Assembly: GCA_016207825.1 (NCBI GenBank) | Contig: JACQZI010000012.1 | Location: 1 to 64,000 of the forward strand | Reading direction: 5' to 3' | Source: Planctomycetota bacterium | GTDB lineage: Bacteria; Planctomycetota; MHYJ01; JACQXL01; JACQZI01 | Length of the DNA stretch: 64,000 nucleotides | Part shown: piece by piece, positions 1 through 64,000 of the stretch | How positions within the stretch are numbered: the stretch's first letter is position 1 | How the letters are laid out: each line of letters begins with the position of its first letter | Program-made: the position numbers and the translations under genes | Notes under the pieces: model-generated | Databases searched by the model: none | What the model was told of the DNA's origin: nothing | What the model saw: the letters and a program-made list of their open reading frames with translations, nothing else

Positions 1-2
1 AA

Positions 3-230
3 GCGGCTCTGGAACACCGGCTTGTCCAGGCGGGAGCGAACATAGTCAAGAACAACTATGACGCGGCCGTCATCGCCGAGCAGAATACCATCACCAACCG
101 GATTGTCCAGGGATTCGTTGACCCATCACTGGGATTGGAGTACTTTACGACGGCCGGTATAACCCACGTGGATCTCATCCTTGATGCGTCAAAACGGCTC
201 CGGCTGGATGTCCAGGTTAGCCAGGTGTAG
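3..230 (+). CDS. C-terminal fragment of an unrecognised protein, paralogue of the gene at 7959-8732
   Basis: Reading in frame from position 3 gives 75 residues up to a TAG at 228-230; the 5' part lies outside the window. The peptide (AALEHRLVQAGANIV at its start, DVQVSQV at its end) aligns along its whole length with the C-terminus of the protein at 7959-8732 (AALGQRLIKAGGAVL, LEIQVSRV), including a shared VDPxLGLE motif and a THVD/SHVD motif. The two are clearly paralogues about 8 kb apart with mobile material between them. I do not recognise the family; a phage-structural origin is possible but is only a guess. A hairpin followed by T residues lies about 75 bp downstream. Confidence 0.75.
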   Translation, partial: AALEHRLVQAGANIVKNNYDAAVIAEQNTITNRIVQGFVDPSLGLEYFTTAGITHVDLILDASKRLRLDVQVSQV

Positions 231-303
231 GTCACTAGAAAAAGGCTAAGGTTAAGGGGCGTAGTTCCTGCCTCGCCGTCAGGCCTGTCTGCAGCAGGCA
301 GGC

Positions 304-327
304 GGGGCAAATGCGCCCCTTTTCTTT
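304..327 (+). terminator. Probable intrinsic terminator after the truncated first gene
   Basis: GGGGC at 304-308 pairs with GCCCC at 315-319 around a six-base loop, and is followed directly by TTTTCTTT. The stem is short but GC-only. It follows a CCTGCC/GGCAGG-rich stretch (about 268-305) that resembles dispersed palindromic repeats elsewhere in the window. Confidence 0.55.
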
Positions 328-343
328 AGATGTATATTTATTG

Positions 344-372
344 TTGACTTGGATGTAACCACTTGATATAAT
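344..372 (+). promoter_or_regulatory. Consensus sigma-70-type promoter in front of the Rhs gene
   Basis: TTGACT at 344-349 and TATAAT at 367-372 are separated by exactly 17 bp. The next ATG is at 380, only 7 nt after the -10 box, and no Shine-Dalgarno sequence lies between, so the predicted mRNA would start at or within a base of the start codon (leaderless). The same geometry recurs before 8904, 22765 and 28023. Confidence 0.75.
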
Positions 373-379
373 TGAAGTA

Positions 380-1819
380 ATGGGATTTATCGCTTTCATT
401 TTCAGCCTCATAAAACGTCTCGTGACCGGCACCCCCGGCACTGAGACCACCAATTCCTATGACGCCAATGGCAACACCACGACCAACGCCTATGACATAA
501 GCGGACGATTGACGACAACGACAGACGCATTGAATAACGTGGTGAGCTATGGCTATAACGTGGAGGATCTCATGACCTCGCTGACTTATACCAAAGGCGG
601 GACGAGTGTGCCGACCATTTACACCTATAACGACCAGCACCGCTTAGTGCGCACCGACCAGCCCGGATATGACATCACGAATCCCACCGGGGTAATCACC
701 AATACCACGTATACCGGCTATGACGCCAATGGGAATGTCACCAGCAGAACAGACGGGGCGGGAGTGAATATCCAGTATGCCTTTGATAATATCAACCGGA
801 TGATTACCAAGACTTATCCCAACTTATCAACGGTATCAACTTCTTATGATGCGGTTTCCAACCTTATCAACATAAGTGATACCAATACCTCAACGGCAAA
901 CGAGTTCGACTCGCTAAATCGCTTGACAAAGGTGACGGACTACATGTATAATCCGGCTATGGCGATAGACTATAGCTATTATAACGATGGGGTGAGAAAG
1001 ACGCTTTCCCAGAGCGGAAGCACCGTAACCTATACCTATGACAAGGCACGGCGCCTGAAAAGCATTGCGATTGCGGGCATGCCCGGCAATATCTCTGGAT
1101 ATGATTACAACGCCTTGGGGCAGCGCACCAAGGAAACACTCGTCAACGGCGCGACCGTGACGTATACTTATGACAGCACGACCAGATGGCTGACCTTAGT
1201 CTCAAACTCAACCTCAACCTCGGCCTTAATCTCTTCCTTTGTTTATACGCATGATAAAGTGGGGAATCGAGTGACCATGGCGGGGTATAATGGCGGCTCC
1301 AGCGGGGCATTTACCTATACCTATAATGCCAATTACCGGCTGATTACGGAAACCCTGGTGAGCGGCGGGATGACCTTGCAGACGGATTATTATTACGACG
1401 AACCCGGCAACCGGACGCGCATGTCCAAAAACAGCGGAGAGACGACCCTATACGCCTATAATAACGCGAACCAATGCATCTCGTGGACGAATCCAAGCGG
1501 TGTGTGTTTCACGGATAAATATAATGGAGCGGGAAGCCTGATTACCGAAACCAATACAGCAAGCGGGGTGATGCAGGAATGGGGTTTTGATTATGAGGGC
1601 CATCAGACGGTGTATTCAACAACAGGGACGAGCGCGGCTTACAAGATAGACGCCATGGGCAGGCGTATCAGTAAAACGGTTAACGGGACGACGGAATATT
1701 ACTTCTACGATGGCGCGAACGTGTTCTACGATATATTCGGCCCGAACAGTTACCGGGTGTATATTACCGCCGGGCTGGTACCTGCAGGACGGCCTCGGCA
1801 GTGTCGTGAACCTGCTTGA
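380..1819 (+). CDS. Rhs/YD-repeat protein, N-terminal part, frameshifted
   Basis: 479 residues made almost entirely of YD repeats (YDANGN, YDISGRL, YDAVSNL, YDKARRL, YNALGQR, YDEPGNR and many more), the beta-cocoon-forming repeats of Rhs proteins. The frame ends in a spurious tail after the motif YYFYDGANVFYD. Removing one G from the GGG run at 1772-1774 fuses this frame to the next one and restores the canonical Rhs order (YITAGWYLQDGLGS), so the gene is broken by a single-base insertion or a sequencing error. The N-terminus is short: there is no PAAR or long N-terminal module, only a hydrophobic stretch (GFIAFIFSLIKRLV), so this may be an orphan or truncated Rhs gene. GC content is similar to the window average, unlike the AT-rich 3' end of the locus. 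Confidence 0.85.
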   Translation: MGFIAFIFSLIKRLVTGTPGTETTNSYDANGNTTTNAYDISGRLTTTTDALNNVVSYGYNVEDLMTSLTYTKGGTSVPTIYTYNDQHRLVRTDQPGYDITNPTGVITNTTYTGYDANGNVTSRTDGAGVNIQYAFDNINRMITKTYPNLSTVSTSYDAVSNLINISDTNTSTANEFDSLNRLTKVTDYMYNPAMAIDYSYYNDGVRKTLSQSGSTVTYTYDKARRLKSIAIAGMPGNISGYDYNALGQRTKETLVNGATVTYTYDSTTRWLTLVSNSTSTSALISSFVYTHDKVGNRVTMAGYNGGSSGAFTYTYNANYRLITETLVSGGMTLQTDYYYDEPGNRTRMSKNSGETTLYAYNNANQCISWTNPSGVCFTDKYNGAGSLITETNTASGVMQEWGFDYEGHQTVYSTTGTSAAYKIDAMGRRISKTVNGTTEYYFYDGANVFYDIFGPNSYRVYITAGLVPAGRPRQCREPA

Positions 1820-2834
1820 CTCTTCTCAATCTGTGGTGAATACTTATATCTACGGGACATTTGGCGACCTGATTGTGGATAGCGAGATAGTGCCTCAACG
1901 CTATAAGTTTACGGGGAGGGAATGGGATAGCGAGAGCGGGACACAGCATAGCCGGGAACGCCAGTATCGTCCAACTTGGGGACGATTTACCCGGAGAGAC
2001 CCGATTGGGTATGAAGCCGGAATCAACCTGTATACGTATTGCGATAATAATCCGGGGAATTATGTAGACCCGTGGGGGTTGTGGCAACTTAAATTAGCTA
2101 ACAACAATTTTGACATACTGGCTATAGCTGAACACGGGGATAGATTAAGTGAACTATTTAAAAGAATAGGCGGCGATTTTAATAATGTACTAACCCTTAT
2201 TTATAAAGGGAAAGAATTTGGTTCTTCATCACCAGCCGACTTAATTAAAGACCCATTTTTGTATACAGGTGACACTTTTCAGCTCTACGGCTCCATTATA
2301 CCGGGAATCCAAAAATATAAAGCTGCTAAATTTAACAAGTATGATCGCCTGATACAGTTTTGGTGTTTATATTGGAGATATGACAGAGATAAAGAGATAG
2401 ATCCCAGTCTCATTAAAGCAATGGCATTTGTTGAATCAACTTTAGGGAATAATCCAGCAGCAGGGAATGATATTCTTCAGGTAATTAGAGGAGGTGCTCT
2501 TGAAAATCTTGCCGGCAGAGCTGATAAGAAAGGATATGAATGGCATGATGATGGAACGGAAACTACACTTAATTATGATATCCCGAAAGGATTAACAGAG
2601 GGCACCATAAATGTAGAAGACTCTATAAAATGGGGAATTAGGTGGTTATTCTATAAAGCACATCTGAATATTCTTAAAGATGGAAAAAAGACTTCAGATT
2701 GGAAATCATGGTCTGAAGCAATTCAACTATACAATGGGACAGGGGCAGATGCGGAAGCTTATAGAAATAAAGTAATAACCATCTTCAGCACTGGCGAAAC
2801 TGTTGATGGCTATAAATTATTCGATATCGAGTGA
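1710..2834 (+). CDS. Rhs core C-terminus with AT-rich lysozyme-like toxin tip
   Basis: This frame continues the Rhs protein. Residues about 22-120 carry the Rhs-associated core (DGLGSVVNLLD, GREWDSESG, RYRPTWGRF-like, RDPIGYEAGINLYTYCDNNP) and end at the DPWGL motif (residues 120-124), the usual boundary to a variable tip. After it the DNA becomes AT-rich. The tip (125-374) has a LysM-like stretch (about 138-195: GDRLSELFKRIG, YTGDTFQLYG) and a lysozyme/SLT-like part: PSLIKAMAFVESTLG with candidate catalytic Glu242, then IKWGIRWLFYKAH and AIQLYNGTGADAEAYRNKV near 337-355, which resembles the AYNAGPG...YVxKV part of transglycosylases. A peptidoglycan-cleaving toxin is therefore inferred. The 5' boundary is uncertain because of the frameshift at 1772-1774; the ATG at 1710 is only the first in frame. 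Confidence 0.8.
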   Translation: MARTCSTIYSARTVTGCILPPGWYLQDGLGSVVNLLDSSQSVVNTYIYGTFGDLIVDSEIVPQRYKFTGREWDSESGTQHSRERQYRPTWGRFTRRDPIGYEAGINLYTYCDNNPGNYVDPWGLWQLKLANNNFDILAIAEHGDRLSELFKRIGGDFNNVLTLIYKGKEFGSSSPADLIKDPFLYTGDTFQLYGSIIPGIQKYKAAKFNKYDRLIQFWCLYWRYDRDKEIDPSLIKAMAFVESTLGNNPAAGNDILQVIRGGALENLAGRADKKGYEWHDDGTETTLNYDIPKGLTEGTINVEDSIKWGIRWLFYKAHLNILKDGKKTSDWKSWSEAIQLYNGTGADAEAYRNKVITIFSTGETVDGYKLFDIE

Positions 2835-2851
2835 TGAGGAGAAATAGAGAT

Positions 2852-3595
2852 ATGAAAATAAACTTAAAACAAACATTGATTTATATTGGTGCTTTTATTG
2901 TTTGCATGGTTTTAGCTAATTGTAATACTCTCAATAGCGCTGGCCGAAAAGAAAATCAGAACAATAAAATTCATGTCGAAGAAATAATAAAAATACTTAA
3001 AGATGGCACGAAAAAAGAAAAGGAGGATTTAGATAAATACTATAGTGCTTATTATCCTGAGCATTATAAGGATTTAATCAAAGCTGTTTTAGATAATGTA
3101 AAAAACGATGCGCAATTAATGAAAACATACCTTTCTGGGTTAGAGCCTCTTATTAAGTATTGGTTATACGCAAGCCTGACTGACGGTTTTACCAAAGATA
3201 TAATTTTCCCGTATGGGGATTGGCTGAATTTTGAGTGGATTGGCTGTTTGGTTGTTCATAAAGAAGGGGATGACTTTACGTTAAGCGAACTAAAAATACC
3301 GTCTGCACAATACTTAAAATATATTAGAACATTAGATGTTGATATGGATGGAAAAGATGAGATAATTCTTTATGCTCAAGCCCATAGGAGCTCAACCTTA
3401 TTCATTTATAAATGGGAAAATGGAGCTTTTAAAGAATTCTTTAAGGTCGGCATCGGCGAAAGCGGATTATATGAGTTTTTCTGCCAGGATGATAAAAAAG
3501 TTTATTCTATTAGATGTAACATTGAATATGATACTTATAAGGAAAGAGAAGCTATATTTGAATTGAAAAATGGTGAATATATTCAGACCAAATGA
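2852..3595 (+). CDS. Lipoprotein, candidate immunity protein for the Rhs tip
   Basis: The chosen ATG at 2852 follows GAGGAGA at 2835-2841; earlier in-frame starts (GTG 2831, ATG 2834) overlap the Rhs stop. The 247-residue product begins with a lipoprotein signal (MKINLKQTLIYIGAFIVCMV, lipobox LANC), so it should be anchored in a membrane facing the periplasm. A DxDxDGxDE loop (DVDMDGKDEIIL, near residue 170) suggests an FG-GAP-like or calcium-binding turn. It lies 17 bp after the toxin tip, on the same strand and equally AT-rich. Rhs toxins are normally followed by a cognate immunity gene, and a peptidoglycan-cleaving toxin would need an exported immunity protein, which matches. The immunity role is inferred from position; the family itself is not recognised. 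Confidence 0.75.
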   Translation: MKINLKQTLIYIGAFIVCMVLANCNTLNSAGRKENQNNKIHVEEIIKILKDGTKKEKEDLDKYYSAYYPEHYKDLIKAVLDNVKNDAQLMKTYLSGLEPLIKYWLYASLTDGFTKDIIFPYGDWLNFEWIGCLVVHKEGDDFTLSELKIPSAQYLKYIRTLDVDMDGKDEIILYAQAHRSSTLFIYKWENGAFKEFFKVGIGESGLYEFFCQDDKKVYSIRCNIEYDTYKEREAIFELKNGEYIQTK

Positions 3596-3692
3596 CAAGG
3601 CGCGCCGCTTGACCAACTTCACCTATAACAGCGCCTCGGCCGCCTCATATACTTATAATGCTTTGGGTTTAAGTGTATTTGTTAAGACATAG
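3594..3692 (+). pseudogene. Rhs/YD-repeat relic downstream of the immunity gene
   Basis: One frame directly after the immunity gene reads DKARRLTNFTYN, then ASYTYNALGLSVFVKT and a stop at 3690-3692. DKARRL and YTYNALG are YD-repeat signatures; DKARRL also occurs in the upstream Rhs gene. There is no start codon or signal, so this is a fragment left after a cassette (tip plus immunity gene) was inserted into or recombined with an older Rhs gene. Confidence 0.7.
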
Positions 3693-3874
3693 CTTGGCCA
3701 CCTAAAATCTGCTTATTACGCTTTCATTTCTGGTAATTCTTGTCTTAAATGATAGAAATTGGTTATTGGAGAGTGGGAGGTAGTCTGTTTAAACCTTAAA
3801 TAACCGGGTTTATTTGCCTTTCGGATAAACTGCTCCCGCCTATAGTAAAATATGGCTATTTCAAGCTCTTCGCT
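3693..3874. other. Intergenic stretch beside the transposase with an imperfect palindrome
   Basis: No gene is visible. An imperfect inverted repeat, GGGAGGTAGTCTGTTTA near 3775-3791 against TAAACTGCTCCC at 3826-3837, encloses a smaller AAACC/GGTTT hairpin. It could be an insertion-element end or a terminator of the transposase transcript. I could not find a matching inverted repeat on the far side of the transposase, so the element's ends remain undefined. Confidence 0.4.
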
Positions 3875-5083
3875 CTAAGCTACTTGCTTAATTCTGTAAG
3901 CATTTAACAATCCATCGGCAAATTGAATCCGTTCCACCGTTCCTTTAATTGCCTTGTCATTCTTATCCGGTTTATCTCTTGGTTTATGGGAATACCTATC
4001 ATTCGGCACCCGTCCATCCAATGCCTCGTGCGTCCGGTATTCGTTGTAATAAGCCAGATAGTCTTTCAACAGCCTATCTACCTTTGCCTTGGAGAAGAAT
4101 AAATATAGATTTAAGAGCTCATACTTGAGCGAGCGGAAGAACCTTTCTACCTTGCTATTCCCATTCGCTCTTCTGATACAGGCATAACGATGAGTAATCC
4201 CCACGCCTCTTAAGTATCGGATAAAATCACCTGCGGTGAATTGAGTCCCTTTATCAGTAATCAGGTGTTTCGGAGTGCCGTATTTCAATGCCGTTTCCTT
4301 TATCTTATCTATCGTCCATTCCGCCGTAGGATGGAATGTAGTGGCAATAACCATCGCCTTTCTGGAGAAGTGGTCTATCACTGCCAGGATATATAACGGT
4401 TTAAACCAGATATAAACCGTGGTAAAATCAATGCTCCAGATGTGGTTCGGATACTTGCCGATTATTTCCCTCATTTTTATCTTTTCTTCTTGGCTCTCCG
4501 GCCTGCGATAATCCGGTTTGGGTGAATTCAGGATATTACGCACCGTAGACGGCGAGACATATACTCCGAGTTTCCATATTGCAAAAGCTATTTTCCAGCG
4601 TCCCCAGTGTGGATTATCCCCGTGCATCTCCCAGATAAGCGCGGTGATACATAGCGGCGTGCGATAAGGCGAGATATACGAGATGCGCCTGCGCGATGCC
4701 AGATTGGAAATGCCTTTCTGCAATTGCCTGAGGTAATTAATGACAGAGGTTTTGGAAATGGGTAGATATTCCTTGATTTTACTCAATGAGATATTAAACC
4801 TGAGTTTAAAATAGATTATTTGCAGTTTCTTACAGAGGCAGAGGCGTTTGGCCTTGGCTTTATTCAGTTCCTGCCTCATCAGGGTGTTGGCGTATTTAAG
4901 CCGCCGCACTTCCTGCTTCAAATAATGGAGTTCTGACAGATAAGGCGAGGGGGTAAAGAATACAGTTTTGGCAGATTCAATTAGCCTGAAGGTTTTTCCG
5001 ATAAGCTGGCTGAAATAATAAAAAATCCAGCCGGCCCAATAATCCACGAGATAAGTCAGGATAATCAATAACCTTTTTAACAT
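3875..5083 (-). CDS. DDE integrase-core transposase with hydrophobic N-terminus
   Basis: 402 residues from an ATG at 5083 preceded by AAGGAG; the upstream in-frame start at 5116 lacks a ribosome site. The C-terminal half is a retroviral-type integrase core with the DDE triad Asp219 (IWSIDF), Asp277 (LITDKGTQF) and Glu313 (NGNSKVERFFRSLKYE), the last two 35 residues apart, followed by the YNEYRTHEAL motif typical of IS3/IS481-like enzymes. Residues 45-130 contain a coiled-coil-like stretch and HTH-like helices. Unusually, residues 1-30 are strongly hydrophobic (LLIILTYLVDYWAGWIFYYF) and look like a membrane segment. It transcribes away from the 22-bp array at 5181-5532. Terminal inverted repeats and target duplications were not found. 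Confidence 0.85.
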   Translation of the reverse strand: MLKRLLIILTYLVDYWAGWIFYYFSQLIGKTFRLIESAKTVFFTPSPYLSELHYLKQEVRRLKYANTLMRQELNKAKAKRLCLCKKLQIIYFKLRFNISLSKIKEYLPISKTSVINYLRQLQKGISNLASRRRISYISPYRTPLCITALIWEMHGDNPHWGRWKIAFAIWKLGVYVSPSTVRNILNSPKPDYRRPESQEEKIKMREIIGKYPNHIWSIDFTTVYIWFKPLYILAVIDHFSRKAMVIATTFHPTAEWTIDKIKETALKYGTPKHLITDKGTQFTAGDFIRYLRGVGITHRYACIRRANGNSKVERFFRSLKYELLNLYLFFSKAKVDRLLKDYLAYYNEYRTHEALDGRVPNDRYSHKPRDKPDKNDKAIKGTVERIQFADGLLNAYRIKQVA

Positions 5084-5180
5084 AAAAAACTCCTTATTAA
5101 AACAGTATTTTACCACACGGATTTACCGGCCCCAAATAATTTCCTGCCAACCAGCCCGATAAAGGCTATGAATCGCGCTT

Positions 5181-5532
5181 CCTTCGTACACCTATGGATG
5201 CCGCAGGTTTATATAGCCCTCTCCAGCCATGAATACCGCCATCTTGCCCGGCAAGATAACGCCTCGCCGTCCATTTATACCGTATCCGCCCGCTATGATG
5301 GGTATATTTGCAGGGCAAAAAGGGTGTGCAAGAGGCCGATAAATACGCATCTTGTATCCTCAATACACACGGTTCATATCCGGCAATAACAGCTTTTGTA
5401 CCCCATAATTAACCGGATTATGCCCGGCGATCAGCCCCATTACAGAAGGCAAGATAACGCCTCGCTCCTTAAGAACACATGCCTTTTGGCCGGCAATAAA
5501 ACCCCTTGTTTCCGGCAGGGGGAGGGGAGGTA
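5181..5532. repeat. 22-bp-period degenerate tandem array (array A, about 16 units)
   Basis: The stretch can be cut into consecutive 22-bp units with no gap, starting at 5181, 5203, 5225, 5247, 5269 and so on to 5511. Units share a (C)CGGCAA(T/G)A core near their start and a T/G-rich end; compare 5247 (CCCGGCAAGATAACGCC...), 5379 (TCCGGCAATAACAGC...), 5445 (GAAGGCAAGATAACGCC...) and 5489 (GCCGGCAATAAAACC...). Neighbouring units differ, so it is an old array with conserved columns, not a recent duplication. The last unit runs into a G-rich tract (about 5516-5541). The period is not a multiple of three and I see no convincing gene in it. Confidence 0.75.
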
Positions 5533-5792
5533 CCCCCGCCCTAACCCCCTTATTTTGGTCGACCATACCCATTATGCCCTAAGAAATCTTGTTTTTCTGC
5601 TCATTTTTTCATTTTTCTTAAAACTTTTCTATAGTTCAGTTGTAGTATATATGGAAGGAGTATTAGAGTTTAAAAGTTTAATTGTTCAATAGCTCAAAAG
5701 AAGGGAAAGCCGCTGGAACTACCACCCCGACGTGACGTCGGGACGGGGGACGCCCGATTAATATTACATAGAATGGACGGAGGTGAGCCGTA
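5533..5792. other. Non-coding stretch with a perfect hairpin
   Basis: No gene is visible between array A and the frameshifted HTH gene. The first part is C-rich, then T-rich. A perfect hairpin CCCGACG-TGA-CGTCGGG lies at 5726-5742, resembling other REP-like palindromes in the window. GGAGGTGA at 5779-5786 is the ribosome site of the next gene. Confidence 0.5.
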
Positions 5793-6330
5793 ATGACATA
5801 CGCACCGCTTTTATGACTCCAAGCACGATTATGATGGGGATGACGGATACTCCTATCAGGATGAACAGGATAACCTGTGCTTCCACGGGAAGCCTGCACA
5901 CCAAAAACAGCCCTTCACTGTCAGGGAAATAACATATCTAGTTGCCCGGATAATCATCCATCTGCCCGAGGATTTATCTGTAATCCATTGCTTATATTAT
6001 AATAATTTCGGATGGCGCAAGACCTGCCGGGAATGCGATATTTCCAAATGCCGGCTGGCTAATATCCTTAAAACTATCCGGCATGATTATTCATGGCTTG
6101 TCCATGTTACAGACGAAGGGCACACCTCTTTTACCACCAGGGAAATCATCGCCCTTATTACCCGTATAACACTCCGCTTAAAAGCCAAAGACAGGGATAT
6201 CATCATCGCTTTTTACCATAATAAAGGCGAAATAGATGAAACCGCATCCCAGATGGATTGTTCACGCTCCAAGGTTTATTATGTGCTTGCCCTAAAGGTA
6301 AAAAAGCCCTATCTTTCCGGCTTAAATTAA
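5793..6330 (+). pseudogene. HTH (sigma-70 region 4-like) regulator interrupted by a +1 frameshift
   Basis: A strong ribosome site (GGAGGTGA, 5779-5786) precedes ATG 5793, but this frame stops after seven codons at a TGA (5814-5816). The frame one base later is open from 5797 to a TAA at 6328-6330, has no start codon near its beginning, and encodes about 170 residues. That product has two HTH-like halves: LPEDLSVIHCLYYNNFGW...CDISKCRLANILKTI, and LKAKDRDIIIAFYHNKGEIDETASQMDCSRSKVYYVL, which looks like sigma-70 region 4 or ArpU-type phage regulators. Joining the frames around the TTTT run at 5809-5812 gives one gene. A mutation, a sequencing error or a programmed +1 shift (the stop reads TGAC) are all possible. 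Confidence 0.6.
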
Positions 6331-6590
6331 CCCCTATTCTGTCCAAAAATCGCCACCGGCTTTAAAATATCTAAATCTCTATCTTATTGTTTTTTAAAGG
6401 GTTGGGAATTAGGCGCACCCTTTTTTTGTCCAAAACTTAAGACAAACTCCTATATAGTGGAGGGACTGGGAGAAGTGGTGCCCGCCAAAGGCGGGTCAGC
6501 CTATGGCGGAAGTAGTGCCGCCCGAAAGGGCGAGCCTCGCCTCTGGCGGGAGTAGCGAGCAGTCAGCACCCTCCGAAAGAGAGGTGAGTT
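6331..6590. other. Intergenic stretch with REP-like GC-rich palindromes
   Basis: No gene is convincing. The left part is T-rich. The right part (about 6478-6560) is made of short inverted motifs (CCCGCCAAAGGCGGG at 6481-6495, GCCGCCCGAAAGGGC near 6519-6533, CTCTGGCGGGAG near 6541-6552) like dispersed REP elements. The ribosome site of the protease gene (GAGAGGTGAG) is at its end. Confidence 0.45.
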
Positions 6591-7433
6591 ATGTTGAGCC
6601 ACAGATTGCACAGATTAATGGTTATACTGGTTTTGGGGATAGGGGGAATTTGGTTTACGGCGTGGATGACCAAGCCGCCGGAACTGCCGCCTGACCTGTC
6701 TGCCAGCCAGGCAGGTGTGATCATCATTCGGCCCTTAGAAACGGGTAACAACCCTTATCAACGGGAATATGACGAGATGCTTTACCCGACAGTAAGAATC
6801 ACAACTGCCAATGGAATAGGGTCTGGCGTTGTGATTCAGAGTTCAATAGTTTCCCTAGATCCTGAAGGTCTCGGGACCTCAGGGCAAAAGCTTAATAGTT
6901 CAAAAGAAACTCGTGAACAGTTGAACAATTCAACGGTTGAACTATTTGTATTAACTGCTGCGCATGTGGTTGGAAAATATGCAGAAGTAAGCATTACGTT
7001 CTATGATTATAGCAATACTACCTTTACCACGATTACTGCTTCCGTTGTATTAACAGACACAAACAAAGACCTGGCATTGCTTAGTCTGAAAGCTGACAAC
7101 TATAATCTAAAAACTGCTGCATTAGCAGATAGGGACTATAGGTATTATCTGTTTGCCCCGGTCTATGTAGTCGGGTGTTCGTTAGGCTTAAATCCCAGAC
7201 CGTCTTCAGGAATAATCTCAGCTATCAACTTTGATTCAGTAGAAATCACCGCTCCTGTTCTACCGGGAAACTCCGGGGGGCCGGTCTACACGGCAGATAC
7301 TCATGAACTGATTGGAATTGCGGTATGGGTTCGGCTATGCGGTAATCAGCTTGTTACTACGATGGCGGGAATAGTTCCTATACAAACAATATATGAGTTT
7401 TTAGATTCAGCCACCAAGACACCAAGTCACTAA
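6591..7433 (+). CDS. Membrane-anchored trypsin-like serine protease
   Basis: 280 residues; ATG 6591 follows GAGAGGTGAGTT. An N-terminal hydrophobic segment (about residues 9-26) is a signal anchor, so the protease domain should lie outside the cytoplasm. The chymotrypsin-fold triad is present: His125 in VLTAAHVV, Asp160 in TNKDLALL and Ser228 in LPGNSGGPVY, with a normal spacing for HtrA/DegP-like enzymes but no PDZ domain. Between GSGVVIQ (about 77-83) and LFVLTAAH there is an insertion of about 35 residues (SSIVSLDPEGLG...NNSTVE) encoded by a palindromic REP-like segment (about 6859-6886, GATCCTGAAGG...CGGGACCTCAGG), which is absent from typical family members. Whether the enzyme still folds is unknown. 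It is followed by two unrecognised genes on the same strand. Confidence 0.85.
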   Translation: MLSHRLHRLMVILVLGIGGIWFTAWMTKPPELPPDLSASQAGVIIIRPLETGNNPYQREYDEMLYPTVRITTANGIGSGVVIQSSIVSLDPEGLGTSGQKLNSSKETREQLNNSTVELFVLTAAHVVGKYAEVSITFYDYSNTTFTTITASVVLTDTNKDLALLSLKADNYNLKTAALADRDYRYYLFAPVYVVGCSLGLNPRPSSGIISAINFDSVEITAPVLPGNSGGPVYTADTHELIGIAVWVRLCGNQLVTTMAGIVPIQTIYEFLDSATKTPSH

Positions 7434-7530
7434 GCCTTTGTGTTCTTTGCCCCGCTCCGCTGTGCGTAGCGGGATACCCAATTGATAGGGAGTCCCGTAC
7501 CGAAGGAACGGGATGCCTTTGTGGTGAAAG
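7411..7530. repeat. Dispersed CTTTGTG-type repeat with a nested 64-bp double-hairpin element
   Basis: The outer repeat reads CCACCAAGACACCAAGTCAC, then CTTTGTGTTCTTTG, and resumes as TGCCTTTGTGGTG at 7514; the uninterrupted form of its second half is seen at 33583-33610. Positions 7450-7513 are an inserted element with two hairpins: CCCGCT/AGCGGG and TCCCGT/ACGGGA, joined by ATACCCAATTGATAGGGAG. A reverse-oriented relative (51825-51886) sits at the same point of a similar outer repeat. Confidence 0.7.
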
Positions 7531-7548
7531 CGAAAGGGGGTGAGAGTT

Positions 7549-7902
7549 ATGAAAAGACCGGACGAGTTGAACACCTACGAATACCTGTCCATCCATTTAA
7601 TGGGAAAGCGGAGGCTCTATGAAAAGAGTTTTGCCCTGGTAAAAGAGCACACAAAAGCGCTTTCCAAATTTCGGAGCCTTACCGCTCTCATGGTTTTCTT
7701 CCGGCAGTCACGTCCGGAGGAGACCTTGCCGGTTAAAGAGGCGTTATTCAGGTTGGATAAAGAAAAACCGTCCTTGCGTCCTCAAATCGTGGAGGTGCTG
7801 ATGCTGGTCATGTGGGATGAACTGGAAAGAGAATATGGCACGCACGACGGCTTCCGGAATAGCTACTGGGATTTGATTCAGGAGTTGGAAAGCCGCAGAT
7901 AA
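7549..7902 (+). CDS. Unrecognised 117-residue protein
   Basis: ATG 7549 is preceded by the strong ribosome site AAAGGGGGTGA (7534-7544 region), which also occurs before 7959 and before the gene at 63970. The product is charged and predicted largely helical (KRPDELNTYEYLSIHLMGKRR... ELEREYGTHDGF), with no signal peptide or membrane segment. I recognise no domain. It lies between the trypsin-like protease and the gene at 7959, on the same strand and with 56 bp before the next start, so the three may be cotranscribed. Confidence 0.6.
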   Translation: MKRPDELNTYEYLSIHLMGKRRLYEKSFALVKEHTKALSKFRSLTALMVFFRQSRPEETLPVKEALFRLDKEKPSLRPQIVEVLMLVMWDELEREYGTHDGFRNSYWDLIQELESRR

Positions 7903-7958
7903 TGATATTTTTGCTCTTTAATCATTAATACTTGAATTATAGAAAGGGGGTGAGAAAG

Positions 7959-8732
7959 ATGAGACAGACATATTTGAAAATGGCGATAGACGAAACCCAA
8001 ACCGCCGACCCGGAGATAGGCGCTTTTTGGAACAGCGGGCTCGATGCCAAGGCAGGCAGGATGGATGAGCGCATGCTCGACCGCATTCCTACCGAAGAGG
8101 CATTCCTTGATACTATCGCGCAAAGGGCGGAACAGGAATACCAATCCTATCCCAATCCGGGCTACGTTTCCAAAAAAGGGCTGCCGGCTTCGGCAATTAC
8201 CGCCAAGTTTGCGGCTAATATCAAGCGGGCTTACGAGAAGTTCAAGGCGAACTGGCAAGCCATGTTTGAAAACGGGGCCGTTAAGTTCAAGGAACGGGTG
8301 GCAGGCGCGGTTCAACGTTACCTCAAAGGCATTGCCCAGAGGACGTTGCCTTTGACCGGATTCAAAAAGCTGGGTTTGGGACCGGCGGCGGTGGCGGGAT
8401 TCTGGATTACGGGTGAGAACAAAATCATCCGCGAACTGCGTTCCGGCGATACTTCCGAAGGCGGCCCTTACCGCATCTGCCCTGTCGGGGTGGAAAGCGA
8501 TTTGCGCGCCGCACTGGGCCAGAGGCTGATTAAAGCCGGCGGGGCCGTTTTAAGGTCAAGCCTGGACGACAGCACGATTTCTGCCGTCAACACGGAGATT
8601 AACCAGTTAGTCCAGCGGTATGTTGACCCGGCACTCGGTTTGGAAAGCTTTGTTACGGGCGGGGCATCCCATGTGGATTTCGTCAAGGCCAACAAGCAGT
8701 TGTATCTGGAAATCCAGGTGAGCCGGGTGTAG
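7959..8732 (+). CDS. Unrecognised protein, paralogue of the truncated gene at the window start
   Basis: 257 residues from ATG 7959, chosen because AAAGGGGGTGA ends 6 bp upstream; an in-frame TTG at 7932 has no ribosome site. The C-terminal 75 residues match the partial protein at 3-230. The middle contains a helical stretch (AAFNIKRAYEKFKANWQ-like, residues about 90-120) and a G/P-rich segment (GFKKLGLGPAAVAGFWITG). There is no signal peptide. The family is not recognised; a phage-derived structural protein is possible. Duplication of this gene on both sides of the Rhs/transposase block suggests the accessory island grew by insertion between copies or by segmental duplication. Confidence 0.65.
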   Translation: MRQTYLKMAIDETQTADPEIGAFWNSGLDAKAGRMDERMLDRIPTEEAFLDTIAQRAEQEYQSYPNPGYVSKKGLPASAITAKFAANIKRAYEKFKANWQAMFENGAVKFKERVAGAVQRYLKGIAQRTLPLTGFKKLGLGPAAVAGFWITGENKIIRELRSGDTSEGGPYRICPVGVESDLRAALGQRLIKAGGAVLRSSLDDSTISAVNTEINQLVQRYVDPALGLESFVTGGASHVDFVKANKQLYLEIQVSRV

Positions 8733-8867
8733 ACCTGTAGCGCGTAGTGAGGAATGGGCAGCGATGGGGGCGTCCTCCGGCTTTGTTCGGGACAAGTTCC
8801 TAATATAAGTTGGGGCGCTCCCTTCCGCTTCGCTCAGCGAATGGAGTTGTTTCATTTCTTTTTCAGC

Positions 8868-8896
8868 TTGACAATTGCCGATTCTCTTTGTATAAA
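8868..8896 (+). promoter_or_regulatory. Consensus promoter of the sigma-54 activator gene
   Basis: TTGACA at 8868-8873 and TATAAA at 8891-8896 are 17 bp apart. The ATG of the activator (8904) begins 7 nt after the -10 box without a ribosome site, so the transcript is predicted to be leaderless. Confidence 0.75.
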
Positions 8897-8903
8897 TATA
8901 TTT

Positions 8904-11006
8904 ATGCCGAAACGAGAACCCTTATCCGACCAGCCCGGATCCCGAAAGCATCGGGGTACGGGGTCACACGGTCTGGCGGGTTATCTGGAGCAAATCAAAT
9001 CCGCCATACTGAAAAAAGACTGGGTTGAAGCAAAACGCCACGGCGAAATTGCCGTGAAAAAACTTCCTCGCTTGTCTTATACACCCCAGGAAGAACACTC
9101 TTTATATTGCCGTATAGGAATGGTCTATTTCCAATTAACGGAATTATCCGGCTCCCTGGATAATTTTTATAAAGCGTATGCCGTGGCCTTGAAGAATAAG
9201 ATGCACTCTGCATATATAGCCTATGCGGTCCAGCAGATAGGGTTTTGCCTTTCGGCTATCCGGAATATGAATCAAGCCCTGAAACGTTTTGACGAAGTGG
9301 AGCAATATTATAAAAAATACGGCAATGATTTTCATCCGATGGGCGAATTCCAGCACCTTTATAACCTGGTCGGACTGGGATACTGCTATCTCTACCATAA
9401 GAATTACGAAAAAGTAAAGGAGCTGGTTGAAGATTATCTCCCCTTAAGCAGGATGGTTGCTTCAGAAGAAATGTTGTCTGCAGAATACCAGCACCTCAAA
9501 GGAGAGTATTTTATCCAGACTAGAGATTATATTAAAGGGCGTGAGGCGTTTCAGGAAGCCATTAAATCTGCCGGGGATATGGAATTATCTAAGTGGGTAT
9601 TGGAATCACAAATCCACATTGCCCAGATTGATGCTTTGGAAAACAAGTTAAGTAACGCTATTTGGCTTTTGAATAATATCCTTAAAAATGCCCGCAGGCT
9701 GAAACTTAATGACCTTATTTGCGAAGCCAGCCTTTTCTTAAGCAGATGTTATTCCCTTAGTAAGATGCCTGAAAAAGCTGAAGAGATAGAAAAACGAATC
9801 AGGCCTTCCTTAAATAAATTGAACACAATTTGGTTTTATGAAAAGACGCGTGAATTCGAGTCTTTTTTCCGCCAACTGGAGTCATCTAAAACCACGGGTG
9901 AATATGCGTGCCAGCCGCTTGTTGATATCCTTACCCATCGTTACGAGGCTTCGCCGAACAAACAAATCATTATCGGCACGTCTACCGCAATGCAGGAAGT
10001 TTATAACCTGATAGAAAAGACTGCGCCTACCGATTTACCCGTTTTAATCCAGGGGGAAACGGGAACCGGAAAGGAGCTTATCGCTAATGCCATCCATTCA
10101 CATAGTCATCGCACAAACAAAACCTACTTACCATTTAATTGCGGAGTGCTTCCGGAGACACTTATAGAAACAACCCTTTTTGGCCATACCAAAGGCGCTT
10201 TCACAGACGCCAAAGAAGATAAAAAAGGTTATATTGAACTCGCCTCCGGCGGAACGCTCTTTATTGATGAGATTGCTAATATGTCTCCGTCCATGCAACA
10301 AAAACTCCTGCGTGTCATGGAAGAAAAACTCGTTTGGCGTCTCGGCGCCCAGAAACCTATCCCGGTTAACACCCGTTTTATCTTTGCCAGTAACCAGCCT
10401 ATCGAGCAGCTGGTCGGGAGTAAACTCTTTCGTGAAGACCTTTTTTACCGGATTAACACTATCGTAATAAATCTTCCTCCTTTACGTGAACGCAAAGGCG
10501 ATATTCCATTGTTAATCCGGCATTTCCTCCGGAAATATGCTCCGGTTTTAATCCACAACCGGAAACCTGTTTCCCACAGGGGGATTCCCGATCAATCCAG
10601 ATTCTATCGGGAAACAAAGTGGGGCGGGGTAATCAACGACCTGCCTGAAATTTCTTCTTCGGCTCTGCAATTCCTCACCGCCTATTCCTGGCCCGGCAAT
10701 ATCCGGGAACTGGAAAACGAAATAAAACGCATCTGTGTTTTATACCCTGAAACTAAAACTATTACGGAAACAATGCTTTTAGAAACTATCCAGAATTATT
10801 CCCGGAAGGCTTTGATGTTGGGAAGCGGTAAAACGAACCTTAAGGATTTGATGGGAAATTCTGAAAAGGACATTATCAAAGAGGCTCTCGCCAAATCGCA
10901 GGGCAATGTCACCAAAGCCGCCCGCTTGCTTGGCTGCAGCCGTGTCGGGTTGCATAAAAAAATCCGCCGGTTAAAAATCACCATCCCGGATGTTACTAGC
11001 CGGTAA
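8904..11006 (+). CDS. TPR-type sigma-54-dependent transcriptional activator
   Basis: 700 residues from ATG 8904, chosen because of the promoter just upstream; the longer in-frame start at 8754 would place the promoter inside the gene. Residues about 25-340 form TPR-like helical repeats in place of a receiver or GAF domain, suggesting a protein- or peptide-sensed signal. The AAA+ domain has Walker A GETGTGKE (about 384-391), the sigma-54 loop as GAFTDA (a known variant of GAFTGA) near 431 and Walker B GGTLFIDE near 449. A Fis-type HTH ends the protein (GNVTKAARLLGCSRVGLHKK, about 665-684). Between the AAA+ lid segments an extra ~27 residues (about 552-578, SHRGIPDQSRFY) is encoded by an 8-bp inverted repeat, TTCCCGAT 10585-10592 and ATCGGGAA 10606-10613. 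A perfect sigma-54 promoter lies 130 bp downstream, so the next locus is its likely target. Confidence 0.9.
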   Translation: MPKREPLSDQPGSRKHRGTGSHGLAGYLEQIKSAILKKDWVEAKRHGEIAVKKLPRLSYTPQEEHSLYCRIGMVYFQLTELSGSLDNFYKAYAVALKNKMHSAYIAYAVQQIGFCLSAIRNMNQALKRFDEVEQYYKKYGNDFHPMGEFQHLYNLVGLGYCYLYHKNYEKVKELVEDYLPLSRMVASEEMLSAEYQHLKGEYFIQTRDYIKGREAFQEAIKSAGDMELSKWVLESQIHIAQIDALENKLSNAIWLLNNILKNARRLKLNDLICEASLFLSRCYSLSKMPEKAEEIEKRIRPSLNKLNTIWFYEKTREFESFFRQLESSKTTGEYACQPLVDILTHRYEASPNKQIIIGTSTAMQEVYNLIEKTAPTDLPVLIQGETGTGKELIANAIHSHSHRTNKTYLPFNCGVLPETLIETTLFGHTKGAFTDAKEDKKGYIELASGGTLFIDEIANMSPSMQQKLLRVMEEKLVWRLGAQKPIPVNTRFIFASNQPIEQLVGSKLFREDLFYRINTIVINLPPLRERKGDIPLLIRHFLRKYAPVLIHNRKPVSHRGIPDQSRFYRETKWGGVINDLPEISSSALQFLTAYSWPGNIRELENEIKRICVLYPETKTITETMLLETIQNYSRKALMLGSGKTNLKDLMGNSEKDIIKEALAKSQGNVTKAARLLGCSRVGLHKKIRRLKITIPDVTSR

Positions 11007-11010
11007 CGGC

Positions 11011-11028
11011 TGTAAACCGCAGTTTACA
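11011..11028. promoter_or_regulatory. Perfect palindrome, candidate enhancer (UAS) for the sigma-54 activator
   Basis: TGTAAAC at 11011-11017 and GTTTACA at 11022-11028 are a perfect inverted repeat with a 4-bp spacer. It is centred about 140 bp upstream of the predicted start of the sigma-54 promoter at 11133-11148, the usual distance for enhancer sites of these activators. No T-run follows, so a terminator is less likely. Confidence 0.6.
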
Positions 11029-11132
11029 CCACTTGTTAAGACCATTTACTTCGATTTAAGCTATTCTGTCCTAACGCCTTGATTTGATTAGGGTTGGCGT
11101 GTTTTATCGGTTCATCGTCTTTTCCCGCTGTT

Positions 11133-11148
11133 TGGCACGATATTTGCT
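11133..11148 (+). promoter_or_regulatory. rpoN-dependent promoter: Consensus sigma-54 (-24/-12) promoter
   Basis: TGGCACG at 11133-11139, four bases, then TTGCT at 11144-11148 match the -24/-12 consensus exactly, with GG and GC 12 bp apart. Transcription would start near 11159, 16 nt before the ATG at 11175. The preceding gene encodes a sigma-54 activator. Confidence 0.85.
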
Positions 11149-11174
11149 ATATATTTTAATGTATATCGAAAAAT

Positions 11175-11420
11175 ATGAATAACTATAAAACTGCCAAAGC
11201 CGGATTTGCCTGTCCTCCGCTTGCCACGGACGATATCGTTATGTTACGCGGCAAGCCGGCGGCTAAATGGTTTAAGCCTAAAAAAGATTTCGGCCCGGTT
11301 TCCGAAGAATGGATCTATATCTTGCCGCAAACTAATTCTAAGGAACATTATTTCTTTAAGAATGGGTGTTTGACGGGTTGGCGGCGAAACAAATATAAAG
11401 GCCCCGCTCCGTTTCGTTAG
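11175..11420 (+). CDS. Small protein, possibly SmpA/OmlA-like fold
   Basis: 81 residues; first gene after the sigma-54 promoter, starting about 16 nt from the predicted transcript start. There is no clear ribosome site (GAAAAAT precedes the ATG). The pattern VMLRGKPAAKWF...SEEWIYILPQ...HYFFKNGCLTGW resembles the repeated beta-strand layout of SmpA/BamE-type or DUF2845-type domains (a Lx-GxP turn, EEWxY, then YxFxxGxL), but no signal peptide is seen. The similarity is by eye only. The gene is followed by a G/C-rich intergenic stretch with CCCCG and CGGGG motifs and then the adhesin-like gene. Confidence 0.55.
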   Translation: MNNYKTAKAGFACPPLATDDIVMLRGKPAAKWFKPKKDFGPVSEEWIYILPQTNSKEHYFFKNGCLTGWRRNKYKGPAPFR

Positions 11421-11522
11421 GAGGACCCCCCGATTAACAGGGGCCTTCGGCAGAATGGGGCCGCCACAAGGCAAAAGTCGGGGTGGCTGGAATAAAACGG
11501 CAATATAAAAAAGAGGCGTTTT

Positions 11523-13697
11523 ATGAAAAGTGAAACAGGCAACCGGAAAATCAGGGATTTGGGGATTATCATAATCCTTTTCGGTCTATTTGTGGTGGGC
11601 CGTGCCTATTCCGAGATTTGGTCCGAGACTACCTTCTCTTCAGGCGCTTTTAACTCTACCATTCCATTTGACTCGAATAATAGTGTCATTATTCAATATA
11701 GCCTTGATAACGGTAACGGGGCAGATGGAACAGGCAATACAACAGGCAGCAATAATCTTAACACGGGTTCTATTTGCGGGCGCGGCACGGCTGACGCGGT
11801 TAATTTTTCTACGACCGGTGTAATAAATACCGGTAATGCAACTATTACTTTAAGCAGCGCACCGGCCGGATTGGCAATCGGCGATGAGATAGTTATTATT
11901 AACCTTAAGGGGACTTCGGCTGATAATACCAATGTGGGAAATTATGAAACCAAGCGGATTAGTAATATTGCCGCTAACACTCTTACATTAGATACGCCAC
12001 TAACCAAAGACTACGGCGATTCTGCTATACAAAAGATAATGGTCCAGCGTGTGCCGAATTATACTAGCGTAACGGTCAGTCTTGGCCATACTCTTACCTG
12101 TAATGCTTTTGACGGAGCTAAAGGAGGTGTGTTATATCTTCGCGCGACCGGAACGATTACCGTCACCGGCACGATTGATGTTTCAGGAAAAGGGTATCGG
12201 GGCGGTTCAGGTGGATTTTCCGGAACTTCTGCCGGCGGGGGTGAGACTTATAATGGCAGCGGTGGCAATGGCGGCACGGCGGTGGGAGGCGGCATCAATA
12301 TTGTTGCGCCAGGCACCCAGCTTCAGGGAGGCGGCGGTGGTGGCGGGACAGACGATGGCGCTTCTGCCGGAGGCGTAGCGGGCACACCCGGCGGCGGCGG
12401 CGGGGGTGGCGGAGGCAGCGATGGCAGTTCCTCCCCAACTGGTGGAGGCGGTGGTGGCGGCGGACATGCCACGGCTGGTTCAGCCGGGACAGGAGGGGCA
12501 GGCGGAGCAACAGGAACAAATCCTAATGGCGGTTTAGGAGGGAATGGTTCAGGGCAAGCTGGTGGCAATGGCGGCGGCGGCGGAATTTATGGAATCGCAA
12601 GCCTATCCAAAATGTATTTTGGAAGCGCCGGTGCCGCCTCAGGCGGAAGAAGAAATAATACGGCAGGCGCTGTCGGGGCAAATGGTGGAGGTGTTATTTA
12701 TATAGCGGCAAATAATATTAATGTAACAGGAGGGATTTTTGCAAAGGGTAACAATGGAACTACTAATGCGGGCACTACCCAAAGCGGCAGCGGGGCGGGA
12801 GGTTCCATTAAACTGCTCGCCAGGACATTGACATTAGGGGTAAACCTGGTTGTTGCCACCGGCGGAACGACTTATGGGACGGGTGGTAACGGTTATATTC
12901 GAGTAGAATATGAAAGTGCTCCATCAGGGACAACCAATCCAGTTCATTCAGGTTCCTTTCTTAATATTTATTTACTGTCCGGTAATTATGTTTCTCCAAT
13001 AATCAGCCCTGACGGGTTGGTTTCGTGGGGTGTTTTGACCTATACTAGAACAACGCCCGCCAATACGATTTTTACCGTGGATGTCTTGCACGGTTATAAT
13101 GGAACTGTTTTATGTTCTAATGTTGCTTCCGGGACAGATCTGGCAAATATCCTTCCTAAATATACTCCTATTAAACTCCGGGCTAATTTTTCCACATCAG
13201 AGATAACCCAAACTCCGACTTTATCTGATTGGAATATAGGTTATATCGCCGGTGGGATTATAGTTGATACCTCCAACTGGACGGATTTGGTTAACGGTCA
13301 ATCCGTGCAGATGGGGCAATCGATAGCTCATGTAAAGTTTGAGATGAAGACTATAGAGGGGACAGCCCGCTGGAAGAGGTTTAGGATAGATAAAGGAGTG
13401 AAGGCATATACTAATATAGCCTGCCCTGATAATAAGATAGAAGTGCAGGTCTGGTGCGATGCGAATAACAACGGTTTGTGGGATAGCGGGGATACTCTTA
13501 TCAGTAAAGGAGTTTTTACCAACGGCACCTGTCGGCTTAATATGAACCGCTGGCAGGTAACGACCGCTCCCAAAACCTATTATATCGTATATAAATTATC
13601 CGGCGATATCGGCGGCGGGCAACGTGCCGGTGTTAAAATAGCGGATAGTAGTTATTTGGAATTTGAGGATGCTGTTTGCGTTGGAGTCCCTCCGTAA
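11523..13697 (+). CDS. Secreted glycine-rich adhesin-like protein
   Basis: 724 residues. The N-terminus has a signal peptide-like segment (LGIIIILFGLFVVG, about 12-26) after a basic start. Residues about 40-230 are beta-rich (Thr/Asn/Val/Ile) with hallmarks of a secreted beta-helix. Residues about 225-400 are extremely Gly-rich (runs such as GGGGGGG, interspersed with S, T, N), then a beta-rich part continues. The C-terminal third has NKIEVQVWCDANNNGLWDSG near 640-655, a DxNxNGxxD calcium-loop-like motif. A cell-surface or matrix protein is inferred. A weak ribosome site (AAGAGG) precedes ATG 11523. Its last residues (SSYLEFEDAVCVGV) recur in a fragment at 14795-14857. It is probably driven by the sigma-54 promoter at 11133. 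Confidence 0.75.
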   Translation: MKSETGNRKIRDLGIIIILFGLFVVGRAYSEIWSETTFSSGAFNSTIPFDSNNSVIIQYSLDNGNGADGTGNTTGSNNLNTGSICGRGTADAVNFSTTGVINTGNATITLSSAPAGLAIGDEIVIINLKGTSADNTNVGNYETKRISNIAANTLTLDTPLTKDYGDSAIQKIMVQRVPNYTSVTVSLGHTLTCNAFDGAKGGVLYLRATGTITVTGTIDVSGKGYRGGSGGFSGTSAGGGETYNGSGGNGGTAVGGGINIVAPGTQLQGGGGGGGTDDGASAGGVAGTPGGGGGGGGGSDGSSSPTGGGGGGGGHATAGSAGTGGAGGATGTNPNGGLGGNGSGQAGGNGGGGGIYGIASLSKMYFGSAGAASGGRRNNTAGAVGANGGGVIYIAANNINVTGGIFAKGNNGTTNAGTTQSGSGAGGSIKLLARTLTLGVNLVVATGGTTYGTGGNGYIRVEYESAPSGTTNPVHSGSFLNIYLLSGNYVSPIISPDGLVSWGVLTYTRTTPANTIFTVDVLHGYNGTVLCSNVASGTDLANILPKYTPIKLRANFSTSEITQTPTLSDWNIGYIAGGIIVDTSNWTDLVNGQSVQMGQSIAHVKFEMKTIEGTARWKRFRIDKGVKAYTNIACPDNKIEVQVWCDANNNGLWDSGDTLISKGVFTNGTCRLNMNRWQVTTAPKTYYIVYKLSGDIGGGQRAGVKIADSSYLEFEDAVCVGVPP

Positions 13698-13763
13698 GAG
13701 TGCCGTAAATAATTTAATTTGAAGCGGCCCGTTATTATTGCCAAATTAAAGAAGGGGATTAGT

Positions 13764-14777
13764 ATGACGAGTGTTAAATTGCCGTCCTTGGCCGTGGCGA
13801 TTATTCTCTCAGGTATTGTCTTGATATTCACGTGCCGGGTTTTTGAAAGCGGCCATATCATGTTTTCTTATGCTGAGGAAAACAAAGAAGAGCCTGCCAA
13901 ACCTGAGGGCGGTGACGATTCTGCCAAAAAGGTCTACGAAACAATGTCCGTCAAACGTAAAATAGACCTGACCACGGTCGCAAAATTGACCAAGGAAGAT
14001 ATTTTACTCGTGGATGCCAAAACACCCGAGGATAAAAATACATTTATCCGTGACCATTTGCAGGATGTCATGAATGCGCTTAAACTGCCCTATACCCTGA
14101 CAAACCATGAGGAACTGGAAACACAAGACCTTTCCAAGGCAGCGGTCATGGTAGTAAACTGCACCGAAGTTACGCTAAGGCAAAAGGCGAGTGATAATGT
14201 CAAGAAATTTCTGGAGAGCGGCGGTTATATATTTACCACGGACTGGGCATTTGACTTTTTCCTGCAAAAAGTCTGCCCCGGTTACCTGAAAGCCGGAAAC
14301 ATTACCCAGGCGGAAGACCATACTGTGCAGATAAACGCATTTGAAAAGTCCGGAGAACATATCTTCCTGCGGACTGTTTTTCCTGAAGGGCAAACACAGT
14401 TGCCCTGGATGTTCAGGAAAGGGGCCCGTATGTTCAAGATTGAAAAGCCTAATGACGTAACCGTTTTGGTGGTCGGCCCGGAATCCCTGAAGAAGGAAGC
14501 CGGTTCCAATATTATCGCGGTAACCTGGTGCCTTGACCCCAATGCCAAAGGATATAACCCAAAATTCAGCGGTTACAAGGATGATTCGGGTGATTACCTG
14601 AGAGAGCGCCCTAAAAAAGGCGTGATTCTCCATGTGGCAAACCATTATAACCAGCGTATTGACGGTAATCCCGATGTGGATGCCAACTGTTCAATGTATC
14701 AACTATTGGTTAATTTCCTGATTGATGCCCGGTTAAGTAAACTCTGGCGCGAGCAAAGCAAATCCAAGAAAAAATAA
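13764..14777 (+). CDS. ThuA/DUF4159-like (GATase1-fold) exported protein, copy 1
   Basis: 337 residues from ATG 13764, which follows AAGAAGGGG; the in-frame TTG at 13719 lacks a ribosome site. An N-terminal hydrophobic segment (about 7-25) contains LIFTC, possibly a lipobox. The domain (about 70-330) shows DILLVDAKTP, then VMVVNCTEV, SGGYIFTTDWAFD and a conserved end CSMYQLLVNFLIDARL. The alternation of hydrophobic strands and the GGYxFTTDW motif resemble DUF4159/ThuA-type glutamine-amidotransferase-fold proteins common in Planctomycetota, where no activity is established. It is paralogous to 16280-17329 and, more distantly, to the C-terminal half of 39300-40994. It lies in the putative sigma-54 transcription unit. 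Confidence 0.7.
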   Translation: MTSVKLPSLAVAIILSGIVLIFTCRVFESGHIMFSYAEENKEEPAKPEGGDDSAKKVYETMSVKRKIDLTTVAKLTKEDILLVDAKTPEDKNTFIRDHLQDVMNALKLPYTLTNHEELETQDLSKAAVMVVNCTEVTLRQKASDNVKKFLESGGYIFTTDWAFDFFLQKVCPGYLKAGNITQAEDHTVQINAFEKSGEHIFLRTVFPEGQTQLPWMFRKGARMFKIEKPNDVTVLVVGPESLKKEAGSNIIAVTWCLDPNAKGYNPKFSGYKDDSGDYLRERPKKGVILHVANHYNQRIDGNPDVDANCSMYQLLVNFLIDARLSKLWREQSKSKKK

Positions 14778-14794
14778 AATAAGGAAGGGCGGGA

Positions 14795-14857
14795 GTGGAA
14801 ATAGATGATACTAGCTATCTTGAATTTGAAAATGCAACATGTGTTGGCGTATCCTAA
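14795..14857 (+). pseudogene. Remnant of an adhesin-like gene C-terminus
   Basis: A 20-codon frame ending in TAA reads VEIDDTSYLEFENATCVGVS. The end of the glycine-rich protein at 11523-13697 reads KIADSSYLEFEDAVCVGVPP, so the two are homologous along the whole remnant. It lies directly after the first DUF4159-like gene, whose relatives in this locus follow an adhesin, and indicates that the adhesin/DUF4159 pair was once duplicated and then partly deleted. Confidence 0.7.
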
Positions 14858-14967
14858 TACCAAATCACATCCCGCCCTGCCCGACAGCCGGCGTGCTGTT
14901 TCTGGCGGAAAGAATATTTTTGTTGGCTAATAGAAATAGAAACTGTAAAATGATAGGAGTAATAACC

Positions 14968-16230
14968 ATGAAAAAAGGCATTAAAATTTTAGGTTTGCTT
15001 ATCATTGTAATAGCGTTTTTGAGCATTTTACTGGTACAGGCTGAATCAAATCCACCTTCGGAAAACCAAACACCGCTGCCAAAACTTATCGCGCAATATG
15101 TTGCCGCGGATAACGATGGTAACCGGATGGAATTATTGACAGAAATCAAAAAATCAGACGTGATAAAAAGCGATGAGGTAAAAAAATGGTATAAGATTAT
15201 CTGGGATAACATAAATAAAAAGGCGAAATGCGGCAAATATCCGGAAACAATCCTGAATTCCAAACAATACCAGCTTAAATATTTTATAAACGGTAAACCC
15301 GCGGGAAAGGCTTCTTCCCTCATTATTTACCTCCACGGGGGCGGAAATGTATCCGGAATAAACGACCAAGGATGGGCGCAGGCAAAGGACCTCGTAAAAC
15401 AATTGCGCATCCCAGCCGGACTTGTTCCGCGCGTCCTGGACGATAATTCGCCCGTAGGCTGGGCTGAAACAAGCGGAATCCTTTCCGTGATAGAAATGCT
15501 TAAGGAATTCAAACGCACTTACCCCGTAGATACCAACCAAGTCTACCTGGGCGGTTATTCCATGGGCGGATGGGGAACCCCGATTGTCGGCGCCATTAAC
15601 GCGGATTATTTTGCAGGGCTTTTTGGCTTCGGTGGCGGAACAGACGGCAATAACGCTAAAGCCATCATGCACAGCCTTTACAATACCCCCATCAGCATTA
15701 ATATCGGGCAGCAGGATACGGATTTTGACCGCTTGGAAACATCGCGAATGATGCGCGACGCGTTGAAAGAACTCCAGGCAGAAAAACCCAAGGGCTATGT
15801 TTTTGAATACAAGGAATACCCCGGGCAGGGGCATTTTGTTCCGGGCGCAAAAGAACACAGTGAAACAGGCAAATGGCTCCAGCAATTTAAGCGCAATCCT
15901 TACCCGTCCATCGTTGCCTGGACACCGCTGGATAAATTCAAAAAATACTTTTACTGGCTCAAAATCGATAAGCCGTTCCGCGGTGTGACGATAAACGCCG
16001 AAATAAAAGCGGATAACCGTATAGAGATAACCACGCAAAATGTAGGTGGGATAACCGTATTCCTGAACGAAAAGTTGGTTAACCTTTCCAAACCGGTTAC
16101 CGTGGTCGTCAACGGGACGGAAAAATTCTCCGGGAAAGTCGAATACAGCCTGAGTGCGCTTCTGGAAACACTGACGGAAAAAGAAGATGCTAATATGTAT
16201 TTTACGGCAAGGGTTGATATTGCCAACTGA
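14968..16230 (+). CDS. Secreted alpha/beta-hydrolase (esterase-like)
   Basis: 420 residues from ATG 14968, preceded by GGAG at 14955-14958. A signal peptide (IKILGLLIIVIAFLSILLVQA) starts the protein. The hydrolase domain (about 95-330) has the oxyanion-type LIIYLHGGGNVSG, the nucleophile elbow GGYSMGGWG with Ser near residue 200, an aspartate candidate in NIGQQDTDF and histidine in GQGHFVPG, as in PHB-depolymerase/feruloyl-esterase relatives. The last 100 residues form a beta-rich domain seen in similar planctomycetal esterases. Substrate is unknown; polysaccharide acetyl or feruloyl esters are possible. It sits in the run of exported-protein genes after the sigma-54 promoter. Confidence 0.8.
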   Translation: MKKGIKILGLLIIVIAFLSILLVQAESNPPSENQTPLPKLIAQYVAADNDGNRMELLTEIKKSDVIKSDEVKKWYKIIWDNINKKAKCGKYPETILNSKQYQLKYFINGKPAGKASSLIIYLHGGGNVSGINDQGWAQAKDLVKQLRIPAGLVPRVLDDNSPVGWAETSGILSVIEMLKEFKRTYPVDTNQVYLGGYSMGGWGTPIVGAINADYFAGLFGFGGGTDGNNAKAIMHSLYNTPISINIGQQDTDFDRLETSRMMRDALKELQAEKPKGYVFEYKEYPGQGHFVPGAKEHSETGKWLQQFKRNPYPSIVAWTPLDKFKKYFYWLKIDKPFRGVTINAEIKADNRIEITTQNVGGITVFLNEKLVNLSKPVTVVVNGTEKFSGKVEYSLSALLETLTEKEDANMYFTARVDIAN

Positions 16231-16279
16231 TTAATTATACTTGTTAATGCAATGTTTATGGCAGTAAAAAGGAGGGCTT

Positions 16280-17329
16280 GTGCGTAATATTGTATTGCTG
16301 TTAGTTTTTTTTTTGATAATGGCGGGATTTATTTTAAATAGTGAATTACCGGCAAAAGATGGTGATGAAAAAGAGAGTTCTGGGGAACAATCAAAAAACG
16401 ATGATAAAAAAGACGAACCCAAAGAAAGCCCCAAAGATGATGCCGAAACCAAAGGTGGAGACAAGCCTGCCCAAGACGTGCTTGACAGGATGACGGTATC
16501 CCGGAAAGCGGATTTGACAACCATGGCAAGGCTTGAAGCCAAAGAGATTTTGGTTTTAGGGGCTGATCCGAAAGATCCTGATCAATACTCCGATAAGGTC
16601 CAGGAAGTCCTGACGGCTTTAAAGATTCCCTATACGCCTTTACGGAAAAGCGAGATAGAAAAATATGATTTCAAAGATGTCGCGGCGATTTTATGCAACT
16701 GTTTCGTGAAAGATTTGAATTCAACGGATACCAATCGGATAAAAGAATTTCTTTCCAAAGGCGGATATTTGTTTACCACCGATTGGTGCCTGGATACGGT
16801 GATACGCAAAGTGTCGCCCGGTTACCTGAAAACAATGGGTATCGGCAAGCCGACCATGGGCGGTGGCATGGGCGGGGGGCAGGAAAAAGAGCAGGTTTCC
16901 GTTAAACCGAAAGAAAAGATGGAAAAACATATTTTCTTGAGAGATGTTTTTCCTGAGAAAGCAGGTGATTTTAAGTGGGTCCTTGATACAGGATTCAAAT
17001 ATTTTAAGCTGGAAAGGCCTGCTGAGATTACCGTGCTCATTGTCGGCGATGAAGGTATGAAAAAGAAATACCAGCAAAACGAAGTGGTTGTTTGCTGGAC
17101 ATATGGCGGAGGTGAATATAATCCCGTATTCAGCGGTTATGAAAAAGGGTCAAGCGATTATATCAAAAAACGCAATAAACGAGGGGTGATAATGCATGTT
17201 ATCAGCCATTTTTATATGCAGGCATTGGGGTTTAAAGATGATAAAGGGAATTCATCCATGTATCAGCTGGTTGCCAACTTCCTGGTCGATGCCAAACTGG
17301 CTAAGAATGCCAGGGAAACCAAGAAGTAA
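16280..17329 (+). CDS. ThuA/DUF4159-like (GATase1-fold) exported protein, copy 2
   Basis: 349 residues starting at GTG 16280 behind AAGGAGG. A signal segment (RNIVLLLVFFLIMAGFIL) is followed by a Lys/Glu/Asp-rich linker (about 28-70), then the same domain as copy 1: EILVLGADP, VAAILCNCFV, SKGGYLFTTDWCLD, KHIFLRDVFPE, FSGYEKGSSDY, GVIMHVISHFY and SSMYQLVANFLVDAKL. A short Gly/Met-rich loop (MGGGMGGGQ) interrupts the domain near residue 195. The two copies are separated by the adhesin remnant and the esterase, consistent with duplication of a small module. Function is unknown. Confidence 0.75.
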   Translation: MRNIVLLLVFFLIMAGFILNSELPAKDGDEKESSGEQSKNDDKKDEPKESPKDDAETKGGDKPAQDVLDRMTVSRKADLTTMARLEAKEILVLGADPKDPDQYSDKVQEVLTALKIPYTPLRKSEIEKYDFKDVAAILCNCFVKDLNSTDTNRIKEFLSKGGYLFTTDWCLDTVIRKVSPGYLKTMGIGKPTMGGGMGGGQEKEQVSVKPKEKMEKHIFLRDVFPEKAGDFKWVLDTGFKYFKLERPAEITVLIVGDEGMKKKYQQNEVVVCWTYGGGEYNPVFSGYEKGSSDYIKKRNKRGVIMHVISHFYMQALGFKDDKGNSSMYQLVANFLVDAKLAKNARETKK

Positions 17330-17377
17330 TAAAAACCGGGCTTGAAGGGAAAGGCAGGAATGATTAAGGAAATGAAT

Positions 17378-18724
17378 ATGCGAACAGCAAAAGCTAAAAA
17401 TCTGATACTTGCCTGTTTATTCGGGATTGTTTTATTGGCCAGCGGAGCGGGCAACAATTTTATAAAAGAATATCAGGACAAACTAAAGGCGACAAATAAG
17501 AAAAACGCCGAAGAACTTATAAAGTTGGCGGATTGGTGCAAAAAGAATAACCTATCGGAAGAAACGAAAGCAAGCTACAAGGAGGCTCTTATTTATGAGC
17601 CCGGTAATTCCAAAGCTAAAAAAGGACTTGAAGAAACTATTCAGTCCGTTAAGCCGGAAGGCTATGATAAGTTATCAGAAGAATATCATAAGAAATTGTC
17701 CGGCGCCAGGGAGAAAATAGCCGATAATTTTTGTTCCTTAGGCGCATGGCTGGAGCAATCCAAAAAGAACGATTTTGCCGCTTCCGAATACCGCAAGGCA
17801 ATGGGAATTTTTCCTGACCATAAAAAGGCCAGGGAAAAGCTCGGTTATAAAAAGTATGAAGGGCAATGGATGACCGAGGATGAAATCCAGCTCAAAAAAG
17901 GGTTCTTTAAATTCAATGGCAAATGGCTTAAAGAAGAAGAATTTAAAAATGAAGTGAATAAATTGCTTGAAGAATACAAGCAAAAACTTCAAACCAGGTT
18001 TGGGATAACTTTTAAAATGAGATATATCCCGGGCCATATCATTGCCTGCAACACCGCCGAAAATGAGGTCGAAGAAGTAACACGATACATGGCCGGTTTT
18101 TATAACGAAGTATACAAAAAATATTTTAATAAAGAGCTAAAGACAACTTTTTTGATGGTATATTTTTCTGGACAGAATGAGTTTGCCCAAAAAATGCCCC
18201 AGGATCGCCAGGCAATGGGAGTATATTATCCTTCGGAAAAGACATTGTATACCTATTCCGGCTCAGGTATAGGGACAGTTTTTCATGAAATCACCCATGG
18301 TTATATCGATATCAATTTCGGCGGGTTTCCTGATGATTGGCTTAATGAAGGGTTTGCTTCTTTCTTTGAGCAGCCAACAGTTGATTTGGATATGGGAAGT
18401 GTAACCTTTGGGTATAACAACTGGCGTTTGCCCTCCATCCAAAACGCCGTGCGCAGCGGCAACTACCCGCCTTTGAGTAAGTTCGCTAAAATGAAACAGT
18501 GCTCGGATTCGGTAACACTTGCGGAGGCGCGTTCTTTGATATGCTATCTCTATAAAAAAAGGCTATTACAAAGCTTTATCGATATGTGTCTGGCATCTAA
18601 GAATAAACTGGATGGGCCCAAGCTTTTGCAGGATTGCATCGGGAAACCAATGGAAGAAATAGAACAGGAGTTCAAAGATTTTGTGCTGAATTCTAAGCCT
18701 AACGATCAAATCATCCAGGATTAA
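17378..18724 (+). CDS. Exported zinc metalloprotease (HEITH gluzincin type)
   Basis: 448 residues from ATG 17378, chosen because TAAGGA lies 7 nt upstream and the start gives a clean signal peptide (NLILACLFGIVLLASG); in-frame ATGs at 17360 and 17372 are alternatives. The middle has helical, TPR-like repeats (about 30-200). The catalytic motif HEITH (306-310) is followed by Glu324 in LNEGFASFFEQ, the typical HExxH-x14-E arrangement of gluzincin-like peptidases (DUF1570/MA family). Zinc binding by the two His and the Glu is inferred. It belongs to the exported set that includes the upstream esterase and the downstream transglutaminase-like protein. Confidence 0.8.
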   Translation: MRTAKAKNLILACLFGIVLLASGAGNNFIKEYQDKLKATNKKNAEELIKLADWCKKNNLSEETKASYKEALIYEPGNSKAKKGLEETIQSVKPEGYDKLSEEYHKKLSGAREKIADNFCSLGAWLEQSKKNDFAASEYRKAMGIFPDHKKAREKLGYKKYEGQWMTEDEIQLKKGFFKFNGKWLKEEEFKNEVNKLLEEYKQKLQTRFGITFKMRYIPGHIIACNTAENEVEEVTRYMAGFYNEVYKKYFNKELKTTFLMVYFSGQNEFAQKMPQDRQAMGVYYPSEKTLYTYSGSGIGTVFHEITHGYIDINFGGFPDDWLNEGFASFFEQPTVDLDMGSVTFGYNNWRLPSIQNAVRSGNYPPLSKFAKMKQCSDSVTLAEARSLICYLYKKRLLQSFIDMCLASKNKLDGPKLLQDCIGKPMEEIEQEFKDFVLNSKPNDQIIQD

Positions 18725-18801
18725 ACTTTATTGATAATGAAAACGAACCTTTTTCTGCCACAACCCGTGAAATACAGATAAATTTAAATAAGGATAAAAT
18801 T

Positions 18802-21660
18802 ATGAATAAATTGTGTGGTAAAATAATGTTGTTCGTTTTGGTCGCTTTATTAGCAAGTTGCGCGGGTGTTAGCAAGGAGGATTGGCCTATAAAGCCGGAT
18901 ACCGGCAACCCATTAAGCGATGAGGAGGCTCTTAAATTAGTGCCTGATGAATACCGGGAAAAAGTCCAGCGCGCCTTCCAGGTAGCCGGCGACAATAAGC
19001 CGCAGCTAATCACCGCCATCAAGAGCGTTCCGGGAAAATACAGCCCTGCCCTTGGTTTCCTGGTTAGCCAAACCGGTTACCGTTATTTCTTTCCGAGTAT
19101 GGATAAGGCAATACCGGATGCGTCAAATATCACCGCGGATTTGCTTCTGACCAATGTCAAACTGGGCTATCAGGCACGGCAAACCTTTCCATGGGCCGGC
19201 GACTTGGATGAAGATACCTTCCGTCGCTTTGTCCTGACTTATCGCGCCACTACCGAACAATTGGTTGATTGGCGTTCTTATTTCTGGAATCATGCCGAGT
19301 TAAGGGCAATCGTAGATGAATTCGCCAAACGTATTAATGGGAAAGACCATAAAGCTGCAGACCAAAGCTTCAAGGAAATGCTTTATAAGATTAATACTGA
19401 ATGGGTGGGCAAAAACGTCCCTTACGCGCCGCGCGGGATGCCGGATATGAACCCGATTGAGGCGATTAAAGCCAAGACCGGGCGGTGTACAGACCAGACC
19501 AATACGCTGATTGCTATCCTGCGCACTTACGGCATTGCTGCCACCGGCGTGAGGGCTGTCTGGTGGCCGGAGGTAAACGATAATCATACCTGGGCCGCAG
19601 TCTATGATCCCTTTACCAAAGAGTGGCTGGATATTGACTCCGGCCAGGGTGGTTCGCCCACTGACCCGGAATACTTCCGCCGGTTTATCCACCATAAAGA
19701 GAAAAAGGCAGCTAAAATTTACTGGGTTTATCCTGGCGAAGAAGGCGGTGAAACTTTCCGTAACCTATCTTTAAAAGGTGATGAAGTCTACCCTCCCTCT
19801 ATAGAAAAATATCTTATCGCCAAGCCGATGGTTGATAAAACCGAACGCTACAACGATGTCATTGATATGAAATGTTCGCACAACCCGCACAATACGATGA
19901 TTTGGCTGGCGATATATAACAGCGGCGAGTGGAGGCCGGTTGCCGGAGCGCGGTCGGATAATGAGGGCATGGTGGTTTTTCCGAAGGTCGGTTGTAATAT
20001 CCGTTATCGTCTTATGGTTTGGACAAAAGCTAACGTTGCTCTTGTACTCAAGGTGTTAATACCTAAGCCTGATGGTACAATCGAAGAAGCATCCGACCCG
20101 CAGGAAAAACGCGCCTTGCTGGCACAAAAGGCTGTCCAATTGCTGGAAGCTAAAAAGTTTAAAGAGGCAAAAGAGGTTTTTCTTGAGATCCTTAAAGATA
20201 ATCCCAATGATGTCAACAGCTTGTATAATATGGCATGCGCCTGTTCGCTGAGGGGTGATAAACAGGAAGCATTAGATTACTTGGAAAAATCAATCAAGGC
20301 TGGCTGGGATGATTTCGCCCATCTGAAGAAAGATTCTGACCTGGATAATATCCGGGAAGAGCCACGTTACAAGAAAATACTAAAGGCAAGCGGCGCGTTT
20401 TTAGATTACCCTTCTGAGCGGATTAAAATAGATTACGCCATTCTCGTTAGTAAAGCCACTAAGGATGATGTAAATTGGATTAACGTAGTAACAGCCTTTA
20501 CGGATAAATACAATGCGAAAGTGTTTGTTTATGAAGGTAATGATCCCACGTCATTAATGAAAGAGCTGATACAATATACGCCTAAGTATGTGGCATTTAT
20601 CGCCCAGCCGACCGAGGTCTCGCGTGAATTCATCTTCCACGCCAAGCAGATGATGCGCGATTTGGATGAAGATCCCTATGAAGATGCTATCTGGGGAATC
20701 ATTACCGGCTATAATTACGAGGATTGCCTGCGGATGGCAAAGGCGGACAATCTTAATATTACCAAGGCCTTAAGCGGAATAGGCGGTGGTTGGCTTGATT
20801 ATTTCAATGAGGGGTTGGCGTTTTCCGAGGGCGAAAAGAACGCGATGACCGTTAAGGTACCTGGTAAACCAGTGGAAAAGCAAAAAGGACCGGATGATAC
20901 CACCAAGTCTTTCGTAGATATCCTGAATACCAATCAATACCAGATGATGTCCACCAGTGGACACGCTACTGAACACGATTGGCAGATTGGTTACAGTTAC
21001 CCGAACGGGATGATCTTATCCAAGGGCGGTAAATTATTTGGATATGATCTTGCCAAACAAATCTATCCCATCAGCACCACTAATTCAAAAATATATTTTT
21101 CACCCGGTAATTGTTATATTGGCCATATCGCGGATATGGATTGTATGGCGTTGGCATGGATTCATAATGGAACCAACCAGTTTTTCGGCCATACCCTGCC
21201 GCAAGGACAGCCCTGTTATGCCTGGAATATTGTCAATTACTTTATGGCGCTCCAGGGACAGTTTACCTATGCGGAATCGGTTTACCTGCATCAGGTCGCG
21301 GCAGATTTCACCAAGGCGCCTACCGTTTGTTGCCACAGCACGGTATTTTATGGAGACCCGGCCTGGGAAGTCCGTATTGCCAAGGAAATTGAACCGCCTT
21401 ATACCCAAACCCTTAAATTTGATAAGAAAAACAACAAAATTACCATTACCATTGAGGTGGAATTCCGGCAGGATTATGGGGGACCGCCTGTAGGATGTTT
21501 ACTTCCTGAATTTATCAAGAAACCAGAAGTTAAATCGGCTACTGAAGGATTAAAATTATTACCGCTTGATAATGTGGTAATAATTGACGCGGGTAAGCGC
21601 AAGGAAGGCGATAAGATTCAAGCAGTTGTTTCTGCTGAATTCTTGCCTTTAAAGAAATAA
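18802..21660 (+). CDS. Lipoprotein with transglutaminase-like and C25-peptidase-like domains
   Basis: 952 residues. The lipobox LASC (residues about 17-20) follows a hydrophobic signal, so the protein is membrane-anchored and exported. A transglutaminase-like core has Cys229 in GRCTDQT, His262 in NHTWAAV and Asp277 in LDID. TPR-like helices follow near 430-520. The C-terminal half carries IKIDYAILVSKA, SGHATEHDW (His721) and SPGNCYIGHI (Cys771), which resemble the His/Cys dyad of gingipain-type (C25) peptidases. The fold assignment of this half is by motif only. Together they suggest a cell-surface cysteine enzyme. Spacing to the metalloprotease is 77 bp and AAGGAT lies before the ATG. A beta-sandwich-like tail ends the protein. 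Confidence 0.75.
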   Translation: MNKLCGKIMLFVLVALLASCAGVSKEDWPIKPDTGNPLSDEEALKLVPDEYREKVQRAFQVAGDNKPQLITAIKSVPGKYSPALGFLVSQTGYRYFFPSMDKAIPDASNITADLLLTNVKLGYQARQTFPWAGDLDEDTFRRFVLTYRATTEQLVDWRSYFWNHAELRAIVDEFAKRINGKDHKAADQSFKEMLYKINTEWVGKNVPYAPRGMPDMNPIEAIKAKTGRCTDQTNTLIAILRTYGIAATGVRAVWWPEVNDNHTWAAVYDPFTKEWLDIDSGQGGSPTDPEYFRRFIHHKEKKAAKIYWVYPGEEGGETFRNLSLKGDEVYPPSIEKYLIAKPMVDKTERYNDVIDMKCSHNPHNTMIWLAIYNSGEWRPVAGARSDNEGMVVFPKVGCNIRYRLMVWTKANVALVLKVLIPKPDGTIEEASDPQEKRALLAQKAVQLLEAKKFKEAKEVFLEILKDNPNDVNSLYNMACACSLRGDKQEALDYLEKSIKAGWDDFAHLKKDSDLDNIREEPRYKKILKASGAFLDYPSERIKIDYAILVSKATKDDVNWINVVTAFTDKYNAKVFVYEGNDPTSLMKELIQYTPKYVAFIAQPTEVSREFIFHAKQMMRDLDEDPYEDAIWGIITGYNYEDCLRMAKADNLNITKALSGIGGGWLDYFNEGLAFSEGEKNAMTVKVPGKPVEKQKGPDDTTKSFVDILNTNQYQMMSTSGHATEHDWQIGYSYPNGMILSKGGKLFGYDLAKQIYPISTTNSKIYFSPGNCYIGHIADMDCMALAWIHNGTNQFFGHTLPQGQPCYAWNIVNYFMALQGQFTYAESVYLHQVAADFTKAPTVCCHSTVFYGDPAWEVRIAKEIEPPYTQTLKFDKKNNKITITIEVEFRQDYGGPPVGCLLPEFIKKPEVKSATEGLKLLPLDNVVIIDAGKRKEGDKIQAVVSAEFLPLKK

Positions 21661-21857
21661 ATCAGATAGAAATAAAGATAATTGTTTCTGTTATTAAAAT
21701 CCAACAATTCAGCATAAAAATTAATCGCCTGTTTTGATATTCCAATAAATTCGGGTATAATTGCTAACCGAGTTGGTTAGGATTTCGAATAAGACCAAGA
21801 CAAAGTTCTAAAAGGGATGGTGGCCCGAAGACTAAAATATGACCAAAAAGTTTATTG
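21661..21857. other. Intergenic region with a promoter-like pair and a hairpin
   Basis: Between convergent genes. TTGATA and TATAAT (about 21735-21763, 16-bp spacer, plus strand) are followed at once by the hairpin CTAACC-GAGTT-GGTTAG (21768-21784). No gene lies downstream on this strand, so a small RNA of up to about 90 nt is a possibility; otherwise the pair is chance in AT-rich DNA. I see no protein gene here. Confidence 0.3.
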
Positions 21858-22559
21858 TTAAGTTAGTTTAAACCTGATGGGGATCTTGATGGAGCATTCA
21901 ACCGCTTCACCGTTTATCATGGCAGGCGTGAATTTCCATGTCTTGATAGTGGCAATGGCTGATTCGTCAAGAACGGTATAACCGGAAGATTTAATTATTT
22001 CGACCTTCGATACAGTGCCTTCCCTGGATATTTCCACGGATAAAAGGACCAGCCCTTCCTGCCCTAATTCACGCGCTTTTTTGGGATAAACCGGCGCCTT
22101 GTTGACAGCCGAATCATTTAACGGTTTTGCCGGAACAAATAGCGTTGTAGCAGTCTCCTGCCTGGGGGTTGGTTTTAGCTCTTTTTTGGGGCCGAGGCGT
22201 TTGTAAGCGGAGTCAGAGGGGACATAGACAGCAATCGCATCCGGTATATTATTCTTTTCAGTAAGGTCGGTTATAAAATCAGTCGGCATATCGGAAGAAA
22301 TATCAATGGGTTCTTCGGTAACAATGATATTCTTTACCTCCTCAAACAGGTTATCGTTAAAAAACGATGGGAAATGCGTTTCCGTTATCAAAGTTTCCTG
22401 TGATGGCGCTTGCAGGTTGATATTCGAAGAGTATATTACCGGCCCGTTTGATACCGCACCATGGCCGGAAAGTAAAATAACCGAGCCTAAAAACAATCCG
22501 TGTATCACAAAAGAAACCAGCCACGGCTTGGATTTCCCGAATATTTTCGCTCTTTGCAT
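21858..22559 (-). CDS. TonB-family energy-transducer-like protein
   Basis: 233 residues from ATG 22559. One N-terminal membrane helix (about 12-32, LVSFVIHGLFLGSVILLSG) precedes a long Pro/Lys-rich linker and a C-terminal TonB domain: YPKKARELGQEGLVLLSVEISREG, then ESAIATIKTWKFTPAMINGEAV and IKIPIRF. It would span the periplasm and energise an outer-membrane receptor, as the family does with ExbB/ExbD, neither of which is in the window. It is divergent from lepA. A promoter with TTGACC and TATTAT (17-bp spacer) on the minus strand places the -10 box 12 nt before the ATG with no ribosome site. A second TonB-like protein is at 60838-61596. Confidence 0.8.
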   Translation of the reverse strand: MQRAKIFGKSKPWLVSFVIHGLFLGSVILLSGHGAVSNGPVIYSSNINLQAPSQETLITETHFPSFFNDNLFEEVKNIIVTEEPIDISSDMPTDFITDLTEKNNIPDAIAVYVPSDSAYKRLGPKKELKPTPRQETATTLFVPAKPLNDSAVNKAPVYPKKARELGQEGLVLLSVEISREGTVSKVEIIKSSGYTVLDESAIATIKTWKFTPAMINGEAVECSIKIPIRFKLT

Positions 22560-22571
22560 ATTATTAAAACA

Positions 22572-22600
22572 ATAATATCCCAAAATCCCAAAAAGGTCAA
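22572..22600 (-). promoter_or_regulatory. Promoter of the TonB-like gene
   Basis: On the minus strand TTGACC (22600-22595) and TATTAT (22577-22572) are 17 bp apart; the ATG begins 12 nt after the -10 box, leaving a leader of only about 5 nt. Confidence 0.6.
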
Positions 22601-22726
22601 GTAAAAAACTGCGATGGCTTCGAAGCCGTTCGCCCCGCACCTATTTGGTTCTGATAAACCCTCCAAATTTATCAGAAAAGTTTCTAACGCCAAATAGGTG
22701 AGGGGTCACGACGAAGCCAATATCTT

Positions 22727-22755
22727 TTGACAATAACATGATATGTTGCTTAAAT
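22727..22755 (+). promoter_or_regulatory. Promoter of lepA
   Basis: TTGACA at 22727-22732 and TTAAAT at 22750-22755 are 17 bp apart; the lepA ATG (22765) starts 9 nt after the -10 box without a ribosome site, so a leaderless or nearly leaderless mRNA is predicted. Just upstream is an imperfect inverted repeat: ACCTATTTGG near 22640-22649 and CCAAATAGGT near 22690-22699. Confidence 0.65.
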
Positions 22756-22764
22756 TAACGACTT

Positions 22765-24579
22765 ATGAATGTTCCGATAAGCAATATACGCAATTTTTGT
22801 ATTATCGCGCATATTGACCACGGGAAATCCACCCTGGCAGACCGTATCCTGGAGTTGACCGGTGCGGTTACTGCCCGTGAATTCAGGAATCAGTTCCTGG
22901 ATGACAATGAAATAGAGCGGGAGCGCGGAATTACCATAAAAGCCAAAGCCATTTCACTGGATTATACATATAACAACCAGAAATATCTTTTAAACCTTAT
23001 CGATACCCCCGGCCACGTTGACTTCGGTTACGAGGTTTTGCGCAGCCTCAAAGCCTGCGAAGGTGCATTGCTCCTGGTAGATGCTACGCAGGGCGTCCAG
23101 GCGCAAACAGTTGCCAATACACTGCTGGCCATAGAATCCAACCTCCAGCTCATTCCTTTGATTAATAAGATTGATGCACCTCTGGCGCATTCCGAAGAAG
23201 TCAAGGAGGAAATGAAAAATGTCCTTAGCATTAAGCCGGAAGAAATAACACTGGTAAGCGCCAAAACCGGTGAAAACGTGGCGTTAGTGCTGGAGAGAGT
23301 TATCAAAGAAGTGCTGCCCCCGCGCGGCAGCGCGGCGAATCCTACCCAGGCCTTGATATTCGATTCTGTTTATGACGCCTACAGGGGCGTGGTGGTTTAT
23401 GTCCGGGTCGTTAACGGGATACTTAAACAGGGAGATGAAATTATCATGCTTAATGCCAAGCATGAATTCAAGGTGGAAGAAGTCGGCATTTTTAAGCCTA
23501 AGATGGTTGCATGCAAAGAGCTTAAGGCCGGTGAAGTCGGCTACGTCATAAGCGGAATTAAAAATATCAGGGATGTGAAAATCGGCGATACGATAGGCTT
23601 GAAAAAAGAGGAAGGCGTCCAGGCGCTTCCCGGATATAAAGACCCCATCTCGATGGTTTTCTGCGGGATTTATCCTTCCACCCAGAGCACGTATAAGCAA
23701 TTACAGACGGCGATGGAAAGATTGAGCCTGAATGATTCTTCTTTCCAGTATGAAGTGGAAACTTCGGAGGCATTGGGGTACGGCTTCCGCTGCGGGTTTT
23801 TAGGGTTGCTTCATATGGAAATCATACAGGAACGTTTAAACAGAGAAGAAGGGGTCGAGGTTATACAAACCGCCCCGAACGTAACCTATGAAATCCTGGT
23901 ACGGGAAGCCGGAGGGATAATAACATTACGGATAGATAATCCGGCAAAATTTCCTGATGAAAGCGTTTTGGTGGAAATCAGGGAACCAGTTGTGCGAATG
24001 AGCATTATCATTCCTTCGGATACCATAGGGACCATGATGCATTTATGCGAGATAAGGCGCGGCAGGCTAATCCGCACGGAATATATCAGTTCTACCAGGG
24101 TAATCCTGACTTATGATATCCCGCTGGCGGAAATCATTTATGATTTTTACGATAAGCTGAAGTCAGCTACGCGCGGTTACGGGACCATGGATTATTCATT
24201 TATGGGTTACGAAGTGGCTGATCTGGTCAAATTGAAAATACTGGTTGCCGGGGTTGAAGTGGATGCGTTATCCGTCATTATCCACCGTGATGGGGCGGAG
24301 GCTAAAGGCAGGCGGATACTGCAGATACTTCGCAAAGAAATTCCCAGGCACCTGTTTGAGGTTGCCCTGCAGGCGGGTATCGGTAAAAAGATTGTCGCCC
24401 GAGAGAATATCAAGCCGTACCTCAAGAACGTGACAGGCAAGTGTTACGGAGGAGATATTACCAGGAAGCGCAAGCTCTGGGAAAAACAGAAAGAAGGAAA
24501 GAAGAAAATGAAGAGTATCGGGCGAGTGGAAATACCGCAAAAGGCTTTTCTTTCCGTGCTTTCAACGAAAGAGGATTAA
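22765..24579 (+). CDS. lepA: Elongation factor 4 (ribosomal back-translocase LepA)
   Basis: 604 residues, normal family length. GTPase motifs are intact: G1 AHIDHGKSTL (near 16-25), G3 [12 protein letters not shown]4 NKIDAP and G5 SAKTGEN. The LepA-specific C-terminal domain ends with the family sequence (CYGGDITRKRKLWEKQKEGK). The protein binds ribosomes and GTP and promotes reverse translocation of stalled complexes. It is followed after one base by signal peptidase I, the lepA-lepB order also known in Enterobacteria, so the two are probably cotranscribed from the promoter at 22727. Confidence 0.98.
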   Translation: MNVPISNIRNFCIIAHIDHGKSTLADRILELTGAVTAREFRNQFLDDNEIERERGITIKAKAISLDYTYNNQKYLLNLIDTPGHVDFGYEVLRSLKACEGALLLVDATQGVQAQTVANTLLAIESNLQLIPLINKIDAPLAHSEEVKEEMKNVLSIKPEEITLVSAKTGENVALVLERVIKEVLPPRGSAANPTQALIFDSVYDAYRGVVVYVRVVNGILKQGDEIIMLNAKHEFKVEEVGIFKPKMVACKELKAGEVGYVISGIKNIRDVKIGDTIGLKKEEGVQALPGYKDPISMVFCGIYPSTQSTYKQLQTAMERLSLNDSSFQYEVETSEALGYGFRCGFLGLLHMEIIQERLNREEGVEVIQTAPNVTYEILVREAGGIITLRIDNPAKFPDESVLVEIREPVVRMSIIIPSDTIGTMMHLCEIRRGRLIRTEYISSTRVILTYDIPLAEIIYDFYDKLKSATRGYGTMDYSFMGYEVADLVKLKILVAGVEVDALSVIIHRDGAEAKGRRILQILRKEIPRHLFEVALQAGIGKKIVARENIKPYLKNVTGKCYGGDITRKRKLWEKQKEGKKKMKSIGRVEIPQKAFLSVLSTKED

Positions 24580-24580
24580 A

Positions 24581-25969
24581 ATGGAATCTAATGGATCGGT
24601 TGAGATAAATGTGACTCCGGCCGGCGATGGCAATAAACTGAACCAGACACTTGAGTGGTTTAGGAGTAATTTAGAAATATTCCTGATAGCTTTTGTCCTG
24701 GCTATGACCATCCGGTGTTTTTGTATAGACGGTTTTAAAATACCTAGCGCTTCAATGGAACCTACTTTAAGGGGTGACCCCAGGACCGGTGATAGGATTA
24801 TTGCGGATAAATTCAGGTTATTGATAAGTCCCATAGAACGGTATGACGTTATCCTTTTTAAATACCCTCTTGACCGGACCAAGAACTTCATTAAACGGGT
24901 AGTCGGGATTCCTAATGAAGAAATAAAAACAAAATATGGGAATATGTATTACCGGCCGAAAGGAGAGAGTGAATATAAAATAGCACGTAAGCCTTTGGAT
25001 ATCCAGGAATCTATCTGGCTGCCTGTTTGGAGCTGGGTTCCCGTGACAGACAGCATTAAGAAAAGATGGGCGTTGCCTTCTTCAACGGAATTGTATGAAA
25101 TAACGAATAACCAATTAAAGCTTTATGCGAATAAAAGCCCGGACGGTAAGGTTAGCTTGGAATTGAATGGCGATATTAAGGATAATTATATCGGAAGGGG
25201 TGGTGGAATAACCGGAGAGCATACGGTTACTGATATAAAGATTGGTTTCAAATGCGTGCTTTCCGGAACCAGTAGTGCCGTTTGCGTTAAGATGAATACG
25301 TTTTCAGGCGTGTTTAACCTGCACCTTTCTACGGACCAGGAGAATTATCTGGAATATAAGGGGAAGAAAATAGTTTCTATTAACGAGAAACTTATCCCGT
25401 TAAAACAGCATCTGGTGGAATTTCTTAATTATGATAAAATAGTTTATATCAAACTTGACGGGGTAATAATCAGTGAATATGATTATAATGAATTGCCGGA
25501 TGACGATTATATCGTTGTTTCTCATCCGCAGATAACTATTGAAGCATATAAAACAGAGGTAAGTTTCCGGGATATTAACCTGTATCGTGATATTTATTAT
25601 GAATTAAGCCCGAATAACTCGGATAAAACGCAGGAAATCGGGGGAAATAAATATTTTGTAATAGGGGATAATGTTCCTAACAGCCGTGATAGCCGCGCCT
25701 GGCGTATGAAAACATTCTACCTTAAAAACGGGAAGGTTATACAATGTGATGCTTCATCCACCAGGGAAATAAGCGGGTATGTGGAGGTTTATAAAGAGGC
25801 TGATGGTAAGGGTGGGGATATCTGGGGGAATACGCATAAAATTCCTATAGACCAGATAATAGAAGAAAAGACAATAGAAGAGGATTGTCCCTTTGTAGAT
25901 TTTGATAATATATTCGGAAAAGCTCTGTTTGTTTACTGGCCTCTGCGTAATATAAAGATAATTCGATAA
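24581..25969 (+). CDS. lepB: Signal peptidase I with large inserted domain
   Basis: 462 residues, much longer than typical S26 peptidases. A single N-terminal membrane helix (about 32-50) precedes the catalytic serine Ser58 in IPSASMEPTL and Lys105 in NFIKRVVGIP; box E appears near the C-terminus as GDNVPNSRDSRAW. About 230 residues are inserted between the Lys box and box E (about 130-350); they contain a beta-rich segment (DIKIGFKCVLSG, INLHL-like, VEFLNYDKIVYIKLDG) reminiscent of jelly-roll or LamG-like folds, as in other planctomycetal homologues. The enzyme cleaves signal peptides of exported proteins, many of which are encoded nearby. It starts one base after the lepA stop. Confidence 0.92.
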   Translation: MESNGSVEINVTPAGDGNKLNQTLEWFRSNLEIFLIAFVLAMTIRCFCIDGFKIPSASMEPTLRGDPRTGDRIIADKFRLLISPIERYDVILFKYPLDRTKNFIKRVVGIPNEEIKTKYGNMYYRPKGESEYKIARKPLDIQESIWLPVWSWVPVTDSIKKRWALPSSTELYEITNNQLKLYANKSPDGKVSLELNGDIKDNYIGRGGGITGEHTVTDIKIGFKCVLSGTSSAVCVKMNTFSGVFNLHLSTDQENYLEYKGKKIVSINEKLIPLKQHLVEFLNYDKIVYIKLDGVIISEYDYNELPDDDYIVVSHPQITIEAYKTEVSFRDINLYRDIYYELSPNNSDKTQEIGGNKYFVIGDNVPNSRDSRAWRMKTFYLKNGKVIQCDASSTREISGYVEVYKEADGKGGDIWGNTHKIPIDQIIEEKTIEEDCPFVDFDNIFGKALFVYWPLRNIKIIR

Positions 25970-26286
25970 AAATGAGGTATTTTTGTTTTCCACAACGATA
26001 TTTTATCTAACTTTAATGATTATAATGAGTTAAAAACATAAATAAAACGCTTTTTATTTGGACTTATTTAAAATAATCGTCGATAATGCTAAAACAATGA
26101 TGATGTATAACGCTTTTAATATCAATATGATAGGATGTTACCAAACGGTAATGGGCACATGAATTCCTAACTGCTTAAATTATAAAGGAGATATAACTAC
26201 AAAATAATTAAGAGCACGTAAAAACAGCTCTTGGCTTTATCCACAAGTTTTCCACAATGAATAAAGCCTAATGATTTGAATCGATT
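25970..26286. other. AT-rich intergenic region with DnaA-box-like sites
   Basis: This is one of the largest AT-rich gaps in the window. A consensus DnaA box TTATCCACA is at 26237-26245 and TTTTCCACA lies at 26248-26256 and 25986-25994. The first two are 11 bp apart, one helical turn, and are enclosed by the perfect 8-bp inverted repeat GGCTTTAT (26233-26240) and ATAAAGCC (26261-26268). A hairpin AAGAGC/GCTCTT spans about 26209-26232. A replication-origin-like or DnaA-controlled region is possible. A ribosome-site-like GGAGATATAACT (about 26187-26198) has no gene behind it. Confidence 0.4.
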
Positions 26287-27006
26287 ATGCTATTAAAAAC
26301 AGAAGATTTAGTAAAAATTTACGGTAAAAGGCGTGTTGTAAACGGTGTTAGTTTTGAAGTAAATGAAGGAGAAATAGTAGGACTTTTGGGGCGCAACGGT
26401 GCCGGTAAAACAACCACTTTTAAGATGACTGTTGGGCTTATATCTCCTTCCGAAGGCCAAATTTGGCTTAAGGGTAATGATATAACAGATCTTCCCATAT
26501 ACCGCCGTGCCAGGTGTGGGCTTGGTTATCTTCCCCAAGAATCTTCCGTCTTCCGCGAATTGACCGTGGAAGATAATCTTATGGCTATTATGGAGACCCT
26601 GAAAGGCGATAAATCTAAATATTCGGAACGGGCTAATAAAATACTGGAAGAATACGGCTTATTGAAATTAGCCAAGCAAAAAGCCCGTACTCTTTCAGGC
26701 GGCGAAATGCGCCGCTTGGAAATCAGCCGCGCTCTTATAACATCTCCGGCAATTATTCTTCTGGATGAGCCCTTTTCCGGGGTTGACCCGATTGCCGTTT
26801 CGGAAATACAGGATATCGTCCGTAAACTTAAATCGCAGAATATCGGAGTCCTTCTAACGGACCACAATGTCCGTGAAACACTTGCCGTGACAGACCGCTC
26901 ATATATCATCGACGAAGGCTATATTTTGTGCAACGGAACTCCCAAGGATATAATGTGTAATCCGCTTGCCCGCAAACATTATTTGGGGGAAAAGTTTACG
27001 CTTTAA
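26287..27006 (+). CDS. lptB: LPS export ABC transporter ATP-binding protein
   Basis: 239 residues, the normal LptB length. Walker A GRNGAGKTTTF (about 36-46), Q-loop, signature LSGGEMRRLEISRAL, Walker B ILLDEPFSGVDP and the H-switch LLTDHNVRETL are all intact; the FSGVDPIAV and DHNVRETL forms are characteristic of LptB among ABC ATPases. It would power LptF/LptG extraction of lipopolysaccharide from the inner membrane; no lptFG or lptA is in the window. This supports a Gram-negative envelope. The gene is followed after six bases by a thioredoxin-reductase-like gene. Confidence 0.92.
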   Translation: MLLKTEDLVKIYGKRRVVNGVSFEVNEGEIVGLLGRNGAGKTTTFKMTVGLISPSEGQIWLKGNDITDLPIYRRARCGLGYLPQESSVFRELTVEDNLMAIMETLKGDKSKYSERANKILEEYGLLKLAKQKARTLSGGEMRRLEISRALITSPAIILLDEPFSGVDPIAVSEIQDIVRKLKSQNIGVLLTDHNVRETLAVTDRSYIIDEGYILCNGTPKDIMCNPLARKHYLGEKFTL

Positions 27007-27012
27007 TTATTT

Positions 27013-27966
27013 ATGGATAACCAGGAGCAAAAAATCAATGATGTTATTATCATCGGCGGCGGTCCGGCCGGGACCTCGGCGGCTATTTATTCTGCCAGGT
27101 CCAAACTTAAAACGCTCGTTATAGATAAAAGTATTGCAGAAGGTGCTATGGGCCTTGCCCAGAAGATAGAAAATTACCCTGGTATCTTGGAGCCCGAAAC
27201 AGGCCGGTCATTGCTTTCCCGTTTCCGCAAACAGGCTATGGGTTTCGGAGCCGAATTCATTGAGTCAAAGGTTATTGGGGTGGATTTTAAGGCATCACCG
27301 AAAGAGGTTTTTACGGGTGACAGTTCGTATTTTGCCAAAGCGGTTATTATCGCCACCGGAGCGCGCGGCAGGAAACCTACCATCAAAGGTGAAGCCGAAT
27401 TTATCGGTAAGGGGGTTGCTTACTGCGCTGCCTGTGATGCCGCTTTCTTTAACGGGCGCGATGTTGCCGTGACAGGGGACGGTGTGGAAATGTTTGATGA
27501 TATCGATTCCATTTCCAAATTCGCCCGTAAAATATATCTGGTCACCCACCGCAAAGAATTTGATACCGAAAGCGCCCCAAGGGTTAAAAATAACCCCAAG
27601 ATAGAACCGGTTTTTGCTTCCCGGGTAAGTGAAATCTCCGGTGATACTTTTGTAAATAAGGTGGCAATTGAAAACACTTCGGGGGTTAAAACAAACCTGG
27701 ATGTTTCCGGCATCTTTGTATACTTACACGGCAACCAGCCGATTACGGATTTCCTGCGGAGCCAATTGGAAACCGACGCCGAAGGCTGTCTTAAAATAAA
27801 CAAGGAAAATATGTCAGCATCTATAGAAGGTGTTTATGCCATCGGCGATGTCACCTGCAAAAAGGTGCGCCAGGCAGTAACTTCCGCTGCCGAAGGCTGT
27901 ATTGCCGCTTTATCCGCAGAGAAATTTATCAATCAGCGGGCTAAAATCACTTCTCAATGGGGATAA
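27013..27966 (+). CDS. Thioredoxin-reductase-like flavoprotein with altered NADPH motif
   Basis: 317 residues. The FAD-binding motif is normal (IIGGGPAGTSAAIYSAR near 13-29), ATGARG is present, and the redox pair is CAAC (in GVAYCAACDAAFF, about 137-140). In place of the NADPH-binding GGGxSAxExA of thioredoxin reductases the sequence has GDGVEMFDDID, so NADPH binding may be lost or different, as in ferredoxin- or flavin-dependent relatives. The C-terminal GVYAIGDVTCKKVRQAVTSAAEG is typical. It lies 6 bp after lptB on the same strand. Reduction of a thioredoxin-like partner is the likely role; the electron donor is uncertain. Confidence 0.85.
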   Translation: MDNQEQKINDVIIIGGGPAGTSAAIYSARSKLKTLVIDKSIAEGAMGLAQKIENYPGILEPETGRSLLSRFRKQAMGFGAEFIESKVIGVDFKASPKEVFTGDSSYFAKAVIIATGARGRKPTIKGEAEFIGKGVAYCAACDAAFFNGRDVAVTGDGVEMFDDIDSISKFARKIYLVTHRKEFDTESAPRVKNNPKIEPVFASRVSEISGDTFVNKVAIENTSGVKTNLDVSGIFVYLHGNQPITDFLRSQLETDAEGCLKINKENMSASIEGVYAIGDVTCKKVRQAVTSAAEGCIAALSAEKFINQRAKITSQWG

Positions 27967-27984
27967 TTAACAGTCTGAATTTAT

Positions 27985-28014
27985 TAGACATATTTTCAAG
28001 GCTTCCTTTATAAT
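27985..28014 (+). promoter_or_regulatory. Promoter of purB
   Basis: TAGACA at 27985-27990 and TATAAT at 28009-28014 are separated by 18 bp; the purB ATG is 8 nt after the -10 box with no ribosome site, so a leaderless mRNA is predicted. Confidence 0.6.
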
Positions 28015-28022
28015 AAGTTATT

Positions 28023-29450
28023 ATGAGCGATAAGTTCAAAGTCTATCAAAGTCCGTTGTCAGAACGTTATGCCAGTGCCGAGATGCTTTATGCCTTTTCG
28101 GCGGAAAAACGCTTCCGCACCTGGCGTATTATCTGGATTGCTCTGGCCGAGGCAGAGAAAAAGCTTGGGCTTCCAATAAGTCCGGTTCAGATAAGCCAGA
28201 TGAAACGTTTCAAAGATAAAATAAATTACGCCACGGCGCTTAAATACGAAAAAATTACCAAGCATGAGGTCATGGCGCATATCAAGGCGTACGGCGACCA
28301 GTGCCCTAAGGCACGTCCGATTATCCACCTCGGCGCCACCAGTGCCCTGGCCATGGATAATGCTGATATCATTATCCTGCGCGACGCCTTAAGGCTCATA
28401 AAAAGACAGTTGGTTAACCTGGTCGATTCACTGGCGCGTTTTTCGGAAAAATATAAAGCTCAACCGACCATGGGGTTTACCCATTTCCAGCCGGCGCTTA
28501 TCACCACCGTGGGTAAACGCGCCGCTTTATGGCTTCAGGATGTGTTGATGGACTTGGAAAACCTGGAAAAACTGGAAAGCTCCCTTAAATGCCTCGGCGC
28601 AAAAGGCGCCATTGGAACTCAGGCGAGTTTTCTTGACCTTTTTAATAACAGTAAAAATAAGGTTATTCTTCTTGATAAACTATTCACCGAAAAACTCGGT
28701 TTTAAGGAATCTTATCCGGTAAGCGGGCAGACTTACCCCAGGAAACTTGATTTCGAGGCGGCTTCTCTTCTTTCCGGAATCGCCCAGTCCGCCCATAAAT
28801 TCTCCAATGACATCAGGTTATTGCAGGGGCTCGGCGAAATGGAGGAGCCTTTTGGTGAAGGGCAAGTTGGTTCTTCAGCCATGGCGTATAAAAGGAATCC
28901 CATGCGCTCGGAACGCCTTGCGTCGCTTTCCCGGTTTGTCATGGTCAATAATACCAACACTGCTTTTACCGCCGCCCAGCAGTGGTTTGAACGCACCCTG
29001 GACGATTCCGCTAACAGGCGCCTCGCCGTTTCCGAAATGTTCCTCGCCACGGATGCCCTGCTTAATATTTATATAAATATCGTCCGCGGATTAAAAGTAT
29101 ATCCGGCCGTCATTAAGAAAAACATAGATGAAAATCTTCCATACCTCGTTACCGAACGCATCATGATGGAAAAGACCAAAAAGGGAGGGGATCGCCAGCT
29201 CTTGCACGAACGTGTAAGGAAATTATCCATGGAGGCTTTTGAGCTCTCCAAACAGGGAAAACCGAACGACCTTATCCGTAAACTGCGCCAGGATCCGATT
29301 CTCGGTGTCGGATTACCTTCGTCTTTCAATGCCTGTGATTATATCGGCCTGGCAGAAGAGCAGGCCGAAGCCTTTATAAAAAATAAAGTTAACCCGGTAA
29401 TCAGGAAATACCGCAGCCTTTTGGGTATTAACGCGAAGCTCTCTGTTTAA
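28023..29450 (+). CDS. purB: Adenylosuccinate lyase
   Basis: 475 residues of the fumarase/aspartase superfamily. The signature loop is present as GEGQVGSSAMAYKRNPMRSE (about 277-296), with catalytic Ser and the KRNP motif; HLGATSAL and TMGFTHFQPA near 95-150 match the other two active-site regions. It catalyses fumarate release from adenylosuccinate and SAICAR in purine synthesis. Residues of the C-terminal domain (RLRQDPILGVGL) resemble the form found in purB of eukaryotes and related bacteria. It is monocistronic by appearance: tatA starts 60 bp later with its own promoter. Confidence 0.95.
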   Translation: MSDKFKVYQSPLSERYASAEMLYAFSAEKRFRTWRIIWIALAEAEKKLGLPISPVQISQMKRFKDKINYATALKYEKITKHEVMAHIKAYGDQCPKARPIIHLGATSALAMDNADIIILRDALRLIKRQLVNLVDSLARFSEKYKAQPTMGFTHFQPALITTVGKRAALWLQDVLMDLENLEKLESSLKCLGAKGAIGTQASFLDLFNNSKNKVILLDKLFTEKLGFKESYPVSGQTYPRKLDFEAASLLSGIAQSAHKFSNDIRLLQGLGEMEEPFGEGQVGSSAMAYKRNPMRSERLASLSRFVMVNNTNTAFTAAQQWFERTLDDSANRRLAVSEMFLATDALLNIYINIVRGLKVYPAVIKKNIDENLPYLVTERIMMEKTKKGGDRQLLHERVRKLSMEAFELSKQGKPNDLIRKLRQDPILGVGLPSSFNACDYIGLAEEQAEAFIKNKVNPVIRKYRSLLGINAKLSV

Positions 29451-29456
29451 TTTTAC

Positions 29457-29485
29457 TTGCCAACGAGCGTTATTTAAGGTAAAAT
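29457..29485 (+). promoter_or_regulatory. Promoter of tatA
   Basis: TTGCCA at 29457-29462 and TAAAAT at 29480-29485, 17 bp apart, followed by a ribosome site AAGGAG (29498-29503) and the ATG at 29510. Confidence 0.5.
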
Positions 29486-29509
29486 TATATTACTATTAAG
29501 GAGATAATT

Positions 29510-29695
29510 ATGCCTCGCGGATGGGAATGGTTAGTTGTTCTGGGGATAATCCTGCTTCTTTTCGGCGCAACCAAATTGCCTGCTTTAGCGCGCAGTCTTG
29601 GCAAATCAGCCGGGGAGTTTAAGAAAGGCTTGAAAGAAGGTTCGGATGAAGCCAAAGCAGATGCTAAAAAAGAAGAAGCTGATAAACCTAAATAA
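29510..29695 (+). CDS. tatA: Twin-arginine translocase subunit TatA/E
   Basis: 61 residues. One short N-terminal membrane helix (WLVVLGIILLLFG-like, about 5-18) leads into the family motif FGATKLPALARSLGKSAGEFKKG, an amphipathic helix, then a Lys/Glu/Asp-rich tail. TatA forms the pore of the Sec-independent export of folded proteins; tatC is not in the window. It has AAGGAG 7 nt before the ATG. Confidence 0.95.
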   Translation: MPRGWEWLVVLGIILLLFGATKLPALARSLGKSAGEFKKGLKEGSDEAKADAKKEEADKPK

Positions 29696-29730
29696 TAGGT
29701 TTTAGTTCAAAGAAAGCGTAGCGGCTGTCC

Positions 29731-30600
29731 ATGTATAAGATTGTCAAACGGGAAGAATTGTCTTCCTGTGTGTATCGGTTTGAAATCGAAGCGCCCCTGA
29801 TTGCCAGGGCACGCAAACCCGGTCAATTCGTCGCTATTCGCCTGGATGAACAAGGCGAAAGGTTTCCACTTACCATTTGTGATGCTGACCCTCTCAAAGG
29901 GACGCTTACTTTGATTTACCAGTCAGTCGGAAAATCAACCGTCCAGTTTGCCGGATTGCAAGCCGGGGATTCTATCCTTGATATTGTCGGTCCTTTGGGT
30001 AAGCCTACCCATATAGAAAAATTCGGCTCGGTCGTTTGCATCGGCGGCGGTATCGGCGTGGCGCCCGTTTATCCGATAGTCCAGGGCATGAAACGCGCCG
30101 GCAATAAAGTCATCTCCATTATCGGCGCCCGCACCAAGGATTTGCTTATCCTGGAAAATGAAATGCGTGCTGCCTCGGATGCATTGCTTGTGACCACGGA
30201 TGACGGTTCTTATATCAGGAAAGGATTCGTTTCCGATGTCTTGAAAGAAATTATCGCCCGCGGCGATAAGATAGATTTGGTCGTTGCCATCGGGCCCGTT
30301 CCTATGATGAGGGTTGTTTGCAATGTTACTAGGGAGTACAACCTGAAAACAATGGTTAGCCTTAATCCGATAATGCTCGATGCCACCGGCATGTGCGGTG
30401 TCTGCCGTGTTACGGTTGGCGGCAAAACCCAGTTCGCCTGCGTGGACGGTCCTGAATTCGACGGACACTTGGTGGATTTCGACGAGCTTGCCAAACGTTT
30501 AAGGACTTATTTAACCGAGGAAAAGCGGGCAATGGAACACTACCGCGGCTCGCCCAGATGCACGGATTTGGCACGGGAGGCCTTGAAGCAAGAGAAGTAG
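29731..30600 (+). CDS. FAD/NAD-binding ferredoxin-NADP reductase-like subunit (NfnA/SudB type)
   Basis: 289 residues. A ferredoxin-reductase-like FAD domain (about 1-95, RFPLTICDAD) and NAD domain (VCIGGGIGVAPVYPIVQGMK near 100-120) precede a C-terminal [2Fe-2S] region with cysteines in DATGMCGVCRVTVGG and FACVDGPEF, as in dihydroorotate-dehydrogenase electron-transfer subunits and sulfide dehydrogenase or NfnA. It lies 35 bp before the gltA-like subunit, so the pair probably forms an NADH-dependent ferredoxin:NADP oxidoreductase (electron-bifurcating transhydrogenase) or a sulfide dehydrogenase. There is no strong ribosome site; the start is set by family alignment. Confidence 0.9.
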   Translation: MYKIVKREELSSCVYRFEIEAPLIARARKPGQFVAIRLDEQGERFPLTICDADPLKGTLTLIYQSVGKSTVQFAGLQAGDSILDIVGPLGKPTHIEKFGSVVCIGGGIGVAPVYPIVQGMKRAGNKVISIIGARTKDLLILENEMRAASDALLVTTDDGSYIRKGFVSDVLKEIIARGDKIDLVVAIGPVPMMRVVCNVTREYNLKTMVSLNPIMLDATGMCGVCRVTVGGKTQFACVDGPEFDGHLVDFDELAKRLRTYLTEEKRAMEHYRGSPRCTDLAREALKQEK

Positions 30601-30635
30601 CTTTGAGCAAGAAGCTTATAGCAGAGAGCAAATAA

Positions 30636-32045
30636 ATGACAGAAGAGAATAAGCCTAAGAAAGAAAAAGTGCCGCGCCAGAAGATGTTGGAGCAAACTCC
30701 GGCAGAGCGCGTAAAGAACTTTAATGAGGTCCCCCACGGTTTTACCCCGGAAACAGCCATGCTGGAAGCCTCTCGCTGCCTCCAGTGCAAAAAACCCAAG
30801 TGCATGGAAGGTTGTCCTGTAGAAATAAATATTCCACAATTTCTGAAACTGATTACCGAAGGCAAATTTATCGAAGCCGCCTGGAGTATAAAACAAACCA
30901 ATGCATTACCAGCCGTCTGCGGACGCGTTTGTCCCCAGGAAGAACAATGCGAAAAAGTGTGTGTTCTTGCTAAAAAAGGCGAACCTGTGTCTATCGGATA
31001 CCTGGAACGCTTTGTTGCCGATATAGAACGTACCAAAGGTGCTGTCAAGAAACCTGATATTCCGGAAAAAACAGGCAGGAAAATAGCAGTTGTCGGCGCC
31101 GGACCGTCCGGCCTGACCTGCGCCGGTGACTTGGCTAAAATGGGGCATAACGTGACTATCTTTGAGGCCCTCCATAAATCAGGCGGCGTCTTGATATACG
31201 GCATCCCGGAATTCCGCCTTCCCAAGGCAATCGTCCAGACAGAGGTGGATTATCTCAAAATGCTTGGCGTAGATATCCAGCATAACATGGTCATCGGGAA
31301 AATCACCCAGCTTGATGAACTCTTTAACTCCGGTTATCATGCTGCCTTTGTAGGTACAGGTGCCGGGTTGCCCGTCTTCATGAAAATACCGGGCGAAAAT
31401 TACCTCGGCGTTTATTCGGCAAATGAATACCTGACACGTTCCAATCTAATGAAAGCGTATTTATTCCCCGAGTACGATACGCCTGTTTTACGCAGTCCGC
31501 GCGTTGCCGTAATCGGCGGGGGAAACGTTGCCATGGACTCCGCACGCACGGCTTTAAGGCTTGGAGCCCAAAAGGTGTACCTCGTCTACCGCCGTTCGCA
31601 TAATGAAATGCCTGCCCGCCGTGATGAAATCCACCACGCTGAACAGGAAGGCATAGATTTCCGACTGCTTACCAATCCCGTGGAAATCCTGGGCAATACG
31701 GACGGATTCGTCCGCGGAATGAAATGTATCAAAATGGAATTGGGAGAACCCGATGATTCCGGCAGATGCAGGCCTATTCCCATCAAAGGCTCGGAATTCG
31801 AACTGGAAGTGGATACGGTTATAGTGGCTATCGGCAACGGTCCGAATCCGTTATTATTGAGTGCTACCCCTGATATCAAGCTTAATAAATGGGGTAATAT
31901 CGAAGCCGATCCCGTCACGCTTGCCACCACTAAAAAAGGCGTCTATGCCGGAGGCGACATCGTTACCGGCGCCGCCACGGTGATTCAGGCAATGGGCCAA
32001 GGCAAGATTGCCGCCCGCTCTATAGACAAATATCTAAAATCATGA
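30636..32045 (+). CDS. gltA: NADPH-dependent glutamate synthase small-subunit-like protein (NfnB/GltA type)
   Basis: 469 residues. The N-terminus has the Fe-S cysteine sets CLQCKKPKCMEGCPVEINI and CGRVCPQEEQCEKVCVL (about 48-108), then two Rossmann domains: AVVGAGPSGLTCAGDLAKMG (FAD) and VAVIGGGNVAMDSARTALRLG (NADPH). The C-terminal GVYAGGDIVTGAATVIQAMGQG is typical. Without a glutamate synthase large subunit nearby and directly after an NfnA-like gene, it is more likely the large subunit of NfnAB than a glutamate synthase. The stop overlaps the ATG of the cupin gene by four bases. Confidence 0.9.
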   Translation: MTEENKPKKEKVPRQKMLEQTPAERVKNFNEVPHGFTPETAMLEASRCLQCKKPKCMEGCPVEINIPQFLKLITEGKFIEAAWSIKQTNALPAVCGRVCPQEEQCEKVCVLAKKGEPVSIGYLERFVADIERTKGAVKKPDIPEKTGRKIAVVGAGPSGLTCAGDLAKMGHNVTIFEALHKSGGVLIYGIPEFRLPKAIVQTEVDYLKMLGVDIQHNMVIGKITQLDELFNSGYHAAFVGTGAGLPVFMKIPGENYLGVYSANEYLTRSNLMKAYLFPEYDTPVLRSPRVAVIGGGNVAMDSARTALRLGAQKVYLVYRRSHNEMPARRDEIHHAEQEGIDFRLLTNPVEILGNTDGFVRGMKCIKMELGEPDDSGRCRPIPIKGSEFELEVDTVIVAIGNGPNPLLLSATPDIKLNKWGNIEADPVTLATTKKGVYAGGDIVTGAATVIQAMGQGKIAARSIDKYLKS

Positions 32046-32383
32046 AAGTAATTGACTATAAGGAAGTCCCTGCCCGCCCGGTGGAAGTAGAAGGCGTCAA
32101 GGGTGTCAAAATACGCTGGCTCATTTCCCAGAAGGAAGCCCCTAACTTTGCCATGCGCATGTTTGAGCTTGAACCGGAAAGCACGACACCCCGTCATACC
32201 CATGACTACGAACATGAGGTTTTTATCTTGGAAGGAACCGGGGAGCTGATATTTGAAGAAGAAGTAAAACCTTTTAAGGCAGGTTATGTCGTCTATGTCC
32301 CGCCGGACAAGCTACACCGCTTCAGGAATACCGGTAAAGACACATTAAAATTTCTCTGCCTGGTGCCGAATAAAAAGAAATAA
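32042..32383 (+). CDS. Small cupin-domain protein
   Basis: 113 residues of a single conserved beta-barrel. Metal ligands are visible as PRHTHDYEHEVFILEG (two His and Glu/His near 55-65) and the second motif PPDKLHRFRNTG (His near 95). The first-motif layout HxH-x4-E is that of metal-binding cupins. It overlaps the upstream gene by four bases (ATGA), indicating translational coupling to the NfnAB-like operon. No specific substrate can be assigned. Confidence 0.85.
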   Translation: MKVIDYKEVPARPVEVEGVKGVKIRWLISQKEAPNFAMRMFELEPESTTPRHTHDYEHEVFILEGTGELIFEEEVKPFKAGYVVYVPPDKLHRFRNTGKDTLKFLCLVPNKKK

Positions 32384-32471
32384 CAGGCATAAAACTATAA
32401 CCCTAAGAAAATCAACCTGTAAGAACGAAGGGGGACTACCTCCCCCCACCCCCTCTTGGCGTACGCCCCAC
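32384..32471. other. Intergenic spacer with C/G-rich boundary tract
   Basis: After the cupin stop the sequence reads through a short AT-rich stretch into a C/G-rich tract (about 32428-32470, AGGGGGACTACC then CTCCCCCCACCCCC). On the reverse strand it matches the G-rich tracts next to the arrays at 5181 and 46790. Confidence 0.5.
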
Positions 32472-32735
32472 CTGCAACACAACCCCATACCCCCTACAAC
32501 GGCTATAGTCTATACCGGCAATATACTTACCCCCAGCTTATAACAGTTACCACTATTACCTGCAACAGTTCCCAGCTATCCCTGCAACAGTTATTACCCC
32601 TGCCCATAACAGTTATACTCTATACTGGCAATATACTTACTTCCAGCCTATAACAGTTACCGCCATCCCCTGCAACAGTTACCCTGCTCCTCTACGACGG
32701 TTATACTCTCCCTCGGCAATATACGCTCTCCCCTG
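32472..32735. repeat. 22-bp-period degenerate tandem array (array B, 12 units)
   Basis: Twelve gap-free 22-bp units start at 32472, 32494, 32516 and so on to 32714. Most begin C(T/A)(G/A/T)(C/A)AAC(A)GTTA with T/C-rich ends; three are of a second type, CGGCAATATACTTAC (32516, 32626, 32714). The order of unit types repeats about every five units (110 bp), indicating an internal higher-order duplication. No gene is seen: the period is not a multiple of three and both strands contain stops. The next gene's promoter begins 36 bp after the last unit. Confidence 0.8.
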
Positions 32736-32770
32736 GTCAAAAAAATATACATATTTCTGGCAGATATTAC

Positions 32771-32798
32771 TTGACAATGCCCTCGTATTAAATATACT
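32771..32798 (+). promoter_or_regulatory. Promoter of the membrane-protein gene
   Basis: TTGACA at 32771-32776 and TATACT at 32793-32798, 16 bp apart. A ribosome site AAGGAGG (32837-32843) precedes the ATG at 32852. Confidence 0.6.
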
Positions 32799-32851
32799 TG
32801 TTATCCAATTGGACAGATGAACTGCCCATAAATGCCAAGGAGGCATATAGT

Positions 32852-33544
32852 ATGGAAAGCGTATTATCGTTTCTGGCACTCTATCCCTTCTGGTCAACGG
32901 TTGTCATTTCTTTAGTCATCTTCGCCTTAGCCCATATCATTCTGGCTAAAATATACCGCGCCGGACTTAAGCCTACCATCATCGCCGGCTTGGCCTGCGG
33001 GCTGATTGTTATCGGATTGCTCCATTACGGGGTTATTACGGATAATCAGTTTTTTGCCAATCTCATGGGCGTTTTTGCCGGGATTGTTATGTGGTCTCTG
33101 TTCGGCGAGATAATGGAAACGCTTCAGGGGAAATTCAATATCACCACCCATGTGGAAATCGGCTACGGTCACCTGCCTTTCCTTATCCTTGGCAGCTTAA
33201 TCTGGGGTTTGATTATCCATACCGAGGCTATCGAGAACCCGGTTATCTTCCAGTTCTTATTCACGGTTTACGCCATCTGGCTGGGGCACGTGATATTGCT
33301 TTCTCTCTATTATCATCCGTGGCTTGGTGAACCCCTGAAATCGCCCGAAGTAAAGGCATCCAAGTTAAAAGTGACCTTGACCATATTGACGCTTCTTGTC
33401 TACGCAATAATCCTCATTATTATGGCACTCAAAGCGCCGGATTATTCCATTAAGACGCAGGTCAGCACGGCTTTATGGTTTGTGCTTTTGGCGTGGAGCT
33501 TTATCGAAGTTGCCAAGAAGTATTTTTCTCTAAAGTTGTGGTGA
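32852..33544 (+). CDS. Multi-pass membrane protein of unknown function
   Basis: 230 residues from ATG 32852 (ribosome site AAGGAGG, 8 bp upstream); an in-frame TTG at 32798 would add 18 residues but lies at the promoter. Six to seven hydrophobic segments are visible (about 15-30, 38-58, 65-85, 103-122, 130-150, 172-192, 203-222). Polar spots include GEIMETLQGKFN between segments and HVEIGYGHLPF. No family is recognised. It stands alone between the 22-bp array B and a CTTTGTG-type dispersed repeat. Confidence 0.7.
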   Translation: MESVLSFLALYPFWSTVVISLVIFALAHIILAKIYRAGLKPTIIAGLACGLIVIGLLHYGVITDNQFFANLMGVFAGIVMWSLFGEIMETLQGKFNITTHVEIGYGHLPFLILGSLIWGLIIHTEAIENPVIFQFLFTVYAIWLGHVILLSLYYHPWLGEPLKSPEVKASKLKVTLTILTLLVYAIILIIMALKAPDYSIKTQVSTALWFVLLAWSFIEVAKKYFSLKLW

Positions 33545-33626
33545 TATTAGTCACGGAGGGCACAGAGCGGGTTATTTATTTTCCTTTGTGTTCTTTGTGC
33601 CTTTGTGGTGAAGTATCTATTTAAAT
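33545..33626. repeat. CTTTGTG-type dispersed repeat, intact copy
   Basis: TCACGGAGGGCACAGAG at 33551-33567 and CCTTTGTGTTCTTTGTGCC, continuing TTTGTGGTG, at 33583-33610. This is the uninterrupted form of the repeat that carries an insertion at 7450-7513. Related copies are at 47856-47882 and around 51812-51898. Confidence 0.65.
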
Positions 33627-34715
33627 TTATTTACTGAATATCGGCAGGTATTCCGAAGGCAGTTGCAGGATAAGCGTTGCCATGGATGTTGCGTAGGTTT
33701 CGCCGACATCGTCTTCCCAGTGGCCGTCGTCTTTCTGCCCGCCCAGGACTCCGGGTAGCATGATATCCGTATACTGTTTCCACTGTTTTTCGCCCGCCTG
33801 GTAGAGCGCCTGGGAAAGGTAATAATGGGTGTAATAAAAATGATACGGATAATGGTTGTTTTCCGGGACGGGGATGGGATATTGCTGGTTGGTCAGAATC
33901 CAGTTTAGCCCCTGTATGACTTTGGCAGAGGAGTAATCTCCCGCGCTCATAAGGGCGACGACGCCCGCCGCGGTCAGCGCCTGGGATGTCCGCGCATCGG
34001 CATCGAGCTGGTATTTGAAAGAGCCTTTTAAAGGCCCTTCGGCGGTATTGGCGGAGTCATGGACGTATTTCATGGCTTTTTCAATCACGTTCTTGGGGAC
34101 GGCAATGCCGACATTCCTTGCCGCGCGCAGTGCCTGAAGCGTCGTGACCGTCACCGAGATATCCGCGTCAATGGGCGAGGGCTGGTAGCGCCAGCCGCCG
34201 TCCTTGTTCTGGCACTGGACAATCAGGTTGACGGCGTTTTTGAGCTTGGTCTTGACGTCATCCCGTGGGCTCATCCCGTAAATTTCTGCCAGGAACATGG
34301 TGGCAAAGGCGTGCTCATACATCCTTGTGCCGTATCTGGTGATGTAGCCGTCGCTTTCTCGGCAGGAATCGAGTATGAATTCCAAAGTTCTTTTGACATT
34401 ATCCCCGTATTTGCCGCGCCCGGGAGTGCTCCCCTGCGCCAGGAAGGACATTCCGCCCAGTGCGGTGACCGCGATATTATCGTTTGTCTCTTTGCCGATG
34501 TAGCCTTCGTTGAGTTTGCATCCTATTCTGCAGGTCCAGGAGCCGTTTTCGTTCTGGTGCTCAGCAAGCCATTTTAACCCCTTTTCCGCGGCGGTTTTTA
34601 TCAGTTTCTTTTGCGCCTCTTCCGGGGTAGGCTTGGTGATTTCATCGGATATCAGCGTGCCGATAAGCACCAATAACCAAATCCCAAATCCCAAATAAAC
34701 ATCAAGATTTTTCAT
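33627..34715 (-). CDS. Prenyltransferase/squalene-cyclase-repeat protein, exported
   Basis: 362 residues. An N-terminal signal anchor (VYLGFGIWLLVLIGTLI) precedes an alpha/alpha toroid of the terpenoid-cyclase fold, recognisable by GLKWLAEHQNENGSW, GMSFLAQG, EHAFATMFLAEIYGM, GGWRYQPSPIDADISVTVTTLQALRAA, and GGQKDDGHWEDDVGETYATSMATLIL. Such repeat proteins are abundant in Planctomycetota and are not shown to be enzymes; the DDxD-like catalytic motif of true cyclases is not obvious, though DADIS is near. It is followed 9 bp later on the same strand by the stop of the large propeller protein, so transcription from the 39180 promoter may reach it. Confidence 0.85.
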   Translation of the reverse strand: MKNLDVYLGFGIWLLVLIGTLISDEITKPTPEEAQKKLIKTAAEKGLKWLAEHQNENGSWTCRIGCKLNEGYIGKETNDNIAVTALGGMSFLAQGSTPGRGKYGDNVKRTLEFILDSCRESDGYITRYGTRMYEHAFATMFLAEIYGMSPRDDVKTKLKNAVNLIVQCQNKDGGWRYQPSPIDADISVTVTTLQALRAARNVGIAVPKNVIEKAMKYVHDSANTAEGPLKGSFKYQLDADARTSQALTAAGVVALMSAGDYSSAKVIQGLNWILTNQQYPIPVPENNHYPYHFYYTHYYLSQALYQAGEKQWKQYTDIMLPGVLGGQKDDGHWEDDVGETYATSMATLILQLPSEYLPIFSK

Positions 34716-34724
34716 AATTAAAAT

Positions 34725-37700
34725 CTAATGGTACAAGTATATCGTATTATCCTGAATCACGCAAAGCCGGTCGCCGATGACCCGTATTTCCGGCTGGCCG
34801 CTGCTTTTAAGCTCGCCTTCTATTTTCTGGATTTCTTTACCCGTTATCTTATCAAATATCATGATTATTGGCAACCATTTTTTATCGTCAGGGTTAAAGG
34901 CTGACACGTTGATGATTATATGATTATCGGTAAATAATACCTGGGAAACGGTTGAAGCCGTGCCGGTTTCAAGGCTGATTGTTTCCTTCCATTCTTTTAG
35001 CTCAAGCGTGTTTTTGATTGGGTGTCCGGATATTTGTATTTCGTTGCTATTTCCTTCATTGAGGGCGATGATATAAGCCATCCGTTCGTCAACACCGATA
35101 TCACTTATGTAGACAGGGCATTTTATGCCGGAAGCGGTTGGTTTGCCGGTTGCGCGTTCCAGCATGTTAAGTTCAAAGGCTACCTGCGGCATCGGTTGAT
35201 CAGGTGTCTGGTTTTCCCGTGTGGTGAAGAAGAACAGGTGCGTTTCATTTGCCTTGACGGTTTCGGGGAGGATGTCAGCCGGGGTAGGGGATTTCCAGAG
35301 TATCTTTTTATTATCAATATCATAGGCAATAATCCTTAAAGTAGTAAAGAGGTATAATTTACCGGACTGGTCGTAATGATAGTTGCGTAATTCTTCCGAA
35401 TTGTTTTCCGGTTTTACGGAATTAAGCATTTTCCCGGTGCTTTTATCCAGCACGATGGTGATGTTTTTAAATACAGGCAGGATGATTTCTTCATCATAGA
35501 TGATTATCGTATCAAGTAAGCTATCCGCAAAGGGGAAAGACCAGAGTTCTTTGCCGTTGGAAATATCGAATACGGTAAGGCGGTAATTCATGGGGTTTTT
35601 GGAATCCTGGGTAATGAGGAAAAGATGGCTTTCCCATAATTCGCCCCGGACGAGTATTTCGGATTTACTGCGGAGGTCGATGAACCAATCAGGCGCGCTC
35701 CTCTCCGCTCCGCGGGACGACCCCACTCCGCTTTGCTTCGGGGACACCCCATTATCGGGAGTCTCCGTAGGCGGGGGCGCATCATAAGCCGCAATTGCCT
35801 CACGGCTTAAGGCAATGATTTTGCCGCTTACCCGGAAGGCAGAAGGAAGGAGTGTTAAGCCCGTCTTTTTTGTCCAGCTTATCTTGGCGTCGGAATCCAG
35901 CCCGATTATTTTATCTTCAACAATAAGTATAAGATTGCCCGAGTTGCCGGATGGGAAATCCGCTTGGTCGTTAAGTGATACGGTTTCGCTTTCGGTATTC
36001 GTATGACTGCCTTTTAGTTTCAAGGGCGGGCTGAAAGGCTTCAGTGTTTGTTTGTCCGCCTGCAGGTAGGCGTATTCGGGCGAATCCAGTTTGGTTTTTA
36101 CATATTCTTTAAGGCTTAATTGCTTGTTCTGGATGGTAATCACGGTATCAGGCGGGAATATTTTAAGCATCTTTTTCAAGAGTGTCTTGGCAGTGCCGAA
36201 CATCAGGGTTTTTTCATAAGATTCCGCCAGTTTCAGATAAACCGGAAGGAGATGCGCCGATGAAGAAAATGTTTTTATGAAAAGCATCCCGTTTTCCGTT
36301 GCGTCCGCATAATCCTGTTTCTGGTAAGCGCTTTCCAAGAAGTTATAAATGATGTCCTCGGCTGAACGGCTGTTTGGGTAGAGCTTATAGATTGCCATGA
36401 GCTTGATGCGGTCGGCGGAGCTTTTTGCCACCTCGTAAAGCGTGCGGGCTTTTTGCTCCTGTTTTTCGTAAACGGTTGACCCTATTTTAGTAATGACGGA
36501 ATCAATCGCCAGACGGGCGAAATCCCAGATCCGTTCGCCGTTATAGGTTTCATCAGGCATTTTTTCTATCAGGAGCTGGTATTCCCGGACGGTATTTTCC
36601 CACTGTCCTGATTTTTGATAGGCTTGGACGAGTTCAAGGGTGGTTTCCACAAAGGAATACGGGCCGGGCGAATAGGCACGGGCTTTTTCCAGACAATCAA
36701 CGGCTTGGTTCGTGCCGGTTATTTCGTCTGATTTCGCCCATTCAAAATATGTGCGGTGAAGGTGGTTATTGATTATATTGGTGAGTTGACCGGCATTGGG
36801 ATTCTTTTCTGCTGCGCTTAACCCCTGTTTGAATAAAGAAACGGCTTCCGAATATTTCTTGTTCTTAAGGGCAAGCGTGCCTATCTGTTGTATCAGGTAG
36901 GCATCATCCGGCTTTTCCTTCAGTTGTCGCTTGAACCATGTTTCCATTCCGGACCAGTCGTAAAAGGCATTGACCGTCCCCTCGGCTATTATGATTAAGA
37001 CGTTATCCGATATGAGGATGTTTCCGGCCGGTATATTTACGTTTACAGTAACAGGCGGTGTTGTGTTCGGATCAATGATAACCCCTGTATTTGGGAAAGA
37101 ATTCCATTCCCATGATGCCTGTAATTTTTTAGTAGCCAGGTCAAACATCATCAACGCATTCCGTGCAGGCAAATAAATCGATTGGTCGGTTAGTCCTCCC
37201 TTTCCTTTGAACTGATTTTCATAAGTCCAGGCGCGCTTGCCTTCTTTTGAGATATCAATCCCGATGACGCTGTTTTCCCCCTCGAGATACAGGATATTAT
37301 TTTTTATGCCCAGAACATAACGCACGGGCGACAGGGGGCTTCCTTCCCATTGCCAGAGTTCCTTGCCGGTTTCCCCATCAAGCGCGTAAAGATAATTAGA
37401 ATCGATGGGGGTGGCGATCAGGATGTGTTTATCAGACACCTGGGTTTTTATGAGCGGGTTATTCGCCCAGAGAAGCGGTAGTCTGACCGGGCTGTCACCG
37501 CGGGTGACGGTTATTTCCATCTGGTTGTATTTTTTCACCCATTTTATCATGCCGGTATGTTTATCTACTGCGGAAATTACGCCGACGTTGGATGAATAGT
37601 AGATGCTGTCATCATCAACCGTAACCATGGAAGGCATTATTTCCCGCGCCGGATTATTGAATAGGTTTACTTCCAGGATTCCAGAGGTGACGAATGTCTT

Positions 37701-39134
37701 CCAGTATAGCTCGCCGGTAGAGGCATTGAAAGAGCAGAGGTATTGCTGAGGCAGGTCGGTATCGTTTTCGTTATAAACCGCCACGGCATAGACGCAGTTA
37801 TAATCAACGACCGGGGGCATTGGGAAAGATGCTTTCTTAAAGAAATCGCGTTTATCGGTTTCCTCGCCCGCCGACCAGATGATTTTTCCGTTGGAGGCAT
37901 TCAAGGCGAAAAGTGTCCGGTGGGGGAATGGGTATTTTACATCAAGATAATAACTGGGGTAAATTTGTTCCTTAAGGCCTCCTGAGGTGGAGGTGATGAG
38001 GTTGGCGAATACCTTGTCCTGCGAAACGGTTATAGGAAAAACCGCTCTTTCTTCATAAACGGGGTTATTGAAAAAGCCGCTCTCCACTTTCCAGATGATA
38101 TCAGGTTGTTTGCCTTCATTAAGGGTAATGAGATTCAATGCATAAACCGCGGTTTCCGTTCCCAGATAAAGTATGCCGTTATGAACCGAAGGGAAATAGG
38201 GCAGGTATCTGTTTTGGGGGAGCAACTGCCCGGAAAATCCGATGTTAGATGGGATAACGCGGTTTGAAGGTATATCAAACGACCACATCAGGGGCGGTTG
38301 TGTTTCAATGCGGGAGCCCATGGTTTTTGAGTGGCGGTTATCGCCTCCGTAGGTATCCCAATCACCGGTTACGGCCAGTTCCATGGATTTGAGTTTGGCT
38401 AATTCCCCTTTGGCGAAATCAGCCAGGAGCAAAGCGGAATCATGTTTAAGTATTTTCATTTCGGGATAATCTTTCAGGATAAGTTCGTAAAGTGTTTGCA
38501 AGCGGTCTATTTGCCTCAAGCGGCTGTAGCAGATTGCGCGGAAGGCAAGCACTTGGTTCATCGGGATTTCTTTTGAGTCAGTTTGTTTAAGTATGCCGGT
38601 AATGGTTTCCAGAAGGTTACCGGCCTTATCAAATTCCTCTTTTTCCATACGGGACAAGGCGGAAAGGTAAGTGGATTTAATCCCATAAGAAGTGTAAAGG
38701 TAACGTTCGACAAGCTGGTTTAAGAAACCTTGATCGCCGGTTGTCTGGGCGGTTTCCAGGAGCGTCCGGGCTGAAGGGTCGAAGATATCGCGGTAAGTTT
38801 TTTTTCCTTCAGCCGGCAAGTTTGACAATAGTTGCCGGCAAAGATACTTAACCCCAACAAAGGTATTAGGCTCTTCTGGATAAGGAACGATATTTTCAGG
38901 ATATTTTTCCATGGCTTCTTGGTATTTTTTCACAGCATTGGTCCAGTCGCTGTTTTTAGCCGCTTCAAGCCCGGTTTCTATTAGCTTGACGGCGTCCGCA
39001 CTGATGGGGACATAAGCCCGCGAGTTTATTTTGCCTTCAGCCGGTTCATCTTGGGCTTTAGATAAGGCGGTATATAAAAGCTGGCAGGCAATGAGCGCCA
39101 GGATAATAAAATAAACCTTTAGCGGTTTTTTCAT
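34725..39134 (-). CDS. Very large exported TPR/PQQ-type beta-propeller protein
   Basis: 1469 residues from ATG 39134 (promoter 39175-39203 upstream); an in-frame ATG at 39203 lies in the promoter. A signal peptide (VYFIILALIACQLLYTALS) begins it. TPR helices (about 35-250) come first, then a PQQ/WD-like propeller (DWDTYGGDNRHSK, TLFALNASNGKIIWSAG, LYALDGETGKELWQWEG), a second TPR block (about 740-1030) and a second propeller (about 1040-1469, KELWSFPFADS, YDIDNKKILWKSPTP). Residues about 1118-1146 (ETPDNGVSPKQSG, then RGAERSAP) are coded by an inserted copy of the double-hairpin element (35721-35765) and break the propeller strand AYDAPP...WFIDLRS. Function is unknown; a periplasmic scaffold or secreted binding protein is inferred. 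Confidence 0.85.
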   Translation of the reverse strand: MKKPLKVYFIILALIACQLLYTALSKAQDEPAEGKINSRAYVPISADAVKLIETGLEAAKNSDWTNAVKKYQEAMEKYPENIVPYPEEPNTFVGVKYLCRQLLSNLPAEGKKTYRDIFDPSARTLLETAQTTGDQGFLNQLVERYLYTSYGIKSTYLSALSRMEKEEFDKAGNLLETITGILKQTDSKEIPMNQVLAFRAICYSRLRQIDRLQTLYELILKDYPEMKILKHDSALLLADFAKGELAKLKSMELAVTGDWDTYGGDNRHSKTMGSRIETQPPLMWSFDIPSNRVIPSNIGFSGQLLPQNRYLPYFPSVHNGILYLGTETAVYALNLITLNEGKQPDIIWKVESGFFNNPVYEERAVFPITVSQDKVFANLITSTSGGLKEQIYPSYYLDVKYPFPHRTLFALNASNGKIIWSAGEETDKRDFFKKASFPMPPVVDYNCVYAVAVYNENDTDLPQQYLCSFNASTGELYWKTFVTSGILEVNLFNNPAREIMPSMVTVDDDSIYYSSNVGVISAVDKHTGMIKWVKKYNQMEITVTRGDSPVRLPLLWANNPLIKTQVSDKHILIATPIDSNYLYALDGETGKELWQWEGSPLSPVRYVLGIKNNILYLEGENSVIGIDISKEGKRAWTYENQFKGKGGLTDQSIYLPARNALMMFDLATKKLQASWEWNSFPNTGVIIDPNTTPPVTVNVNIPAGNILISDNVLIIIAEGTVNAFYDWSGMETWFKRQLKEKPDDAYLIQQIGTLALKNKKYSEAVSLFKQGLSAAEKNPNAGQLTNIINNHLHRTYFEWAKSDEITGTNQAVDCLEKARAYSPGPYSFVETTLELVQAYQKSGQWENTVREYQLLIEKMPDETYNGERIWDFARLAIDSVITKIGSTVYEKQEQKARTLYEVAKSSADRIKLMAIYKLYPNSRSAEDIIYNFLESAYQKQDYADATENGMLFIKTFSSSAHLLPVYLKLAESYEKTLMFGTAKTLLKKMLKIFPPDTVITIQNKQLSLKEYVKTKLDSPEYAYLQADKQTLKPFSPPLKLKGSHTNTESETVSLNDQADFPSGNSGNLILIVEDKIIGLDSDAKISWTKKTGLTLLPSAFRVSGKIIALSREAIAAYDAPPPTETPDNGVSPKQSGVGSSRGAERSAPDWFIDLRSKSEILVRGELWESHLFLITQDSKNPMNYRLTVFDISNGKELWSFPFADSLLDTIIIYDEEIILPVFKNITIVLDKSTGKMLNSVKPENNSEELRNYHYDQSGKLYLFTTLRIIAYDIDNKKILWKSPTPADILPETVKANETHLFFFTTRENQTPDQPMPQVAFELNMLERATGKPTASGIKCPVYISDIGVDERMAYIIALNEGNSNEIQISGHPIKNTLELKEWKETISLETGTASTVSQVLFTDNHIIINVSAFNPDDKKWLPIIMIFDKITGKEIQKIEGELKSSGQPEIRVIGDRLCVIQDNTIYLYH

Positions 39135-39174
39135 ATACAAAATATACGAATGATAAACCTGTTTCGTTGGCGGT

Positions 39175-39203
39175 ATTATAAGAAAAGATGATGAAACCGT
39201 CAA
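39175..39203 (-). promoter_or_regulatory. Promoter of the large propeller gene
   Basis: On the minus strand TTGACG (39203-39198) and TATAAT (39180-39175) are 17 bp apart; the ATG at 39134 follows a leader of about 35 nt. Confidence 0.6.
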
Positions 39204-39251
39204 ATCAAAACATGGTAATAGTAATATCGAGCATCTTTTTTATCTAATAAA

Positions 39252-39279
39252 AAACGGACGGTTTTGCTCCCGTCCGTTT
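39252..39279 (-). terminator. Intrinsic terminator of the HEAT/DUF4159-like gene
   Basis: A perfect 10-bp stem, AAACGGACGG at 39252-39261 against CCGTCCGTTT at 39270-39279, with an 8-base loop, is followed on the minus strand by a run of T (TTTTATTAG). It lies between the stop of the gene ending at 39300 and the propeller gene's promoter. Confidence 0.85.
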
Positions 39280-39299
39280 ATTGGTTTTTATCAAGAGTA

Positions 39300-40994
39300 T
39301 TATTTTTTACGCACGTTCAAACGTTCCACTGCTTCCATAATGAAATTTAAAATGAGGTTTTGCAGGGCATATTCATCCGAAGCGTCTTTCTGTTTGCCGA
39401 AATGGCTCAATACATGCATTACCTGCCCTCCCGTTTTTTTACCCACGACATAGCCGTCATTCCCTCCTGTTGACGCTGAAGGCGCTATGGGTTGCCCGCC
39501 CGGCCCTGCCGCAAAGGTAATTGCAACGGCGCCGCTTTTCGGGTCGTCCGTTTTAAGGTCCTCTGAAACTATTAAGATGACCACTTCATTTGCTCTTAAT
39601 ACCTTAAGGTCGGGAGCATCTGCATCGATTTTCCATTTATTTTCTCCGATGCTCGTGCGCTTGACGGCTATTGTGCCGCTGCCGTCGTCGGCGGGGTTAT
39701 CGTTTGAGCCTGCAGCAGGTTTGGGCTTGTCAAAGACATCTTTAAGATAAGGGTGGGTTGTTTGCCCTGGTGCCGGGAAAATACCCACGTTCTTTTCAGC
39801 CGGGTAATATTTTGTATGTCCCACCACGCCTTTCCAGGCGCGTTCGACCACTTCTTCCAGAACCCAGTCCTCGCTGAAGAAATAACCGCCGTTAGCGACG
39901 AAATTCCTGATTTTCTCAACGCCTTTTTGGCTCAACATATTAGCGAAAGGGGTGTGCTTATCGCAACCGGCACAGGTAACGCTGCGCAGTCCGCCTTTCT
40001 GGTCCGAAGCCTGGCAGGTCGGGCAGACACAATGCTCACGGATATGGTTGCAGTTCATGATAACCACCCATTTGTCATCTATTTTATATGCCTCCGTATC
40101 GAATTCTGATTTCTTAACGACTGTATGCGGTATTTTCATCCGTTCAAGTATGCTTTGGATATGGTCATAATTATGGTCCCAGCCTTTTTCCATGGTTTTA
40201 CCGATTCTTTCGCAACCGGGACAATCGCTGTTGATGACAATTATTTTGTCTTTGGGTATCCTGCGTATGCCTGCTTGGACGGCAACGGTTTTAAAATCCA
40301 GCGCTGTTCCCGTGCCTTCTCCTGTTACTTCCGGTTTTACGAAGAGCGCATCCTCATTATCGTTCATGTGTTTTTCCCACCATTTTTGGATATTCTCGGC
40401 GGTCCAGCCGATAGAGTTTCCTGCTAAGGCATGCAGGCTTTCAATGGTTTTCTTGGTTAAATCCTGGTCTTTTTGGCAGTCTTTGCTTTGCAGGAATTCA
40501 ACCAAAAGAGCAATAGCGTTCTTGTTTTTGGTTAGCCCCAGGTTGATAACTGCTTGTTCGCGCAGGGCTCCGTTGCCTTTTTCAAGTAGTTTTTTGAAGA
40601 GTTTTACCAGCCCGTCTGAATTATTATCTTTTAAAACGGCCGTGATATCCCGGCTGACCGGCCTGGTTTTATTGGTAATAATATAATCGGCCAACTCCTC
40701 AAAAGCAGATACGTCGGTAAACAGGGGGAATCCTTTGACGACTTCCCAATATGCCTGAAACTGCGTATCCGCAGAAATTCTGCTCAGTTGTGAAATGAGT
40801 AATTTCATGGCTTTATCGTTATTGACTCCCGCTATATTCTTGACCGCGGCTCGTATTTTTTCTACGTCATTGTATTGAAGCGCCGAATTAAACCCGCTCT
40901 GCGCCTCGCTTAAAGCATCGGCCGCCTGCACAGGCTTTATCCCGAAAATAGCGATGGTAATGAGGATTAAAGCCGGTATGTAAAGACGTTTCAT
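39300..40994 (-). CDS. HEAT-repeat protein with C-terminal DUF4159/ThuA-like domain
   Basis: 564 residues from ATG 40994 with AAGGAG upstream. A signal peptide (LYIPALILITIAIFGIKPVQA) is followed by HEAT-like repeats (about 25-215: IAGVNNDKAMKLLISQL, AVINLGLTKNKNAIALLVEFL). The C-terminal half is the same domain as in the 13764 and 16280 genes: KIIVINSDCPG, WVVIMNCNHIREH, NGGYFFSEDWVLEE, QVMHVLSHFG and ALQNLILNFIMEAVER. A Cys-rich insertion (CVCPTCQ, CAGCDKH, near 315-345) with four or more cysteines may bind zinc. It is the most elaborate of three paralogues in this window; the function is unknown. The terminator at 39252 ends its transcript. Confidence 0.75.
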   Translation of the reverse strand: MKRLYIPALILITIAIFGIKPVQAADALSEAQSGFNSALQYNDVEKIRAAVKNIAGVNNDKAMKLLISQLSRISADTQFQAYWEVVKGFPLFTDVSAFEELADYIITNKTRPVSRDITAVLKDNNSDGLVKLFKKLLEKGNGALREQAVINLGLTKNKNAIALLVEFLQSKDCQKDQDLTKKTIESLHALAGNSIGWTAENIQKWWEKHMNDNEDALFVKPEVTGEGTGTALDFKTVAVQAGIRRIPKDKIIVINSDCPGCERIGKTMEKGWDHNYDHIQSILERMKIPHTVVKKSEFDTEAYKIDDKWVVIMNCNHIREHCVCPTCQASDQKGGLRSVTCAGCDKHTPFANMLSQKGVEKIRNFVANGGYFFSEDWVLEEVVERAWKGVVGHTKYYPAEKNVGIFPAPGQTTHPYLKDVFDKPKPAAGSNDNPADDGSGTIAVKRTSIGENKWKIDADAPDLKVLRANEVVILIVSEDLKTDDPKSGAVAITFAAGPGGQPIAPSASTGGNDGYVVGKKTGGQVMHVLSHFGKQKDASDEYALQNLILNFIMEAVERLNVRKK

Positions 40995-41149
40995 AAATAC
41001 AATCTCCTTTCATAACCATTATATTATATCATAATACTCAATACATGTCAGCCTGTCAACTAATAAACGCCTCAAGGGCGAGGTTCTTCCCTTATATAAT
41101 ACAATCAAAACAGCCAAAAGTTTTGATAAAAATAATATTTTCGTTAAAA

Positions 41150-43870
41150 TTACCGGAGGTCGTCCAGGCTCTTTTTAAGCTTGCCAAATTGCTCGGCCAG
41201 CGCGGCATTTTTTGCTTCTTCCTTGGCAAGGATTTCCGGAGGTGCGTTTTTCCTGAATTCGCGGTTGGATAGCTGTTGTTTGGAGCGGGTAAGCTGCTCC
41301 TCGGCTTTAGCCAGCTTATTTTGGAGCCGCTTCTTTTCCGCGTCTAAATTGATGATTCCTTCCAGGGGAACAAAAACCTCCACCTTGTATTTGCCTTCGC
41401 TTATAACTTCGGTCGCCGAGTGGTCGGGCTTTTTCGCCTTTACCTTGATATCCGTAGACGAGATATTGGCGATGTGTTCAATCATCTTGCGGTGCGTTTC
41501 GATAATGCCAGTCGTTCCCTTATCTGCCGTGGAAACGATGATGGAGAGCGCCTGCTTTTTATCGATATCCATTTTATTCCGGATATCGCGCACGGCGCGG
41601 ATTATTTCCATGACCAGTTTCATCTCATCTTCGGCTTCTTTATAAATCAGTTTGGAATCGCTTTCCGGCCAGGGGGCAATCATCACGGATTCCGACCAGC
41701 CGCCTTTTTCCCGGAAATTCTGCCAGAGCTCCTCGGTGATATGCGGGATAAGCGGATGCAATAGCCGTAAGATAGTATTAAACAAATGGAGCAGATTGGA
41801 TTTTAATGCCTTATCTCCGCCCGGCTCTTTGCTGTAAAGCCGCGGTTTTATCATTTCCAGGTACCAATCACAGACATCGCCCCAGAAGAAGTGGTAAACC
41901 GAATGCGCCGCCTGGCTGAATTCATAAGACTCCAGCGCTTTAGTATAATCGGCAATGGTCGAATTAAGCCGGCTTAAAATCCATTTGTCCTCGAAAGATA
42001 ATGAGCAATTAGCAGGTAACAGTGAACATTGTTCATTGCTCATTGTCACTTCTTCACTAGTAGGCAGATTAGTCAGTATCAGTCTTGAGGCGTTCCAGAG
42101 CTTATTGCAGAAATTGCGGCCGGAGACATAAACCTCTTCGGAAAGGTTGATATCGCCGCCCAGCGGGATATTGGTCATGATGCCGAACCTTAAGGCGTCG
42201 GCGCTGTATTTGGTCATTAAATCTATCGGGTCGGGAGAGTTTCCGAGCGACTTGGAAAGTTTCCTGCCCTTGTCGTCCCGTGCGATTCCGTGGATATAAA
42301 CATGCCTGAACGGGACATCTCCTCCGAATTCAATGCCCGCCATTATCATGCGCGAAACCCAGAAGAAAAGGATGTCTTTTCCGGAGTTAAGCCAGGCGGT
42401 CGGGTAGAAATATTTCAGTTCCGCTGTTTCCTTGGGCCAGCCGAATACCGCGAAAGGCCACAGCCACGAGGAAAACCAGGTGTCCAAAACATCCGGGTCT
42501 TGTGTGAGTTCCGTATTCCCGCACTTCGGGCATTTGGCGGGCTTATCTTTGCTTGCAATCGGAGGACATTGTTCCGATGTTTTATCCCGATGGTCATCGG
42601 GGCGTCGCTTCGCTCCGCAGTACCATATCGGGATTCTGTGTCCCCACCAGAGCTGTCTGGAGATGCACCAGTCGCGGATGTTGGTCATCCATTCCATGTA
42701 AACCTTATCCCATCTTTCCGGGAAGAATTTTACCCGGCCGTCTTTCACCGCCTGGATGGCCGGTTCGGCCAGCGGCTTCATCCTGACAAACCACTGGAGC
42801 GAGAGATATGGTTCTATCATAGTCTCGCAGCGGTAACAGTGCCCGACTGCGTGCATGTGCTTGTCTTTTTTATCGTATAAGCCCTGCGCTTCCAAATCCG
42901 CAATGACTTTCTTCCGCGCCTCGAATCGGTCCAGCCCTTTATAAGCCCCGGCGTTCTCGTTCATCTTGCCGTCCGGCCCGATGACCTTTATGAAAGCGAG
43001 ATTATGCCGCTGTCCCATGGCGAAGTCGTTCGGGTCGTGTGCAGGCGTCACTTTCACCGCGCCCGAGCCGAATTCCGGATTGGTGAAGGAATCCGCGATT
43101 ATCGGGATTTCCCGGTTTACCAGGGGGAGTATCACCGTTTTCCCGATTAAATCTTTATAGCGCTTGTCATCCGGATGGACGGCAACCGCGGTATCGCCCA
43201 GCATCGTTTCCGGGCGGGTGGTTGCGACCATTATTTGAGTAACATCCGCGTTCTTATCTTTCATCGGATACTTTATCCAGTAAAGCCCGCCTTCGATATC
43301 CCGGTGTTCCACTTCTTCATCGGAAAGCGCGGTCTGGCAGCGCGGGCACCAGTTGATAATGTAATCCCCCTGGTAAATCAATCCTTTTTTATAAAGCCGG
43401 ATGAATACTTCCATCACCGCCTTGGAATAATCCTCATCCATGGTAAAGCGCAAGCGCGACCAGTCGCAGGAACAGCCGAGTCGCTTCAATTGCTGGATAA
43501 TGGTATTGCCGTATTGTTCCTTCCATTTCCAGACCATTTCGACGAACTTCTCGCGCCCGATTTTATGGCGGCTGAGGTTTTCCTTGCGCAGGCTTTTCTC
43601 GACCGCGTTCTGGGTGGCGATGCCGGCGTGGTCTGTTCCCGGAATCCAGACGGTGTTATAACCCTGCATACGGCGGAAGCGCGTCATGATATCCTGCGGT
43701 GTTTCGTCCATCACGTGGCCCATATGGAGTATGCCGGTGACGTTGGGCGGGGGAATCACCACGGCGAAGGGCTTGTGCTGGGCATCGACCTTGCCGTGAA
43801 AATAGCCCTTTTCTTCCCAGAACTTATAGATGCGTTCTTCAACCGTTTGAGGATTATATACGGATTCCAT
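41150..43870 (-). CDS. valS: Valyl-tRNA synthetase with interrupted zinc knuckle
   Basis: 906 residues, class I synthetase of normal length. The HIGH-type motif is PNVTGILHMGH (near 39-49) and KMSKS is GRKLSKSLG (near 540). The editing domain is present (ATTRPETMLGDTAVAVHP), and the C-terminal coiled coil ends the protein (KKRLQNKLAKAEEQLTRSK). In the region where homologues have a zinc knuckle (WYCxxC...CPKCG), the sequence is WYCGAKRRPDDHRDKTSEQC: about 14 extra residues, encoded by a palindromic element (42584-42600 CCCGATG/CATCGGG), separate the first two cysteines. A second insertion (VTMSNEQCSLL, near 620) is encoded by ATGAGCAAT/ATTGCTCAT-type repeats. It begins 8 bp after an ORF6N gene. 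There is no ribosome site. Confidence 0.95.
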   Translation of the reverse strand: MESVYNPQTVEERIYKFWEEKGYFHGKVDAQHKPFAVVIPPPNVTGILHMGHVMDETPQDIMTRFRRMQGYNTVWIPGTDHAGIATQNAVEKSLRKENLSRHKIGREKFVEMVWKWKEQYGNTIIQQLKRLGCSCDWSRLRFTMDEDYSKAVMEVFIRLYKKGLIYQGDYIINWCPRCQTALSDEEVEHRDIEGGLYWIKYPMKDKNADVTQIMVATTRPETMLGDTAVAVHPDDKRYKDLIGKTVILPLVNREIPIIADSFTNPEFGSGAVKVTPAHDPNDFAMGQRHNLAFIKVIGPDGKMNENAGAYKGLDRFEARKKVIADLEAQGLYDKKDKHMHAVGHCYRCETMIEPYLSLQWFVRMKPLAEPAIQAVKDGRVKFFPERWDKVYMEWMTNIRDWCISRQLWWGHRIPIWYCGAKRRPDDHRDKTSEQCPPIASKDKPAKCPKCGNTELTQDPDVLDTWFSSWLWPFAVFGWPKETAELKYFYPTAWLNSGKDILFFWVSRMIMAGIEFGGDVPFRHVYIHGIARDDKGRKLSKSLGNSPDPIDLMTKYSADALRFGIMTNIPLGGDINLSEEVYVSGRNFCNKLWNASRLILTNLPTSEEVTMSNEQCSLLPANCSLSFEDKWILSRLNSTIADYTKALESYEFSQAAHSVYHFFWGDVCDWYLEMIKPRLYSKEPGGDKALKSNLLHLFNTILRLLHPLIPHITEELWQNFREKGGWSESVMIAPWPESDSKLIYKEAEDEMKLVMEIIRAVRDIRNKMDIDKKQALSIIVSTADKGTTGIIETHRKMIEHIANISSTDIKVKAKKPDHSATEVISEGKYKVEVFVPLEGIINLDAEKKRLQNKLAKAEEQLTRSKQQLSNREFRKNAPPEILAKEEAKNAALAEQFGKLKKSLDDLR

Positions 43871-43878
43871 ATTTATTA

Positions 43879-44403
43879 TTAAATCTTTTTACCGGGATGG
43901 AAGCCGATTTTCGGCTTAGGTTTCTCTTCTTCGGACATCAGCTGTCTAATGGCATCAAATACCGCCTTAAATTGGATATCATATTTCTTTTCCAGTTCTT
44001 CCAGCTTTTTGGCTAATTCTTTATGGGATGAAAGTATCCGGCGCAGCTTGACAAATGCTCTCATTATAGTAATATTAACCTGAATGGCGCGTTTGCTGTT
44101 TAAGATGCCGGAAAGCATTGCTACCCCCTGCTCTGTAAAAGCGTAAGGAAGGTATTTTGAATGAGAGCCTCTCTTTAAGGTGCCAAATTGGCACCTTAAA
44201 ATTTGACGATATTCTTCCCTTGTTATTGTAAACATGAAATCAATTGGGAATCTTTCTATGTTTCTTTTAACCTGCCTTTTCAGTTGTCTTGTTTCCACTC
44301 CGTAAAGGCGTGCCAAGTCGTCATCTAATATAACTTTATGCCCACGTATAAATAAGATGGCATCTTCAATCCGCTCTACAGGAATTAGAGATGTTTCTTT
44401 CAT
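43879..44403 (-). CDS. ORF6N-domain DNA-binding protein
   Basis: 174 residues. The N-terminal ORF6N domain (about 7-95) is recognisable: IEDAILFIRGHKVILDDDLARLYGVETRQLKRQVKRNIERFPIDFMF, TREEYRQILR and the KYLPYAFTEQGVAMLSGIL segment. The C-terminal part is a coiled coil (LKRQ...ELAKKLEELEKKYD), ending in a basic tail. ORF6N/KilA-N proteins are common in phages and mobile islands, where they act as antirepressor-like DNA-binding proteins. It lies just upstream of valS on the same strand, with 8 bp between, so it could be cotranscribed, but it is likely a laterally acquired gene. Confidence 0.85.
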   Translation of the reverse strand: MKETSLIPVERIEDAILFIRGHKVILDDDLARLYGVETRQLKRQVKRNIERFPIDFMFTITREEYRQILRCQFGTLKRGSHSKYLPYAFTEQGVAMLSGILNSKRAIQVNITIMRAFVKLRRILSSHKELAKKLEELEKKYDIQFKAVFDAIRQLMSEEEKPKPKIGFHPGKKI

Positions 44404-44517
44404 GAATTTATCTGCTTTATCAGCTTAATCCGTGTACAATAAATTAAAGCTATGCTATAAAACTATCTTTTCCCTCGGCAGTCAATGAAAATAGGGTCTA
44501 TTGTGGCTCGGTTTAGC

Positions 44518-44546
44518 TTGTTTTTTCATTATATTTAGTGTATAAT
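44518..44546 (+). promoter_or_regulatory. Promoter of fusA
   Basis: TTGTTT at 44518-44523 and TATAAT at 44541-44546, 17 bp apart; the ATG at 44606 follows a leader of about 50 nt without an evident ribosome site. Confidence 0.55.
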
Positions 44547-44605
44547 AAATAAACGTGTTTCCAGACGTGATAAAGCCGATAATATTACTTTGATAGCTAA
44601 AAACT

Positions 44606-46696
44606 ATGGCAAGATTGATTGACCTTTCGAAAGTCCGCAATATCGGCATCATGGCGCATATCGATGCCGGCAAGACCACCCTGACCGAGCGAATCATCTT
44701 CTTCACCGGCAAGTCGCACAAGATGGGCGAGGTGCACGACGGCGAATCCCAGATGGACTGGATGAAGCAGGAAAGGGAGCGCGGGATTACCATTACCGCG
44801 GCGGCGACCACCTGTTACTGGAACGACCACCGGATTAATATCATAGATACCCCTGGTCATGTGGATTTCACCGTGGAGGTCGAGCGGAGCCTGCGTATCC
44901 TGGACGGCGCGATTGCCGTATTCTGCGGGGTGGGCGGAGTGGAGCCACAATCAGAAGCCGTCTGGCGCCAGTCGGAAAAATATAACGTCCCCAAGATAGC
45001 CTTTGTCAATAAAATGGACCGCGTCGGCTCGGATTTCTTCGGCGTCCTTAAGACCATAGAGGAAGACCTCCAAGCCAACGCCATCCCGATGCAGATACCC
45101 ATCGGCAAAGAGGATTCTTTCCGCGGGGTGGTTGACCTCGTGGAAATGAAGGCATATGTCTATGATAAGGATTCCGAGGACAAGGATTTCCGCGTGGAAG
45201 AGATTCCGGCGGATTATCTCGAACTCGCCCTGCAATACCATAATATCATGGTGGAAAAAGCGGTGGAGCTGGATGACACGCTTATGGAAAAGTTCCTTAA
45301 CTCAAAGGATAAAATAACCGCAGCCGAACTTATCCCGGCTATCCGCAAAGGCACTATTGCCAACAAAATCGTGCCGGTCCTGTGCGGGACCGCGTTTAAG
45401 AATAAAGGCGTCAGGAAACTCCTCGACGCGATAACCATGTATCTGCCTTCGCCGATGGAGTTGCCAGCGGTTATCGGGCACCATCCGGACGACGCGGAGA
45501 AATCGATTTTCCGCTGCGCGGCGGATACGGAGCCGTTTTCCGCACTGGTTTTTAAGATACAGTCCGACCCGCATATCGGCAAGCTTATTTATTTGCGGGT
45601 TTATTCGGGACATCTTGAAACCGGTTCTTACATATACAATGCCACCAAGCGCCGCAAGGAGCGCATCGGCAGGATTCTCCAGATGCACGCCAACGAGCGC
45701 GAAATCATACCTGAAATATTTGCCGGTGATATTGCCGCGGTTATCGGGCTCGACCACGCCACGACCGGCGATACGCTCTGCGCTGACGAAGAGCAGTCGA
45801 TTATACTGGAAGCCATCGAGTTCCCCGCGCCGGTTATCGCCATCAGCGTCCTTCCTAAAAGCCGTGCGGATAAGGATAAGCTGGGCAAAGCCCTTAACCG
45901 TCTGGCAGAGGAAGACCCGACCTTTACCGTCCACGTCGACCAGGAAACCGACGAAACCATCCTTTCCGGAATGGGCGAGCTGCATCTGGAAATAATCGTT
46001 GACCGCCTGAAAACCGAGTTTGATATAGAAGCCGAAATCGGGCATCCCAAAGTCGCTTACAAGGAAACAATTATTAAAGAAAGCCGGGAATCATATAAAC
46101 ATATCAAGCAGACCGGCGGCCATGGGCAGTATGCGCATGTCGAGCTGGTTATTTCCCCGGTCCAGGCGGGTGGCGGCTTTGAGTTCGAAAGCACCATCCA
46201 CGGCGGCGCTATCCCAAGGGAATATATTCCGGCGGTGGAAAAAGGCGTGATAGAAGCCATGCAAAAAGGCGTCCTTGCCGGCTTCCCGGTGGTGGATGTC
46301 CGTGTGGAACTGGTGGACGGCTCTTTCCACGAAGTCGATTCATCCGACCTTGCCTTCCGCACCGCGGCGAAGGAATGTTTCAAGCGCGCCTTTAAGAAAT
46401 CAATTCCGGTGCTCTTGGAGCCTTATATGTCGCTCGAAATAACCACGCCGAATGAATACATGGGCAGTATTGTCGGGCATATCTGTTCAAAGCGCGGCAA
46501 GGTATTGGGAATGGAGGCGCGGGGCGACCTGCAGATTATAGATGCCGAAGCGCCGCTGGGCGAGATGTTCGGATACGTCTCGACCTTGCGCACCTTAAGC
46601 AGCGGCCGGGCTAATTATTCCATGCATTTTGAAAAGTATATCCAGGTCCCCTTGGCAGTCGCGGAAGAAGTCATCAAAGAAAAGAACGCGAAATAA
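44606..46696 (+). CDS. fusA: Elongation factor G
   Basis: 696 residues, the usual length. GTPase motifs are G1 [14 protein letters not shown] (about 16-29), G3 [12 protein letters not shown] and G4 NKMDRVGSD. The EF-G domains IV and V ([55 protein letters not shown]) are intact. It catalyses ribosomal translocation. The gene is not next to rpsL/rpsG/tuf, unlike the classical str operon. It may therefore be a second copy (fusA2-like) or a relocated single gene; the sequence alone cannot decide. Downstream is the 22-bp array C. Confidence 0.95.
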
Positions 46697-46755
46697 GCTT
46701 CTATCATCCTAAAACCTCATTTAATTGAGATACAAATCAATATAAGCGTTTTAGA

Positions 46756-46789
46756 CTGCACCTAGGGGGAGGGGGGTGGGTTCCTAAGC
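46756..46789. other. G-rich tract at the edge of array C
   Basis: CTAGGGGGAGGGGGGTGGG (46762-46780) followed by TTCCTAAGCG lies immediately before the first 22-bp unit. Similar G-rich tracts adjoin arrays A and B. Confidence 0.6.
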
Positions 46790-47075
46790 GGTATTAAAAA
46801 TCTACCTTAGCTGTGCCAAAAAACTGCTTTATATGTGCCAAAAATCCTCCTCTACTGTGCGCAAAATATTCCTATGCTGTGCGAAAAATCTATCTTAGCT
46901 GTGCCAAAAATCTTCCCGCGCTGTGCTTAAAATCATCCTACACTGTGCTTAAAATACTCCTATACTGTGCCAAAAATCTTCCTCAGCTGTGCCAAAAGTA
47001 TTCCTATGCTGTGCTTAAAATCTTCCTTATAGGTGCTAAAAATCTACCTCTGATGTGCGAAAAAGATAGGCGTGA
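46790..47075. repeat. 22-bp-period degenerate tandem array (array C, 13 units)
   Basis: Thirteen units of exactly 22 bp start at 46790, 46812, 46834 and so on to 47054, without any gap. The core TGTGC-N2-AAAAT occupies the same place in nearly every unit (TGTGCCAAAAATC, TGTGCTTAAAATC, TGTGCGAAAAATC), and the remaining 10 bases are T/C-rich and variable (CTTCCTATGC in many). Conserved columns with variable neighbours argue against a fresh duplication. A/T-tracts are thus placed every two helical turns. A continuous frame crosses the array because few stops occur, but it would read all three phases of the repeat and is not a credible gene. Confidence 0.85.
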
Positions 47076-47116
47076 AAATTAAAGCTCGTTAGGTGTGGAG
47101 ACTGTTCCCTTTATGA

Positions 47117-47812
47117 TTACTCAGCGTTAGTTATAGATGCTTGAATGGTAAACATTATTGGTTCAAATTCATAAATTTCCCATAATATCAAAATGATAGT
47201 TTCGTTTAGCTTTCTTAATGACCATGCGATTCTTTCGATTAAAGTGGTGGTTGATAGTATTGTAATTTGCGTCATGAATTCCCGAAACAAGAAAGTTAAT
47301 TTTCTGATTGAAGACACAAATGATTTAATTGTGGCACTATCTAATTTCTTATGTGTCTGTAGACTTTTCTGGATTACTGAAACATTTTTAGTATCAATTA
47401 TATAAGATTTATCTTTCCCTCTTAAATTTAGATAGTTCTTTTTGTCAAGAACAAATTCCTTCAACTGTGTTGAATATAACACATAATCTAACTCGACATA
47501 ATCCTTTAAAACCTCGCAAATTGTTTGTTTGATATCCTCTAAACATCCCGCCGGATCGCTTGGGCTTAGGGAAAACAATGTGTCGCTCCATTTGTCCGCA
47601 GCATAATTTTCCTTCTTTGCGTTCTTAATTAGTCGTTCAAATTTCTTTATATGATAAACAATATGAGTTAATAACGAAGATATGTTTTCTGCCCATATAT
47701 TACATTCAGCCGGGCTTAACAAATCAGAAGCTTTTTTCGGTTCTAGCGAAAATATATTTTTGATGTTTGTTTGAATTTTAATTTGCAATCTTCTGAAATC
47801 GTTTTTACTCAT
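47117..47812 (-). CDS. AT-rich unrecognised protein
   Basis: 231 residues, predicted almost all helical, with no signal peptide. Its GC content is lower than that of the neighbouring genes, and there is no ribosome site before the ATG (ATAATAATATG). Features include ASDLLSPAECNIWAENISSLLTHIVYHIKKFERLI and FREFMTQITILSTTTLIERIAWSLRKLNETIILILWEIYEFEP near the end. I recognise no family. It converges on array C, which starts 42 bp beyond its stop, and is flanked on the other side by a CTTTGTG-type repeat (47856-47882), which suggests lateral acquisition. Confidence 0.6.
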   Translation of the reverse strand: MSKNDFRRLQIKIQTNIKNIFSLEPKKASDLLSPAECNIWAENISSLLTHIVYHIKKFERLIKNAKKENYAADKWSDTLFSLSPSDPAGCLEDIKQTICEVLKDYVELDYVLYSTQLKEFVLDKKNYLNLRGKDKSYIIDTKNVSVIQKSLQTHKKLDSATIKSFVSSIRKLTFLFREFMTQITILSTTTLIERIAWSLRKLNETIILILWEIYEFEPIMFTIQASITNAE

Positions 47813-47855
47813 ATTATTATTTCTTATTGCAAACTGTTCTTAATTGTTTCTTTTT

Positions 47856-47882
47856 CCTTGTGTTCTCTGTGCCCTCTGTGGT
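47856..47882. repeat. CTTTGTG-type dispersed repeat
   Basis: CCTTGTGTTCTCTGTGCC followed by CTCTGTGGT; a variant of the repeat at 33583-33610. Confidence 0.6.
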
Positions 47883-47892
47883 TATATTGGTT

Positions 47893-49086
47893 TTATCTTA
47901 CGCTTTTAAGAAATTTCTGCAATCTTTTCATTCCTTCTGCCAGGTTTGGCATGGAATTGGCATAGGAAAACCTGATGTTCCGGTTACTGCCGAAGGCGTC
48001 CCCAGGCACTACCGCGATATGCGCCCGCGTCAGCAACAATTCGCAGAGTTTTACCGAATCGGGAATCGTATTTCCTTCATAGGTCTTGCCGAATAGTTTG
48101 GAGACATTCGGGAAGGCGTAAAAAGCCCCTTCCGGCTGGTGGCATTTTAAGTGGGGCATTGCGTTAAGCGCTTTGTAGAGATAACTGCACCGCTTGGCGA
48201 ATTCCTGCTTCATCTTCCGGACAAACGGCTCGCCTTTCTGGTATGCCGTCACCGCCGCATACTGGGCAATCGAGGTCGGGTTGGAGGTGATGTGCCCCTG
48301 CATCTGGGCCATCAGGGAAATGAGATACGCCGGCCCGGCGGCAAATCCGATTCGCCAGCCGGTCATGGCATAGGATTTGGAAACGCCGTTAATCACCACG
48401 GTCAGGTCTTTAATCTTATTGTTAAACGAGGCGATGGAGACATGCTTGGCATTGCCGTAAATAAGTTTTTCGTAGATTTCGTCGGAGATGACAAAGAAAT
48501 TCTTCTTAACGGCAAGCTCGGCAATGGCTTTTAGCTCCTTGGGCTCGATAACCGCGCCGGTCGGGTTGTTGGGGCTGTTGATGATGATTACCTTTGTCCG
48601 GCGGGTAACCTTGGCGGCGACATCCTTTGCCTTCAGGCGGAATCCGTTGGCTTCGTAAGTCGGCACAAAGACGCATTTGGCTTCGCTCACCTTGATTTGT
48701 TCCGGATAGCTTACCCAGTAAGGAGTCGGAACGAGCACCTCGTCTTTCGGGTTGCAGATTGCCTGTATGGCGTTGAAAATGGCGTGCTTGGCGCCTGCCG
48801 AGACGATTATTTCCGAAGGGAGATAAGTGAGGTCGTTATCTGCTTTCAGCTTTTCTATGATGGCTTTTTTAAGCGCCGGGATGCCGCTGGTTGGGGTGTA
48901 TTTGGTAAAGCCCTTGTTCAATGCTTCTATAGCAGACTGCTTGACGATATCCGGCGTATCGAAATCCGGCTCGCCTACCGAGAAATCTATGATATTGATT
49001 CCGTCTGCCTGCATCTGTTTTGCCTTGGCGGAAATACCCAGCGTCACCGATTCGGTTAGCGCGCTTATTCTGTGGGAGAGAATCAT
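47893..49086 (-). CDS. aspC: Class I pyridoxal-phosphate aminotransferase (aspartate type)
   Basis: 397 residues, fold-type I aminotransferase Ib. It has the N-terminal motif FSVGEPDFDTPDIVKQSA, the cofactor-binding NSPNNPTGAVIEPKEL, the Schiff-base Lys in INGVSKSYAMTGWRIGF (about 232-248) and the Arg-containing end VKLCELLLTRAHIAVVPGDAFG, RFSYAN. A ribosome site AAGGAG lies upstream of ATG 49086. It most likely transfers an amino group between aspartate and 2-oxoglutarate; related prephenate or tyrosine specificities cannot be excluded. Confidence 0.92.
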   Translation of the reverse strand: MILSHRISALTESVTLGISAKAKQMQADGINIIDFSVGEPDFDTPDIVKQSAIEALNKGFTKYTPTSGIPALKKAIIEKLKADNDLTYLPSEIIVSAGAKHAIFNAIQAICNPKDEVLVPTPYWVSYPEQIKVSEAKCVFVPTYEANGFRLKAKDVAAKVTRRTKVIIINSPNNPTGAVIEPKELKAIAELAVKKNFFVISDEIYEKLIYGNAKHVSIASFNNKIKDLTVVINGVSKSYAMTGWRIGFAAGPAYLISLMAQMQGHITSNPTSIAQYAAVTAYQKGEPFVRKMKQEFAKRCSYLYKALNAMPHLKCHQPEGAFYAFPNVSKLFGKTYEGNTIPDSVKLCELLLTRAHIAVVPGDAFGSNRNIRFSYANSMPNLAEGMKRLQKFLKSVR

Positions 49087-49105
49087 ATGCTTGCTCCTTT
49101 GTTAT

Positions 49106-49176
49106 AGTTAATTAGTTGATTAGTGAATTAGTTAATTAGTTTTAAATACAGTTAATTAGTAAACTAGTTAATTAGA
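49106..49176. repeat. AT-rich octamer-like tandem repeat (TTAATTAG type)
   Basis: Copies of GTTAATTAGT and variants (TTGATTAG, TGAATTAG) recur about every 8 bp, on one side of the four-helix-bundle gene; a reverse-oriented AATTAACTATTTAACTAAT tract lies on the other side (about 49553-49580). Confidence 0.6.
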
Positions 49177-49183
49177 GAAGTAG

Positions 49184-49543
49184 TTATTCCTTTCGTAAAG
49201 ATTTAATGTAGCTACTGATGCCTTTGCCCAAACCTTCATAAGATTTATCCATCCTTGAGAAGGTTTCTTCCGGGATATATTTTCTTCCCAAAGCAACCCT
49301 TAGGTGGCTTCTGGTTTCTTCCGCTTCGCCCCGAGCTGTATAAAGGACGCGGATTTTATCCGCAAAGTAATACCGGCCGTGGGATTCCGCAATATTAGCG
49401 ATAACGGAATTAGCCGAGTTTCTCAGCTGGGTGGTCAAGCTGTATAATTCTTCTTTGGGGAAACGGCTTGTTATATCATAGACATTCATTAATAAGTCAT
49501 AGCCGTTTTGCCATATCTTTAAGTCGTAAAACGATCCGGCCAT
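49184..49543 (-). CDS. Four-helix-bundle protein (23S rRNA intervening-sequence/bAvd type)
   Basis: 119 residues. Family motifs are clear: FYDLKIWQNGYDLLMNVYDITSRFPKEE, LTTQLRNSANSVIANIAESHGR, EAEETRSHLRVALGRKYI and the final helix. These proteins form helical bundles and occur in rRNA intervening sequences, as accessory proteins of diversity-generating retroelements, and often as stray genes. No reverse transcriptase is nearby. It is flanked by AT-rich TTAATTAG repeats, so it was probably inserted as a small element between aspC and the formiminotransferase gene. Confidence 0.92.
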   Translation of the reverse strand: MAGSFYDLKIWQNGYDLLMNVYDITSRFPKEELYSLTTQLRNSANSVIANIAESHGRYYFADKIRVLYTARGEAEETRSHLRVALGRKYIPEETFSRMDKSYEGLGKGISSYIKSLRKE

Positions 49544-49567
49544 AATCCCTCTTAATTAACTATTTAA

Positions 49568-50470
49568 CTAATCACTAATTAACTTCCTAAGCCTATTCTC
49601 GATTATCATGTCATCCGTAAAGTTATTCATTAATAGTTCTTTTGGAGAGACGCCTTTTAAAGCTTCAGCAGGAAGGAGTCCGATAAGTTCACTTTCCATT
49701 ACGGAGGTTCCGAGTTTTTCGGCCTCTTTTTTTACCGCTTCGAATACGGTTTTCAATCCGGTCCTTTTGTAGTTTACGAGGTTCATGGTTACCTGCGCGA
49801 TCTTTTTATCATCAAGGAATATGCCCAGAGCACGGACCGCGGGCAGTCCGCCGCTTGATTCGCGGATGGTTTTGGCTATTTTCTTGGCTATTTTTACGTC
49901 AGAGGTGTTGAGATTGATATTATAAGCAATCAGGAAAACCCTGGCGCCGACCACGGTTGCACCGGCAGTCGAATGTATCTTCTCCGGCCCGAAATCAGGT
50001 TTCCTTTCCGGTTTCTTGCCGATTTCCTCGCGGATTCCTTCAAACTCGCCCTGCCGGATATAAGCTAAACTCTTGCGTTCCGGAACCGTTGCCGCTTCTT
50101 CATATAGGTAAATGGGAATCTGGAGTTTGTCGGCGATTTCTTTGCCGAGCTCTTTGGCAAGCTTGACGCAATCCGCCATGGTATTGCCTTCAAGCGGGAT
50201 AAAAGGGATGACGTCCGTCGCGCCCATCCTGGGGTGTTCGCCTTCGTGCTTGTTGAGGTCAATCAATTCCATGGCCTTTTGGGCGGCGGCAAAGGCGGCC
50301 TGTTTTACGGCAGTTGCTTCGCCCACGAATGTCACGACCGAGCGGTTATGGCTTTTATCCATCTCGCGGTCCAAGAGAGTAACGCCTTTGATTGATGTTA
50401 TCGCTGAAATGATTTTATCGAGTACTTCGGGACGCCTACCTTCGCTGAAATTCGGAACACATTCTATCAT
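49568..50470 (-). CDS. ftcD: Glutamate formimidoyltransferase
   Basis: 300 residues. It starts MIECVPNFSEGRRPEVLDKI and contains SHNRSVVTFVG, HPRMGATDVIPFIPLEG and GARVFLIAYNINLNTSD, all family motifs of the formiminotransferase N and C domains. The cyclodeaminase domain of bifunctional enzymes is missing, as in many bacteria. The enzyme moves the formimino group of formiminoglutamate to tetrahydrofolate in histidine breakdown and one-carbon metabolism. No hut gene is nearby, so the pathway context cannot be read from this window. A weak ribosome site (AAAGGG) precedes ATG 50470. Confidence 0.92.
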   Translation of the reverse strand: MIECVPNFSEGRRPEVLDKIISAITSIKGVTLLDREMDKSHNRSVVTFVGEATAVKQAAFAAAQKAMELIDLNKHEGEHPRMGATDVIPFIPLEGNTMADCVKLAKELGKEIADKLQIPIYLYEEAATVPERKSLAYIRQGEFEGIREEIGKKPERKPDFGPEKIHSTAGATVVGARVFLIAYNINLNTSDVKIAKKIAKTIRESSGGLPAVRALGIFLDDKKIAQVTMNLVNYKRTGLKTVFEAVKKEAEKLGTSVMESELIGLLPAEALKGVSPKELLMNNFTDDMIIENRLRKLISD

Positions 50471-50527
50471 TATGACCCTTTCTATTTATCAGTTCTATAA
50501 GTAAACCGTCACCATGGTCCAGAATGG

Positions 50528-50547
50528 ATTCCCGCTTTCGCGGGAAT
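50528..50547. repeat. Perfect REP-like hairpin
   Basis: ATTCCCGC at 50528-50535 and GCGGGAAT at 50540-50547 with loop TTTC. The motif with its flank TGGATTCCCGC is a widespread REP-type dispersed repeat; it may act as a transcript end between ftcD and the iscU-like gene. Confidence 0.7.
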
Positions 50548-50554
50548 GACAACA

Positions 50555-51148
50555 TTACGTATTTTTTATCTCCGCATGGCATTCGGGACATTCTGAGACA
50601 TTCTCGCTGACCAGCATCCCGCATTTGGGGCAGTTGATAAAGGTTTTCCCGCAGGGCTTACAGAAAGCGGATTTCTTATCCACAGGGCTATTGCAATACG
50701 GGCAGGCGCATTCCTCGGCATGCCCTTCCTCTTCCGCGGCGTGTTTTACGGCAGCCTCTGCTTCTTTCTTGGGCTTGCCTTTATTAAGATAGTTTTCAAT
50801 CGCTTTGTGGAGCGCGTCCGCGCCGAGATTAGAGCAGTGCATTTTCTGGGGAGGGAGCCCGCCCAGCTTTTCGGCGATGGATTTGCGGGTGATTTGCAGG
50901 GCTTCGTCGATGGTCTTGCCTTTAGCCATTTCGCTTGTCATGCTGGAAACGGCAATCGCCGCGCCGCAGCCGAAGGTCTTAAACTTGACATCGACGAGTT
51001 TCTTGTCTTTCACCTTGATGTAGAAGGTCATCATATCGCCGCAGACCGGGTTGCCGACCTCGCCGATGCCGTCCGCATCCGGTATTTCGCCGACGTTTCG
51101 CGGATTCCTGAAATGTTCCATTACTTCTTCTGTGTATCCTGTTGCCAT
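50555..51148 (-). CDS. IscU-like Fe-S scaffold fused to zinc ribbons
   Basis: 197 residues; ribosome site AGGAGG before ATG 51148. Residues 1-130 are an IscU/NifU-N scaffold with the three ligand cysteines Cys36 (GNPVCGDMM), Cys61 (FKTFGCGAAIAVSS) and Cys105 (KMHCSNLG). A charged linker (KKEAEAAVKHAAEEEGHAEE) leads into a C-terminal double zinc-ribbon (CPYC, CKPC, CPKCG, CPEC, about 148-192) which normal IscU lacks. The ribbons may bind zinc or a nucleic acid partner; the fusion is an unusual architecture. The protein assembles Fe-S clusters for transfer to acceptors. No IscS gene is adjacent. Confidence 0.88.
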   Translation of the reverse strand: MATGYTEEVMEHFRNPRNVGEIPDADGIGEVGNPVCGDMMTFYIKVKDKKLVDVKFKTFGCGAAIAVSSMTSEMAKGKTIDEALQITRKSIAEKLGGLPPQKMHCSNLGADALHKAIENYLNKGKPKKEAEAAVKHAAEEEGHAEECACPYCNSPVDKKSAFCKPCGKTFINCPKCGMLVSENVSECPECHAEIKNT

Positions 51149-51156
51149 ACTTTCCT

Positions 51157-51230
51157 CCTTAATTAAAGTCTATAAGGCTAAGAGTCTAAGAGGCTAAGAG
51201 TTAATATTAGTCTCATAGGCTTTTAGCCTC
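51157..51230 (-). other. Intergenic hairpin with CTAAGAG-type repeats
   Basis: AAGAGGCTAAGAG near 51189-51201 pairs with CTTTTAGCCTCTT near 51217-51229. Short CTAAGAG units recur. A role as transcript end is possible. Confidence 0.4.
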
Positions 51231-51803
51231 TTAGGCTTCCTTTCCCATTTTATACGCATCTTTCAGCGCGGTCGGGTGTTTGGTTATATTATCTTTATAT
51301 TTAGCCAAGCCGATTAGGAGTTGTCCGCTATACTTGGCATCAAGCGCGTCAAAGAAATACTTGACTGTCAGCTTGGCGCCGTCAAATACCTTTTTCCCTT
51401 TCGTCGCCGCAGTGGATATAAAGTATCCCTTCCGTTTGGAGCTTGGAGCTTGGAGCTTGGAGCTTCGGGTTTCAATGATGTATTTCCGCGCCCAAAACGC
51501 CTGGCATCTATCCACCAATGCCTTTGCCTGGGCGGTTAATCCGTAAAAGAATATGGGCGAGGCAAGCGCAATCACATCTGCTTTTTCTATATCTTTATAA
51601 AGTCCTGTCATTTCGTCTTTAATACTGCAATTGCCGGTTTTCATGCAGGCGTAGTATTCCATGCAGGGAGTGATTTTCATCTTGCCGAGGAACACTTTCT
51701 GTATTTGGGCGCCTTTGGCTTTAGCGCCTTTAAGGAATTCATCCAGCAATTGCTGTGTGTTCCCGTTCTTCCTTGGGCTTCCGTAAATTCCCAATATTTT
51801 CAT
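51231..51803 (-). CDS. Flavodoxin-fold NADPH-dependent FMN reductase-like protein
   Basis: 190 residues from ATG 51803, chosen because the longer frame is made of dispersed-repeat sequence and has no ribosome site. The N-terminus MKILGIYGSPRKNGNTQQLL is the FMN-phosphate loop of the NAD(P)H:FMN reductase/flavodoxin family, and ASPIFFYGLTAQAKALVDRCQAFW is the second conserved block. It carries CMEYYACMKTGNCSIKDE, a cysteine-containing stretch as in iron-sulfur flavoproteins. Residues about 115-125 (ETRSSKLQAPSSKRKGY) are encoded by four 8-bp units (TTGGAGCT type, 51436-51465), an in-frame repeat insertion. It is divergently flanked by the double-hairpin element (51825-51886). Confidence 0.8.
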   Translation of the reverse strand: MKILGIYGSPRKNGNTQQLLDEFLKGAKAKGAQIQKVFLGKMKITPCMEYYACMKTGNCSIKDEMTGLYKDIEKADVIALASPIFFYGLTAQAKALVDRCQAFWARKYIIETRSSKLQAPSSKRKGYFISTAATKGKKVFDGAKLTVKYFFDALDAKYSGQLLIGLAKYKDNITKHPTALKDAYKMGKEA

Positions 51804-51824
51804 TATAATCTTGCCACTAAGGCA

Positions 51825-51886
51825 TCCCGTTCCTTTCGTCAGGGACTCCCTATAATTGGGTATCCCCGAAGTAAAGCTGAGCGGGG
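51825..51886 (-). mobile_element. Double-hairpin element, reverse copy
   Basis: In reverse orientation it begins CCCCGCTCAGC and ends AACGGGA, matching the copy at 7450-7513 over most of its length, including ATACCCAATT-ATAGGGAGTCCC. The outer sequence reads CTTAGTGTCTTGA before it and TGCCTTAGTGGC after it (minus strand), the same insertion point of the same kind of dispersed repeat as at 7450. Confidence 0.7.
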
Positions 51887-51900
51887 TCAAGACACTAAGA

Positions 51901-52686
51901 TTATTTTTTAGCAGAATTAAATATAGCTAATGCTTTTTTCACATCGGCTTTTTCGTGTATAATCGCCTGAAGCGCTTTTGCCATGGCGACCGGCTGCGGG
52001 CTTTGCCAGATGTTCCTGCCCAGGTTTACGCCTATGGCGCCTTTTTGCATGCCGTCATAGACGAATTCCAGCACCTCTTTTTCCGTCTCGCATTGCGGGC
52101 CACCCGCCATAACTACCGGGACCGGGCAGCCGTTGACCACTTTATCAAAGTCTTTGCACCAATAGGTCTTGACCACCCGCGCGCCTAATTCCGCGGCAAC
52201 GCGGCAGCAAAGCGCCAGATACCGCGCTTCCCGTTTTTCCAGTTCCTTGCCCACGGCGGTCACTGCCATTACCGGGATGCCGTATCGCTCGCAATCGTCC
52301 ACGAGTTTGGCGAGATTAAGAAGAGATTCCTTTTCGTAATCGCTCCCGATAAATACGGATATGCCGACTGCCGTGGCATTAAGCCGGATGATTTCTTCAA
52401 TTGAGGTGATAAGCCCTTCATTTGCCAGGTCTTTGCCGACCATGGTCGCGCCGCCGGAAACGCGAAGGATAATCGGTTTCGCCTTGACCGCATCGATGCT
52501 TGCGCGTAGAACCCCTCTGGTAACAAACAAGGCGTCGCAATAGGGGAGGAGCGGCTTGGCGGTCTCGTCCGGCTTTTCCAAGCACCTGGTCGGTCCCTGG
52601 AAATATCCGTGGTCTATCGGCAAGAAGAAACAATGTCCGTCAGGCTGGATAAGCTGGCTTAACCTGTTTTTCGTTCCCCAATCCAT
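51901..52686 (-). CDS. Class I aldolase of the DhnA/LsrF type
   Basis: 261 residues from ATG 52686 with AAAAGGAGG upstream. A TIM-barrel of the archaeal-type fructose-bisphosphate aldolase / LsrF family: FLPIDHGYFQGP at the start, SGGATMVGKD, VKTYW near the Schiff-base lysine and VVMAGGPQCETEKEVLEFV, GAIGVNLGRNIWQ for the phosphate site. Members include fructose-bisphosphate aldolase, ADH synthase and the AI-2 thiolase LsrF, and the exact substrate cannot be read. It is in a minus-strand group with an alcohol dehydrogenase and a class II aldolase, suggesting the breakdown of a phosphorylated sugar or aldol compound. Confidence 0.88.
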   Translation of the reverse strand: MDWGTKNRLSQLIQPDGHCFFLPIDHGYFQGPTRCLEKPDETAKPLLPYCDALFVTRGVLRASIDAVKAKPIILRVSGGATMVGKDLANEGLITSIEEIIRLNATAVGISVFIGSDYEKESLLNLAKLVDDCERYGIPVMAVTAVGKELEKREARYLALCCRVAAELGARVVKTYWCKDFDKVVNGCPVPVVMAGGPQCETEKEVLEFVYDGMQKGAIGVNLGRNIWQSPQPVAMAKALQAIIHEKADVKKALAIFNSAKK

Positions 52687-52755
52687 ATGTCCTCCTTTTA
52701 AAAGCACCAAATTCCAAATCACAAATTCCAATTTGGATATTGGAGTTTAGCATCT

Positions 52756-53781
52756 TTATCTATGTGGTTCAATAATTATTTTAATAGATTTATCCGGGCG
52801 GGCAGTGAGCTGGAATCCTTTGACCGTATCTTTTAATCCAAAGCGGTGGGTAATCATATCCTTGACAGCGACTTTCTTGGAGCGGATTAATTCCATGGCG
52901 TCAAGATGGTCTTTTTCGCTTCCCGCATAGGAAGAGGTCATGGTGACTTCGTTCCTCCAGAAGAGTTTGTTTATCGGGACGGTGATTTCCTCATCATTGG
53001 TCGGGGCGAAGAAGAGAATCGTCCCCCCCCGTTCCACTGATTCCAACGCCTGCTTTACCGCGCTTGTCGCGCCGGCGCAAAGGATAACCAAATCAGCCAG
53101 ACGGCCGTCATTATTCTTTTGTAACATGGCAGGTGAGTATTCGGTCGATTTTACGGCAAAATCCGCTCCGAACTTCTTTGCCGAATCCAGCCGGAAATCG
53201 TCAATATCCGTGGCAAATATCTTGCCCGCTCCCAAGGCGCGCGCGCATTTTATATGTAAGAGCCCGGCGATTCCGCTTCCGATGACAAGCACGCTTTGCC
53301 CCTTTTTAATATTTGCCTGTCTTTGCCCGCGCAGGACGCATGCCAAAGGCTCGGTAAAAGTGGCTTCTTCGAAAGAGATGCCCTCCGGTATCTTAAAGAC
53401 ACCTCGCTCGACATTTATTGCCGGCAGGCGAACGTATTCGGCAAATCCGCCCGGATGGAAATTAGTTTGTCTTAAAGTATCGCAGGTTGTGTGGTGGCCG
53501 CTTTGGCAATAATGGCAGGTATTGCAGGGAACGTGGTGCGCGGCGACGATGCGGTCTCCTTTTTTATACTTGGTCACGCCTTGTCCGATTTCATCCACAA
53601 CGCCGGCGACCTCGTGCCCTAAAACCAGCGGTGCCTTTTTTATGCGGTACCATTCCATAACATCGCTTCCGCAGATACCGCTTGCCTCTATCCGCATAAC
53701 GAGTTCCCCTTTGCCCGCCTGTGGTTTGGGTTGTTCCTCGATACGGATATCTTTATTATTGTAGTACATTGCCACGCGCAT
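52756..53781 (-). CDS. Zinc-dependent alcohol/polyol dehydrogenase (MDR family)
   Basis: 341 residues from ATG 53781 behind GAGGTAA; a longer in-frame start at 53865 would overlap the aldolase. The GroES-like domain has the catalytic zinc ligands in EASGICGSDV and LGHEVAGVVDEIG, the structural zinc cysteines CNTCHYCQSGHHTTC, and the Rossmann motif VLVIGSGIAGLLHIKCARALG (near 170-190). It resembles sorbitol/threonine dehydrogenases (ATDIDDFRLDSAKKFGA). It starts 6 bp after the class II aldolase gene and before the DhnA-like aldolase; probably one operon on the minus strand. The oxidised substrate is unknown. Confidence 0.88.
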   Translation of the reverse strand: MRVAMYYNNKDIRIEEQPKPQAGKGELVMRIEASGICGSDVMEWYRIKKAPLVLGHEVAGVVDEIGQGVTKYKKGDRIVAAHHVPCNTCHYCQSGHHTTCDTLRQTNFHPGGFAEYVRLPAINVERGVFKIPEGISFEEATFTEPLACVLRGQRQANIKKGQSVLVIGSGIAGLLHIKCARALGAGKIFATDIDDFRLDSAKKFGADFAVKSTEYSPAMLQKNNDGRLADLVILCAGATSAVKQALESVERGGTILFFAPTNDEEITVPINKLFWRNEVTMTSSYAGSEKDHLDAMELIRSKKVAVKDMITHRFGLKDTVKGFQLTARPDKSIKIIIEPHR

Positions 53782-53786
53782 TTTAA

Positions 53787-54371
53787 TTACCTCTTGGCTT
53801 TTAATAATCTGGTAAGAAATGTTATATTGGAACTGTCTTCCAGCATGGAGGCATAGCGCAGGCATTCTTCTATGGTTTGGCCGACGGTAAAGGTACCGTG
53901 TCCGCGTACTATTGCCATCGGATGGGTTTTTAGTGCTTTAACCAGCGCCTTTTCCATTTCCTTGGAACCGGTGGCGTGTTTTAAGACAAGAACCGGGACC
54001 GGCTTCCTGAAAAAGAGCTTCCCTTCCACGGTAATCGGCGGGACTGATTTCATTATAAGCGAAAGCGCGATGGTCTTGGGCGGATGCATGTGCAGAACCG
54101 CTTTTGCCGGGGTATTTCTCAGTATCGCCCGGTGGGAATTTAGCTCCACGGAGGCTTTGTTATCAGCAGGGCTTTCCTTGTTCAAGGGCACTTCAACGAT
54201 ATCTTTATCCTCCAAAAAACCGAGCATGGCAGCGCGGCGGTTAATCAGTATTTTATCGCCCACCCGGACGGAGATATTGCCGCTGTGGGTGTTGTTATAG
54301 CCCAGTTCGTAGGTGATACGCCCGATTCGCCTAAATTCTTTGAGGATGGATTGGTATTTTGATGAAGGCAT
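53787..54371 (-). CDS. Class II aldolase/adducin family protein (fuculose-phosphate aldolase-like)
   Basis: 194 residues. It has the family's N-terminal YNNTHSGNISVRVGDKILIN block and zinc-ligand region AVLHMHPPKTIALSL with two His near residues 98-100, then VRGHGTFTVGQTIEECLRYASMLE near the end, with the third His. These are the fuculose-1-phosphate/ribulose-phosphate type metal-dependent aldolases. The stop is 5 bp before the start of the dehydrogenase gene. Together with the DhnA aldolase the three genes would act on a sugar-phosphate or related aldol, but the pathway is inferred. Confidence 0.85.
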   Translation of the reverse strand: MPSSKYQSILKEFRRIGRITYELGYNNTHSGNISVRVGDKILINRRAAMLGFLEDKDIVEVPLNKESPADNKASVELNSHRAILRNTPAKAVLHMHPPKTIALSLIMKSVPPITVEGKLFFRKPVPVLVLKHATGSKEMEKALVKALKTHPMAIVRGHGTFTVGQTIEECLRYASMLEDSSNITFLTRLLKAKR

Positions 54372-54398
54372 ATTAATTTATGAATTAGTCCCTTTCGC

Positions 54399-54466
54399 AA
54401 GCTTCAGGGATAAGAAACTCTAAAGCTCATCCGCCTTTAAAGAGGCGTCTTCGCTAAGAGTTTCTA
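54399..54466. repeat. Nested hairpin beside the tRNA gene
   Basis: AGAAACTCT and AGAGTTTCT form a perfect 9-bp inverted repeat with a shorter CGCCT/AGGCG hairpin inside. It follows the tRNA 3' end on the minus strand and could end or process its transcript. Confidence 0.5.
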
Positions 54467-54467
54467 A

Positions 54468-54539
54468 TGGGCCCAGTAGGGTTCGAACCTACGACCAACG
54501 GATTATGAGTCCGCTGCTCTACCGCTGAGCTATGGGCCC
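54468..54539 (-). tRNA. tRNA with anticodon CAU (Met elongator or Ile2)
   Basis: A 72-nt cloverleaf is readable on the minus strand: acceptor GGGCCCA/TGGGCCC with discriminator A, D-arm GCTCAGCGGTAGAGC, anticodon arm CGGACTCATAATCCG with CAU, and T-arm GTAGGTTCGAACCCTAC. The CCA end is not encoded. The anticodon could be methionine or, if lysidine-modified, isoleucine; the TTGGTCG variable region resembles tRNA-Ile2. Confidence 0.92.
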
Positions 54540-54599
54540 TCAATAATAGTGGTGTTTATATCATTAGATTTTATCAGAGTCAATAAAATTATCCTTGCA

Positions 54600-55673
54600 T
54601 CAATCGGAGGGTAATTTATCAGGCAGGATTGAATTATCCAATTGGATGTGGTGTTTCCAATTTAATGGGAACTGTCCTAAAATAATTTCTATAGGTATTT
54701 GCGTTAGTTCACGGTTTGTTTGCGGTTCGATAACGGTTAGCTTATGGGGACCCGTCCATAAGAACTTGCTGATATGACCGCTTTTTTCCAGCTTTTCAGG
54801 TTCCTTGCCGTCTACTTTAATCAGGATGTCGTAGTCTGCGGAATTAGAGATATCAAAGTAAACCAAAGGCCGATACCAGCCGCCGGCCATAGCCCAACTG
54901 GCGGCAAGAGAGGTTACCAAAAGGAATCCCAAAAGCCCCGGCAAAAGTTCGCCTTTTTCCGAAGTGAAAATAAACAACCTAATGCTGCGCGCTAATAGCA
55001 ATAACAGTATAAACATAATGAGCGAGACTATTATCCAGGCGTCTTCCCATAAAAGCGCAAAGAAGAATGAAACAACGCCTGTTCCTATCAATAGTCCGAT
55101 GAATAAAAGAATCCGTTTAAGCAGTGATTTTTTAGGATGGAACGGTATAGGTAATGTTTTTTGCCCGGTTTGCGGTTGTTGGGTTGGCGGCAGTTCCTGA
55201 GGAGGCGGGTTTTTAAGGTGCTCTTCCGTTATATTCCACGAATCTATGCCGGATTTTGGGAAATATAAGTGGAAAACAGACAGGAATTTTTCCACGGCGA
55301 CGCTGCCAGAAAGATGGGGCAGTCCGCTATTGTACCTTTCCGCATCGTAAAGCAGCTGTTTTGTTTCTTCTGCCCGGGCCGGGATTGATTCCGTGAACTG
55401 TTCGCCGTTTTGAAGCGTCAGGTTTACCAGCACATGCCCGTCTTTAATCGTATTCTCAAAAAGCTCTTTCGTCTCCGGATTGGAGATATCCAGCGCATAA
55501 TGGAAACTATAAGGAGTGGACTGGTCGTAGATACTGACAAAACAGGCAATAACCGCGCCTTCGGGCAAGCAGAATAACCTGAAGTTGATTGCGATTTCAA
55601 CCCCTTTAAACGGGCGAAATTCCGGATTGGAACTTACGGGATTAAATGTCAGTAATTTCTGGGTCGTCGCCAT
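54600..55673 (-). CDS. Membrane protein of unknown function with a cytoplasmic N-terminal domain
   Basis: 357 residues. The N-terminal 150 residues are soluble and beta-rich (FNPVSSNPEFRPFKGVEIAINF, LVNLTLQNGEQFTES). After a Pro/Gln-rich linker (PPPQELPPTQQPQTGQ) come two to three membrane segments (about 195-270, LLFIGLLIGTGVVSFFFALL, IVSLIMFILLLLLA, GLLGFLLVTSLAASWAMAGG), then a soluble end with SADYDILIKVDGKEP and FLWTGPHKLTV. The soluble part resembles the second-messenger-independent PEGA-like strand pattern, but I cannot assign a family. It is divergent from dnaG; a candidate promoter on the minus strand (TTGCGT, TACAAT) lies upstream. Confidence 0.65.
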   Translation of the reverse strand: MATTQKLLTFNPVSSNPEFRPFKGVEIAINFRLFCLPEGAVIACFVSIYDQSTPYSFHYALDISNPETKELFENTIKDGHVLVNLTLQNGEQFTESIPARAEETKQLLYDAERYNSGLPHLSGSVAVEKFLSVFHLYFPKSGIDSWNITEEHLKNPPPQELPPTQQPQTGQKTLPIPFHPKKSLLKRILLFIGLLIGTGVVSFFFALLWEDAWIIVSLIMFILLLLLARSIRLFIFTSEKGELLPGLLGFLLVTSLAASWAMAGGWYRPLVYFDISNSADYDILIKVDGKEPEKLEKSGHISKFLWTGPHKLTVIEPQTNRELTQIPIEIILGQFPLNWKHHIQLDNSILPDKLPSD

Positions 55674-55767
55674 GGTTTTTTATATTAAAGAGGATATTGT
55701 AATATCAGCCGGCAGATTACGCAAGAAAAAGGTGGTTTGGATAAAATAACATTTTTATCATTATAAC

Positions 55768-55796
55768 TTGACAAAGCGTAAATAACGGGTTATACT
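55768..55796 (+). promoter_or_regulatory. Promoter of the dnaG-rpoD operon
   Basis: TTGACA at 55768-55773 and TATACT at 55791-55796, 17 bp apart. A leader of about 50 nt ends with AAGGAG (55836-55842 region) before ATG 55855. Confidence 0.75.
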
Positions 55797-55854
55797 AAAT
55801 AGTTTCCGTTATTACAGGCTTTTAGTCCTTATTATAAGGAGATATAACTCCATA

Positions 55855-57663
55855 ATGGGACAATTAATTCCCGAAGAACGCATCCTGGAAGTTCAGCAGG
55901 CGAATGACATCGTAGATATTATATCCGAATACCTACCTCTTAGAAAATCAGGCTCCGGTTACAAGGCTTTATGCCCGTTCCACGACGAAAAGACCCCTTC
56001 GTTTTTAGTGTCGCCCGCAAAGCAGATTTACCATTGTTTCGGGTGCCATAAAGGGGGAAATGTTTTTACCTTTGTCATGGCGTTCGAGAAGGTGAATTTT
56101 ATCGAGGCGGTCAAGATACTGGCCGAGAAAAGCGGGATAAGATTGATCACCAATCCGACCCCGCAGGAAGATTATAACGAGAAGAAAAGGGCGACTTACC
56201 TTAAAATAAACCACTGGGCGACGGATTATTTCCACAAGAAATTAAGCGGTTCGGATGAAGGGGAAGCCGCCCGCGCCTATCTTGCCAAAAGGGGGTTTAA
56301 ACAGGGGACTATCGGCAGGTTTCTTTTGGGTTACGCGCCCGAAGGGTGGGATAATCTGCTTAGGGCTTCCAGGCAGGATAAAATTAAGGAAGATCATCTG
56401 GCGGAGCTGGGCCTGATATTGCCGCGCAAGGAGAGGGAAGGATATTACGACCGCTTCAGGAACCGTCTGATGTTCCCGATATTCAACAGCCGCGACCGGG
56501 TGGTCGGCTTCGGCGGACGTGCTTTGGATGATACCGAGCCGGTTTACCTGAATTCTCCGGAGAGTGCTATTTTCAGCAAAGGCAAGACTCTATACGGACT
56601 GAATTTCGCCAAGGAAAGCGCGGATAAAAAGGGGCTTTTGTGCATCGTAGAAGGTTATACGGACGTGATGATGGCACACCAGGCGGGACTGGAATGGGTG
56701 GTGGCGACTTTGGGGACTGCTTTGACCGAACACCACATAAAACTCCTTCGGCGTTTTGTCAATAAGGTGGTTTTGGTTTACGATGCCGATATCGCCGGAG
56801 AAAAAGCCTCGGCGCGGACGCTTGATATGTTTTTGTCCGAGGAGCTGGATTTGAATATCGCTGAATTGCCCAAGGGGCTCGACCCTTACGATTGCATCGT
56901 CCAGAAAGGCGCGAATGTCTTTGCCAGGGCGATAGACCAGGCAAAGGATTTATTCAGCTACCGGATGGCGTCTATCAGGAATAAGTATGATTTAAACAAC
57001 CTTGATGAGAAGGCGAAAGCGATTGACGAGGTGCTGGAGATGCTTTCACTGATTCCTAATATCGTCAAAAGGAATTTATTGATTAAGCGTCTGGCCGAAG
57101 AAACCCAGACCAAGGAGAATGTCTTGCGTCTGCGTTTGGCCGAACGGGAGAAACAGAAGAAATTCGCCTATGCTCCGGCGCCCAAAGAAACCGCGGTGCG
57201 AAAGACAAACTCAGCCGGGGTGATGGCGCTTAGGAATATTATTGAGATGATGATTATCAACAACGACACTATTAACAAAATCCGGAAGAACCTGATATCG
57301 GAGGATTTTTCCTCCCCTCCTTATGTGAGGATTATTACAGAGATTTTCCGGGTTTATGATAAATACGGTAAGGTTGAACTGGATACGCTTTTGTCTGTTT
57401 TGTCTGATGACCCGGCTTGCGTCAACGAGGTGATCGAAGTGACGGAACGCAATATCATCAGCGACAAAGAGGCCTGCCGGGAACACTTGGATGAACAGAT
57501 TGAATTCTTCAGCAAACAGCGAAGGCAGAGCAAAGAAATTCCTTTATTAAAGAAGGAATTGAAGGAAACTTTGTGCAAAGGCGACGATGAAAGTTTCCGC
57601 AACGCCCAGAAAAAATACCTGGAGTTGAGGAAATCCTTGCTTCATAAAGTGAGGAGTAAATAA
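55855..57663 (+). CDS. dnaG: DNA primase
   Basis: 602 residues. The N-terminal CHC2 zinc motif is intact ([29 protein letters not shown]), the RNA-polymerase domain has [12 protein letters not shown], and the TOPRIM domain has [17 protein letters not shown] and [14 protein letters not shown]. The C-terminal DnaB-interacting helicase-binding domain is present but divergent. It synthesises primers for replication. The rpoD ATG overlaps its stop by one base (TAATG), giving the dnaG-rpoD order of the classical macromolecular-synthesis operon, without rpsU. Confidence 0.96.
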
Positions 57664-59318
57664 TGACAAAAATAAATAATGATTTAAAACAACTTATAGA
57701 AAGCGGCAAGAAACGCGGGTTTCTTACCTACGACGAAATCAATAAAGTTCTTCCGGCTGATATGATTTCCCAGGATAAGCTTGATAAGCTTTTGACCATG
57801 ATTGACGACCAGGGAATCGAGTTGGTTGACGAGGAACGTCCTTTTGAGCATGATATAACGGAAGAGCCGGCTAAAGGGGAAGACGGGGATAGCGTGACGG
57901 AAAGTGCGATACCTGAGGAAAAGGTTTCCCATATTGATGATCCGGTCCGGCTTTACCTTACCCAGATGGGCGAAATTCCTTTACTTTCCCGTGTGGAGGA
58001 GTTGATTCTGGCTAAGAAGATAGAATCCACGCGTAAGAGGTATCGTGAAAAGGTGTTGGAATCACCGGTGGCGATAATGGAAACTATTAAAGTCCTGGAA
58101 GATGTACGTGACGGGAATATCGCATACGACAGGACACTTCGGGCAGAAGCCGCGATAGACCTATCCAAAGTCAGCATCATAAAAAGGCTTCCCAGGATTA
58201 TTACTAAGCTGAAAGAATTTTTAAAAGAAGCACAGGATAGTTACAGTATTCTTGCCAATAACAGTCTTGCCGGTAAAAAGAAAGAAGCTGTAGCCAGAAA
58301 GGTTTCGGGCATTCAGGCGAAATGGGTGAAAATAACCGAGGATCTTAATGTCCAGACAAAGAAAATCAATCCTGTAGTTGACAGGTTGAAAGATATTTCG
58401 AAAAGGTTCAGCGGTATAATGAAAGAGCTGGATATCATCAGGAAATCGGCGAAGAATAAATCTCGTTTGAACGAGTTGAACCAAGAACTTTTCGGTTTAA
58501 AGTTGCTGGTCTTTGAGGATGACAACGACCTGAAAGCACGGTTAAAGGAGATAAGCCGCCGGGTGCAGGAATACGAAATGGCTAAAAGGAAATTGTCCAG
58601 CGCCAACTTGAGATTGGTGGTAAGCATTGCCAAAAAATACCGCAACAGGGGTTTAAGTTTTCTTGATTTAATCCAGGAGGGTAATACCGGTTTGATGCGT
58701 GCCGTGGAAAAATACGAATACAGGCGCGGGTATAAATTTTCAACCTATGCTACCTGGTGGATACGGCAGGCCATTACCAGGGCGATTGCCGACCAGTCCC
58801 GGACAATCAGGATTCCGGTGCACATGGTCGAAACGATGAGCCGTCTTAAAAATACCGCCAAGAAATTACTTCAGGAAAAAGGGCGCGAGCCGACCGTGGA
58901 AGAAATATCGGAAAATTCCCATATCCCTCTGGACGAGACGAAAAGGGTGCTTAAGATTTCGCGTTATCCCGTTTCGCTGGATAAGCCCATCGGCTACTCG
59001 GAAGACGGCCAGGTTGGGGATTTTATTGAAGACCGCCGTGTTCAATCGCCTCTTAAAGCGGCAACTCAGGATATGCTTAGGGAACGCTTGAATGATGTCC
59101 TTAACTCGCTTTCTTTCCGTGAACGGGAAATAGTAAAGCTTCGTTACGGCATAGAAACAGGATATGCTTATACCCTGGAAGAGGTCGGCAAGATATTTAA
59201 CGTGACGCGAGAAAGAATCAGGCAGATAGAAGCCAAGGCGCTGAGGAAATTACAGCATCCTATCCGAAGCCGTAAATTAATTAATTTCTTAGAGAAAACA
59301 GGTGCAAAAGAAGAATGA
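57663..59318 (+). CDS. rpoD: Primary sigma factor
   Basis: 551 residues. Region 1.1-like N-terminus (about 1-75) and region 1.2 ([18 protein letters not shown]) lead into a non-conserved region, then region 2 ([69 protein letters not shown]), region 3 and region 4 ([51 protein letters not shown]). This is the housekeeping factor that should recognise the TTGACA/TATAAT promoters described here. It is translationally coupled to dnaG, and the following zinc-ribbon gene overlaps it by four bases. Confidence 0.97.
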
Positions 59319-60019
59319 TAAACGATACGATTAAAGTACTGACGGATTTACAGGAAATTGATGTAAAAATTCATGCACTGGAAGAGGAAAAAAGGAAAAA
59401 ACCATTGGTTCTGGGGGAAGAAGATAAAGCGGTTAATACCCTGAAGGAAAAATTAGCCTTACTTCAAAACAGCCACAAGGATTCAAGGAAAGAGATAGAC
59501 CAGAAAGAACTGGCGCTTAAGGAAAAAGAGGAAAAAGTCGTCAAGTTAAACGTCCAGCTGAATACCATTAAGACCAATAAAGAATATTCAACCATCCTGA
59601 ACGAAATCAGCTCCGTTAAGGCTGATATGAGTGTTTTGGAAGACGAAATCCTTGGTTCCTTTTCTCGTGCCGAACAAATACAGAAGGATGCGGAAAGTGT
59701 CCAGAAGGAGTTGGATATTGCCCTGAAGAAGCGTAATGAGGTGGCAAAAGAAGTTGATACGGCGGTGGCTGAAGTCAATAAAGCGCTCGAAGAATTATAC
59801 GTAAAAAGAAGCGAGTTTGCGGAAAAAGTTCCTTCCGGATTTATGACTATTTACGAGAAAATAATCGCCCATACAACTAATAAAACCGCTTTAGCACAGG
59901 TGATAGAAGATGTTTGCCAGGGGTGCTTCATGGATGTTTCCCCCCAAGAAATTAACGAGTTGATGAGGGGCAAGGAGATTATCCGTTGCCGTTCTTGTTC
60001 CCGGATTTTGTACCTGTAA
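59315..60019 (+). CDS. Coiled-coil protein with C-terminal C4 zinc ribbon (CT398/DUF164 type)
   Basis: 234 residues; the ATG overlaps the rpoD stop (ATGA). Residues 10-170 form a long coiled coil ([37 protein letters not shown]), followed by a zinc ribbon with [13 protein letters not shown] and [10 protein letters not shown]. This is the CT398 family, which is often found beside rpoD or rpoN and, in Chlamydia, interacts with sigma-54. The linkage with rpoD here fits; whether it acts on a sigma factor is inferred. Transcription probably ends at the hairpin that begins at its stop. Confidence 0.88.
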
Positions 60020-60041
60020 GAAAAGGTGATTAACTTTTCTT
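60018..60041. terminator. Bidirectional hairpin between convergent genes
   Basis: AAGAAAAG at 60018-60025 and CTTTTCTT at 60034-60041 form a perfect 8-bp stem with an 8-base loop, overlapping the stop codons of the zinc-ribbon gene and birA. The stem is AT-rich, so termination may be weak. Confidence 0.5.
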
Positions 60042-60821
60042 GCAGCGTAGGAGCGTTGCATTTTCGCCCCTGAATACCTTAGCACCTTCCTGTGTTTTTA
60101 AGGTGATCCCTTTGTGAAGGTCAATATCGATTACTTTTCCTTCCACTGTTTTACCTTCAACTTCTAGGGCGATCTCTGCGCCGATGATTCCGGACATATT
60201 TTTCCAGGCATCCGATATTTCATTTTCCTGCTTACTAAGCACTTTTTGGTACCAGTTATCAAGATACATTAAAAATTGGCGGAAAATGTCCTTCTGGTTT
60301 ATTAAAGCGCCTGTTTCCATATATAATGAAGTGACTATTTGGTTTAAATCAGCCGGGATTTCTTCGCTCTTCATGTTAATATTAAACCCGATGCCTAAAA
60401 TCATGGCTTCTGGTTTGCTAGCGATACACTTGGTTTCCACGATAATGCCGGCTATTTTTCGCTCATTAATAATGACGTCATTGGGCCACCTGATTTTGGC
60501 GTCAAGCTGGAATTTGTCTTTTAATAATTTACAAATGGCAATTGCTCCGATGACCATCAATAAGGATGATTTTTCTATGGGCATATCCGGTTTTAAAATG
60601 ACAGATGCCCAGATACCGGCGTCTTTGGGTGCATGCCAGGAACGATTGAATCGTCCCCTGCCTTTCAACTGTTCATCGGCAAAGATAACCGTTCCCTCCG
60701 GGCTGCCTCTTGAAACTTCCAGCCAGGCAAGGTCGTTAGTGGAGGTAACCTTTTTGAAACAACGTATCTGCCGCCCGATTGTCTTAACAGGCAAATTTTC
60801 AAACCAGGTTTCTTCTAACAT
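60030..60821 (-). CDS. birA: Biotin-[acetyl-CoA-carboxylase] ligase
   Basis: 263 residues from ATG 60821. The biotin-binding motif KGRGRFNRSW (about 53-62) and the catalytic-domain landmarks KVTSTNDLA, IRWPNDVIINERKIAGIIVETK and LGIGFNIN are intact. The N-terminal helix-turn-helix of regulatory BirA is absent, so it is a monofunctional ligase attaching biotin to carboxylase carrier proteins. It is convergent to the zinc-ribbon gene and directly downstream of the TonB-like gene on the same strand, 16 bp away. Confidence 0.92.
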   Translation of the reverse strand: MLEETWFENLPVKTIGRQIRCFKKVTSTNDLAWLEVSRGSPEGTVIFADEQLKGRGRFNRSWHAPKDAGIWASVILKPDMPIEKSSLLMVIGAIAICKLLKDKFQLDAKIRWPNDVIINERKIAGIIVETKCIASKPEAMILGIGFNINMKSEEIPADLNQIVTSLYMETGALINQKDIFRQFLMYLDNWYQKVLSKQENEISDAWKNMSGIIGAEIALEVEGKTVEGKVIDIDLHKGITLKTQEGAKVFRGENATLLRCKKS

Positions 60822-60837
60822 AGTTATCTTTAGCGGC

Positions 60838-61596
60838 TTATTTCTGGTATATAAAAGGAACAATTATTGTTAATGAAGGCATATCCACTTTTTTAGAAAT
60901 ATCCGGGAAGGGAGCGGCCGCTTTGACAGTTTCAAGCGCGGCCATATCAAGGATGGGGAAATCGGAATGATTGGTTATTTCGGCATCCAGAATCTCGCCC
61001 TTGGGGTTGACCGTTATTTTTACGGTGACTTTGCCGGAAAGTTTTTGCCTCTTAGCTTCTTCTGGGACAAAATATTTCGCCTGTATTTGCTCCTGCACCC
61101 TTTTTAGGTAGGGTTTATTCTCTCCGGCCAGGCGCAATCTTAATTCCGGCGTTAAGTTGCTTCTATCGTAGAATTCTTCCAGTTCTTTCAGTTTTTGCTG
61201 GGCTTGTTCCGGCGTAAGAGTAGAGTGAATGGTTTCTTCAGGCTTTGCATACGGTTCATCCTTTTGTTCAATAGGCTTTATTTCTTCAGGCAAGACAGAT
61301 ATGTTTTTTTCTGACACATCTTTTTCTTCAGTTTGAGGAGGAGTTTCCGGTGGCTTTGCTTCCGGATTATCGGGTGTTACCTTAGGGGCGTCCTGCGGCG
61401 GTTCCGGCTGCTCTGATTTCAGATTGTTCGGCTGTGCCCGCAGTTCTTCGAAGATAAAATCAAGGTCGCGGGAGGTGTATTGGTAAGGCTTGCTGAAACT
61501 TAATGCAGGCAGTATTATTAAAACTACCAGATGAAAGGCTACAGAAATAATTAAAGTGAGTTTTATCCCGGAAATCTTTCTTGTTTCAACGGCCAT
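60838..61596 (-). CDS. TonB-family protein with Pro/Glu-rich linker
   Basis: 252 residues. One N-terminal membrane segment (LTLIISVAFHLVVLIILPALS), a Pro/Glu/Lys-rich linker (about 45-130, SEQPEPPQDAPKVTPDNPEAKPPE), then the C-terminal TonB domain (QEQIQAKYFVPEEAKRQKLSGKVTVKITVNPKGEILDAEITNHS, LETVKAAAPFPDIS). It would link inner-membrane energy to an outer-membrane receptor or act as a related spanning protein. It differs from the copy at 21858-22559 by its longer linker. It begins 2 bp after the stop of the Asp23-like gene, so the two are probably cotranscribed. Confidence 0.85.
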   Translation of the reverse strand: MAVETRKISGIKLTLIISVAFHLVVLIILPALSFSKPYQYTSRDLDFIFEELRAQPNNLKSEQPEPPQDAPKVTPDNPEAKPPETPPQTEEKDVSEKNISVLPEEIKPIEQKDEPYAKPEETIHSTLTPEQAQQKLKELEEFYDRSNLTPELRLRLAGENKPYLKRVQEQIQAKYFVPEEAKRQKLSGKVTVKITVNPKGEILDAEITNHSDFPILDMAALETVKAAAPFPDISKKVDMPSLTIIVPFIYQK

Positions 61597-61598
61597 AA

Positions 61599-62228
61599 CT
61601 ATTCGCTATCAACCGGATACTGGGGACCGTAAAACATTCCCTGCTCAATAAGGTCTGATTTTTTCTTGCTGTCGGATTTTTTATGGTCGCGTTCCACTAT
61701 GTTGGTAAGATATAACTGGAAGACAGGAGGTTCTTTTACCTCGACGATTTCCTGAAACCTCATGTGTATCATTTCTTGGATTTTTGCGGTTACTTCCTGG
61801 ACATTAGTCCCTTCCCAGGCGGAATAATAGGCGGTAATCACTATCGGTTTCGCTTCAGATTTTTTGTCCTTCCTGATGCGGATGTGGATATCGTGCACCT
61901 CGGCCAGTTTCTTTACCGCCCGGCGCAGGGAATTTTCTATTGCCGAGAGTGAAATGGAGAATTCACCGCTTGCCACATTCAGTTTTATATGGGTTGCATA
62001 TTGGCGGACAAACAAGTGGCTCAAGAAATAAAGCAGGTTAAAAAGGACAATATATACGGTCAATAATAAAGCGACCATTCGCACCGATGGGTTGGTATTG
62101 ATTTGGTCGATAAAATTACCAATCATTACGATATTGATGATATCAGATGCCCAGGCAAATCCGATTACTCCGAATCCAACCGCTACCAGCCAGTTCGTCA
62201 AACGGAGAATATATCCGATTACTTTCAT
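61599..62228 (-). CDS. AmaP/Asp23-like membrane protein
   Basis: 209 residues; ribosome site AAGGAG before ATG 62228. Two membrane helices (about 12-38 and 52-75) precede a soluble domain with VASGEFSISLSAIENSLRRAVKKLAEVHDIHIRIR, the alternating beta-alpha pattern of Asp23/AmaP proteins (alkaline-shock response). Known relatives anchor Asp23 filaments at the membrane in Gram-positives, while the role in this type of organism is unknown. It is followed 2 bp later by the TonB-like gene. Confidence 0.75.
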   Translation of the reverse strand: MKVIGYILRLTNWLVAVGFGVIGFAWASDIINIVMIGNFIDQINTNPSVRMVALLLTVYIVLFNLLYFLSHLFVRQYATHIKLNVASGEFSISLSAIENSLRRAVKKLAEVHDIHIRIRKDKKSEAKPIVITAYYSAWEGTNVQEVTAKIQEMIHMRFQEIVEVKEPPVFQLYLTNIVERDHKKSDSKKKSDLIEQGMFYGPQYPVDSE

Positions 62229-62291
62229 ATAAAAACTCCTTATAAGAACGACCTTTGTATTCTATATAAAAGGTATCGTTTTGTAAAGTAA

Positions 62292-63836
62292 TTATTGGAG
62301 CAGTTTTTTAATTACCCCGTCAAAAAGGTTGTTCGGGATTCCCTGCAAGATAATAGCGGATTTTCCGTTCTGATAAACCGCATCGGATGTTTTGCCGTAA
62401 TCGTAGCGCCGGGTGTTATCCGCAATTACGGGGTCAATTTGCTCCTCAATAGAAGCTTCTATAAACAAACTCATCCCTTCGGCGAATTCCTTGGCGTCTT
62501 TTTCTGTATCCCAAGACGTGCTCCATATGGTAAATCCAGTTTTTTCCTTGGGATTAAATAGTTCGATATAAGTATCGCCGCCCCAGCCGATGGAATATCT
62601 TTCAGCCGCCGGTCCTGTTTTGGGGTTGGAAAGGAACTGTAGTAAAACAACGAATTCTCCTTGAGTGTCCGGTTTGGATTGCTTCCAGCTTTCTCCTAAG
62701 AGCGGTAATAAATCCGGTATTTCGATTGTTACAGGCAGGTCTTGGCCTTCAAGGTATTTTTCCGGATGGAGTACTTGTTCGGTTGATTTAGGGAAGTTTT
62801 CATAGAGCTTATTAACGCCTTCCCACCCTTCGATCTCTTTTATTGCTTTAATGAACTTTGCCCCGATGGAATAATTGTAAAGCGACAAAACAGACTGGAC
62901 CATTTTGGGGCCGAAATCAGAATCGTTCTTAGCGCTTTTCCATGGGGGCGGCATTTCAAGCATTTTTCCCATGCGGCTTTCAGGCATGCATTCGATTGGC
63001 ACCAGGGTGGCATCCCCTTCAATCAAAGCGTCCCGGATATATCTTCCTTCCGTTGAGGTAGCTTTTTTATTTAATTCGGAGATATTAAATAGTTGATCCT
63101 GTAATCCATGGAAAGTTTCGTGTATTCTGGTGGCTTTGAATTTGACCGGGTCGAGTTCTTTCTTGATGTAAAGTGTTTTATCCGCCCAGCGGTAAAAACC
63201 CTGGATGCTGTCGGCTTTTTGCCCGTATACGCGCTCAAATTGGGTGGAAGTCAATATTTTATGCTTAACCGGTTCTTTGAATTTTAAGCCCCTCACTTTT
63301 TCTATAAGAGCGATTGCTTCTTCCTGGTCTTTTTCATCCTGTTCGGTCTGGGGAACTTCAACTATAGGGGGAATCAACTTCATGACATTTTTATATTCAT
63401 CGCTTCCGCGGACGAATTCCAGGTCTTTATCCGCATCGATGAATTCCTGGTTATCAAACCCGTATTTAATTGCCAAGGCCAGTGATTTCAGCGCGTTTTC
63501 TTTGTCTTTAAGAAGAGAATACATGCAGGCGCTGTTATAGTGGGCGCTGCCCAAAGCTTCTTTTGGCAGTTCCAAGGTAAGCAGTTTCTGATATACGCCC
63601 AAGGCTTTTTGGTAGTTCCTTTCATAAATCAGCATCTCACCCATCTGCAATAGTTTTTCCGGGTCGGTTTCGGTGATTTCTTCAAGTTTAGGCGGTTCCG
63701 GTTTCACTACAACCGGCTTCTCGATTTTCGGCGGTTCTGTTTTAGGAGCCTCGGTTGTTTGTGGTGTTGAAGGGGTTCCGCATCCCATGATAAAAATTAT
63801 CCCGGCAAATCCCAAGCTACACATCAGGTTTTTCAT
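62292..63836 (-). CDS. Lipoprotein with TPRs and a HETFH metalloprotease-like domain
   Basis: 514 residues; AAGGAG before ATG 63836. The lipobox IMGC (about 16-19) and a Pro/Lys/Glu-rich linker are followed by TPR helices (about 60-160). The domain behind has HETFH at 239-243 with Glu273 in LIEGDATL, consistent with a gluzincin-type zinc site (HExxH plus a downstream Glu). The C-terminal half is beta-rich (VVLLQFLSNPKTG, WGGDTYIELF, GFTIWSTSWDTEKDA). A secreted or outer-leaflet protease is inferred; activity is not proven. It is divergent from the gene starting at 63970 and separated from it by two facing regulatory stretches. Confidence 0.8.
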   Translation of the reverse strand: MKNLMCSLGFAGIIFIMGCGTPSTPQTTEAPKTEPPKIEKPVVVKPEPPKLEEITETDPEKLLQMGEMLIYERNYQKALGVYQKLLTLELPKEALGSAHYNSACMYSLLKDKENALKSLALAIKYGFDNQEFIDADKDLEFVRGSDEYKNVMKLIPPIVEVPQTEQDEKDQEEAIALIEKVRGLKFKEPVKHKILTSTQFERVYGQKADSIQGFYRWADKTLYIKKELDPVKFKATRIHETFHGLQDQLFNISELNKKATSTEGRYIRDALIEGDATLVPIECMPESRMGKMLEMPPPWKSAKNDSDFGPKMVQSVLSLYNYSIGAKFIKAIKEIEGWEGVNKLYENFPKSTEQVLHPEKYLEGQDLPVTIEIPDLLPLLGESWKQSKPDTQGEFVVLLQFLSNPKTGPAAERYSIGWGGDTYIELFNPKEKTGFTIWSTSWDTEKDAKEFAEGMSLFIEASIEEQIDPVIADNTRRYDYGKTSDAVYQNGKSAIILQGIPNNLFDGVIKKLLQ

Positions 63837-63904
63837 GATTTACTCCTTATAAATAAAAGTAACATTTTAAATTATATTAATTCGTTAAGCCTGTCAATAA
63901 ATGC

Positions 63905-63932
63905 TTGACTTTAAATTATGCCGCTATATAAT
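63905..63932 (+). promoter_or_regulatory. Promoter of the last, partial gene
   Basis: TTGACT at 63905-63910 and TATAAT at 63927-63932, 16 bp apart, about 37 bp before the ATG at 63970. Confidence 0.6.
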
Positions 63933-63969
63933 ACGCCTTATAATCGCATGATGAAAGGGGGTGAAAATA

Positions 63970-64000
63970 ATGAAAATCCTGTCAACCCTGTTCCTGATAA
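63970..64000 (+). CDS. Start of a gene cut by the window end
   Basis: ATG 63970 follows AAAGGGGGTGA (63954-63964), the same strong ribosome site as before 7549 and 7959. The visible residues are MKILSTLFLI, the start of a signal peptide or membrane segment. Nothing more can be said. Confidence 0.7.
   Translation, partial: MKILSTLFLI

Follow-up and report, generated by a model that had tools for sequence, protein, structure and literature searches.

Gap-free tandem arrays of two-helical-turn units, regularly spaced in a Planctomycetota genome, may be an undescribed chromosome-organising element

Plasmid centromeres of the iteron type, such as type II parC with ParR and type Ib parS with omega (PMC5016525), are helix-phased tandem repeats of many short units that lie upstream of their own operon. 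One or a few conserved sites are found per plasmid, with a conserved iteron, a ribbon-helix-helix protein and a motor. Chromosome-organising sites such as matS (with MatP) and the SlmA sites are scattered, with 23 matS in Ter and 50 SlmA sites (PMC3116907); each is a single 12-13-bp palindrome of fixed sequence. Borg tandem repeats are near-perfect and recent, come in several unit lengths and lie about half in ORFs (PMC9879509).

The arrays described here come from a 64,000-nucleotide stretch of a Planctomycetota contig (the window) and from other contigs of the same genome (G000). They resemble plasmid centromeres in their tandem units, which are gap-free and measure 22 or 21 bp, that is, two turns of the helix. 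However, they occupy probably about 120 chromosomal loci per genome, a number extrapolated from their mean spacing, their units are mostly unrelated, and no ribbon-helix-helix or motor protein was identified among their linked families. Because they show no conserved iteron, and no par/rep genes were found beside array C or among the linked families, they are not assigned to the iterons or partition centromeres, although they would work alike. Like matS and SlmA sites they recur tens of times, scattered along the chromosome, but each is an array 110-420 bp long whose sequence is free. Their distribution along the chromosome, the property in which they would match nucleoid-organising sites of the matS or Noc/SlmA type, is unusually regular. 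With Borg repeats they share many independent tandem regions per genome and mostly unrelated units, some Borg units being 20-21 nt long; the present arrays differ in being degenerate, intergenic, confined to 21-22 bp and regularly spaced. The part of the literature searched contains no description of such arrays.

Array C of the window (46786..47071, no strand assigned; consensus ..gcTGTGC.aAAAATcttCCT) comprises 13 tandem units, each exactly 22 bp and without indels, with a mean pairwise identity of 0.68. Its best lag-22 identity (150-bp window) is 0.76, whereas 100 first-order Markov sequences modelled on the window reach at most 0.42, and its fold score is 27.3 against a simulated maximum of 5.8. 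These values bear out the thirteen gap-free units of a preliminary description of this DNA. Columns G6, T7 and A12-A14 are invariant (13/13), G8, C9 and A15 are kept in 12 units, and T5 and T16 in 11. That description placed a TGTGC-N2-AAAAT core in nearly all units, wording that is a little too strong: the exact string has 8 occurrences and GTGC-N2-AAAA 11. It also described the other half of the unit as varying; that half is not free, as a CCT block in columns 20-22 is retained in 11 of 13 units at each column.

The period of 22 bp marks array C as non-coding, as had been proposed, and an 89-aa ORF running across it (46813-47082) has no Pfam match. Array C likewise is not a CRISPR, again in line with the earlier view: its units are 0.68 identical over their whole length, and the scanned neighbours (EF-G, an orphan ORF and an aminotransferase) gave no cas match. 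The arrays do recall CRISPR and guide-RNA arrays in combining a conserved with a variable part and in having a boundary motif, but they contain no long identical repeats or independent spacers, and their variable columns take few states. Array C lies between the ends of the EF-G gene and of a 231-aa ORF that converges on it and has no known relatives. No ParR/ParM, ParA/ParB or Rep genes were found among the scanned neighbours and no gene of the two array-linked families (F267 and F232, below) nearby; array C is thus an orphan array.

Two elements common to other arrays, neither of them mentioned in the preliminary description, stand directly before array C. The first is a 46-bp near-palindrome, CTAAAAC...GTTTTAG (46709..46754, + strand), with five copies in 0.8 Mb, four of them at most 340 bp from an array. 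The second is a G-rich boundary motif, TAGGGGGAGGGGGGTGGG (46763..46780, + strand), a kind of motif that also borders many of the genome's other arrays; 15 of 34 such motifs in the sampled genome are no more than 150 bp from an array. A search of the genome with array C recovered one sister array (C5:107980-108287) that carries both its unit and its leader, the only other array found there with the TGTGC-N2-AAAAT unit.

G000 is a 2.89-Mb draft in 42 contigs, of which 0.80 Mb (about 28%) was sampled, with genes called as longest ORFs rather than by a trained gene finder. An unbiased scan of this sample identified 32 loci with 22-bp periodicity at z of at least 5, while each of the non-triplet control periods (17, 19, 20, 23, 25, 26, 28, 29, 31, 32 and 34) gave 0-2 loci. 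The excess of lag-22 matches, which had been suggested as a check on array C, is therefore found across its own genome. A smaller subset of arrays has a period of 21 bp. Arrays contain 5-19 called units, and some arrays show 44-bp super-units. Apart from a few small families, the units of one locus mostly bear no relation to those of another. The proposal that selection acts on the motif thus does not extend to the class, whose other members share the unit length with array C but mostly not its sequence. A weak AT-rich/C-rich profile common to the units (5.3-5.4 bits versus 4.73 +- 0.10 in the null) may reflect only strand composition.

Two further 22-bp arrays lie in the window, both without assigned strand. 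One has eight called units (32504..32679), with weaker repeats out to about 32464-32728 and a C-rich boundary motif at about 32430-32455; the other is degenerate, with eight units (5341..5516, z 11.6), after which GGGGGAGGGGAGGTACCCCC stands at about 5518. Arrays are found between convergent, co-directional and divergent genes alike, a placement more in keeping with a chromosome element than with a signal at gene ends.

Spacing was measured on intergenic arrays, including a few of 21 bp, after removal of low-scoring hits inside ORFs; arrays at most 1.5 kb apart were merged into one, in the null as well. The 29 gaps on five long contigs average 23.2 kb with a coefficient of variation (CV) of 0.277, the shortest being 11.6 kb. 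Random intergenic placement gives a CV of 0.85, and none of 5000 trials was equally regular. Spacing in G003, which belongs to a different family of the order, is less regular than in G000 (CV 0.51, equalled in 20 of 5000 trials).

Relatives also contain the class: six arrays of period 22 were found in about 163 kb of G001, of the same genus, and 15 in 460 kb of G003, while 98 kb from elsewhere in the class, outside this order, contained none. SBP_bac_10 is strongly expanded in some members and absent from the control genomes, from which a placement in Planctomycetota is inferred. An exact-pattern scan for the TGTGC core in 85k genomes and IMG/VR returned nothing but perfect 22-bp repeats of unrelated kind, which fits chance picks among many tandem repeats. 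Short 22-bp arrays with a GTGC-N2-AAAA core occur in Actinobacterial genomes of Williamsia and Pseudonocardia (L040, L042, L044, L045 and L048), possibly selected by chance through the search pattern.

The 22-bp arrays are linked to F267, an orphan family of about 265 aa with 47 matches in G000, fragments included, that occurs in six genomes of this order and in no other genome tested. No convincing relative of F267 was found in Pfam, PHROG or PDB, and it has no recognisable DNA-binding domain; its structure is predicted confidently (pLDDT 89), and the model gave no fold match. The nearest array lies upstream in 15 of 16 sampled copies; at five more loci an array is no further than 1.5 kb away, again always upstream. 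At most F267 loci of G007 and G005, many on short contigs, the flank read contains no strong array. Unit sequence does not correlate with F267 relatedness (Mantel r -0.12, p 0.87), which leaves strictly cognate sequence recognition by F267 unsupported; the geometry is therefore what is conserved. What the arrays have in common is the two-turn unit and the length of the array; as a class they also lie between genes, at regular distances, and are linked to two protein families.

In the window, an F267 gene of 266 aa (7932..8732, + strand) stands downstream of the array at 5.4 kb, behind a trypsin-like gene (6591-7433), and the C-terminal part of another lies at the contig edge (3..227, + strand). 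The trypsin-like protease, a small ORF, F267 and a sigma-54 activator that matches PADLOC RtcR_PspF2--CARF_AAA_HTH form a possible operon (6591-11006). A homologue of the trypsin-like protein is also found beside F267 at C7:243980 and in G003 (C3:238223).

F232, with a helical domain and an Fn3 domain, is a phylum-wide family. Every F232 locus of the order with readable upstream DNA (11/11) has a 21-bp array upstream, at z 18-37. In a wider set, drawn largely from the phylum's other classes, the best of 27 compared upstream periods was 21 at 18 of 23 loci, or 16 of 21 without the two loci of G000, and one locus gave a best period of 20. Downstream, 21 was best at only 2 of 22. Thus, the 21-bp period pairs with F232 and the 22-bp period with F267. 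This amounts to a new, checkable rule: two-turn upstream arrays with unrelated units stand at every readable F232 gene of the order and at most of those in the phylum's other classes. Three 21-bp arrays have, on their far side, genes (C5:1307-3643, C5:21588-24125 and C5:45474-46823) for large proteins with RCC1 repeats, LamG and DUF4082 domains; their array-facing flanks are 72-82% identical in DNA over 170-309 bp, perhaps representing a common C-terminal domain.

Bacterial chromosomes are organised into domains of roughly tens of kilobases, as measured. We know of no sequence elements that set a regular spacing; elements recognisable by their period and their spacing, to which orphan protein families are linked, open the matter to experiment. 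The arrays may be an undescribed chromosome-organising element. Their best, still tentative, reading is as helically phased protein-binding sites that anchor chromosome domains, and the protein-binding, iteron-like array of the preliminary description accordingly survives as the best functional interpretation. About 5-19 gap-free two-turn units of free sequence, of 22 bp or in the sub-class 21 bp, often with a G-rich motif at the edge and repeated about every 23 kb, would present a phased geometry that some protein could read, lining up or wrapping on one face of the array. Bridging or tethering of arrays would then partition the chromosome into loops some 23 kb long. The anatomy, the specific period, the regular spacing, the occurrence in relatives and the linkage and orientation of genes are observed and support this reading; protein binding, looping and the role of F267 and F232 are inferred. 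F267 for the 22-bp arrays and F232 for the 21-bp arrays would be the first candidates for the array-reading protein or its partner, their genes standing directly behind an array much as par genes stand behind plasmid centromere arrays; against them as readers, F267 shows no DNA-binding domain, and a helical domain with Fn3, as in F232, is not a typical DNA binder. Also against the anchor reading are the roughly one third of sampled G000 arrays that alone have either gene nearby, the F267 loci of G007 and G005 mostly read without a strong array, the looser spacing in G003 and the missing 11-bp sub-period. Neither family is likely to be of plasmid or viral origin, judging from searches that gave no hits in plasmids or viruses. 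The fuller proposal is given somewhat less confidence: an undescribed 'chromosome ruler' whose loop anchors, conserved in geometry and free in sequence, would be read by or partnered with order-specific F267 and phylum-wide F232.

After these anchor arrays, which we rank as most likely, comes an unlikely but better-placed alternative than the rest, namely that the arrays serve to regulate the F267 and F232 genes, acting as operators or upstream activators. Two-turn quantised units would keep the promoter phase when units are gained or lost, and orphans such as array C would be relics left after gene loss. The upstream position in nearly all linked cases fits this, as do an array directly before an F232 ribosome-binding site (C5:24227-24541) and the F267 remnants in the genome, C-terminal fragments of about 37 aa. 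However, only about a third of the sampled arrays of G000 have an F267 or F232 gene nearby, many of the remaining two thirds are well kept (array C, z 27), the distance to the linked gene ranges from under 100 bp to 5 kb, and a 23-kb regularity is not expected of promoters. Matches to the last 37 residues of F267 lie in small ORFs, as if truncated to the 3' end, at C11:70333-70443, C14:18217-18324, C10:172556-172666, C11:40330-40461 and C31:29561-29674 of G000.

Slightly less probable again is a mutational origin, in which the arrays are functionless products of, for example, an enzyme that makes staggered cuts about 21-22 bp apart, with fill-in duplicating any local sequence. Such a machine would explain why the period is fixed while the units differ between loci, and it fits the 44-bp super-units and the rlmN locus, where a 22-bp array persists in both G000 and G001 with unrelated units. 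It would hardly produce the regular spacing by neutral duplication alone, nor the strict upstream placement, the partly conserved columns and the way in which F232 goes with 21 bp across classes and F267 with 22 bp. Bacterial minisatellites (VNTR) are also tandem non-coding units with variant repeats, but the present arrays keep one period genome-wide, are regularly spaced and accompany two protein families; the preferred period and the regular spacing speak against a neutral minisatellite.

The preliminary description had raised A-tract curvature, and phased A-tracts are indeed present in array C and its sister. Across the 22-bp arrays, however, AAA is depleted about two-fold, with CTA/GTA enriched, and no 11-bp sub-period was found. 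Curvature was thus rejected as a class feature and is peculiar to those two arrays.

It is improbable that the arrays are transcribed and act as repeated RNA hairpins or guides. The 21-bp arrays have better-than-random structure on both strands (median best z -3.9), and some units of the C5:24227 array form hairpins with matching stem changes, as judged by eye; yet a both-strand signal is equally expected of dyad DNA-binding sites, and array repetition itself inflates the folding z-scores. Array C (z -0.2 and -1.3) and most 22-bp arrays show no excess of folding, and array C has no Rfam match, so that for array C a structured RNA, as in the small-RNA template once suggested, is not supported. 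Equally improbable are recombination or insertion sites for cassettes of F267 and its neighbours: F267 has many paralogues, F267 genes stand at the ends of some contigs, the gene following the rlmN array differs between G000 and G001 and IS481-type transposases lie near two arrays, but no recombinase accompanies the arrays consistently, G000 and G003, of two different families, share the order F267-array-folD, plasmids and viruses gave no hits and the spacing is regular.

The two IS481-like transposases have integrase cores and are encoded at 3875-5116 of the window and at C7:51761-52762. The window also encodes an ORF6N-domain protein (43879-44403) that matches the PADLOC candidate defence family PDC-S05. 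Two further repeats in the window are unrelated to the 22-bp class: AT-rich 8-bp repeats (TAGTTAAT) at 49105-49186, and a perfect 7-bp repeat, TTGGAGC, present in 4.3 copies at 51436-51465.
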